Origin: Rhodospirillales bacterium
GTDB taxonomy: Bacteria > Pseudomonadota > Alphaproteobacteria > Rhodospirillales > JANQFP01
Direction: 5' to 3'
DNA length: 41,710 nt
NCBI GenBank assembly: GCA_028277795.1
Contig: JANQFP010000056.1
Location: forward strand, 1 to 41,710
The translations under genes were made by a program, and so were the position numbers. Positions within the stretch are counted from its first letter, which is position 1. The number at the start of each line of letters is the position of its first letter. The notes beneath the pieces are model-generated. The model did no database searches. It was not told the DNA's origin and worked only from the letters and a program-made list of their open reading frames with translations. This document shows positions 1 through 41,710 of the stretch, piece after piece.

Positions 1-560
1 CGGGCCAAAGCGTCCTCGTCGGCGGCCGGTCCCACCACCGGGTCCGGATCCAGCTTCCAGTCCCCCGAATGGAGCACGGTGCCGGCCGGAGTGCGCACCA
101 CCACGGCATTGGGCTCGGGGATGGAATGGGTCACCTGGACCAGCTCCAGGTCGAACGGACCGACGGCGAACCGCTGGCCGGGGGCGACCTCGGTCACCGG
201 CAGGTCGAGGCCGTTACCGTCCTCGCCCATCTTGGCGCGCAGCACCGAGGCCGTGAACGGCGTGGCGTAGACCGGGCAGCCCAGCCGCTCCCACAGGTAG
301 GGCACGGCGCCCAGGTGGTCCTCGTGGGCGTGGGTCAGCACCAGCCCGTCCAGCCGGTCGCGCCGCGCCTCGATGAACGACGGGTCGGGCAGGATCACGT
401 CGAGCCCGGGCAGGATGCTCTTGCCGAAGGTGACCCCGAAATCGATCATAAGCCAGCGCCGCCGCCCCGGCGGGCCGAAGCCGTAGAGATTGAGGTTCAT
501 GCCGATCTCGCCGGCGCCGCCGAGGGGCAGGAAGACCAGTTCGGCGGCCGGGTCGGTCAT
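1..560 (-). CDS. rnj: Ribonuclease J, N-terminal part (cut by window edge)
   Basis: Metallo-beta-lactamase-fold ribonuclease (RNase J) that acts in RNA maturation and decay. The visible 186 residues begin [20 protein letters not shown], the usual start of this family, and contain the metal-binding signature THAHEDH in the first third, followed by the expected LGAVPYLW. The beta-CASP and C-terminal domains lie beyond position 1, so the gene is incomplete here only because of the window edge. Its ATG (558-560) overlaps the coaX stop codon in an ATGA arrangement, so it is translationally coupled as the last visible gene of the nuo-birA-coaX operon. The same gene order is common in alphaproteobacteria. 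Identification is from motif and context; I am confident of RNase J rather than a generic beta-lactamase fold hydrolase. Confidence 0.93.
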
Positions 561-1336
561 TGCGGCCGGTTGCGGCGGTGGATGGCGAGCAGACCCTTGA
601 GGGTCAGATCGGGATCGGACCGGGCGATGACGTCGGTGAACTCGGCGAACAGGGGGGCCAGTCCGCCGGTGGCGACGACGTTCATGTCGGCGGCGCCGAA
701 TTCGTCGCGAATGCGCGCCACCAGCCCCTCGATCATGCCGATGTAGCCCCAGAAGATCCCCGACCGCATGGCCGGCACCGTGCCCTTGCCGATGACGGTC
801 TCGGGACGTCCGATGGCCACCCGCGGCAGGTTGGCCGCGGCCTGGTGCAGGGCCTCCAGGGACAGGTTGACGCCGGGCGCGATGATGCCGCCGCAGTAAT
901 TGCCGTCCCCGTCCACGACGTCGAAGGTGGTCGCGGTCCCGAAATCGACCACCACCATGGGACCGCCATAGAGCTCGTGGGCGGCCACGGCGTTGACCAG
1001 ACGGTCGGCCCCCACCTCCTCCGGCCGATCCACCAGCACGTTGATGCCCAGGGCGACGTCCGACGCCCCCACCACCAGGGGCTGGCAGTCGAAGTACCGG
1101 CGGCACAGGGTGCGCAGGCTGAACAGGGTGGCCGGCACCACGCTGGCAATGATCGCCGCATTCACGCCGGCCCGGTCGATGCCGTCGAGCCGCATGAGCT
1201 GGGTGAGCCACACCCCGAACTCGTCGGCGGTGCGTTCGGTGTCGGTGGACGAGCGCCACTCGCCGACCACGCGGCCGCCGTCGTCGAACACGGCGAAGAC
1301 GATGTTGGTGTTGCCCGAGTCTATGGCCAGCAGCAT
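557..1336 (-). CDS. coaX: Type III pantothenate kinase
   Basis: Phosphorylates pantothenate to 4'-phosphopantothenate, the first step of coenzyme A synthesis, in the cytoplasm. The 259-residue protein starts [11 protein letters not shown], with the ASKHA-fold phosphate loop DSGNTN at residues 6-11. It also has the family motifs [12 protein letters not shown] and [14 protein letters not shown], and [15 protein letters not shown] further on. An upstream in-frame extension of 43 residues is possible but is Arg/Pro-rich and unlike the family, so the ATG at 1336 is chosen. The family's usual length is about 255-260. The stop codon overlaps the RNase J start; birA lies 28 bases upstream. Type III enzymes are typically insensitive to CoA feedback (family knowledge). 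Confidence 0.96.
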
Positions 1337-1364
1337 GCCGTCACCCCACCCGCGATATGGTGCT

Positions 1365-2120
1365 TCAATCGGCGGCGGGAAAGACGTCGCCCGCCGTAAT
1401 GCGGCGTTCGCCGCCGTCCTGGCGCAGGACCAGGGCGCCGCCCTCGTCGAGGGCGGCGAAGACACCGCCCAGGGTCTCCCGCTCCAGGCGCACCGTCACC
1501 GGCTGGCCGAGGCCGTGGGCCCGGCCCAGCCACGCCCGGCGCACGGCGGCGAACCCCACCCGGCGCCAGGTGACCCGCCACGCCTGGAAGCGGCTGCAGA
1601 AGCTTTCCAGCAGGTCCGGTTCGGTGGCATCCGGCGCGCCCTCGGCGTGCAGGGACGTCGCGGGGAATTCGGCGTCGGCCGGGAAATGGGCCAGATTGAT
1701 GCCGAGGCCGACGACCTGCCAGTCCAGGGCCTCCCCCGCCGCGGCCGCCGATTCCAGCAGGATGCCGGCCACCTTGCGTCCTTCCACCAGCACGTCGTTG
1801 GGCCACTTGCAGGTGACGTAGGCGTCGGGCGGCAGTGCGGCGGCGACCGCGTCGGCAGCAGCGATGGCGGCAACGAAGGTGGCCTGGGCCGCCTCCGACG
1901 CCGGGTACTCCGGGCGGACCAGAACCGAACAGTAAAGATTGCCCTCCTCCGACACCCACCGCCGGCCGCGGCGGCCCCGTCCCGCGGTCTGGCGCCGCGC
2001 CCACACCACGGTGCCGTCGGCGGCGCCCGCCGCGGCCAGCCGCTTGGCCTCGTCGTTGGTGCTGTCGACGGTGTCCAGGGCGATGAGGCGGAAGGGCCTG
2101 GGGAGGGCCACCCCCGTCAT
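1365..2120 (-). CDS. birA: Biotin--[acetyl-CoA-carboxylase] ligase, monofunctional
   Basis: Activates biotin with ATP and attaches it to the biotin carboxyl carrier protein of acetyl-CoA carboxylase. The 251-residue protein shows [11 protein letters not shown] near residue 19, the biotinyl-AMP loop GRGRRGRRW near residue 48, and [17 protein letters not shown] in the core. A C-terminal SH3-like domain follows. The N-terminal winged-helix repressor domain of E. coli BirA is absent, so this is a class I ligase that should not repress transcription. The start codon overlaps the nuoN stop by four bases (ATGA), placing it in the complex I operon. Gene order nuoN-birA-coaX-rnj is a recurrent alphaproteobacterial arrangement. 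Confidence 0.95.
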
Positions 2121-3595
2121 CCGGCGAACAGGGCCGCGGTGGCGGCCTCGGCGCCGGCCAGCAGCGGCCCCGGGAAGGCGAAGAACAGGACGATCAGCAC
2201 ACTGGCGGCCGCCAGCACGCCGGCGATGGGTCGCGGGATGGGCCGGTCGAGGACCTGGTCGGGCTCGTCGAAGTACATGACCTTGACGATGCGGACGTAG
2301 TAGTAGGCGGCCACCACGCTCGACAGCACGCCGATTATCGCCAGGGTGTAGAGCTGGGCATCGACAGCGGCCAGGAAGATGTAGAGCTTGCCGAAGAAGC
2401 CGGCCAGCGGCGGGATGCCGGCCATGGAGAACATGAACACCCCCATGGCCAGGGCGACCAGCGGGTGGCTCTTGGACAGGCCGGCTAGGTCATCGATCTC
2501 CACCACCATGTGGTCGCCGCGCCGCATGCACAGGATGCAGGCGAAGGCGCCCAGGGTCATGAACACGTAGATAGCCATGTAGATGAGGATGCCGCGCACG
2601 CCGACCTCGTCGCCCACCGCCAGGCCGATCAGCGCGTACCCCACGTGGCTGATGGAGCTGTAGGCCATCAGGCGCTTGATGTTGGTCTGGTTGATGGCGG
2701 CGAAGGCGCCCAGGATCATCGACGCCACGGAGACGAAGATGACGATCTGCTGCCACTGGGCTACCAGGTCGCCGAAGGGCCCGATCATGACCCGCACCAA
2801 GAGCGCGATGGCGGCGATCTTGGGAGCGACGGCGAAGAACGCGGTCACCGGCGTCGGGGCACCTTCGTAGACATCGGGGGTCCACATGTGGAACGGCACC
2901 GCCGAGACCTTGAAGGCCAGGCCGGCGAGGATGAAGACGACGCCGACGATCAGACCGACCGAGGGGGTGTGCCCTGTCTCCCCCTGCAGGGCCGCCGCCA
3001 GCACCTGGAAATCGGTGGAACCGACGAAGCCGTAGACCAGGGAGGCGCCGTACAGCAGCAGCCCCGAGGCCAGCGCCCCGAGCACGAAATACTTGATGCC
3101 GGCCTCGGTGGAGCGGGCGTCGTCCTTCTGGAAGGCGGCGATCACGTACAGGGATAGGCTCTGCAGCTCCAGGCCCAGATAGAGCGCGATGAGATCGTTG
3201 GCCGAGATCATCATCATCATGCCCAGGGCCGCCAGCAGCACCAGGATCGGATACTCGAACCGGGCCATGCCCTGCATCTCCAGGTAATCCCGGGAGATTG
3301 TGATGCTCAGGGCCGAGGCGATCAGGACCAGCACCTTGAAGAACACGGCGAAGGGATCGGTGATGAACAGGCCGCCGAAGGTCTCCATGCGCGGTCCGGC
3401 CACCGTCCATACCAGCAGCAGCGCCAGCACCAGGGTGATGACCGACAGGTTGGCGATCAGCCGCGCCGCCGCCACCGCCCCGTCCCCGTCGACAGCCTTC
3501 TGAAAGACCCCGAGCATGAGCAGGGCCATGGCCGCGCAGGCCATGAACAGCTCGGGCAGGGCGGGGATCAGGTTGGGGACTTCGGCGATCGGCAT
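2117..3595 (-). CDS. nuoN: NADH-quinone oxidoreductase subunit N
   Basis: One of the three antiporter-like proton-pumping subunits in the membrane arm of complex I. The 492-residue protein is almost entirely hydrophobic helices. It carries family signatures [15 protein letters not shown] (first third), [22 protein letters not shown] in the discontinuous-helix region, and [20 protein letters not shown]. The conserved Glu of the LELQSL helix and Lys of FKVSAVPFH are the expected proton-path residues. It is the last nuo gene of the cluster and overlaps birA by four bases; nuoM ends 19 bases upstream. Length is normal for the family (about 480-490). Confidence 0.98.
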
Positions 3596-3614
3596 GGGAC
3601 TCGTCGGTTCCTTG

Positions 3615-5129
3615 TCAGCGCCCGGCCAGGGCGACGCCTTCGGTCACCGCCCGTGCCAGCTCGAACTGCTGGATCAGGTTTTCCACCGAGGCATGCATGG
3701 GATCGAGGAAGGACGGCGGATAGATGCCCATCCACAGCACCAGGATCACCAGCGGCGCGAACACCGCCACCTCCCGCGGGCTCATGTCGGTGATCCGCTG
3801 CAGGTGGGCCTTGGTCAGCTTGCCGAAGATCACCCGGCGATAGAGGTACAGCATGTAGGCGGCGCCCAGCACCACGCCGGTGGCGGTCAGCGCCGCCACC
3901 CAGGTGTTGACCTGGAAGACGCCGACCAGGACCAGGAACTCGCCGATGAAGCCGCCGGTCCCCGGCAGCCCCACCGAGGCCAGCATGAACAGCATGAACA
4001 CCAGCGCATAGCCCGGCATGCGGTGCACCAGGCCGCCGTAGGTCTCGATGTCGCGCGAGTGCATGCGGTCGTAGACCACGCCGACGATGAGGAACAGGGC
4101 GGCCGAGACGATGCCGTGGCTGAGCATCTGGTAGATGGCCCCTTCGATGCCCTGCACGGTGACGGTGAACGCGCCCACGGTGACGAAGCCCATGTGGGCG
4201 ACCGAGGAGTACGCGATCAGCTTCTTCATGTCCTCCTGGGCCAGGGCCACCAGCGAGGTGTAGATGACGGCGACGATGCTGAGGGTGTAGATCAGCGGCG
4301 TGAACGTCACCGAGGCGTCGGGGAACATGGGCAGGGAGAAGCGCAGGAAGCCGTAGCCGCCGAACTTCAGCAGCACGCCGGCGAGGATCACCGACCCCGC
4401 CGTCGGCGCCTCGACGTGGGCGTCGGGCAGCCAGGTGTGCACCGGCCACATGGGCACCTTCACCGCGAACGAGGCGAAGAAGGCCAGCCACAGCCAGATC
4501 TGCACCTCCGGCGGGAAGCGGTAGGACATCAGGGTCGGGATGTCGGTGGTCCCGGCGTACAGGTACATGACCAGCATGGCCACCAGCATCAGCACCGAGC
4601 CGGCCAGGGTGTAGAGGAAGAACTTGAAGGCGGAATAGACTCGCCGCGGCCCGCCCCACACGCCGATGATCAGGAACATCGGGATCAGGACGCCCTCGAA
4701 GAACACGTAGAAGACCACCAGGTCGAGGGCGCAGAACATGCCCACCATCATGGTCTCCATGACCAGGAAGGCGACCATGTACTCCTTGACCCGCTCGGTG
4801 ATGCTTTCCCAGCTCGCCAGCACGCACACCGGGGTCAGCAGGGTCGTCAGCAGCACGAAGAACAGCGAGATGCCGTCCACGCCCAGGCGGTAGCTGATGT
4901 TGAACGCCGGCATCCAATCGGCCCGCTCCTGGAACTGGAAGGCGGCCGTCGAGTTGTCGAAGTTGAACCAGATGAACAGGGACAACACGAAGGTGACCAG
5001 GGAGGTCCACATGGCCACCCTGCGGGCGTTGCGGGCCACCACGTCGGGTTCGCCGCGGATGGTGAGGATGAACCCCGCCCCGACCAGGGGCAGGAAGGTC
5101 ACCAGGGACAACAGGGGGAAGTGGGCCAT
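3615..5129 (-). CDS. nuoM: NADH-quinone oxidoreductase subunit M
   Basis: Antiporter-like membrane subunit of complex I, contributing one proton channel. The 504-residue sequence opens with [20 protein letters not shown] and has about 14 hydrophobic helices. [14 protein letters not shown] carries the conserved membrane Glu; [19 protein letters not shown] carries the conserved Lys and the discontinuous helix; [15 protein letters not shown] is the second half signature. It lies six bases after nuoL and 19 bases before nuoN. Length is typical. No disrupted motif was seen. Confidence 0.98.
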
Positions 5130-5135
5130 GGCGTC

Positions 5136-7094
5136 CTAGCCTCCCCGCTGCCACAGGTACCAGGTGATCAGGATGGCCACGCCGATCAGCATGGCGAAGG
5201 CGTAGTGGTAGAGGTAGCCGGTCTGCAGGCCGGCAATGCGCCGTGCCAGGTTGCGGGTCGCCGCCGCCACGCCGTCCGGCCCCACGCCGTCGATCAGGGC
5301 GCCGTCGCCGGACTTCCAGAACCCACGTCCGAGGACGAAGGCCGGCCGCACGAACAGCCAGTCGTAGAGCTCGTCGAAATACCACTTGTTGAGCAGGAAC
5401 TGATAGACGGCGCGGAAGCGCTCGGCGAGCAGGCCGGGCAGGTTGGGCGACAGCACATAGAGGATGAAGGCCAGCCCGATGCCGCCGGCTGCCACCACCA
5501 GCGGCAGGAACTTGACCCAGGCGGGCACATGGTGGGCGTCCTCCAGCGCCGAATGCTCGGGCAGCACGAACACCGCATTGCCCCAGAACCCCGGCGCATC
5601 GGCGCCGACGAACCACTGGTAGCCGATGTATCCGGCGAACAGGGCGCCGGCCGCCAGCAGCAACAGCGGAATCAGCATCACCATGGGCGATTCATGGACG
5701 TGGGCCATCACCTTCTCGTCGGCCCGCGGCGCCCCATGGAACGTCATCAGCAGCAGCCGCCACGAATAGAAGGCGGTGAGGAAGGCCGCCAGGATCCCCA
5801 GCCAGAAAGCATAGGAGCCCACCCCCGTATGGGCGGCCCAGGCCGCCTCCAGGATGATGTCCTTGGAGAAGAAGCCGGCGAACGGCCAGATGCCGGCCAG
5901 GGCCAGGGAGCCGATCCACATGACCGCGTAGGTGACCGGGATGGTCTTGTAGATGCCGCCCATCCGGCGCATGTCCTGTTCGTCCGACATGGCGTGGATC
6001 ACCGAGCCGGCGCCCAGGAACAGCAGCGCCTTGAAGAAGGCATGGGTCATCAGGTGGAAGATGCCGGCCGAGTAGGCGGACACCCCGCAGGCGAAGAACA
6101 TGTAGCCGAGCTGCGAGCAGGTGGAATAGGCGATCACCCGCTTGATGTCGTTCTGCACGCAGCCCACGGTGGCGGCGAAGATGGCGGTCGACGCCCCGAC
6201 GATGGTGACCACCGCCAGCGCGATCTCGGAGAACTCGAACAGCGGCGACAGGCGGGCCACCATGAACACTCCGGCGGTGACCATGGTGGCGGCGTGGATC
6301 AGGGCCGACACCGGGGTCGGGCCCTCCATGGCGTCGGGCAGCCAGGTGTGGAGGCCGAGCTGGGCCGACTTGCCCATGGCGCCGACGAACAGCAGCAGGC
6401 AGATGACGGTCAGCGCGTGGAACTCGCCGCCGAACACCTGGAAGACGGCGTCGGCCTTGCCCGGGGCGGCGGCGAAGATGGTGTCGAAGTGGATGGACTG
6501 GAATAGCACGAAGACGGCGAAGATGCCGAGCGCGAACCCGAAGTCGCCGATGCGGTTGACGATGAACGCCTTGATGGCGGCGGCGTTGGCCGACGGCCGG
6601 TCGTACCAGAAGCCGATCAGCAGATAGGACGCCAGCCCGACCCCCTCCCAGCCGAAGAAGAGCTGCACCAGGTTGTCAGCCGTCACCAGCATCAACATGA
6701 AGAAGGTGAACAGGCTCAGGTAGGACATGAACCGGGGGATGCCCGGATCGTGGTGCATGTAGCCCACCGAGTAGACGTGGATCACCGCCGCCACCGAGGT
6801 CACGGTGAGCAGCATCACCGCCGACAGGGTGTCCATCTTCAGCGCCCACGACACCTCCAGGGCGCCGGAATCGATCCAGGTGAGCAGCTCCACGGTGTGG
6901 GGCCGCCCGCCGCCGACCACGTCCGCGAACACGAAGGCGGCGACCACGGCGGACAGGATCATTGCGCCGCAGGTGACCCACTGGGACAGGGTGTCGAAGC
7001 GGGCCCGCCGGTCCTTGTCCTCGGGCGTGAACAGGGCCATGAGCCCGGCGATGATCGAGCCCAGCAGCGGCAGAAAGACGGCGATGGCGGCCAT
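5136..7094 (-). CDS. nuoL: NADH-quinone oxidoreductase subunit L
   Basis: Largest antiporter-like subunit of the complex I membrane arm; its C-terminal lateral helix runs along the other pumping subunits (family knowledge). The 652-residue protein shows FGWEGVGLASYLLIGFWY, SAQLGLHTWLPDAMEGPTP and DIKRVIAYSTCSQLGYMFFA, with about 16 hydrophobic segments. A long amphipathic stretch near residues 520-600 (including FLLNKWYFDELYDWLF) precedes the final helix, matching the lateral-helix region. nuoK lies ten bases upstream. Length fits the family (about 610-690). Confidence 0.98.
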   Translation of the reverse strand: MAAIAVFLPLLGSIIAGLMALFTPEDKDRRARFDTLSQWVTCGAMILSAVVAAFVFADVVGGGRPHTVELLTWIDSGALEVSWALKMDTLSAVMLLTVTSVAAVIHVYSVGYMHHDPGIPRFMSYLSLFTFFMLMLVTADNLVQLFFGWEGVGLASYLLIGFWYDRPSANAAAIKAFIVNRIGDFGFALGIFAVFVLFQSIHFDTIFAAAPGKADAVFQVFGGEFHALTVICLLLFVGAMGKSAQLGLHTWLPDAMEGPTPVSALIHAATMVTAGVFMVARLSPLFEFSEIALAVVTIVGASTAIFAATVGCVQNDIKRVIAYSTCSQLGYMFFACGVSAYSAGIFHLMTHAFFKALLFLGAGSVIHAMSDEQDMRRMGGIYKTIPVTYAVMWIGSLALAGIWPFAGFFSKDIILEAAWAAHTGVGSYAFWLGILAAFLTAFYSWRLLLMTFHGAPRADEKVMAHVHESPMVMLIPLLLLAAGALFAGYIGYQWFVGADAPGFWGNAVFVLPEHSALEDAHHVPAWVKFLPLVVAAGGIGLAFILYVLSPNLPGLLAERFRAVYQFLLNKWYFDELYDWLFVRPAFVLGRGFWKSGDGALIDGVGPDGVAAATRNLARRIAGLQTGYLYHYAFAMLIGVAILITWYLWQRGG

Positions 7095-7103
7095 TCTCGA
7101 GCC

Positions 7104-7415
7104 CTAGCCCTTCATCAGGTTGATGTCTTCGACGGCGATGGTGCCGCGGTTGCGGAAGAACACCACCAGGATGGCCAGCCCGATGGCCGCCTCGGCCGCC
7201 GCCACGGTGAGCACGAACATGGCGAAGACCTGGCCCACCAGGTCGCCCAGGTGGGCGGAGAAGGCGATCAGGTTGATGTTGACCGCCAGCAGCATGAGCT
7301 CCACCGACATCAGGATGACGATGACGTTCTTCCGGTTGAGGAAGACGCCGAAGATGCCGAGGGCGAACAGGATCGCCGCCACGGTCAGGTAATGGGCGAG
7401 GCCGATCTCGAACAT
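7104..7415 (-). CDS. nuoK: NADH-quinone oxidoreductase subunit K
   Basis: Small three-helix membrane subunit of complex I (MrpC-like) in the proton path between NuoJ and NuoN. The 103-residue protein begins [17 protein letters not shown] and contains [20 protein letters not shown] with the conserved Glu in the second helix; a second membrane Glu lies in [11 protein letters not shown]. The ATG at 7415 overlaps the nuoJ stop by one base (TGATG); an upstream in-frame extension was rejected because it would run through nuoJ and is not hydrophobic. Length is as expected for the family. Confidence 0.97.
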
Positions 7416-8023
7416 CAGATCCCCTTCCCCGGCTCGACCTTGCGCACCTCGACGCACTCCTCGGGCCGCCGCGCCACCTGGTCGGCGATGCGCTGGCGGC
7501 GTACCCCGGGACGCCGGCGGTGGGTCAGCACGATGGCCCCGATCATGGCGATCAGCAGCACCATCCCCGCCGCCTGGAACAGGTAGAAATAGCGGGTGTA
7601 GATCAGCTCGCCGAGGGCGTGGGTGTTGGTCAGCCCTTCGGGTGTCGGCGCGGCCACCGCCGCCGTTGCCTCGGGCGCCAGGGTCCAGCCGCCGAGGACC
7701 ATCAGCAGCTCCACCAGCAGCACCAGACCGATCAAGCCGCCGACCGGCAAATAGTGAAGAAATCCCTGGCGTAACTCGACGAAATTGATGTCCAGCATCA
7801 TGACCACGAACAGGAACAGCACGGCCACCGCGCCGACGTAGACCACGACCAGGATCATGGCCAGGAACTCGGCCCCCAGCAGCACGAATAGGCCGGCGCT
7901 GTTGAAGAACGCCAGGATCAGGAACAGCACCGAATGCACCGGGTTGCGGGCCGAAATGACCATCACCCCCGCGGCCACGGTGACCAGGGCGAACAGATAG
8001 AAGGCCAGTCCCTGGACGATCAT
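7415..8023 (-). CDS. nuoJ: NADH-quinone oxidoreductase subunit J
   Basis: Membrane subunit of complex I with five predicted helices, next to NuoK and NuoA. The 202-residue protein begins [19 protein letters not shown]. It contains [20 protein letters not shown] and [20 protein letters not shown], the latter being the third helix with the family pi-bulge region. A long extra-membrane loop near residues 115-135 and a basic C-terminus follow. The ATG at 8023 is preceded by AGGGGAATTCT, a good ribosome binding site. The stop overlaps nuoK by one base. A 79-base gap rich in runs of C separates it from nuoI. Confidence 0.97.
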
Positions 8024-8102
8024 AGAATTCCCCTGCCGGGCGCCGCCTGCGCCCGGGCCATCATGCCGGCGGTTCCGGACATCCCCCCTGCGATCCCCCC
8101 GT

Positions 8103-8594
8103 TCATCGGTACGGCGCGACGGCCTCCAGATTGGCAGCGATCTCGGTCTCCCAGCGGTCCCCATTGGCCAGGAGCTTGTCCTTGTCGTACATGAGCTCCG
8201 CCCGCGTCTCGGCGGCATACTCGAAATTGGGCCCTTCGACAATGGCATCCACCGGGCAGGCCTCCTGGCACAGGCCGCAATAGATGCACTTGTTCATGTC
8301 GATGTCGTAGCGGGTCGTGCGGCGGCTGCCGTCGGCGCGCGGCTCGGCCTCGATGGTGATGGCCTGGGCCGGACAGACGGCCTCGCACAGCTTGCAGGCG
8401 ATGCAGCGCTCCTCGCCGTTGGGGTAGCGCCGGAGCGCGTGCTCGCCGCGGAACCGGGGGCTCAGCGGCCCTTTCTCGTAGGGGTAGTTGAGGGTCACCT
8501 TGGGCCGGAACATGTAGCGCAGGGTGAGCGCCATGCCCGACAGCAGCTCGGTGAGCAGGACGGTGCGCGCGGCACCGCGATCTATGAATCCCAT
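8103..8594 (-). CDS. nuoI: NADH-quinone oxidoreductase subunit I (two 4Fe-4S clusters)
   Basis: Ferredoxin-like subunit carrying clusters N6a and N6b that pass electrons from NuoG toward NuoB. In 163 residues it has two complete CxxCxxCxxxCP motifs: Cys 64, 67, 70 and 74, and Cys 103, 106, 109 and 113. An amphipathic N-terminal helix ([18 protein letters not shown]) anchors it to the membrane arm. The start ATG at 8594 gives [14 protein letters not shown]. nuoH ends 19 bases upstream. Length is typical for alphaproteobacterial NuoI. Confidence 0.98.
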
Positions 8595-8613
8595 GATCCG
8601 CTCCCTCCTCTCC

Positions 8614-9645
8614 TCAGCCCGCCACCGGCGTCAGGTCGAACACCACCAGGAACCCGGCCACCACGGCCACCGCGGCCAGCGAGATGGGCAGGAACACCTT
8701 CCAGCCGAGCCGCATGAACTGGTCGTAGCGGTAGCGCGGGAACGTCGCCCGCACCCACAGGAAGATGAACAGCACAAAGACGATCTTGAGGATGAACCAG
8801 ATGGGTCCGGGAACCCAGGTGAACGGCGCCACGTCGAAGGGCGGCAGCCAACCGCCCAGGAACAGCACCGCCGTCATCGCCGACATCAGGATCATGTTGG
8901 CGTACTCGCCCAGGAAGAACAGGGCGAAGGTCATGGCCGAGTACTCAACGTTGTAGCCGGCCACCAGCTCGGCCTCGGCCTCAGGCAGGTCGAAGGGGTG
9001 GCGGTTGGTCTCGGCCAGGGTCGAGACGAAGAATATGACGGCCATGGGCAGCAACGGCACGACGAACCAGTTCAGCATGCCGAGGGACCCCTTCTGGGCC
9101 ATCACGATGTCGGTCAGGTTGAGGGACCCGACGCACAGCAGCACGGTGATGATGACGAACCCCATGGACACCTCGTAGGACACCATCTGCGCGGCCGAGC
9201 GCAGGGCGCCCAGGAAGGCGTACTTGGAGTTGCTGGCCCAGCCGGCCATGAGGATGCCGTAGACGCCCAGGGACGAGATGGCGAACAGGTAGAGGATGCC
9301 CACGTTGATGTCGGCCAACACCATGCCGTCGCCGAAGGGGATCACCGCCCACGCGATGAGCGACAGGATGAAGGTCAGCATGGGCGCCAACACGAACACC
9401 GCCGGATTGGCGCCGGTGGGAATCACCGTCTCCTTGAGGAACAGCTTCAGTCCGTCCGCCATCGGCTGCAGCAGGCCGAACGGGCCAACCACGTTGGGGC
9501 CGCGGCGCAGGTGCATGGCGCCGATGACCTTGCGTTCGGCGTAGGTGAGATAGGCCACGGCGACCAGCAGCGGCAGCACGATGGCGAGGATCTTGGCCAC
9601 GATCCACGCCACCTGCCCGACCGGGGTGTCCAGGAACTCAGCCAT
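8614..9645 (-). CDS. nuoH: NADH-quinone oxidoreductase subunit H
   Basis: Membrane-arm subunit that forms much of the quinone chamber. The 343-residue protein starts [20 protein letters not shown] and carries the family blocks [36 protein letters not shown], and [20 protein letters not shown]. These include the acidic residues that link the quinone site to the proton path. The ATG at 9645 overlaps the end of nuoG by eight bases; a 60-residue upstream extension was rejected as it reads through nuoG and is Arg-rich. About eight hydrophobic helices are visible. Confidence 0.98.
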
Positions 9646-11707
9646 CGGTCCCGGTCTTCCTGTCCTGGGGCGCGGCGCAAAGGGCCGAGCATTCGGCCAT
9701 TGTGGGCGATGCGCGGCTGATGGGATCGGTGCCGTAGAAGTCGGCGACCGGCGAGGCGAACGGCGCCGCCTCCATCTTGCCCGCAGCCCCGAACGGGCCC
9801 CACGGCGCCGGCACCACGTCGCCAACCGCGGCGAACACGGGATTGACCTCGGTCAGGCGGTCGCGCACCTGGCCCAGGTTGTCGTAGGGAAGCGGGCGGC
9901 CCAGGGCGTCCGACAGGGCGCGGAGGACGGTCCAGTCCTCGCGCCCCTGCCCCGGCGGGAAGACGGCGCGCGCCGTCCGCTGGACCCGGCCTTCCGTGTT
10001 GACATAGGTGGCGTTCTTCTCGGTGTAGGCGGCACCCGGCAGGATCACGTCGGCACGGCTCGCGCCGGCGTCGCCGTGGTGGCCCTGGTAGATGACGAAG
10101 GCCCCGCCCAGGCCGCCGGTGTCGATCTCGTCGGCGCCCAGCAGGTAGACCACCTCCACCTCACCCTTGGCGGCGCCGTCCAGGATGCCGGCCACGTCGC
10201 GGCCGCCCTCCCCCGGCACCAGGCCCAGGTCCAGGCCGCCGACCCGCGCCGCCGCCGTGTGCAGGACGTTGAAGCCGTTCCACCCGTCGGCCTCGCGCAC
10301 CATCTCGAAGCGCTCGGCGATGGTGCGGCAGGCGGCCAGAACCGCGGCCCCGTCGGGGCGCGCCAGCGCGCCCATGCCGACGATGACCATGGGCCAATGG
10401 GCGGCTTGGAGGCGCTCGGCGAAGGGATGTTTGCCGGCCGCCAACTGCTCGATCACGGCGGGATCGTTGCCGAGGATCTCGGTGCGATAGGTGAGGTCGG
10501 CGGCCTCGCCGATCACGCCCACCGTGAAGCCGCCCATGACGAAGCGCTTGCGCAGGCGGGAATTGAGCACCGCGGCCTCGATCCGCGGATTGGTGCCCAC
10601 CAGCAGGCAGACGTCGGCCTGCTCGATGCCGGCGATGGTGGTGTTGAACAGGTAGCCGGCCCGGTTGCCGGGGTCGAGCTTGGCCCCATCCTGCCGACAG
10701 TCCACGTGGGGCGAGCCCAGGGCCGCCATCAGGTCCTTGAGGGCCACCATGGCCTCGCAGTCTGCCAGGTCGCCGGCGATGGCCGCGATGCGCGGCCCGG
10801 CGACCCCGTCCAGGCGCTCGGCGATGGCGGCGAAGGCCTCCTGCCACGTGGCCTCGACCAGGCGGCCGTCGCGCCGCACGTAGGCCCGGTCGAGCCGGCG
10901 ACGCTTCAGCCCGTCACAGGCGAACCGGGTCTTGTCGGAGATCCATTCCTCGTTGACCTCCTCGTTGAGGCGGGGCAGGACGCGCAGCACCTCGGGGCCG
11001 CGGGCATCGACGCGCACGTTGCTGCCGACGGCGTCAAGGACGTCGATGGACTGGGTCTTGTGCAGCTCCCAGGGGCGGGCGGCGAAGGCGTAGGGCTTGG
11101 AGGTCAGGGCACCGACCGGGCACAGGTCGATCATGTTGCCCGACAGCTCGGAGGTCAGCGCGTGCTCCACGTAGGTGCCGACCTCCATGGCCTCGCCGCG
11201 GCCGGTCGCCCCCAGCTCGGGCACGCCGGCCACCTCGGTGGCGAACCGGATGCAGCGGGTACAGTGGATGCAACGCGTCATCTCGGTGGCGATCAGGGGA
11301 CCCAGGTCCTTGTCCTCGACGGCGCGCTTGTTCTCCTGGAAGCGGCCGCGGTCGAAGCCGTAGGCCATGGCCTGGTCCTGCAGATCGCACTCGCCGCCCT
11401 GGTCGCAGATGGGGCAGTCCAGGGGGTGGTTGATGAGCAGGAACTCCATCACCCCCTTGCGCATCTTGCGCACCTTCTCGGTGTTGGTGTGGATGACCAT
11501 GCCCTCGCCGACCGGCATGGCGCACGAAGCCACGGGCTTGGGCGCCCGCTCCATGTCGACCAGGCACATGCGGCAGTTGCCGGCGATGGACAGACGCTCG
11601 TGGTAGCAGAAGCGGGGGATCTCGATGCCCACCTGCTCGCAGGCCTGGAGCACGGTCAGACCCGGCTCCACCTCCACTTCCCGGCCATCGATGGTCAGTT
11701 TCGGCAT
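9638..11707 (-). CDS. nuoG: NADH-quinone oxidoreductase subunit G
   Basis: Peripheral-arm iron-sulfur subunit of 689 residues. The N-terminal ferredoxin domain has Cys 34, 45, 48 and 62 for the 2Fe-2S cluster N1b. His 94 with Cys 98, 101 and 107 bind 4Fe-4S cluster N5, and Cys 146, 149, 152 and 196 bind N4. A degenerate molybdopterin-oxidoreductase domain follows. I do not see the extra four-Cys N7 ligand set found in some bacteria. It lies nine bases after nuoF and overlaps nuoH by eight bases. Length matches alphaproteobacterial and mitochondrial-type NuoG. Confidence 0.98.
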
Positions 11708-11716
11708 GACGCGATC

Positions 11717-13006
11717 CTAAGCGGCTTTTCCCTCGCCGGCCACTTGGCGTTCGACGATGCGCCGTTCCAGCTCCGGCCGGAAATGGCGGATGAGGCCCTG
11801 GATGGGCCAGGCGGCGGCGTCGCCGAGCGCGCAGATGGTATGGCCCTCCACCTGGCGGGTCACTTCGTCCAAAAGGTCGATCTCCTCGACGCCGGCCCGT
11901 CCCTCGACCATGCGCTCCATCATCCGCCACATCCATCCGGTGCCTTCGCGGCACGGCGTGCACTGGCCGCAGCTTTCGTGCTTGTAGAACTTCGACAGGC
12001 GGGCGATGGCGCGCACGACGTCCGTCGAGCGGTCCATGACGATGACCGCCGCCGTGCCCAGTCCGGACTTCACCTCATGCAGGGAATCGAAGTCCATGCG
12101 CACCGAGTCGCAAATGGACTTGGGCAGCACCGGCACCGACGAGCCGCCCGGAATCACCGCCTGCAGGTTGTCCCAGCCGCCGCGCACGCCGCCGGCGTGC
12201 TTCTCGATGAGCTCGCGCAGCGGGATGCCCATCTCCTCCTCGACGGTGCACGGCTGCTCCACGTGGCCGGAGATGTTGAACAGCTTGACGCCGGTGTTGC
12301 GGGGACGGCCGAGGCCGGCGAACCAGGCGGCGCCCCGGCGCAGGATCTCCGGCACCACGGCGATGGATTCCACGTTGTTGACGGTGCTGGGGCAGCCGTA
12401 AAGGCCCACGTTGGCGGGGAACGGCGGCTTCAGGCGCGGCTGACCCTTGCGCCCTTCCAGGCTCTCGATCAGCGCGCTTTCCTCGCCGCAGATGTAGGCG
12501 CCGGCGCCGCGATGGACATAGAAATCGAAGGCCCATCCCGAGCCGCAGGCGTCCGCGCCGATGAGGCCGGCGTCATAGGCTTCGTCCACCGCCCGCTCCA
12601 GGACCTCGGTCTCCCGGTAGAACTCGCCGCGCACGTAGCAGTAGGCGGCGTGGGCGCCGATGCCGACGGCGGACAGCAGGGCGCCCTCGATCAGCTTGTG
12701 GGGCTCGTGGCGCAGGATCTCCCGGTCCTTGCAGGTGCCGGGCTCGCCCTCGTCGGCGTTGATGACCAGGTAGTGGGGCCGCGGTCCCACCTCCTTGGGC
12801 ATGAAGGACCATTTCATGCCGGTGCTGAAGCCGGCGCCGCCACGACCGCGCAACTCGGAGGCCTTCACTTCCTCGACGATCTGCTCGCGGCCCTTGGCGA
12901 TCAGGGCCTTGGTGCCGTCCCAGTCGCCGCGCGCCCGGGCCCCCTTGAGCCCCGCATCTGCGAAGCCGTAGATGTTGGTGAAAATGCGGTCCTGGTCGCG
13001 CAGCAC
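11717..13006 (-). CDS. nuoF: NADH-quinone oxidoreductase subunit F (FMN, NADH site)
   Basis: Catalytic entry subunit: oxidises NADH with FMN and passes electrons to a 4Fe-4S cluster. The sequence shows the glycine-rich FMN/NADH loop [13 protein letters not shown] near residue 55, [19 protein letters not shown] in the middle, and the cluster motif [11 protein letters not shown] near residue 350. The start is a GTG at 13004-13006 that overlaps the nuoE TAG stop by one base (TAGTG), giving 429 residues, the usual size. Any longer reading frame would run back into nuoE. Confidence 0.97.
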
Positions 13007-13659
13007 TACGCCGTCCCCCCGCTCTTGCCACCGCCCTTGCCGCGGCTTTTGCCGCCGGCCTTGATCTCGGTCAGCGTCGTCAGCCCGCCGACCGGCTCGC
13101 ATCCCCTGCGGCCGTTCTGCGGACCCGGGGTCGGCGTCTGCCCCGCCCGCAGCTTGGCGAGGATGGACTCGGTGCTGGCCGCATCCAGGTCCTCGTAGTA
13201 GTCGTCGCCGACCTGCATCATCGGCGCGTTGACGCAGGCCCCCATGCATTCCACCTCGTCGAGGGTGAACATCCCGTCCTCGGTGGTCGCGCCGAGATCG
13301 ACGTCGAGGCTGCGCCGGCAGGTGTCGACCACGTCGTCGGAGCCACGCAGCCAGCACGGCAGGTTGGTGCACACCCGGACATGGTGCCGCCCAACGGGGG
13401 CCAGGTTGTACATGGTGTAGAAGGTCGCCACCTCGTAGACGCGGATCGGCGGCATCTCGAGAACCTCGGCCACGTGGTCCATGGCCGCCCGCGGCAGCCA
13501 GCCGTCGTGCTGGCGCTGGGCCAGATCGAGCAGCGGCATCACCGCGCTGGCCTGGCGGTCGGGCGGGTAGTTGGCGATGATGGCCTTGGCCTTCTCCAGG
13601 TTCTCCCCGGTAAAGGCGAAGCTGTCGGGCTGTTCGACGGCGTCGGGCGTGGTGCTCAT
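13006..13659 (-). CDS. nuoE: NADH-quinone oxidoreductase subunit E (2Fe-2S)
   Basis: Thioredoxin-fold 2Fe-2S subunit (cluster N1a) that pairs with NuoF. In 217 residues the cluster ligands are in CTNLPC and [22 protein letters not shown] is a recognisable family block. The C-terminal 45 residues form a Gly/Lys/Arg-rich, probably disordered tail (for example [14 protein letters not shown]), as often seen in alphaproteobacterial NuoE. The ATG at 13659 overlaps the nuoD stop in an ATGA arrangement, and the TAG stop overlaps the nuoF GTG start. Confidence 0.97.
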
Positions 13660-14834
13660 CGGTCGATCTCGCCGAAGACGATGTCCAGGGACCCCAGGTT
13701 GGCCACCGCGTCGGCCAGCATGTGCCCGCGGCACAGCATGTCCATGGCTTGCAGGTGGGGGAAGCCGGGCGCACGGATCTTGCATCGGTAGGGCTTGTTG
13801 GTGCCGTCGGAGACCAGGTAGACGGCGAACTCGCCCTTGGGGGCCTCGACGGCGCTGTAGGTCTCGCCGGTCGGCACGCGGTAGCCCTCCGTGAACAGCT
13901 TGAAGTGGTGGATCAGGGCCTCCATGGACGCCTTCATGTCGCCGCGCGGCGGCGGCGAGACCTTGCGGTCGTCCACCTTGACCGGCCCGGCGGGCATGTC
14001 GTCGAGGCACTGCCGGATGATCTTGAGGCTCTCGTACATCTCGATGACACGCACCAGGTAGCGTTCGTAGCAGTCGCCGTGCTTGCCGATGGGGACGTCG
14101 AAATCCATCTTGTCGTAGACGTCGTAGGGCTGCGCCTTGCGCAGGTCCCACGCCACCCCGGCGGCCCGCAGGTTGGGGCCGGTGAATCCCCAGTCCAGGG
14201 CCTCCTCCGGCGTGATGGCGCCGATGTCGACGGTGCGCTGCTTGAAGATGCGGTTCTCGGTGAGCAGCGATTCCATGTCCTCGATGAACTTCGGGAACTT
14301 CTCGGCCCAGGCGGAGATGTCGTCGGCTAGGCCGGCCGGCATGTCGAAGGCCACGCCGCCGGGCCGGAAGTAGTTCACATGCAAGCGGGCCCCGCACACC
14401 CGCTCGCAGAAGCCCATCATGTGCTCCCGTTCCTCCAGGCCCCACAGCATGGGCGTCATGGCGCCCACGTCCATGGCGTAGGCGGTGAGGTTGAAGACGT
14501 GGTTGAGGATGCGCCCGATCTCGGCGTAGAGCACGCGGATGTACTGGCCGCGCGGCGGCACCTCGATGCCGAGCAGCTTCTCCACCGCCAGGGCGAAGGC
14601 ATGCTCCTGGTTCTGCGGCGCCACGTAGTCCAGGCGGTCGAAGTAGGGCACCGCCTGCAGGTAGGTCTTGTGCTCGATGAGCTTCTCGGTGCCACGGTGC
14701 AAGAGCCCGATGTGGGGGTCGGCGCGGTCGATGATCTCGCCGTCCATCTCCAGCACCAGGCGCAGGACTCCGTGGGCCGACGGGTGCTGCGGCCCGAAGT
14801 TCATGGTCAGGTTCTTGATCTGGGTCTCGCCCAT
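13656..14834 (-). CDS. nuoD: NADH-quinone oxidoreductase subunit D
   Basis: The 49-kDa subunit, related to the large subunit of NiFe hydrogenases, that forms the quinone headgroup site with NuoB. The 392-residue protein starts [20 protein letters not shown], and holds [34 protein letters not shown] and, near the C-terminus, [16 protein letters not shown]. The ATG at 14834 overlaps the nuoC stop by one base (TGATG). No NuoC-NuoD fusion is present; the two are separate genes, as is usual in alphaproteobacteria. Confidence 0.98.
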
Positions 14835-15448
14835 CACCCGCCCTCTTTGCCGGCCGCCTTCTCGTCGCCGGGCAGCAGCTCCTCCATCCCCTCCCAGGGG
14901 CTGAGGAAGTCGAAATCCCGGAACTCCTGGGTCAGCCGCACCGGCTCGTAGACCACCCGCTTCTGCAGGTCGTCGTAGCGCACCTCGACGTAGCCGGTGA
15001 GCGGGAAGTCCTTGCGCAGCGGGTGGCCCTGGAAGCCGTAGTCGCTGAGCAGGCGCCGGAGGTCGGGATGGTCGCTGAAGGGGACGCCGTACATGTCCCA
15101 GGTCTCGCGCTCGAACCAGCCGGCGGAATTGAAGACGCCGGTCACGGTGGGCACGGGGCGGCGCCCGTCGGTGCGCACCTTGACCCGGATGCGGCGGTTG
15201 TGGGTGAGGCTGAGCAGGTTGTAGACCACCTCGAAGCGCTCCTCGCGGTCCGGGTAGTCGGCCCCGCACACGTCCATCAACTGCTTGAACTGGCTGTTGA
15301 CGTCGTCGCGCAGGAAGGTGAGCACCTTGACGATGGAGTCGCGGTCCACGGTGACGATCAACTCGTCGCGGTCGACGGTCGTCTCCACGATCACCTGGGA
15401 CAAGGTCATCGCCAGGTATTCGCCGTAGTCCTGAAGGGCCTGATCCAT
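14834..15448 (-). CDS. nuoC: NADH-quinone oxidoreductase subunit C
   Basis: The 30-kDa subunit of the complex I connecting fragment; it has no cofactor and supports NuoD. The 204-residue protein contains [20 protein letters not shown], and the diagnostic block [20 protein letters not shown] followed by [18 protein letters not shown]. The ATG at 15448 gives [16 protein letters not shown]; a longer frame upstream reads through nuoB in another phase and was rejected. A 50-base gap separates it from nuoB, the second widest spacing inside the cluster. Confidence 0.97.
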
Positions 15449-15498
15449 GTCGCCTCTTGTTTTCGCGGCGGGCCGATGCAACACCCCGGGCGGCGCGG

Positions 15499-16053
15499 TC
15501 AGCGCCACAGGGTCCCGGTCCGCTTGATCTTCTTTTGCAGCTGCAGGATCCCGTAGACGAGGGCCTCGGCGGTGGGCGGACACCCCGGCACGTACACGTC
15601 CACCGGCACCACCCGGTCGCAGCCACGGACCACGGAATAGGAATAGTGGTAGTAGCCGCCCCCGTTGGCGCACGATCCCATGGAGATCACGTAGCGGGGC
15701 TCCGCCATCTGGTCATAGACCTTGCGGAAGGCCGGCGCCATCTTGTTGGTCAGCGTGCCGGCGACGATGATGACGTCCGACTGGCGCGGGCTCGGGCGCG
15801 GCACGACCCCGAAGCGGTCCAGGTCGTACCGGCTGACGTAGGCGTGAATCATCTCCACGGCGCAGCACGCCAGGCCGAAGGTCATCGGCCAAAGCGAACC
15901 GGTCCGCGCCCAGTTGACCAGCTTGTCCAGGCTGGCCGTGACGAAGCCCTTGTCGGTCAGCTCGCCGGTGATCTGGCGGAGCAGTGCATCCTGCTCGGGC
16001 CCGGGGGGCACCGGCGTGCCGGGACCGCTGGACGGCTGCGCCGTCATTCCCAT
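15499..16053 (-). CDS. nuoB: NADH-quinone oxidoreductase subunit B
   Basis: PSST-type subunit holding 4Fe-4S cluster N2, the last carrier before quinone. Ligand region [20 protein letters not shown] gives the tandem Cys pair; [20 protein letters not shown] and [15 protein letters not shown] supply the other two Cys. Of three possible starts, ATG at 16053 is preferred because AAAGGGAG sits seven bases upstream; ATG at 16047 (ATGA overlap with the nuoA stop) and GTG at 16074 are alternatives. The chosen product is 184 residues and overlaps nuoA by ten bases. Confidence 0.96.
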
Positions 16054-16409
16054 TCCAAGGCTCCCTTTCTCCACTCATATATGAAGCCGATGGTGAGAAT
16101 TGCCAGAAATATCATCATCGACCAGAAGCCAAAAATCCCGATTTTTCCAAGGGTTATAGCCCAGGGGAACAGGAACGCCACCTCCAGGTCGAAGATGATG
16201 AACAGGATCGCCACGAGATAGAACCGGACGTCGAACTTGCCGCGCGAGTCCTCGAAGGCGTCGAAGCCGCATTCGTAGGCCGAGTTCTTGTCCCGGTCCG
16301 GATGCTGCCGGATGACCACGTACGAGGCGCCGACGGCGGCGCCGGCGATGGCGATGGCCAGGCCCAGAAAGATCAGGATGGGCAGGTACTCGGCAAGCAT
16401 CGCGTCCAT
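16044..16409 (-). CDS. nuoA: NADH-quinone oxidoreductase subunit A
   Basis: First gene of the complex I operon: a three-helix membrane subunit of 121 residues. The loop [13 protein letters not shown] contains the conserved Cys near the quinone channel, and [20 protein letters not shown] is the family second helix with its conserved acidic residues. The 3' part (about 16070-16160) is clearly more AT-rich than the rest of the operon. AGGGGAA lies eight bases before the ATG. The 67 bases between this gene and tRNA-Asp show no convincing sigma-70 promoter, so nuo transcription may start at the tRNA promoter or at a non-obvious site. Confidence 0.97.
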
Positions 16410-16476
16410 GTCTGCGTTCCCCTGGCGGGGCCTTGTCTTTGGCCGGCTCGGCTGGTCGGGATCGCGCCCCGAAGGA

Positions 16477-16554
16477 TGGCGGGAGTGACGGGACTCGAAC
16501 CCGCGGCCTCTGGCGTGACAGGCCAGCGCTCTAACCGAACTGAGCTACACCCCC
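16477..16554 (-). tRNA. tRNA-Asp (GTC)
   Basis: Cloverleaf is readable on the minus strand. Acceptor GGGGGTG pairs with CACTCCC (one G-T pair), D arm GCTC/GAGC, anticodon stem CTGGC/GCCAG with loop CTGTCAC (anticodon GTC at 16517-16519), and T arm GCGGG-TTCGAGT-CCCGT. The discriminator base is G, as expected for Asp, and CCA is encoded at 16477-16479. It sits just upstream of nuoA. A decayed copy of its 5' half lies at 17986-18023. Confidence 0.97.
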
Positions 16555-16621
16555 GGGATGCTAACGCCGCGGTGGTCGTTGGGTGTAATCCACCCCCCGG
16601 AGGGTGTCAAGGCGCACCGCC
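16523..16621 (-). repeat. Direct repeat copy A: tRNA-Asp 5' half plus its promoter region
   Basis: This stretch covers the 5' half of the functional tRNA-Asp and about 65 bases of its upstream DNA. It matches 17986-18083 over its full length: 30 of 38 bases identical in the tRNA part without gaps, and about 80 percent in the upstream part with short indels. Identical blocks include CCCCGGGATGCT, GCCGCGGTGGTC and GTGTCAAGGCGCACCGCC as read on the plus strand. The two copies bracket the AbiE-like gene pair. Confidence 0.85.
16582..16610 (-). promoter_or_regulatory. Putative tRNA-Asp promoter
   Basis: On the minus strand a perfect -35 TTGACA (16605-16610) is followed by a 17-base spacer and a weak -10 TACACC (16582-16587). 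The predicted start is about 20 bases before the mature tRNA 5' end at 16554. It is the only good promoter seen ahead of tRNA-Asp and nuoA. Confidence 0.6.
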
Positions 16622-16669
16622 ACGACGTTGACGCGGCGTCCGCGACGTGGGAGGAGTCCCGCTCTCGGC

Positions 16670-17446
16670 TCAGTGCGATTCCATCGAACCGTTCCCGGCC
16701 GCTTCTTCGGCGGTGACCTGCGCCGCCCTTTCCGTTTCCCACGCGGCCACATGCGGCCGCAGGGCCTCGGTCACGGCGGCGAGATCGCCCGGAGCACCGG
16801 CCACAAGCGGCTCGACGCCCGGATCGGCCTTCGGCGCCGCCGCCGGTAGCAGCCGGGCACGGATCAGGCTGTCCGAATAATGCGGGTTGGCGTCCCGCAT
16901 GTGCGCGACGACCTCGTGGATGGTGCGACCGCCATGGGTCAGAAACCACCACACGTCGAACAGATCGCGGGTGGCCGTGCGCGACACCAGAAGACGGCAC
17001 TTGGCCGCGAAAAGGGCCTCGGTGTCGAGGACCCCCAACACGCCATACCGGCGCACGCGCTGGCGGCCGAGTTGCCGCGCCTCTTCGTCCGACGCAGCGG
17101 CGACAAACGTGACCTTGATGCCGTCCACCATCCAGTCCTGCTGATGGTCGTCGATGTCCTCCCCTTCGTTCTCCCAATACAGCCGTGCGGCCGCGTCCGT
17201 GGCCAGCAGAAGCGTTCGACCGGGCGCACCCAGGTCCGCGATCGCCGCGGATACGGCAGCCCGTGGCAGCCGGGTCTCCGGCCACGCGAGGTCGATGTCC
17301 TCACTGTGGCGATGGGATACCTGCAGGGCCAATGCCGTTCCGCCGATCAGCCGGAAACCATCCAGGCCGCGAATGCGCGACACCGCTTGCAGGACGGCAC
17401 GGGTCCCGGCCGGCAGGGCGTCAGGCCGCAAGCCTTCGATAGACAC
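16670..17446 (-). CDS. AbiEii-type nucleotidyltransferase toxin
   Basis: Putative toxin of a type IV (AbiE) toxin-antitoxin system. AbiEii-family proteins are nucleotidyltransferases that modify cellular targets (tRNA 3' ends in studied relatives). The signature block FRLIGGTALALQVSHRHSED followed by IDL shows the GGTALAL loop, the HRHS motif and the DID metal-binding acidic pair. FAAKCRLLVSRTATRDLFDV is the typical second-half block. A GTG at 17446 is preferred as start (GGGAG seven bases upstream, 258 residues); a TTG at 17464 would add six residues. It overlaps the upstream antitoxin gene by 26 bases, so the two are coupled. The downstream neighbour is tRNA-Asp. Target and role in phage defence are inferred from family only. 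Confidence 0.85.
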   Translation of the reverse strand: MSIEGLRPDALPAGTRAVLQAVSRIRGLDGFRLIGGTALALQVSHRHSEDIDLAWPETRLPRAAVSAAIADLGAPGRTLLLATDAAARLYWENEGEDIDDHQQDWMVDGIKVTFVAAASDEEARQLGRQRVRRYGVLGVLDTEALFAAKCRLLVSRTATRDLFDVWWFLTHGGRTIHEVVAHMRDANPHYSDSLIRARLLPAAAPKADPGVEPLVAGAPGDLAAVTEALRPHVAAWETERAAQVTAEEAAGNGSMESH

Positions 17447-17873
17447 GGCCCGCTCCCACCGCAACGTTGGCCAGCATGTCCCGGGAGATCGCGGCGAGCT
17501 CGGGCCGGATCTCGCCGGTCTCGGTCATCTCGCGCAGCGTCGCCCGCAGCCGGCGATGCCCGAAAGCGTGGGCCAGCCGCGCCAGATCGCCCACGGTCGG
17601 GTTCGCCAAGACGGCGGCGATCAGGACGCCGTCCGGCACGCCCGACGGCCTGCTCCAGGTCCGGTTCACCTCCATCTCGGGCTGTCGGTGCGGCAGCAGC
17701 CGCCACAGCCCTCCGCCGACCCGCTCGACATGATACGCCTGCTCCAGCCGGCGCAACGCCCGGCCGACTTGGTCGTAACCCCCGAGCCGCGCCAGGTCGG
17801 CCCGGCGAAACAACGGCCGGCCGGCGGCCTGGAGATGGCGCAGGATTCTCCACGAAAGCGTGCCATACCTCAT
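17421..17873 (-). CDS. AbiEi-like antitoxin/transcriptional regulator
   Basis: Partner of the downstream AbiEii-like toxin. The 150-residue protein begins MRYGTLSWRILRHLQAAGRP and has a winged-helix-like N-terminal half: ILRHL...FRRADLARLGGYDQVGRALRRLE, then a wing around VERVGGGLWRLLP. The C-terminal half has VLIAAVLANPTVGDLARLAH, which resembles AbiEi-associated regions. AbiEi antitoxins bind their own promoter (family knowledge), so autoregulation is likely. The ATG at 17873 lies almost on the predicted transcription start, suggesting a leaderless message; a GTG at 17906 is an alternative start but would overlap the promoter. It overlaps the toxin gene by 26 bases. Family assignment rests on gene pairing and fold pattern, less on a strong motif. 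Confidence 0.72.
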   Translation of the reverse strand: MRYGTLSWRILRHLQAAGRPLFRRADLARLGGYDQVGRALRRLEQAYHVERVGGGLWRLLPHRQPEMEVNRTWSRPSGVPDGVLIAAVLANPTVGDLARLAHAFGHRRLRATLREMTETGEIRPELAAISRDMLANVAVGAGRVYRRLAA

Positions 17874-17879
17874 GACGCA

Positions 17880-17908
17880 AATATACGACAACGGCGCCAG
17901 AAACACAA
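17880..17908 (-). promoter_or_regulatory. Putative promoter of the AbiE-like operon
   Basis: On the minus strand, TTGTGT (17903-17908), a 17-base spacer and TATATT (17880-17885) precede the ATG at 17873 by six bases, which would put the transcript start at or next to the start codon. This is an AT-rich island in high-GC DNA. A TATAAT also occurs just upstream (near 17909-17914), without a good -35. Confidence 0.55.
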
Positions 17909-17985
17909 ATTATATCAGAGAGTTGCTATGGCAGAAGCCGCGGCGAAGTCGAGGCCGGGACCCGCCTTGTCCAGGGCGGCCCCCG

Positions 17986-18083
17986 CCAGCCCTCCGAACG
18001 AACTGACCTGCGTCCCCGGGATGCTGACGCCGCGGTGGTCTGTTGGGTGTCGTCGCCCCCTGGCGGTGTCAAGGCGCACCGCC
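17986..18083 (-). pseudogene. Decayed tRNA-Asp 5' half with promoter (direct repeat copy B)
   Basis: Positions 17986-18023 align without gaps to the 5' half of the intact tRNA-Asp (16523-16560), 30 of 38 bases identical. Upstream DNA to 18083 aligns to the tRNA-Asp promoter region, keeping TTGACA (18067-18072) but with a damaged -10. The 3' half of the tRNA (anticodon stem onward) is not recognisable to the left, so no functional tRNA can be made. The retained -35 faces the AbiE operon. It marks a past duplication or insertion at tRNA-Asp. Confidence 0.75.
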
Positions 18084-18145
18084 TATTCGCAAGGTGCCAC
18101 GTATCGCTGCGGGCAAAAGGCAACTTCAGCGTCAAGCGATCAGGA

Positions 18146-20368
18146 TCAAAGGGTCCGCGCGACCCGGAAACCGGTGGCGAAGACAGGCCTGGTCGGATCG
18201 ATCCGGCTGCGTCTGGCAGACCGGTAGTACGGAGCTTCGCTGTTCCAACCGCCGCCGCGGATAACGCGACGAGTGCAGGACTCGTCCCAACCGCCAACCA
18301 TTTCCGGGTAGCTCCCGTGGGTGCCGTAGGCCTGTTCGTCGTAGCAGTCCGCCACGGCCTCCCAGACGTTGCCGATCATATCGTGAAGGCCGAAGGGGTT
18401 CGCCCGGTAGCTGCCGACCGGCGCCGTCTTGGTGTGCCCGTCGTCGCATTCGGCATGTCCCGACTTGAAATCGTTCGCCCGTTTGCTCGCCTGGTCCCTG
18501 ACATTGGCGAAACGGCATGCGACCACTGGATCGTCGCCCCAATGCCTCGACGCGGTGGTTCCCGCCCGCGCCGCGTATTCCCATTCGGCTTCGGTCAGGA
18601 GACGGTAGCGGTGTCCGGTCTTGCGGGATAACCACGCCGCGTAAGCCTTTGCCGCCTGCCAGTTTACGCACACCACGGGATGGTCGTCGGTTTGGGGGAA
18701 TCCGGGGCTCCGCCAGTTGCTGCCGTCCTTCCATTGCCATTTCTTTTCCCAAACCCGGCACCGGTTGCCGGCATCGTACCCGGTGTCGCGGACGAACTCG
18801 GCGAACTGGCCTCTGGTCACCTCGTAACGGCCGACCGCCAACGGCCTGACAATGGTCACACGGTGCTGCGGGCCTTCGTTGCCTTTCCGGTACGCCTCCC
18901 ATTCCGGCGAGCCCATCAGGAAAGACCCCGGCGGCACCACCACCATCTCGGGACAGTCGGCGCAGTCCTTGAAAAAGGATCCCGGCACGTGCCGTTCGGG
19001 ATAGGCGCCGACGGCCGGCCGGACTCGCGTCGGCCCCGGCCCCACGGTGCTCGGGCGCGGAAGGCGCCCAGGTGCGTAGGCAACCAGCACCTTCTGCTCG
19101 TCTCCGAGCACGGTCGCCTGCTGGGGCCGATTGAAGCGGCGCCGGGCGGCGTAGGTCATGTCCCTGTCCAGATAGGCTTTGACCTCCGCCAGGGTCACCG
19201 CACCGTTGCCGTTGCCGAACGGTGCCGCGTCGGCACGGCCGTACAACGCACGCAGCACGTGGGCCGTGAAAAGGCCGTGGCCGGCCTCCCTGTCCCAGCT
19301 CGCCAACTGCGTGCCCTGCGCGGCCGTCACCACGGTCAGGCCCTGCGCCACCGCCGGCACCTTGGGCGTCACGTGGACCGGGCTCGCCTCCTGGCCGATC
19401 AGCATGCCCTCGGGTGACTCCCCGGAAAAGCAGGCGTCCAGGAGCACGGTCACCGACCGGGCCTCGATCTTGGCCAGGTTCTCGTACAGCAGGTCCACCG
19501 GGTAGCCGTTGATCTCGGGCGTGTCGGGATTGGCGTCCACCGGCAGCAGATAGCCGCGCCGGTCCTCCCGGCCGGGGACCCCGTGGCCCGAGTAGAACAC
19601 CACGACGTCGGACTCGCCGGGGCGGACGAACTGGTACAGCCGCCCCTTGTGGCTGGCGCGGCTGCCGAACACCGACATGAGCTCCGCCTGGGTGGCGTCG
19701 CGAAGATCGATGATGTTGCCCCGCCGGTAGCCCAGCACCTTGGCGACGAACCGACGGACCGCGGCGGCGTCATTGTGGGCATACGCCACCTCCGGCACGC
19801 GGCTGGCGTAGGTCCGGTTGCCGATGATCACGGCGACGCCGTCCAGGTTCTCGGCCGCCGGCGCTGGCACCGTGAATTCACCCGCGACCAGGGACCCGAC
19901 GACAGAGGCCTCGACGGGCCTGACAGCCGGCTCGGCGGGTGGTGGCGTTGGTGCCGACCTGATGGGCCGCGGTCGCGGCTTCGACGCTCGGGCCGGACGA
20001 AATACGAACCCGGCCTCACGAAAGCTGTCGGAATTGCAGAACGTTCGGTTCAGGGAAGCGTTCCAATAGAAATTCCATCGGATTCCCTGGGCGGAAAGCT
20101 CGGCCCTTTTCCATCCATCCGCCCCCCTTTCCACGGAGTAGACGGTCATCCTTTGCGAAAAGGATTGCTTGCTCTCACCCGGGGTGCCCTTCTTGAAGGC
20201 GACGACGCATCGCGTGCCGGCGAGCTTTCTCGCCTCCTCCGCGTCCGGTGTCGAGAGGTCGCCGGAAGCCGCACAGCCGCCGATGACCGCGGCCATGGCG
20301 AGCGCGGCAATCCCCGTCAACAGTAAGTAGGACCGGCCAATGACACCACGATCCGGTTGTTGCCCCAT
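18146..20368 (-). CDS. Caspase-like (peptidase C14) lipoprotein fused to an SUMF1/FGE-type domain
   Basis: A 740-residue predicted lipoprotein. A hydrophobic signal segment (about residues 14-31) ends in the lipobox VIGGC, with Cys 32 as the lipidation site. Residues about 45-125 form a Cys-containing domain I do not recognise, followed by a Pro/Ala-rich linker (130-175). Residues 176-430 form a caspase-fold peptidase with the catalytic His in YSGHG (His 262) and Cys in DACFSG (Cys 313). Residues about 470-740 form an SUMF1/formylglycine-generating-enzyme-like domain: MVVVPPGSFLMGS, YRLLTEAEWEYAARAG, GLHDMIGNVWE, RVIRGGGWNS. In true FGE the region after RGG(S/G)W carries two catalytic Cys; here it reads NSEAPYYRSARR, so copper-oxidase activity is unlikely and a binding role is more plausible. 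Caspase-SUMF1 fusions are known in bacteria; substrate and trigger are unknown. It lies between tRNA-Val and the tRNA-Asp relic. Confidence 0.9.
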   Translation of the reverse strand: MGQQPDRGVIGRSYLLLTGIAALAMAAVIGGCAASGDLSTPDAEEARKLAGTRCVVAFKKGTPGESKQSFSQRMTVYSVERGADGWKRAELSAQGIRWNFYWNASLNRTFCNSDSFREAGFVFRPARASKPRPRPIRSAPTPPPAEPAVRPVEASVVGSLVAGEFTVPAPAAENLDGVAVIIGNRTYASRVPEVAYAHNDAAAVRRFVAKVLGYRRGNIIDLRDATQAELMSVFGSRASHKGRLYQFVRPGESDVVVFYSGHGVPGREDRRGYLLPVDANPDTPEINGYPVDLLYENLAKIEARSVTVLLDACFSGESPEGMLIGQEASPVHVTPKVPAVAQGLTVVTAAQGTQLASWDREAGHGLFTAHVLRALYGRADAAPFGNGNGAVTLAEVKAYLDRDMTYAARRRFNRPQQATVLGDEQKVLVAYAPGRLPRPSTVGPGPTRVRPAVGAYPERHVPGSFFKDCADCPEMVVVPPGSFLMGSPEWEAYRKGNEGPQHRVTIVRPLAVGRYEVTRGQFAEFVRDTGYDAGNRCRVWEKKWQWKDGSNWRSPGFPQTDDHPVVCVNWQAAKAYAAWLSRKTGHRYRLLTEAEWEYAARAGTTASRHWGDDPVVACRFANVRDQASKRANDFKSGHAECDDGHTKTAPVGSYRANPFGLHDMIGNVWEAVADCYDEQAYGTHGSYPEMVGGWDESCTRRVIRGGGWNSEAPYYRSARRSRIDPTRPVFATGFRVARTL

Positions 20369-20400
20369 GCGGGATCAGCCTGCGCCGTTCAGCAACCGAA

Positions 20401-20429
20401 AGTATCGTCCCGACCCGCCTGCGGGTCAA
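20401..20429 (-). promoter_or_regulatory. Putative promoter of the caspase-SUMF1 gene with internal palindrome
   Basis: TTGACC (20424-20429), a 17-base spacer and GATACT (20401-20406) on the minus strand, about 32 bases before the ATG at 20368. A perfect inverted repeat, GACCCGC-2 bases-GCGGGTC (20412-20427), overlaps the -35 and spacer and could be a repressor operator. Confidence 0.55.
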
Positions 20430-20557
20430 ACGTCGAGGGATATCAGCACATGGTGCGGTTGCTTGGAGTCGATCACCAGACCCCAAGCCTGCGCCGGCTT
20501 ACGCGATGACGGAATCGCAGGGAACCCAGGAAGCCGCGGGAGGGGACGCGCGCGGAA

Positions 20558-20633
20558 TGGTGGGCGGTGACGGGCTCGAACCGCCGACATCCACGGTGTA
20601 AACGTGGCGCTCTCCCAACTGAGCTAACCGCCC
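20558..20633 (-). tRNA. tRNA-Val (TAC)
   Basis: Minus-strand cloverleaf: acceptor GGGCGGT/ACCGCCC, D arm GCTC/GAGC, anticodon stem CCACG/CGTGG with loop TTTACAC (anticodon TAC at 20598-20600), and T arm with loop TTCGAGC. Discriminator A and encoded CCA at 20558-20560. In many alphaproteobacteria tRNA-Val and tRNA-Asp are adjacent between hup and nuoA (recalled synteny); here about 4 kb of accessory DNA separates them. Confidence 0.97.
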
Positions 20634-20709
20634 GAGACGCCCGCCGACGCACCCGCACTGCCTCGCAGGGTGACCCCGTGGCGCCGGTCCAGGCCCCGGC
20701 AAAGACAAT

Positions 20710-20738
20710 GCCGGCCGCGCGCGGGTCGCGCAGCCGGC
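20710..20738 (-). terminator. Probable terminator of hup
   Basis: A 12-base-pair hairpin (one G-T pair) with a five-base loop, followed on the minus strand by ATTGTCTTTG. It starts 26 bases after the HU stop codon. The T tract is imperfect. Confidence 0.55.
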
Positions 20739-20764
20739 AGGAAATGCTCGACGTTGCGGCAGTC

Positions 20765-21037
20765 CTAGTTGACCGAGTCCTTCAACCCCTTGCCAGCCTT
20801 GAACTTCGGCTGGTTCGACGCGGGAATCTGGATGTTCTCACCGGTCCGCGGATTGCGTCCCTGGGTGGCGGCGCGCCGGCTGACGCTGAACGTGCCGAAG
20901 CCCACCAGACGGACCTCCTGCCCCTTCTTGAGGGACTCGGTGATCGCGTCGAAAACGCCGTCCACGGCCTTGGCCGCGTCCGCCTTCGAAAGACCGGTAT
21001 TACTCGCGACGGTCGCGACAAGATCGTTCTTGTTCAC
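20765..21037 (-). CDS. hup: DNA-binding protein HU
   Basis: Small histone-like nucleoid protein that bends DNA as a dimer. The 90-residue product starts (M/V)NKNDLVATVASNTGLSKAD and contains VRLVGFGTFSVSRRAA and GRNPRTGENIQIPAS, the beta-arm with the conserved Pro that intercalates DNA, then PKFKAGKGLKD. The start is a GTG at 21037, with AGGAGG ten bases upstream; the longer reading frame adds a segment unlike HU. It follows lon, as in many proteobacteria. Whether it is HU-alpha or HU-beta type is not decided; hupB is the usual label for the copy beside lon. Confidence 0.96.
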   Translation of the reverse strand: MNKNDLVATVASNTGLSKADAAKAVDGVFDAITESLKKGQEVRLVGFGTFSVSRRAATQGRNPRTGENIQIPASNQPKFKAGKGLKDSVN

Positions 21038-21159
21038 CTTCGCACCCCCTCCTGTTGGATAAATCGACGTGAGATGGAATGACTTCGATCGAAAGTCAAT
21101 CTCGCTTTCGAGACCCGGCGGCACTCCGGCAACGCCGCAACCACGCCGGCGGACGCGCA

Positions 21160-21188
21160 GTGTAAATCGGTCATTCTCGGCGCGTCAA
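21160..21188 (-). promoter_or_regulatory. Putative hup promoter
   Basis: TTGACG (21183-21188), 17-base spacer, TTACAC (21160-21165) on the minus strand. It predicts a leader of about 115 bases before the GTG at 21037. Confidence 0.6.
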
Positions 21189-21244
21189 TCGGAGAACGGC
21201 GATTTTCCACGGGTTTTTGCCGATTGGCGATGGTTCGAAATGAT

Positions 21245-21271
21245 GCGGCGGCGCCATTCGGACGCCGCCGC
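21245..21271 (-). terminator. Probable terminator hairpin after lon
   Basis: A perfect nine-base-pair GC stem (GCGGCGGCG/CGCCGCCGC) with a nine-base loop, 38 bases after the lon stop codon. On the minus strand it is followed by ATCATTTCG, a weak T tract. Confidence 0.45.
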
Positions 21272-21308
21272 CCCTCGCGACCGGGCTCTCTAAACCAATG
21301 GTTGAGCG

Positions 21309-23723
<2,415 letters not shown>

Positions 23724-23834
23724 GGGTCCTCGCGGGATTATTTGTTGACCGTCACCCCGAGGCGCCCGGGATCAAGGCCGAGTTCCAAACAAAGGTGGCC
23801 TCAAAAACGGTGCCGTTCAAGGGCGGAGGTGCGA

Positions 23835-25100
23835 TCAGGCGCTGCTTTCCACGTCGTCGCGACGGTCGGCGTAGATGTAGAGCGGGCTGGCGGAGTCTTC
23901 GGCGACCTCGTGGTTGATGACCACCTCCTCGACGCCTTCCAGGCCCGGCAGATCGAACATGGTGTTGAGCAGGATGTTCTCCATGATCGAGCGCAGCCCG
24001 CGGGCCCCGGTCTTGCGGTCGACGGCCTTCTTCGCGATGCTGCTGAGCGCCCCGTCGGTGAAGGCGAGCCGCACGTCCTCCATCTCGAACATCCGCTGGT
24101 ATTGCTTGACCAGCGCGTTCTTGGGCTTGGTCAGGATCTCGACCAGGGCCCCGGCGTCCAGGTCGTCGAGGGTGGCGATCACCGGAAGTCGGCCGACGAA
24201 CTCGGGGATCAGGCCGAACTTGAGCAGGTCCTCGGGCTCCACCTCGCGCAGGATGTGGCCGGTCTGCCGCTCGTCGGCGGCGCGCACGTCGGCCCCGAAT
24301 CCGATGCTGGTGCCGCGGCCGCGGCTGGAGATGATCTTGTCCAGGCCGGAGAAGGCGCCGCCGCAGATGAACAGGATATTGGTGGTATCCACCTGCAGGA
24401 ACTCCTGCTGCGGGTGCTTGCGGCCGCCCTGAGGGGGCACGCTGGCGACGGTCCCTTCCATGATCTTGAGCAGGGCCTGCTGCACGCCCTCGCCCGACAC
24501 GTCGCGGGTGATGGACGGGTTGTCGGACTTGCGCGAGATCTTGTCCACCTCGTCGATGTAGACGATGCCCCGCTGGGCCCGCTCCACATTGTAGTCGGCC
24601 GACTGCAGCAGCTTGAGGATGATGTTCTCCACGTCCTCGCCCACGTAGCCCGCCTCGGTGAGCGTCGTCGCGTCGGCCATGGTGAACGGGACGTCGAGGA
24701 TGCGCGCCAGGGTCTGGGCGAGCAGGGTCTTGCCGCAGCCGGTGGGGCCGATGAGCAGGATGTTGGACTTGGCCAGTTCGACGTCGTTGTTCTTGGTGCT
24801 GTGGCCCAGGCGCTTGTAATGGTTGTGCACGGCCACCGACAGGACCCGCTTGGCGTGGTCCTGGCCGATCACGTAGTCGTCGAGGACCGAGCAGATCTCG
24901 CGGGGCGTGGGCACGCCGTTGCCGGACTTCACCAGGTTGGTCTTGTGCTCCTCCCGGATGATGTCCATGCACAGCTCGACGCATTCATCGCAGATGAACA
25001 CGGTCGGACCGGCAATCAGCTTGCGGACCTCGTGCTGGCTCTTGCCGCAAAACGAGCAGTAGAGCGTGTTCTTCGAGTCGCCGCCGGTTGATTTGCTCAT
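23835..25100 (-). CDS. clpX: ClpX, AAA+ unfoldase of the ClpXP protease
   Basis: Recognises tagged proteins, unfolds them with ATP and feeds them to ClpP. The 421-residue protein has the N-terminal zinc-binding domain with Cys 15, 18, 37 and 40, Walker [16 protein letters not shown], Walker [11 protein letters not shown], the pore loop GYVGEDVEN and the ClpP-docking IGF-type loop in [10 protein letters not shown]. The sensor-2 block [12 protein letters not shown] is present. Length is typical. clpP lies 136 bases upstream, with a possible separate promoter in the gap. Confidence 0.98.
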
Positions 25101-25136
25101 GGTCGATGTGCCCCAGACACAGCCCCCATGGAAGCT

Positions 25137-25166
25137 ATGTTAGCCGCTAGCCCGCTGCACGCACAA
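25137..25166 (-). promoter_or_regulatory. Possible clpX promoter
   Basis: TTGTGC (25161-25166), 18-base spacer and TAACAT (25137-25142) on the minus strand in the clpP-clpX gap, with a leader of about 30 bases. It is a moderate match only. Confidence 0.4.
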
Positions 25167-25236
25167 TCCCCAAATAGCGACCGCCGGCCGCGGTGGCGGG
25201 CCATCCCGTCGCCGTGCGGGTGCGAAATGCCGTCGG

Positions 25237-25899
25237 CTACGAGATCTTCTTGGGCTCGTCGGGCTCGGCGTCGTCTTCGCCTTCCGGCCGCGGGCGGCTG
25301 ATCACCACTTCGTCGATCAACCCGAAATCCCTGGCCTCGTCCGGGGACATGAACCGGTCGCGCTCGACGGCTGATTCGATCACGTCCAGGGGCTGTCCGG
25401 TGTGCTCCACGTAGATGCGGTTGAGCCGGTCGCGCAGGGCCAGAATCTCCTTGGCCTGGATCTCGATGTCGGTGGCCTGGCCCTGGGCGCCGCCCGACGG
25501 CTGGTGGATCATGATGCGCGAGTTGGGCAGCGCGAAGCGCTTGCCCTTGGTCCCGGCGCACAGAAGGAACGACCCCATGGACGCCGCCTGGCCGATGCAC
25601 ACCGTCGAGATGTCCGGCCGGATGTAGCGCATGGTGTCGTAGATGGCGAGGCCGGAGGTGACGATGCCGCCCGGGGAGTTGATGTAGAACGCGATGTCCT
25701 TGTTGGGGTTCTCCGATTCCAGGAACAGGAGCTGGGCACAGACCAGGCTGGCCACCCCGTCGGTCACCGCCCCTGTGAGGAAGATGATGCGCTCCTTGAG
25801 CAGCCGCGAATAGATGTCGTAGGCGCGCTCGCCACGGTTGGTGGTCTCCACGACCATGGGGATGAGTCCCTGCATGGTCGCTCCCTGCCCATCGCTCAT
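25237..25899 (-). CDS. clpP: ClpP, proteolytic subunit of Clp protease
   Basis: Serine peptidase that forms the 14-subunit chamber used by ClpX. The catalytic triad is visible: Ser 107 in GQAASMGS, His 132 in MIHQPSGG and Asp 181 in ERDRFMSP, with the spacing of the E. coli enzyme. The tail after residue 205 is acidic ([13 protein letters not shown]) and longer than in E. coli. The ATG at 25899 overlaps the tig stop by four bases (ATGA); internal Met 9 and Met 15 are also possible starts, and N-terminal processing is usual in the family. Confidence 0.97.
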
Positions 25900-27383
25900 T
25901 CTGTCGCGTCCTTATTCCCGGTGGAGGCGGCCTTCTTCTTCCTTCCGCCCTTGGTCTTCGTACTCTTGGCCGGCTCATCGGGGGTGGCCGCCGGCTCGTC
26001 GTCGGGGTCCCGCATCAGCTCGTCCACGGACACGGTCCGGTCGGTCACCGTCGCCATCTCCAGGATGAAGTCAACCACCTTGTCCTCGTAGAGGGGCGCC
26101 GTGACCGCCTCCCGGGCATCGGCGTTCTTGCGCAGGAACTCGACCACTGCCTGTTCCTGACCGGGGTAGTTGCGGGCCTCGGCGGCGATGGCGCGGTTGA
26201 TGTCCTCCTGGGACACCTGGATGTTGTTGTTGCGGCCGGTCTCGGCCAGCACCAGGCCCAGCCGCACCCGGCGTTCGGCGATGTCCCGGTATTCCGCCTG
26301 CAACTCGTCGTCGCTCTTGTCGGCGTCCTCGTCGTGGGCGTGATGGTGGTCATGGTCGTGATCATGATCGTGGTCGTGATCATGGTCGTGGGCATGGTCA
26401 TGCCCGGCGTGGGCACCGCGCTCGGCCTGGACCCGCTGCCAGATGCCCTCGAACTCTCGATCGACCATGCCCAGGGGGACCTCGAAGCGGTACATCTCGG
26501 CCAGGGCGTCGAGCAGGGCCCGCTTCAAACGCAGGCGCGAGATGGCCTTGTACTCCCGCCCCCGGTCCTCGCGGATGCGCTGCTTGAGGTCGTCGAGTCC
26601 CTCGGCGCCGACCTTGCGGGCCAGCTCGTCGTCCAACGCCGCCGGTTTGTTCTGGCGCAGCTCCTTGACGTCGACCTCGAACTCGGCCGCCTTGCCGGCC
26701 AGGGTCTCGGCCGGGTAGTCGTCGGGGAAGGTGATGCGGACGTCGACGCGGCTGCCGGCCTTGGCGCCGACGAGCTGGTCTTCGAAGCCGGGAATGAATG
26801 ACCCCGATCCCAGTTCCAGCGAGTAGTCCTGAGCGCTGCTGCCCGGAAACTCCTCGCCGTCGACCTTGCCGACGAAATCAATGACCACGACGTCCCCCGC
26901 CGCCGCTGCGCGCGCCTTGGTCACCGGCTCCGCCGTCGCGTGGGCGGCGGCCAGGCGCTCGAGGACCGACGTCACCGCGTCGTCGTCGGGCTCGGCCACC
27001 AGGCGCTCCAGGTTCAGCGCCGCGAAGTCGATGGGGGCGATCTCCGGCAGCACCTCGAGCGCCATGGTGTACTCCAGGGCGCCACCGTCGGCGAAGCTGG
27101 TGATCTCGATCCTGGGCTGCATGGCCGGGCGCAGCCCGCGATCGGCGATGACCTTGCCCGAGGAGTCCTGGACGGTGCGCTCCAGGACCTCGCCCATGAC
27201 CGACGGGCCGAATCGTTTGCGCAACACGGCCACCGGGGCCTTGCCCGGACGGAAACCGGGCACGCGGACCGACTTGGTCAGCTCCTTGAGCCGGCTGGTG
27301 ATCTGGTCCTCGATCTCGTCGGCGGGAACCTCGACCTTGAATTCCCGCTTCAGTCCCTCGGTGCCGGTTTCGGTAACCTGCAT
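25896..27383 (-). CDS. tig: Trigger factor with a histidine-rich insertion
   Basis: Ribosome-bound chaperone and peptidyl-prolyl isomerase. The 495-residue protein begins [20 protein letters not shown]. The ribosome-binding signature GFRPGKAP is at residues 43-50, and the FKBP-type isomerase domain spans about residues 150-245 ([35 protein letters not shown]). Inside the C-terminal chaperone domain, residues 325-350 are almost only His and Asp (14 His), an insertion that makes the protein about 45-60 residues longer than usual together with a Lys-rich tail. SlyD-like metal binding is a plausible but unproven effect. An alternative ATG at 27389 would add two residues. It overlaps clpP by four bases. 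Confidence 0.96.
26334..26411 (-). repeat. In-frame simple repeat encoding a His/Asp run in trigger factor
   Basis: A near-perfect hexanucleotide repeat (CAC or CAT alternating with GAC or GAT) encodes residues 325-350 of trigger factor. Codons vary between the synonymous forms, which suggests the run is kept by selection on the protein rather than being a recent slippage product. Confidence 0.85.
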
Positions 27384-27475
27384 TGGCATACCCGTCGGAT
27401 TGCCTCGCGATCGTCGACCATGCCGCCCGGAAGCGCCCTGGGCATCCGCAGCTGCGCGATGTGTGGATGGCGGTC

Positions 27476-27560
27476 TGGTGCGGGCGGAGGGACTTGAACC
27501 CCCACGACTTGCGTCACAGGTACCTAAAACCTGCGTGTCTACCAGTTCCACCACGCCCGC
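27476..27560 (-). tRNA. tRNA-Leu (TAG)
   Basis: An 85-base class II tRNA on the minus strand. Acceptor GCGGGCG/CGCCCGC, anticodon stem CAGGT/ACCTG with loop TTTAGGT (anticodon TAG at 27524-27526), a long variable arm, and T loop TTCAAGT. Discriminator A and encoded CCA at 27476-27478. It is 92 bases upstream of tig; no separate tig promoter was found in that gap. Confidence 0.97.
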
Positions 27561-27593
27561 CACTGTTCCCGGGACTCCGGGCGGGGCCGCGCG

Positions 27594-27621
27594 ACTCTAT
27601 ACGATTGGCAACACCTGTCAA
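27594..27621 (-). promoter_or_regulatory. Putative tRNA-Leu promoter
   Basis: Perfect TTGACA (27616-27621), 16-base spacer and TAGAGT (27594-27599) on the minus strand, about 34 bases before the tRNA 5' end. It may also drive tig-clpP by read-through. Confidence 0.65.
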
Positions 27622-27663
27622 TCGCCTCCACCGGCGGGCTCTCAGCGGTGCCGGGGGTCGGCG

Positions 27664-29142
27664 TCAGGACCGGTTTTCCGGCTCGTCGAACAGGCGGCGC
27701 AGAACACCCGGAAGCATGTCCGACAGGTCCTCGGCGATGAGGCCGGGACCGAAGGACTCGGCCGCCGCCCCGTGCAGCCAGGCAGCGGCGCAACCGGCGT
27801 CGAAGGCGTCCATACCCTGGGCCATGAGGCCGAGAGCGAAACCGGCGAGGACGTCGCCGGTGCCCCCCGTGGCCAGGCCGGGCGGCGCCAATGTGTTGAC
27901 GACGGCGCGCCCGTCGGGGGCCGCGATCACCGTATCGGCCCCCTTGAGCAGGACCACCGCGCCACTGCGCTGGGCGGCGTGGCGGGCCCGCGACAGCTTG
28001 TCGCCGTCGACGCTGAACAGGCGCGCGAACTCCCCTTCGTGGGGCGTCAGCAGGCAGGGCGCCGCGATCTCGCCGAACATCCCGTCGGGGTGACCTTCGA
28101 AGACGGTGAGGCCGTCGGCGTCGATGACGCACGCCTTGTGCTTGCGCAAGGCGGTCAGCACGCGGCGGCGAGTGCGTTCGCTGACGCCGGCGCCGGGGCC
28201 GAGCAGCACCGCGTTGCGCCGCGGGTCGGACAGGAACTCGCCGAACTCCCAGTTGTTGGTCACCGGCTTGACCAGGGTCCCCGGCTGGCCTGCCGCATAG
28301 ACCGGAAACTGGGACGGCGGCACGGCCAGGGTCACCAGGCCGGCCCCGACGCGGCGTGCCGCCAAGGCCGCTAGGCGCGCGGCACCGGTCATCTCCTGGC
28401 CGCCGAGTATCACCGCGTGGCCGCGGTGGTACTTGTTGGTGGCGGCACCGGGGCGCGGAAAGCGCGCCCGCCACAATGCCGGACCGTTGGCGAACGTTTG
28501 CGGGGCGATGTCGGCCAGCACGTCGTCGGGGATGCCGATGTCCGCAACCACCACGTCGCCGCAATGGTCGCGCCCCGGCATCAGCAGGTGACCGGGCTTG
28601 GGACGGAAGAAGGTCACCGTGACCCGGCACCGCGTGGCCGCGCCGAGCACGGCGCCCGTATCGCCGTGGATGCCGCTGGGGGTATCCACGGCGACGCAGT
28701 CCAGGCCGCGCCGGTCGATGGCCTCGACCGCCTCCAGGGCCGCGCCCTCCAGGTCGCGCGCCAGGCCGGCTCCGAACAGGGCGTCGACCACGACCCCGCA
28801 GCCGTCGAGGCTTTGGCCCGCCTCGAGGGGCTGCACGTCGCCGGACCAGCGCCCGGCGTTGACTGCGGCATCGCCCTTGAGCCGGTCGCGGGCACCGAGG
28901 AGGGAGACCTTCACCGGCCAGCCGTGGTCGGCCATCAGGCGGGCCACCACGAAGCCGTCGCCGCCGTTGTTGCCCGGTCCGCACAACACGGCCAACGGTT
29001 GCGGTTCCCAGCGCTGCCGGATCTCGTCGGCGATGGCGGTGCCCGCCGCTTCCATGAGGTCGAGGCTGGGCACGCCGGCGGCCACCGCAGCTTGGTCGGC
29101 CCGATACATCTCCTCGACGGTCAGGACGGCGTTGTCGGTCAT
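27664..29142 (-). CDS. nnr: Bifunctional NAD(P)H-hydrate epimerase/dehydratase
   Basis: Repairs damaged, hydrated NADH and NADPH. The 492-residue protein has an N-terminal YjeF_N (epimerase) domain with LCGPGNNGGDGFVVARLM near residue 55 and VVDALFGAGLARDL. The C-terminal carbohydrate-kinase-like dehydratase domain has RRVGAGLVTLAVP, LTPHEGEFARL and, near the end, LATGGTGDVLAGFALGLMA with its nucleotide-binding glycines. The ATG at 29142 (MTDNAVLTVEEMYRAD) is chosen because the family starts close to this point; a longer frame adds 30 unrelated residues. It is divergent from dadA. Confidence 0.95.
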   Translation of the reverse strand: MTDNAVLTVEEMYRADQAAVAAGVPSLDLMEAAGTAIADEIRQRWEPQPLAVLCGPGNNGGDGFVVARLMADHGWPVKVSLLGARDRLKGDAAVNAGRWSGDVQPLEAGQSLDGCGVVVDALFGAGLARDLEGAALEAVEAIDRRGLDCVAVDTPSGIHGDTGAVLGAATRCRVTVTFFRPKPGHLLMPGRDHCGDVVVADIGIPDDVLADIAPQTFANGPALWRARFPRPGAATNKYHRGHAVILGGQEMTGAARLAALAARRVGAGLVTLAVPPSQFPVYAAGQPGTLVKPVTNNWEFGEFLSDPRRNAVLLGPGAGVSERTRRRVLTALRKHKACVIDADGLTVFEGHPDGMFGEIAAPCLLTPHEGEFARLFSVDGDKLSRARHAAQRSGAVVLLKGADTVIAAPDGRAVVNTLAPPGLATGGTGDVLAGFALGLMAQGMDAFDAGCAAAWLHGAAAESFGPGLIAEDLSDMLPGVLRRLFDEPENRS

Positions 29143-29192
29143 GGAACGAGGGCTCGACGGCGGTGGGGCGGCACCCTGGCCGAACGGACTGG

Positions 29193-29224
29193 CGCGCACT
29201 ATAAGGGTGTCGCGCACTATAAGT
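29193..29224 (+). promoter_or_regulatory. Tandem CGCGCACTATAAG repeat ahead of dadA
   Basis: The 13-mer CGCGCACTATAAG occurs at 29193-29205 and again at 29211-29223, an 18-base period. Each copy contains a -10-like TATAAG on the plus strand; the first has a TGGCCG at a 17-base spacing upstream. It lies between the divergent nnr and dadA genes and may hold the dadA promoter and a repeated operator. Confidence 0.5.
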
Positions 29225-29258
29225 GGCTCCACATGAAACGCAATTTAAGCTTTCGCTG

Positions 29259-30512
29259 ATGCACGTCCTGGTCCTGGGGGCCGGCGTGGTCGGCGTGGCC
29301 ACGGCCTATCACCTGGCCCGCCACGGGCACGAGGTGACAGTGGTCGAGCGCCAACCGGGCCCGGCTCTGGAAACCACCTACGCCAACGGCGGCCAGATCT
29401 CGGCCAACCACGCCACCCCATGGGCGACGCCCGCCACCCCGGCCAGGGTGCTCAAGTGGCTGGGGCGGGAGGATTCGCCGCTGCTGTTCCGGCTGCGTGC
29501 CGACCCGGCTCTGTGGGCCTGGGGGCTGCGCTTTCTGCGCAACTGCACGGCGCGGCGCATGCGCCTCAACATCGAGCGGGCGCTCAGGGTGGCCGTCTAC
29601 AGCCGCACCGTGCTGGCCGAGATGCGGGCCGCCACCGGCATCGAGTACGACGAGCTGGAGCGCGGCATCCTGCACATCTTCCGGGATGCGCGGGAATTCG
29701 ACCAGGCGGTGCCGCATGTGGCGCTGATGACCCGCCTCGGCTGCGTCCGCGACGTGGTGGACGCGGACGGGTGCGTGGCCCTGGAGCCGGCCCTGGCCCA
29801 GGCCCGGGACAGCCTGGTCGGCGGCATCTTCAGCCCCGACGACGAAAGCGGCGATGCGTACACCTTCACCTTGGCCCTGGCCGGCCTGTGCGCCGACCTG
29901 GGCGTGGCCTTCCGCTATGGCACTTCGGTGCGCGCCCTCGACGCCGACGGCGGCCGCATCACCGGGCTCGACACCGACCGCGGCCGGCTGGACGGCGACG
30001 CGGTCGTCCTGGCGCTGGGCAGCTACAGCCCCCGGCTGCTGCGGCCCCTCGGCCTCATGCTGCCCGTCTATCCGGCCAAGGGGTATTCGGTGACCCTGCC
30101 CGACGTGGACCCGGCGCGGACGCCGGAGGTGAGCCTGATCGACGACGAATTCAAGATGGTCTACAGCCGCCTGGGCACCCGGCTGCGGGTGGCCGGCACC
30201 GCCGAGCTGGCCGGCTACGACACGTCCGTGAACGAGACGCGGGCGCGGCTGATCCTGGACAAGGCCCTGGAGCTGTTCCCCGGCTGTGCCGATGCCGGCC
30301 ACGCCGAGTTCTGGGCCGGCCTGCGGCCGAGCACGCCGGACGGCGTTCCGGTGATGGGCCCGACCCCCTTCGCCAACCTGTTCCTCAACACCGGCCACGG
30401 CACCCTGGGCTGGACCATGGCCTGCGGCGCCGGCCGCGCTGTCGCCGACCTGGTGTCGGGGCGGCGGCCGGAGATCGACCTGGACGGTCTGGGACTGGAT
30501 CGGTTCGGCTGA
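29259..30512 (+). CDS. dadA: D-amino-acid dehydrogenase (FAD-dependent)
   Basis: Oxidatively deaminates D-amino acids to 2-oxo acids and passes electrons to the respiratory chain; typically membrane-associated. The 417-residue protein has the N-terminal dinucleotide-binding loop VLGAGVVGVATAYHLARHGH and the family block ETTYANGGQISANHATPWAT. C-terminal blocks include EFWAGLRPSTPDGVPVMGPT and FLNTGHGTLGWTMACGAGR, which close the FAD site. An upstream ATG at 29223 would add 12 residues but would sit inside the promoter-like repeat, so MHVLVLGAG is preferred. The ribosome binding site is weak. It is the first plus-strand gene of the window. Confidence 0.93.
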   Translation: MHVLVLGAGVVGVATAYHLARHGHEVTVVERQPGPALETTYANGGQISANHATPWATPATPARVLKWLGREDSPLLFRLRADPALWAWGLRFLRNCTARRMRLNIERALRVAVYSRTVLAEMRAATGIEYDELERGILHIFRDAREFDQAVPHVALMTRLGCVRDVVDADGCVALEPALAQARDSLVGGIFSPDDESGDAYTFTLALAGLCADLGVAFRYGTSVRALDADGGRITGLDTDRGRLDGDAVVLALGSYSPRLLRPLGLMLPVYPAKGYSVTLPDVDPARTPEVSLIDDEFKMVYSRLGTRLRVAGTAELAGYDTSVNETRARLILDKALELFPGCADAGHAEFWAGLRPSTPDGVPVMGPTPFANLFLNTGHGTLGWTMACGAGRAVADLVSGRRPEIDLDGLGLDRFG

Positions 30513-30528
30513 GGAGCGGACGCAGGAA

Positions 30529-30553
30529 CGGGGCCGGTTTTGGGCCGGCCCCG
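30529..30553. terminator. Bidirectional terminator between dadA and the phasin gene
   Basis: A perfect nine-base-pair hairpin (CGGGGCCGG/CCGGCCCCG, loop TTTTGGG) lies between the two convergent genes. No long T tract follows on either strand. Confidence 0.5.
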
Positions 30554-30580
30554 CGGTCCGTGATTTTCAGGTGAGAGGTC

Positions 30581-30928
30581 TTAGGCGGCCTTGCCGGGCA
30601 GCTCGAGGACGGCCTCGGCGCGGACCTTGAGGGGCGCCACGGTGTCGACGAAGGCCTTGCTGGTCAGTTCGATCAGGGTCTTGCTGTCGGCGATGGCGTT
30701 GTCCAGGACCTCGCGGACGAATTCGCTGTGCGCCGCGACGGCGGCGTCAGGGGTCTTCAGCGTGCCCAGCGAGTGGACGGCGGCGACGGTGCGGTCGACG
30801 GACGCCTTGGACATTTCGAAGTAGGCCTTGGACACGTCATAGACGCCGGACGCGGCAGCCTGGGCGGAGGCGACGATGGCGTCGCTGGTGTCTTTGGCGA
30901 AAACGTTGATGGTCTCGGTGTTCAACAT
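30581..30928 (-). CDS. phaP: Phasin family protein
   Basis: Phasins coat polyhydroxyalkanoate granules. The 115-residue protein is an amphipathic, Ala-rich, mostly helical sequence: LNTETINVFAKDTSDAIVAS, YDVSKAYFEMSKASVDRTVA, EFVREVLDNAIADSKTLIEL. The pattern matches the Phasin_2 type. ATG at 30928 is chosen because AAAGGA lies eight bases upstream; a start six codons earlier is less likely. PhaR-like operators around its promoter (30989-31061) strongly support the role. It is convergent with dadA; no other PHA gene is in the window. Confidence 0.85.
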   Translation of the reverse strand: MLNTETINVFAKDTSDAIVASAQAAASGVYDVSKAYFEMSKASVDRTVAAVHSLGTLKTPDAAVAAHSEFVREVLDNAIADSKTLIELTSKAFVDTVAPLKVRAEAVLELPGKAA

Positions 30929-30988
30929 CGGTCGAATCCTTTCCATAAGCGATTCAGGTCAGAGGCCCCGAAGGCGCCTCACGGGAAA

Positions 30989-31061
30989 TGCTGCACTGCA
31001 GCATTGGCATAGTTATAGTCCTTAAAAACGTTGGCGTCAAGGGCTTTGCTGCATTGCAACA
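30989..31061 (-). promoter_or_regulatory. Phasin promoter flanked by two PhaR-like operators
   Basis: On the minus strand TTGACG (31035-31040), 17-base spacer and TATAAC (31012-31017). A palindrome TGCTGCAcTGCAGCA (30989-31003) just downstream of the -10 fits the known PhaR site CTGC-N3-GCAG, and a near copy (31047-31061) lies just upstream of the -35. PhaR represses phasin genes when no PHA is present (family knowledge). Confidence 0.75.
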
Positions 31062-31124
31062 TTTTTTTTCCGAGCGACTTCGTGTGGCGACAGACACCCG
31101 GTTTTGCCCCTCCCCACCTCCCTG

Positions 31125-31164
31125 TTGACGTTCCGGCGCCGTTGGCCTAGAACAAAAACAGAAC
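31125..31164 (+). promoter_or_regulatory. imuA promoter with LexA box
   Basis: TTGACG (31125-31130), 17-base spacer and TAGAAC (31148-31153). The -10 overlaps GAAC-N7-GAAC (31150-31164), the direct-repeat LexA site of alphaproteobacteria. This predicts SOS control of imuA, imuB, the RAYT gene and dnaE2. Confidence 0.85.
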
Positions 31165-31192
31165 ATTATTCCGTGAACCGGTCTCCGTCGCG

Positions 31193-32065
31193 ATGACTCC
31201 CCTGCCCTCGTCCGATCCCCCGCGCCGTCCCGATCCGGCCCTGCTGTCGGACCTGCGTCGGCGCATCCGCCGGCTCGAAGGCCATGGCGGCGCCATGGCC
31301 GGAGAGGACGGAACACCCGGCGTGCTGTCCCTGGGGGTGCCGGCCGTGGACGGGGCCCTGCCGTGGGGCGGCCTGCCGCGGGCCGGCCTGCACGAGGTGC
31401 TGGGCGGCGGCCGAGGCGACGGCGCTGCCGACGGCTTCTGCGCCGCCCTGCTCGCCCGCCTCGCCGCCGGCGGCGCGCCGGTGCTGTGGGTGCGGCGGGG
31501 AGGTGACCTGTACGGGCCGGGGCTGGCCGCCTTCGGCCTCGGGCCCGAACGCCTGATCGTGGTGCGCGGCCGCACCGCCACCGACGTGCTGTGGGCCATG
31601 GAGGAGGCTCTGCGCAGCGGCGTCCCCGCGGCGGTTCTGGGCGAGGCGGAGGGCGCCTCGCCCACCGCCCTGCGCCGCCTGCAGCTGGCCGCCGAGAGCG
31701 GCGGCACCATGGCCCTGGTGTTGCGCCCCGGCGCGGCCGACGCGGCGGCCAGCCCGGCGTTGACCCGCTGGCGGGTGACGGCGGCGCCCGCCGACGCGGG
31801 TGTCTTCGCCGCCCCCCGCTGGCGGCTGGAGCTGGTGCGCTGTCGGGGCGGCACGCCGGCCGCCTGGCTGATGGAGTGGCATCACGGGGCCGATGCCGCG
31901 CGCCGCCGCTCGGGTAGCGAAAACCGAGGGCGCGGCGGGGCCCGCCCGGCGTTCGAAGGAGCTCGCCATGAGACGGGTGGTCTCGTTGTGGCTGCCGACC
32001 TTGGCCACCGACCGGCTGCGCCGGCGACGGGGCGGGACGGCACCCGCCCGGCGGCCGGCGCCTGA
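31193..32065 (+). CDS. imuA: ImuA, mutasome accessory protein
   Basis: RecA/SulA-related partner of ImuB and DnaE2 in error-prone lesion bypass. The protein (290 residues) has LSLGVPAVDGALPWGGLPRA, the usual ImuA N-terminal block, GLHEVLGG, a RecA-like core with VLWVRRGGDLYGPGLAAFGL, and WRLELVRCRGG near residue 215. The Walker A loop is degenerate, as in the family. The last 60 residues are Arg/Gly/Ala-rich and overlap the start of imuB by 98 bases, longer than expected; an ancestral stop may have been lost. No clear ribosome binding site precedes the ATG. Confidence 0.9.
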   Translation: MTPLPSSDPPRRPDPALLSDLRRRIRRLEGHGGAMAGEDGTPGVLSLGVPAVDGALPWGGLPRAGLHEVLGGGRGDGAADGFCAALLARLAAGGAPVLWVRRGGDLYGPGLAAFGLGPERLIVVRGRTATDVLWAMEEALRSGVPAAVLGEAEGASPTALRRLQLAAESGGTMALVLRPGAADAAASPALTRWRVTAAPADAGVFAAPRWRLELVRCRGGTPAAWLMEWHHGADAARRRSGSENRGRGGARPAFEGARHETGGLVVAADLGHRPAAPATGRDGTRPAAGA

Positions 32066-33617
32066 TCTCCTGGCCACGGTCACTGCCGCCCACGGGGGCC
32101 TGCGCATCACCGCCGCCAGCCCCGCGGCAGAGGCGGCCGGCGTGGTGCCGGGGATGCCCCTGGCCGACGCCCGCGCCCTGGCCGCGGGCGGCCCGCCCGG
32201 ACACGACCCGGAGGGCGGCGCCGTCCATGGCGGATATGAGAAATGCGGGCTAGCCACCGTGGCCGCCGACCCGGCGGCGGACCGGCGGGCCCTGGCCGCC
32301 CTGGCCGACGGCTGCGGCCGCTATACCCCGTGGACGGCGGTGGACGGCGACGGCGGCCCCCGGGGTGGCGGCCTGTGGCTGGACATCACCGGCTGCACCC
32401 ACCTGTTCGGCGGCGAGGGGGCGCTGATCGACGATCTGGTGGGTCGCCTCGACCGCCTGGGCTTCGCCGCAACCGCGGCCGTCGCCGATACCATGGGTGC
32501 CGCATGGGCCGTGGCCCGCTTCGCGGGTCGGGAGACGGCCCCCTGCGCCGTGGTGCCATCGGGAGAGGCGGAGATCCGCCGGGTGCTGGCCCCGTTGCCG
32601 GTGGCCGGGCTGCGTCTGCCGGCGGCCGTGGTGGACGGCATGGCGCGGGTGGGCCTGCGCCGCATCGGCGACCTCTATGCCGTCCCCCGCGCCCCCCTCG
32701 CCGCCCGTTTCGGCGACGCGGTGGTGCGCCGCCTCGACCAGGCCCTCGGCCGGGTGCGTGAGCCCCTGTCGCCCCGCCGCCCGCCGCCGGCCCACCACGT
32801 GCGTTTGGCTTTCGCCGACCCCATCGGGCACGCCGACCAGATCGCCGCCGCCCTCGGCCGCCTGCTCGGCGACCTGCGGGTGCGGCTGGAGCACGCCCAC
32901 AAGGGGGTGCGGCGGCTGGACCTCACGCTGTACCGGGTGGACGGCACGCATACCGGCGTCGCCGTGGGCACCGCCCGGCCGGTGCGCGATGCGGCCCACC
33001 TGGAGCGCCTGTTCGCCGACAAGCTGGAGCAGCTGGACCCCGGCTTCGGGGTAGAAGTGATGGTGCTGGCCGCCACCACCGTCGATCCCCTGGGACCCCA
33101 ACAGGACGATCTCGACGGCGGCGCCAAGGAAGCGCGGGACGACGATCTGGCCCGCCTGGTCGACCGCCTGGGCAACCGCCTCGGCCCCAGGAGCGTGGTC
33201 CGCCTGGCCCCCCGTGCCAGCCACGTGCCCGAGCGGGCGTGCCGGCCGGCCCCGGCCCTGGCCGCCGTCACCGCCGACGGCGAAATGGAGGGCGACCACC
33301 GCCCGGCCCAGCCGCGCCCCCTGCGCCTGCTACCGTGGCCCGAGCCCATCGAGGCGGTGGCGCCGGTTCCCGACCATCCGCCGGTGCTGTTCCGCTGGCG
33401 CGGCCGTCCCCACCGGGTGGCCCGCGCCGCCGGCCCCGAGCGCATCGCCCCCGAGTGGTGGCGGGACGACCCCGGCCCGCCGGGGGAGCGGCGCTGCGAC
33501 GTGCGCGACTACTACCGGGTGGAGGACGCCGACGGCCGCCGCTTCTGGGTCTACCGCGAGGGCCTCTACCGCCCCGACCGGCTCCCCCGCTGGTACCTGC
33601 ACGGGCTGTTCGCATGA
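31968..33617 (+). CDS. imuB: ImuB, Y-family polymerase-like mutasome hub
   Basis: Catalytically inactive Y-family polymerase relative that links ImuA, DnaE2 and the beta clamp. The 549-residue protein starts MRRVVSLWLPTLATDRLRRR with AAGGAG six bases upstream. It shows LWLDITGCTHLFGGEGALID, GAAWAVARFAG, and LPVAGLRLPAAVVDGMARVG in the helix-hairpin-helix region. The C-terminus FWVYREGLYRPDRLPRWYLH is the family end. Residues about 86-95 (HGGYEKCGLA) are encoded by a half copy of a palindromic repeat also seen at 38408 and 41595, an apparent in-frame insertion in the N-terminal region. Its last 24 bases are repeated three times downstream. Confidence 0.95.
   Translation: MRRVVSLWLPTLATDRLRRRRGGTAPARRPAPDLLATVTAAHGGLRITAASPAAEAAGVVPGMPLADARALAAGGPPGHDPEGGAVHGGYEKCGLATVAADPAADRRALAALADGCGRYTPWTAVDGDGGPRGGGLWLDITGCTHLFGGEGALIDDLVGRLDRLGFAATAAVADTMGAAWAVARFAGRETAPCAVVPSGEAEIRRVLAPLPVAGLRLPAAVVDGMARVGLRRIGDLYAVPRAPLAARFGDAVVRRLDQALGRVREPLSPRRPPPAHHVRLAFADPIGHADQIAAALGRLLGDLRVRLEHAHKGVRRLDLTLYRVDGTHTGVAVGTARPVRDAAHLERLFADKLEQLDPGFGVEVMVLAATTVDPLGPQQDDLDGGAKEARDDDLARLVDRLGNRLGPRSVVRLAPRASHVPERACRPAPALAAVTADGEMEGDHRPAQPRPLRLLPWPEPIEAVAPVPDHPPVLFRWRGRPHRVARAAGPERIAPEWWRDDPGPPGERRCDVRDYYRVEDADGRRFWVYREGLYRPDRLPRWYLHGLFA
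32223..32253 (-). repeat. Palindromic-family half element inside imuB
   Basis: On the minus strand, TAGCCCGCATTTCTCA followed by TATCCGCCATGGA. It matches the left half of the full element at 38408-38466 and the copy at 41595-41634 with few changes. Length and phase keep the imuB frame open, encoding HGGYEKCGLA. Confidence 0.8.
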
Positions 33618-33635
33618 TGGCAAATCGCCACACCG

Positions 33636-33665
33636 CGCGGGCGGGTTTGAAACCCACCCCTACGG
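33636..33665 (+). repeat. REP palindrome 1
   Basis: GCGCGGGCGGGTTTGAAACC then CACCCCTACGG. It is an imperfect palindrome; the centre base G puts it in the opposite orientation from copies 2, 3 and 5. Confidence 0.8.
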
Positions 33666-33758
33666 AACCGGGGGGCTGGATTGGGGTGCCGCCGCCATGA
33701 CCGCCCCCTGCGGCGCTACCTGCATGGCCTGTTCGCGTGATGGCAAATCGTCACACCG

Positions 33759-33788
33759 CGCGGGCGGGTTTCAAACCCACCCCTATGG
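33759..33788 (+). repeat. REP palindrome 2
   Basis: GCGGGCGGGTTTCAAACCCA then CCCCTATGGG, exactly 123 bases after copy 1. Confidence 0.8.
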
Positions 33789-33877
33789 GACCCGGGGGGC
33801 TGGATTGGGTGCCGTCGCCATGACCACCCCTTGCGGTGGGACCTGCACGGGCTGTTCGCGTGACAGCTCCCGCCGCC

Positions 33878-33905
33878 CGTAGGGGCGGGTTTCAAACCCG
33901 CCCCC
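33878..33905 (+). repeat. REP palindrome 3 (left of RAYT)
   Basis: CGTAGGGGCGGGTTTCAAAC then CCGCCCCC. It lies 33 bases before the RAYT start codon and is one of the pair that brackets the transposase gene. Confidence 0.85.
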
Positions 33906-33937
33906 CTGCGCCGCCACAGGCAAGAAGGACGCACACG

Positions 33938-34549
33938 ATGCCCATTACGGACCACGACACCGAATCCCCGCGCCGCCGGAAACGGCTCCGCCTGCCCCAT
34001 TACGACTACGCCTCGCCGGGAGGCTATTTCGTCACCGTCTGCACCAGCCGCCGCGCCTGTCTGCTGGGCCGTGTGGAAAGCGGCGCGATGGCCCCGAACC
34101 CATTCGGAAAGATCGTCGAAACATGCTGGCGCGACCTGCCGAACCATTACCCTCACGTGATCCTGGACGCCTTTGTCGTCATGCCGAACCATGTGCATGG
34201 CATCCTCTTTCTCGAGTCCTCCCGCGGCCGCCCCACTTCCCCATCGGGGATCGGCAGACGGCACGGACTCCCCGAAATCGTTCGCGCGTTCAAGACATTT
34301 TCGGCCCGCCGCATCAACGGCCTGCGGCATGCGCCGGGGAAGGCGTTCTGGCAACGCGGCTACCATGAGCACGTCATCCGCGACGAGACGTCATTGGCGG
34401 AAATCCGCGAGTACGTCGCCACCAACCCTGCAAGGTGGGCGCTCGACCGGGAAAACCCTGGAACCGTCGGCCGCCTGCCCGGCGCGGGGGCGGGTTTGAA
34501 ACCCGCCCCTACGGGACCCGGGGGGCCGGATCGGGTGCCGCCGCCATGA
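33938..34549 (+). CDS. REP-associated tyrosine transposase (RAYT)
   Basis: IS200/IS605-related single-strand transposase thought to mobilise REP sequences. The 203-residue protein starts MPITDHDTESPRRRKRLRLP with AAGGA upstream. YFVTVCTSRRACLLG is the usual N-terminal block, VVMPNHVHGIL holds the HUH metal motif (His 85, His 87), and Tyr 142 in GYHEHVIRDE is the likely catalytic Tyr. The last 20 or so residues (GAGAGLKPAPTGPGGPDR) are encoded by the right-hand REP copy. The TGA stop is formed inside a vestigial dnaE2-start-like ATGACC. REP palindromes lie on both sides (33878 and 34486). It sits inside the SOS operon between imuB and dnaE2, so it may be co-induced with it. Confidence 0.9.
   Translation: MPITDHDTESPRRRKRLRLPHYDYASPGGYFVTVCTSRRACLLGRVESGAMAPNPFGKIVETCWRDLPNHYPHVILDAFVVMPNHVHGILFLESSRGRPTSPSGIGRRHGLPEIVRAFKTFSARRINGLRHAPGKAFWQRGYHEHVIRDETSLAEIREYVATNPARWALDRENPGTVGRLPGAGAGLKPAPTGPGGPDRVPPP
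34486..34513 (+). repeat. REP palindrome 4 (right of RAYT, within its coding end)
   Basis: GGGGGCGGGTTTGAAACCCG then CCCCTACG. It overlaps the 3' end of the RAYT gene and is in the reverse orientation to copy 3, so the transposase gene is bracketed by an inverted REP pair. Confidence 0.85.
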
Positions 34550-34603
34550 CCGCCCGCAGCACTGGCACCTACACGGAGCCTTCGCGTGACAGCGCCCGCC
34601 GCT

Positions 34604-34634
34604 CGTAGGGGCGGGTTTCAAACCCGCCCCTACG
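34604..34634 (+). repeat. REP palindrome 5
   Basis: A perfect 15-base inverted repeat around one base (CGTAGGGGCGGGTTT/AAACCCGCCCCTACG), 33 bases before the dnaE2 start. As RNA it would form a strong hairpin just ahead of the dnaE2 translation start. Confidence 0.88.
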
Positions 34635-34666
34635 GGGTCCGGGGGTCCGGATCGGATGCCGCCGCC

Positions 34667-37600
34667 ATGACCCCCTACGCCGAGCTGCAGGTCACCACCA
34701 ACTTCTCGTTCCTCAGGGGCGCGTCGCACCCGGAGGAGATGGTGCTGGCGGCGGCGCGGCTGGGGCATCGGGCGGTCGCCGTGACCGATCGCAACACGCT
34801 GGCCGGCGTTGTGCGCGCCCATGTCGCGGCCAAGGAAGCCGGCATGCGGCTGGTGGTGGGAGCGCAGCTGGACTTCCGCGACGGCACCCCGAGCGTGCTG
34901 TGCTTCCCCGCCGACCGGGCTGCCTACGGGCGGCTGGCGCGGCTGCTGACCGTGGGACGGCGGCGGGCGCCCAAAGGCAAATGCTGGCTCGACCGTACCG
35001 ATCTCGAGGCCCACGGCGACGGCCAACGGGTCGTCGTGCTGCCGCCGCGGGACCCGGACGACGGCTTCCGGGACGCCCTTCTTGATCTCAGAAATCACTT
35101 CAACAAGCGGATATATCTCGCTGCCAGTCAACTCTATCTCGGCGACGACGCCTCCCGCATCGCGGCCCTGGCCGACCTCGCCGCCGCCTGCCGGGTGCCG
35201 CTGCTGGCGACCAACGACGTGCATGCGCACACGCCCGACCGGCGGCCGTTGCAGGACGTGCTCACTTGCATCCGCGAGCACTGCACCGTCCACGACGCCG
35301 GCTGGCGCCTGTTCGCCAATGCCGAGCGCCACCTCAAGCCGGGCGACGAGATGGCGCGGTTGTTCCGCGACCACCCCGAGGCCGTCGCCAACACCGTGCG
35401 CCTGGCCGAGGCGTGCGCCTTCTCCCTCGACGAGTTGCGCTACGAGTACCCGGTGGGCCCGGTGCCCGAGGGGACGACTCCCCAGTCGGAGCTGGAGCGC
35501 CTGACCTGGGCCGGCGCCGCCGAGCGCTATCCGGCCGGCGTGCCCGACAAGGTGCGGGACCAGATGGCCCACGAGCTGGCCCTGATCGCGGAGCTGGGCT
35601 TCGCGCCCTACTTCCTCACCGTCCACGACATCGTCCGCTTCGCGCGGTCCCGCCACATCCTGTGCCAGGGCCGGGGCTCGGCGGCCAACTCGGCGGTTTG
35701 CTACGGCCTCGGCATCACGGAAGTGGATCCGGATCGCGTCGACGTCCTGTTCGAGCGCTTCGTCAGCGCTGAACGCAACGAGCCCCCCGACATCGACGTG
35801 GACTTCGAGCACGAGCGCCGCGAGGAGGTCATCCAGTACGTCTACGGGAAGTACGGCCGCGACCGCGCCGGCATGACCGCCACCGTCATCTCGTACCGCA
35901 CCAAGAGCGCCGTGCGCGAGGTGGGCAAGGCCATGGGTCTCAGCGACGATTCCATCGTCGCCTTGCAAAGCGCGGCGTGGCGGCGGTCGTGGGCCGAGGT
36001 GACCGACGCCGCCATCGCCGAGGCCGGGCTGGATGCGGCCGACCCCACGGTGCGCCGGGTCATGGCCCTGGCCGGCGAGCTGCGCGGCTTTCCTCGACAC
36101 TTGTCCCAGCACACCGGCGGCATGGTCATCACCAAGAGCCCCCTGTCCGATGTGGTGCCCATCGAGAACGCGGCCATGGCGGACCGCACCGTCATCGAGT
36201 GGGACAAGGACGACCTGGACGCCCTGGGCATCCTCAAGATCGACATTCTCGGTCTCGGCATGCTGACCTGCGTGCGCAAGGCCCTGGCCCTGATCGCCGA
36301 TCACCACGGCCGCCCCCTCACCCTGGCCGACGTGCCGGCCGAGGACCCGGCCGTCTACGACATGCTGTGCGAGGCAGACGCCATCGGCGTCTTCCAGGTG
36401 GAAAGCCGCGCCCAGATGAGCATGCTGCCGCGGCTCAGGCCCCGCTGCTTCTACGATCTGGTCATCGAGGTGGCCATCGTCCGCCCCGGCCCCATCCAGG
36501 GCGACATGGTGCACCCCTATCTGCGCCGCCGCCAGGGCATCGAGGCCGTGGAGTACCCCTCGCCCGACCTGGAGCAGGTGCTGAGCAAGACCGAAGGGGT
36601 GCCGCTGTTCCAGGAGCAGGCCATGAAGATCGCCATCGTCGGCGCCGGCTTCACCCCGTCCGAGGCCGATGCCCTGCGCCGGGCCATGGCCACCTTCCGC
36701 CGCTTCGGGCAAATCCACGGGTTCCGCAACAAGTTCATCACCGGCATGCAGGAGCGGGGCTACGCGCCCGACTTCGCCGAGCGCTGCTTCAAGCAGATCG
36801 AGGGCTTCGCCGACTACGGCTTTCCCGAATCCCACGCCGCCAGCTTCGCGCTGCTGGTCTACGTCTCGGCCTGGCTCAAGCGCCACTATCCGGCGGCCTT
36901 CGCCTGCGCCCTGCTCAACAGCCAGCCCATGGGCTTCTACGCCCCGGCCCAGATCGTCCGCGACGCCCGCGAGCATGGCGTCACCGTGCGTCCGGTGGAC
37001 GTCAACCTGAGTCACTGGGACTGCACCCTGGAGCCGGAGTCCGGCGGCGGCGACGTGGCCCTGCGTCTCGGCTTCCGCCAGGTCCGGGGGCTGGCGGAGC
37101 GGGACGCCGAAACCATCGTCGCGGCCCGCGGCAGCGGCTACCGCGACCTGATCGAGGTGCAGGACCGCAGCGGAGTCGGCAAGCCGGCCCTGGAGGCCCT
37201 GGCCCGCGCCGATGCCTACCACTCCCTGGGCCTGGACCGGCGGCGCGCCCTGTGGGCGGTGCGCGGTCTGGAGGACCAGCCGCTGCCGCTGTTCGCCCAC
37301 GCCGGGGCCCGCCCCGAGCCGGCCGTCACGCTGCCGGCGGCGGCGCCCGGCGAGCAGGTGGCCGACGACTACCGGAGCCTGCGCCTGTCCCTGAAGGCCC
37401 ATCCCCTGGCCATCCTGCGCGACACCCTCGCCGAGCGGGGGTTCGTGCCCTGCGCCACCCTCGAGGACCGGGCACACGACCGTCCGGTGCGCCTCGCCGG
37501 GCTGGTCATCACCCGCCAGCGCCCGGGCAGCGCCAAGGGGGTCATCTTCGTCACCCTGGAGGACGAGACCGGCATCGCCAACCTGATCGTCTGGACCCGG

Positions 37601-37792
37601 GTGTTCGACCGCTACCGCCGGGCCACCCTGGACGCCCGCCTGCTCGGGGTCGACGGCCGGGTGCAGCGCGAGGGCTCGGTCATCCACGTGGTGGCCGAGC
37701 GTCTGGTCGACCTCTCACCCCTGCTCGCCCGCCTGGACGCCCCGGCCGCCGCCGCCGAGCCCCTGCCCGTCCCGTCGCGGGACTTCCAGTGA
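34667..37792 (+). CDS. dnaE2: Error-prone DNA polymerase DnaE2
   Basis: C-family polymerase for SOS translesion synthesis, acting with ImuA and ImuB. The 1041-residue protein starts MTPYAELQVTTNFSFLRGAS, the usual DnaE2 beginning with its PHP domain. It contains the polymerase motif PPDIDVDFEHERREEVIQYV with the catalytic Asp residues, ILCQGRGSAANSAVCYGLGI, and GMVITKSPLSDVVPIENA. The OB domain near residue 950 shows RLAGLVITRQRPGSAKGVIF. Codons in 35080-35145 are notably AT-richer than the rest. A longer upstream frame through REP copy 5 was rejected. The start codon lies in the last copy of a repeated GCCGCCGCCATGACC context. Confidence 0.97.
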   Translation: MTPYAELQVTTNFSFLRGASHPEEMVLAAARLGHRAVAVTDRNTLAGVVRAHVAAKEAGMRLVVGAQLDFRDGTPSVLCFPADRAAYGRLARLLTVGRRRAPKGKCWLDRTDLEAHGDGQRVVVLPPRDPDDGFRDALLDLRNHFNKRIYLAASQLYLGDDASRIAALADLAAACRVPLLATNDVHAHTPDRRPLQDVLTCIREHCTVHDAGWRLFANAERHLKPGDEMARLFRDHPEAVANTVRLAEACAFSLDELRYEYPVGPVPEGTTPQSELERLTWAGAAERYPAGVPDKVRDQMAHELALIAELGFAPYFLTVHDIVRFARSRHILCQGRGSAANSAVCYGLGITEVDPDRVDVLFERFVSAERNEPPDIDVDFEHERREEVIQYVYGKYGRDRAGMTATVISYRTKSAVREVGKAMGLSDDSIVALQSAAWRRSWAEVTDAAIAEAGLDAADPTVRRVMALAGELRGFPRHLSQHTGGMVITKSPLSDVVPIENAAMADRTVIEWDKDDLDALGILKIDILGLGMLTCVRKALALIADHHGRPLTLADVPAEDPAVYDMLCEADAIGVFQVESRAQMSMLPRLRPRCFYDLVIEVAIVRPGPIQGDMVHPYLRRRQGIEAVEYPSPDLEQVLSKTEGVPLFQEQAMKIAIVGAGFTPSEADALRRAMATFRRFGQIHGFRNKFITGMQERGYAPDFAERCFKQIEGFADYGFPESHAASFALLVYVSAWLKRHYPAAFACALLNSQPMGFYAPAQIVRDAREHGVTVRPVDVNLSHWDCTLEPESGGGDVALRLGFRQVRGLAERDAETIVAARGSGYRDLIEVQDRSGVGKPALEALARADAYHSLGLDRRRALWAVRGLEDQPLPLFAHAGARPEPAVTLPAAAPGEQVADDYRSLRLSLKAHPLAILRDTLAERGFVPCATLEDRAHDRPVRLAGLVITRQRPGSAKGVIFVTLEDETGIANLIVWTRVFDRYRRATLDARLLGVDGRVQREGSVIHVVAERLVDLSPLLARLDAPAAAAEPLPVPSRDFQ

Positions 37793-37830
37793 CGCGGCTG
37801 TTGACGCTCATCCGCCCGGTCCCGGCGCAG

Positions 37831-37905
37831 GGGGCGGTCCTGGCGGCAGCACCCGATCCGGCACCCCGGGTCCGGTAGGGGCGGGTTTCAAACCCGCCCA
37901 TACGG
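37831..37905 (-). repeat. Inverted REP unit downstream of dnaE2
   Basis: A palindrome (about 37875-37905) plus the reverse complement of the GGCCGGATCGGGTGCCGCC-type tail found ahead of dnaE2. It carries the tail as far as GGTCCTGGCGG, matching GGTCATGGCGG in the other orientation, but no imuB-end copy. dnaE2 is thus bracketed by oppositely oriented units. Confidence 0.8.
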
Positions 37906-37975
37906 CGGTAACGATTCCGTTTGATTGGATATTGCTCTAGGTTCGCCGCCGGTCGGGGAATTGGAGGACGGACAC

Positions 37976-38410
37976 ATGAAAGCGCGGGTCAAGTGGGTGC
38001 AGGACATGACCTTCCTGGGCGAGTCGGGCAGCGGCCATTCGGTGGTGATGGACGGAGCGCCGGCGGCGGGCGGCCGCGATCTGGGCATCCGTCCCATGGA
38101 GATGCTGCTGCTCGGCGCCGGCGGCTGCACCGCCTTCGACGTCATCCACATCCTGCGCAAGTCCCGCCAGCCGGTGGCCGACTGCGTGGTCGAGATGGAG
38201 GCCGAGCGGGCCGACACCGACCCCAAGGTATTCACCCGCATCCACATGCACTTCACCGTCACCGGCCGCGGCCTCAGCCGCGACAAGGTGGAACGGGCCG
38301 TCGCCCTGTCGGCCGAGAAGTACTGCTCGGCCTCGGTCATGCTGGCGGCGACGGCGGAGATCACCCGCACCATCGACATCGTGGACCCCGACGCCGAGGC
38401 CAGGAGCTAA
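37976..38410 (+). CDS. OsmC family protein
   Basis: Small cytoplasmic thiol-peroxidase-type fold; OsmC and Ohr relatives reduce hydroperoxides with two cysteines. The 144-residue protein starts MKARVKWVQDMTFLGESGSG with GGAGG before the ATG. The two conserved Cys are visible: Cys 51 in LLGAGGCTAFDV and Cys 117 in EKYCSASVML. It is closer in length and pattern to the YhfA-type subgroup than to Ohr, so peroxidase activity is inferred, not certain. The TAA stop is the first triplet of a long palindromic element (38408-38466). A second OsmC domain occurs in the fusion at 40313-41551. Confidence 0.88.
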   Translation: MKARVKWVQDMTFLGESGSGHSVVMDGAPAAGGRDLGIRPMEMLLLGAGGCTAFDVIHILRKSRQPVADCVVEMEAERADTDPKVFTRIHMHFTVTGRGLSRDKVERAVALSAEKYCSASVMLAATAEITRTIDIVDPDAEARS

Positions 38411-38466
38411 CCCGCATTTCTCACATCCGCCACGGCCTGCGCGGCGCATGTGAGAAATGCGGGTTA
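38408..38466. repeat. Full palindromic element
   Basis: Perfect 19-base inverted repeat (TAACCCGCATTTCTCACAT and its complement, 38408-38426 and 38448-38466) with a 21-base GC-rich loop. It begins with the OsmC stop codon and could also end its transcript. Half copies occur at 32223-32253 and 41595-41634. Confidence 0.9.
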
Positions 38467-38505
38467 ACCGGGCGTTTACTTTCGGCGGCTAGCATTCGCG
38501 TCGCC

Positions 38506-38715
38506 ATGCCGGACGCCTCCACCACCGACGTTTACCGCTTCGCCGCCTCCATGGTGCGGCGCTATGGCCGCGACGCCGTCCTGGTCGCCGAGCTCCAGGC
38601 CGACATCCTTCTCGGCCGTTCCGACATGGACGGCTACCGCACCTGGAAGCGGGTCGAACTGGTGGCCGACGAGCTGCTGGCGGCGGAGGCGCCGGATTCC
38701 TCGCCACTGCACTGA
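38506..38715 (+). CDS. Small conserved-looking protein of unknown function (1 of 2)
   Basis: A 69-residue acidic protein beginning MPDASTTDVYRFAASMVRRY. I do not recognise its family. It looks helical, with AVLVAELQADILLGRSDMDG then YRTWKRVELVADELLAA. It aligns without gaps over 27 residues with the next small gene, sharing AV..A......LL.R.D.....RTW.RV (12 identities), so the pair are probably paralogues. No signal peptide or membrane segment. No clear ribosome binding site; the start is chosen as the ATG just before the patterned region. Confidence 0.65.
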   Translation: MPDASTTDVYRFAASMVRRYGRDAVLVAELQADILLGRSDMDGYRTWKRVELVADELLAAEAPDSSPLH

Positions 38716-38775
38716 CCGGCAGTGGCCCAGCCGGTCCCGCCCACGGGACCGCAAGACCAAGAAGGATCGGTCGTC

Positions 38776-38979
38776 ATGATGGTCGTCGACGTCTCTCCCC
38801 GACACACCGCCCAGGACCTGCTCGACCGCCACGGCCCCGGCGGCGCCGTCGAGTACGCCTGCATGTGCATCGGAGCCCTCCTGGCGCGGCGCGATTTCCA
38901 GCAGGTGCGGACCTGGCAGCGGGTCCGCGACACCGTCGATTCGCTGGTCCCTGCGCCCCGCCGTTACCGCCGACACTGA
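38776..38979 (+). CDS. Small conserved-looking protein of unknown function (2 of 2)
   Basis: A 67-residue protein beginning MMVVDVSPRHTAQDLLDRHG, with AAGGA about nine bases before the ATG at 38776. It is probably helical: AVEYACMCIGALLARRDFQQ then VRTWQRVRDTVDSLV. It shares AV..A......LL.R.D.....RTW.RV with the protein 60 bases upstream and has two Cys in YACMCIG that the other lacks. It ends in a basic tail, PAPRRYRRH. The two genes are co-oriented and close, likely one transcript. Function unknown. Confidence 0.65.
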   Translation: MMVVDVSPRHTAQDLLDRHGPGGAVEYACMCIGALLARRDFQQVRTWQRVRDTVDSLVPAPRRYRRH

Positions 38980-39046
38980 GTCGGCCGCCGCGCGGCTCCA
39001 GAAGCCCCGTGAATCCGGCCGCCGCATGCTGCGGTGCCACAAATCC

Positions 39047-39074
39047 TTGCAAAAACGGTTCCGCCGGTTAGCCT
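39047..39074 (+). promoter_or_regulatory. Possible promoter of the parA-like gene
   Basis: TTGCAA (39047-39052), 16-base spacer and TAGCCT (39069-39074), about 50 bases before the ATG at 39125. A moderate match. Confidence 0.4.
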
Positions 39075-39124
39075 GGAGTGGGCGGCCATTCTGACGCCGC
39101 CATGGACGAAGGGGGGTCCGGACC

Positions 39125-39781
39125 ATGGCGGCCACGATCATCACGGTGGCCCAGCAGAAAGGCGGGGCGGGAAAGACCACATTGGCGGCGCAACTGGCCG
39201 TGGCCTGGGCCGCCGAGGGCCGCCGGGTGGCGGTCATGGACATCGATCCCCAGGCCAGCCTAGGCGACTGGCATCGAATCCGGAGCGAGTCCGACGGTCC
39301 GCTGGCCGGGCCCCTGGCCCTCAGCGCCATCGCCGGCTGGCGGGTGTCCACCGAGCTGGGACGCCTGCGCCGGTCCTTCGACATCATCGTCATCGACAGC
39401 CCGCCCCACGCCGAGACCGAGGCCAAGGTGGCGGTGCGCGAGGCCGACTTGGTGCTGGTCCCGGTTCAGCCCAGCCCCATGGACGTCTGGGCCACCCAGC
39501 CCACCATGGATCTGGCCGCGTCCGCGAAGACGGGGGCCCTGGTGGTGCTCAACCGGGTGCCGGCGCGCGGCCGGGTGGTCGAGACCGTACGCACCCTGTT
39601 GGCGGAACAGGGGCGGCCCGTGGCCGAGGCGACGTTGGGCAACCGGGTCGCCTTCATCAGCGCCATGATGGAGGGCAAGGCGGTCATCGAGAGCGCGCCG
39701 CGCAGCCCCGCCGCCGACGAGGTGCGGACCCTGGCCGCCGAGGTCGGCCAACGGCTCGGCCTGCGACCCGCCGCCGCCTGA
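39125..39781 (+). CDS. Orphan ParA/MinD-type ATPase
   Basis: Deviant Walker ATPase of 218 residues. The deviant Walker A motif QKGGAGKTTL is at residues 11-20 with the signature Lys, the switch region is MDIDPQASLGDWH (residues 38-50), and VIDSPPHAETEAK is the Walker B region. The family positions cargo (plasmids, chemoreceptors, carboxysomes) on the nucleoid. It is short, without the N-terminal DNA-binding domain of chromosomal or plasmid ParA, so it resembles small solitary ParA proteins. No parB or parS is nearby, so the cargo is unknown. A CopD-like membrane gene follows after 48 bases and may share its transcript. Confidence 0.88.
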   Translation: MAATIITVAQQKGGAGKTTLAAQLAVAWAAEGRRVAVMDIDPQASLGDWHRIRSESDGPLAGPLALSAIAGWRVSTELGRLRRSFDIIVIDSPPHAETEAKVAVREADLVLVPVQPSPMDVWATQPTMDLAASAKTGALVVLNRVPARGRVVETVRTLLAEQGRPVAEATLGNRVAFISAMMEGKAVIESAPRSPAADEVRTLAAEVGQRLGLRPAAA

Positions 39782-39829
39782 CTCCGAACGAGACGACAAG
39801 ACCTCGAAACGACAACAGCCCGGATCACC

Positions 39830-40297
39830 ATGCCCAGCATGCCCACCGTCATCGCCGTCATCCACGTGCTCGCCGCCATCATCTGGGTCGGCGGCATGTT
39901 CTTCGCCCACATGGCGCTGCGCCCGGCCATCGACACCCTCGAGCCGCCCCAGCGCCTGACCTTGTGGAGCCGCGTCTTTCCCCACTTCTTCGCCTGGGTG
40001 TGGGCGGTGGTCATCGCCCTGCCGGCGACCGGCTACGCCCGCATCTATTTGGGCTACGACGCCTTCGCCGACGCCGCCGTACACATGCGAATCATGCACC
40101 AGATCGGCCTGGGCATGATCGTGCTGTTCGTGTTCCTGTATTTCGTCCCCTACCAGCGCTTCAAGAAGGCGGTCGCCGCCGAGGACTGGGATCACGCGGC
40201 GATCAATCTGCGCATGATCCGCCGCATCGTGGTGGTGAACCTGTTGCTCGGCCTGATCACCGCGTCGGTCGGCGCCTCCGGCCGCGCCTGGTATTGA
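39830..40297 (+). CDS. CopD-like four-helix membrane protein
   Basis: Inner-membrane protein of 155 residues with about four hydrophobic helices: VIAVIHVLAAIIWVGGMFFA, FFAWVWAVVIALPATGY, IGLGMIVLFVFLYFVPY and IVVVNLLLGLITASVGA. The first helix pattern (H...A...W.GG..F......P) with His 12 and His 27 is that of the CopD/HemJ-like superfamily, which includes copper-resistance and heme-pathway proteins. No direct evidence of copper handling. An alternative start is Met 4. It is convergent with the hydrolase-OsmC fusion, with only 15 bases between them. Confidence 0.72.
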   Translation: MPSMPTVIAVIHVLAAIIWVGGMFFAHMALRPAIDTLEPPQRLTLWSRVFPHFFAWVWAVVIALPATGYARIYLGYDAFADAAVHMRIMHQIGLGMIVLFVFLYFVPYQRFKKAVAAEDWDHAAINLRMIRRIVVVNLLLGLITASVGASGRAWY

Positions 40298-40312
40298 GGG
40301 ACCGCAGGACCG

Positions 40313-41551
40313 TCACTCCTTCAGGCGGCTTTCCACCAGCACCTCCGAGTGCAGTGTCCGGTGCACCGGGCACTTGTCGGCGATCTCCAGCATGCGTGAC
40401 CGGGTAGCCGGGTCCAGGTTGCCGGTGATGTCGATGACCCGGTCGATGCGGTCGATCTTGCCGGTCTGGGTCTCGCACTGCTCGCAGTCCTCGGCGTGGA
40501 TCTTCTTGTGGCTCAAGGTGACCGCCAGGCGCTCCACCGGCAGTCCCTTGCGGTCGGCGTACATGCGGAGCGTCATGGTGGTGCAGGCGCCCAAGCCGGC
40601 CAGCAGCAGGTCGTAGGGCGACGGCCCGGTGTCGGTGCCGCCGTAGTGCACGGGCTCGTCGGCCAGCAGGCTGTGCTTGCCGCCCACCGACACCCCCTGG
40701 GCGTACTTGCCCGTGCCGGTCTCGGCAACCACCACGGTGTCGGGCTCGGCCACCAGGGCCGGCGCCGGCGGCGGCGCCGTCTCCTCGCCCAGGTAGCGCT
40801 CGGCCCAGGCGGCGATGACGCCGGCCACGTAGACCGCGTCCTGGCGCCGGCTCAGCAGGTGGTCGGCATCGTCGAGCGACACGAAGCTCTTGGGGTGCTT
40901 GGCGGCGACGAAGATGTTGGTGGCGTTGTCGATGCCCACCGTCTGGTCGAGGGGCGCATGGAAGACCAGCAACGCCTTGCGGAGGGTGGCGATGGCCTCG
41001 TGCATGCGGCGGTCGGCGATGTCGTCCAGGAACTGCTTCTTGATGCGGAAGGGCCGGCCGACCAGGCACACCTCGGCCTCGCCCGCGGTTTCGATCTCCC
41101 GCAAGTCGCCAGTGAACAGGTGGCTGACGTGGGCCGGGTCGTAGGGCGACCCGATGGTGGCCACGGCCACCGCCTCGGGCACCTCTGCCGCTGCGGCCAG
41201 CATGGCCGTGCCGCCCAGGCTGTGGCCGACCAGGATGCGTGGCGCCTGGTGGGTTTCCCGCAGGTAGGCCGCCGCCGCCACCAGGTCCTGGACGTTGGAC
41301 GAGAAGTTGGTGTTGGCGAACTCCCCCTCGCTGGAGCCCAGCCCCGTGAAGTCGAACCGCAGCACCCCGATGCCGTGCTCTGTCAACTCGCCGGCGATGC
41401 GCGCGGCGGCGAAGATGTCCTTGGTGCAGGTGAAGCAGTGGGCGAACAGGGCGAAGGCGCGCGCCGGGCCAGCCGGCAGGTCAAGGCGTGCCGCCAGGGC
41501 GTCGCCTTGAGCGCCGGGAAACGTGATCTTCTCGCTGCGTGAGGCCGTCAT
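40313..41551 (-). CDS. Bifunctional alpha/beta hydrolase-OsmC fusion protein
   Basis: A 412-residue cytoplasmic protein with two domains. Residues 1-255 are an alpha/beta hydrolase: LFAHCFTCTKDIFAAARIAG, nucleophile Ser 111 in ILVGHSLGGTAML, likely Asp 202 in HAPLDQTVG and His 231 in DADHLLSRR. A Pro-rich linker (258-270) leads to an OsmC domain (about 275-412), with Cys 323 in LLAGLGACTTM and Cys 394 in ADKCPVHRTL. CEQCE near residue 358 adds a further Cys pair. This fusion is a known family annotated in many proteobacteria; the substrate is not known. ATG at 41551. A half copy of the palindromic element lies 43 bases upstream. Confidence 0.93.
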   Translation of the reverse strand: MTASRSEKITFPGAQGDALAARLDLPAGPARAFALFAHCFTCTKDIFAAARIAGELTEHGIGVLRFDFTGLGSSEGEFANTNFSSNVQDLVAAAAYLRETHQAPRILVGHSLGGTAMLAAAAEVPEAVAVATIGSPYDPAHVSHLFTGDLREIETAGEAEVCLVGRPFRIKKQFLDDIADRRMHEAIATLRKALLVFHAPLDQTVGIDNATNIFVAAKHPKSFVSLDDADHLLSRRQDAVYVAGVIAAWAERYLGEETAPPPAPALVAEPDTVVVAETGTGKYAQGVSVGGKHSLLADEPVHYGGTDTGPSPYDLLLAGLGACTTMTLRMYADRKGLPVERLAVTLSHKKIHAEDCEQCETQTGKIDRIDRVIDITGNLDPATRSRMLEIADKCPVHRTLHSEVLVESRLKE

Positions 41552-41594
41552 GCTCTCTTGGTCTCCGTTCAGACCGGATTTCGGCGGCGCATCC

Positions 41595-41634
41595 TAGCCC
41601 GCATTTCTCACATCCACCATGGTCTGCGCGGCGC
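41595..41634 (+). repeat. Palindromic-family half element
   Basis: TAGCCCGCATTTCTCACATC then CACCATGGTCTGCGCGGCGC. It matches the left arm and loop of the full element (38408-38447) with four differences; the right arm is missing. The rest of 41552-41710 shows no gene. Confidence 0.85.
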
Positions 41635-41710
41635 CGTCCCGCCGACAGGGCAGGAGAGCCGCGCCGCGCGATGCGGGGCCATCGGGCAAGCGGCTCGACG
41701 CACCCTGTCG

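Follow-up and report, generated by a model that had tools for sequence, protein, structure and literature searches.

The gene and its protein

What a bacterium might do with a caspase anchored in its envelope is the question raised by a single gene in a 41,710-nucleotide stretch of DNA from a Rhodospirillales bacterium (the window, in what follows). The gene (18146–20368, on the minus strand, as are all the features of the window given below) lies among tRNA genes and next to an AbiE-type toxin–antitoxin (TA) pair. It had been predicted to encode a caspase–SUMF1 lipoprotein that could sense something at the membrane and trigger proteolysis, possibly leading to cell death on phage attack. ORF calling and Pfam agreed with the proposed frame, coordinates and strand: the ORF is intact, with an ATG start and no internal stop over 740 residues, and a consensus scan placed a sigma-70-like promoter candidate (TTGACC-17-GATACT; 20401–20429) 33 bases 5' of the start (1 found, 0.3 expected).

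The N-terminus (residues 1–32; 20273–20368) reads as a lipoprotein signal peptide, with a hydrophobic stretch followed by a VIGG-C32 lipobox; by this rule-based check, the product is a predicted lipoprotein. It is followed by a module (residues 33–125; 19994–20272) that belongs to no Pfam family and carries conserved cysteines at positions 54 and 111 and a GW motif. In the AF2 model (pLDDT 77 for this part), the module forms a helix over a four-stranded sheet. Its best matches in the PDB, cystatin-like and DsbG-N-like, were weak and not confident (Z ≤ 5.2), and therefore we claim no fold for it. The two-Cys module (about 90 residues) also stands alone in small lipoproteins of relatives (L198, L199 and L201), and its joining to a caspase was seen in the window protein only. 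A proline-rich linker (residues 126–170; 19859–19993), modeled with low confidence (pLDDT mostly below 50 over residues 106–168), leads to the caspase domain (residues 171–437; 19058–19858) and then to the FGE/SUMF1 domain, of C-type-lectin fold (residues 459–740; 18149–18994). The mean pLDDT of the whole model was 75.7, with both large domains mostly above 90.

The locus

The original prediction held that the gene sits in an accessory pocket between core genes, and the comparison of the locus across the order agrees on both counts. We compared 34 copies of the locus fetched from relatives within the order. Most of them share the scaffold lon-hup-tRNA-Val-tRNA-Asp-nuoA-nuoB, in which the pocket is flanked by lon-hup at one end and by nuoA-nuoB at the other; neither the caspase gene nor AbiE was present in any of the 34. 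Both tRNAs were found on the fetched piece in 24 copies; the gap between them was shorter than 350 bases in 14 of these and ranged from about 670 to 4,670 bases in the other 10, the value for the window being about 4,000. The absence of both cargoes from the 34 copies and the variable gap indicate that the pocket is a site of variable cargo and that the caspase gene is accessory, and a housekeeping gene at a fixed locus, the outcome that would have spoken against the original prediction, was rejected. The cargo of the gap differs between families of the order (L177, L168, L176 and L175).

Intact tRNA-Val (tac; 20558–20633) and tRNA-Asp (gtc; 16477–16554) genes were called by ARAGORN and Rfam. 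The tRNA-Asp relic that had been noticed near the caspase gene is also real: a decayed second copy of the tRNA-Asp leader and tRNA-Asp (~17945–18083), uncalled by either program, aligned to the intact copy with 82–84% identity over its best part and a score of 134, compared to at most 68 in 500 shuffles. The leader is thus present twice (17945–18083 and 16477–16640), and the decayed copy has kept a TTGACA box that might be the promoter of the AbiE pair. This pair is made of an AbiEi-like antitoxin gene (17421–17871, from an ATG at 17871, the listed ORF starting at 17906; PADLOC AbiEi, E 1e-8) and an overlapping gene for an AbiEii-like nucleotidyltransferase toxin (16670–17464; PF08843, E 1e-12). 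As AbiEii scores over the PF08843 cut-off and overlaps AbiEi, the pair is an AbiE type IV TA system, the assignment of AbiEi itself coming from weak PADLOC matches only.

The relic lies upstream of the AbiE pair and the intact tRNA-Asp after it, and this repeat bracket encloses the AbiE pair only, leaving the caspase gene outside. The proposed position of the caspase gene, between tRNA-Val and the relic and beside AbiE, was therefore correct, but the relic brackets the TA pair and not the caspase gene. This arrangement suggests that the two were separate arrivals, and the AbiE pair would be an independent passenger of the tRNA-bounded pocket in which the caspase gene also resides. A single mobile element bearing both was rejected, as no integrase was seen in the pocket and the repeat encloses AbiE alone.

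The protease domain

Pfam places Peptidase_C14 at residues 177–376 (E 7e-14); the PADLOC caspase match of the same protein was weak (E 2e-7, 29 bits). The model of residues 171–437 matched the metacaspase AtMCA4 (6w8s; VIA Z 22.6, rmsd 3.0, 217 aligned residues) and MALT1 (3uo8; VIA Z 22.5), and with its caspase-hemoglobinase fold and its His-Cys dyad the domain classes as a C14 metacaspase/orthocaspase-like (C14B) protease. The dyad, H262 and C313, is invariant across an 11-member family alignment, in keeping with the earlier reading of an intact active site, and so are D200 and D311 (the latter within a DxC motif), which align with the corresponding positions of metacaspase-1. In metacaspases, two Asp positions of the S1 pocket accommodate basic P1 residues (PMC6426788). 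The window protein has this acidic S1 pocket, and cleavage after Arg or Lys is predicted from it. Given the invariance of these four residues, the alignment with metacaspase-1 and the fold match to AtMCA4 and MALT1, the domain is expected to be an active protease. The second half of the caspase domain also contains an EF-hand-like loop, which suggests control by Ca2+; the EF-hand profile gave a weak match in two relatives, and the loop of one relative reads canonical. Against this counts the degenerate window copy, in which the first Asp is missing and an insertion is present.

The FGE domain

The C-terminal domain fits both the profile of the FGE-sulfatase family (residues 472–738; Pfam, E 1e-62) and its C-type-lectin fold, the nearest solved structure to the model being PvdO (5hha; VIA Z 31.3, rmsd 2.3, 252 aligned residues). 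The replacement of the catalytic cysteines of SUMF1 that had been read from the sequence was confirmed, these positions being occupied by S710 and Y715; however, 56 of the 58 homologs inspected have no Cys in the catalytic segment, so that the absence is the norm for the family and nothing particular to the window protein. A functional formylglycine-generating enzyme was ruled out by the absence of the catalytic Cys pair, and the domain is probably a non-catalytic, ligand-binding one. It was also considered whether the domain might be the target of a diversity-generating retroelement. RVT_1 was absent from the genome in a profile search that detected its positive controls, and the 3' end of the FGE region had no template-like copy; with neither reverse transcriptase nor template copy, this candidate was ruled out as well.

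A family of caspases with predicted export and exchanged C-terminal domains

The envelope location that had been proposed for the window protein is supported by its lipobox, and the prediction extends to its relatives. Of 24 relatives compared, 22 have a signal peptide or a lipobox by a rule-based check. The two exceptions are L004, which reads MNCLKAISVVLTAMALLAC and in which a lipobox can be recognized by eye, and L017, whose start is cut off. The window protein and nearly all its relatives are hence predicted to lie outside the cytoplasm.

What varies is the C-terminus. The partners found in the family include FGE, DUF4384, SH3_3, PG_binding_1 with MORN, cytochrome c, TolB_N with PD40, Sel1, and a combination of PEGA, CarboxypepD_reg and FGE. 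Within the genome of the window itself, one paralog has a caspase 68% identical to that of the window protein and ends in DUF4384, not FGE. Exchange of the sensor beside a retained protease is seen most directly in a pair of adjacent caspase genes in another genome, G003 (locus L203 on contig C5, ~2544–3565 and 4548–5575), a natural domain swap: they are 92.6% identical at the nucleotide level over 1,029 nt and then diverge into Sel1 repeats in one and FGE in the other. When mapped onto a tree of 30 caspase sequences, FGE requires 6 changes, at least 4 of them forced by well-supported branches, and shows no clustering. The gene was thereby shown to belong to an alphaproteobacterial family, exported by prediction, that combines a constant protease with exchangeable C-terminal domains.

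Two further arrangements were observed. In L232 (G600, 7497–9698), an S41/PDZ processing protease precedes a C-terminal caspase, placing two proteases in one exported protein. Tandem arrays of at least three exported or lipoprotein caspase genes per locus occur in L222 (G142, 1749–8549) and in L203 (11494–17633), suggesting that several caspases act together.

The full caspase–FGE order is sporadic. A search of 317 genomes of the order at a threshold of E 1e-85 gave matches across both domains in 3, namely the genome of the window, G123 (53%) and G023 (46%), and 385 genomes sampled from the class added G359, with 54% identity over residues 172–738. The genome of the window holds 15 partial matches, including at least 2 other caspase–FGE proteins (L193 and L194). 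A search for a plasmid or phage source yielded no record in which one place covered 80% of the protein.

Genes around the relatives

The original prediction implied that the same domain order should recur beside AbiE or other defence genes. The genes around the relatives were instead metabolic or related to the envelope, according to ORF-based calls that include some shadow ORFs. PADLOC identified no recurrent defence family among 106 proteins neighboring the relatives, where the scattered single matches were cyclase-like, one reverse transcriptase and mads-like, and tblastn found no AbiE homolog in the fetched loci, a family divergent enough for weak relatives to escape such a search. Around the window gene itself, no adaptor, NTPase or gasdermin was seen adjoining it. 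Genes for SLT lytic transglycosylases were present in three caspase loci. In one of them (L220, 2227–2943), the SLT gene overlaps the closest caspase–FGE ortholog in the order, that of G123, while in L204 and L226 homologs are found at most ~2.5 kb from caspases; since two of the three loci share a gene block, the link to transglycosylases is a weak one.

Possible functions

The best reading, in which we place moderate confidence, is that of an exported, lipid-anchored, metacaspase-like envelope sensor-protease that cuts after Arg or Lys. In such a mechanism, the FGE domain would bind a periplasmic or surface ligand, which might be a protein, a glycan or a cell-wall fragment; binding would release the caspase from its inhibition, perhaps together with Ca2+; and the freed caspase would cut envelope proteins after basic residues. 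Of the proposed ligand-dependent trigger at the membrane, the FGE domain stood as non-catalytic and probably able to bind a ligand, and death on phage attack found no support.

An anti-phage or conflict effector, whose FGE domain would sense an invader at the envelope and whose caspase would then trigger cell death, has several points in its favor, including the accessory pocket shared with AbiE, the sporadic distribution, the recurrence of FGE and caspase domains in predicted conflict systems (PMC7159879, PMC10907252) and the presence of C-type-lectin/FGE genes in bacterial gasdermin operons (PMC9612521). All the same, we regard it as improbable. The family is predicted to be exported, the neighbors of the relatives include no recurrent defence family, AbiE sits in a repeat bracket of its own, no adaptor, NTPase or gasdermin was seen adjoining the gene, and both a reverse transcriptase and a hypervariable template are absent. 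No finding connects the caspase–FGE protein specifically to phage defence, and surveillance or stress proteolysis in the envelope is more likely than a phage-triggered suicide device. The presence of AbiE next door invites a different proposal, that AbiEii is released when the caspase cleaves its antitoxin, AbiEi, in the manner of the orthocaspase MaOC1 and its ParD/ParE-like pair, with which the window shares a topology of caspase gene, direct repeat, TA pair and direct repeat (PMC7935541). This is very improbable: the lipoprotein signal would put protease and antitoxin in different compartments, so that the protease is unlikely to meet the cytoplasmic AbiE proteins, the repeats of the window derive from tRNA-Asp, and the fetched loci of the relatives gave no AbiE homolog by tblastn.

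An envelope housekeeping protease with a fixed substrate, acting in the processing of lipoproteins or cell-wall enzymes and using FGE as a scaffold as in GldK/PorK, would be consistent with the peptidoglycan-type and TolB-like partner domains of the family, with PorK appearing among the structural matches and with the transglycosylase gene overlapping the G123 ortholog, homologs of which lie near caspases in two other families. It seems unlikely to us nonetheless, as the transglycosylase link is confined to three loci, and the sporadic presence and repeated C-terminal swaps argue against one fixed substrate.

The envelope sensor-protease reading could be widened to the whole family. Tentatively, and with more doubt than for the single protein, it may be envisaged as a polymorphic extracytoplasmic sensor–protease system in which recurrent recombination at the linker joins a constant exported caspase to envelope sensors that can replace one another (FGE/lectin fold, peptidoglycan-binding, SH3, TolB-like propeller, Sel1, DUF4384 and cytochrome c), a periplasmic layer of recognition and proteolysis parallel to the cytoplasmic caspase conflict systems. 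Discussion of bacterial caspases has centered mostly on death or conflict effectors of the cytoplasm, and a clade with predicted export, an intact active site and repeated swaps of envelope sensors would place caspase signaling in the periplasm. The Sel1/FGE swap pair of G003 offers a natural way to ask if the trigger of the protease is set by its C-terminal domain.

Comparison with known systems

The window FGE domain has the fold of PvdO (Z 31.3) and differs from it by the fusion to a caspase; the window protein scored 222 bits against the PvdO equivalog, far under the NCBIfam cut-off of 500. TagR is another of the periplasmic FGE-like proteins. GldK/PorK, the ring lipoprotein of the T9SS, is likewise a lipoprotein with an FGE fold, but it has no caspase domain and belongs to a different system. 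In the case of MaOC1, direct repeats flank a TA pair that lies after the orthocaspase gene (PMC7935541), a layout like that of the window, whereas the TA family, the origin of the repeats and the predicted compartment all differ.

The domain order itself was published for prokaryotic caspase homologs, where FGE was the fifth commonest partner, in 33 of 671 sequences (Asplund-Samuelsson 2012, PMC3501461), and 39 caspase–FGE cases were reported in cyanobacteria (PMC8283722). The window protein has the same order as these orthocaspases and metacaspases (PMC3501461), to which it adds a lipobox and the unnamed N-terminal lipoprotein module. In the EACC1-associated caspases (Kaur et al. 2020, PMC7159879), in turn, the caspase is constant and the C-terminal domain is one of many alternatives; the window family has this pattern in common with them and differs by its predicted export. 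The window protein scored 77 bits against NCBIfam caspase_w_EACC1, below the 140-bit cut-off, and PF19953, the EACC1 membrane protein, had no match in the genome of the window, in a search in which the controls were silent too. The combination of export and sensor swapping in one caspase clade was not found in the open-access papers searched. Caspase–FGE fusions and constant caspases with swapped partners were thus already published, and what the present family adds is the joining of predicted export with the swapping of sensors.
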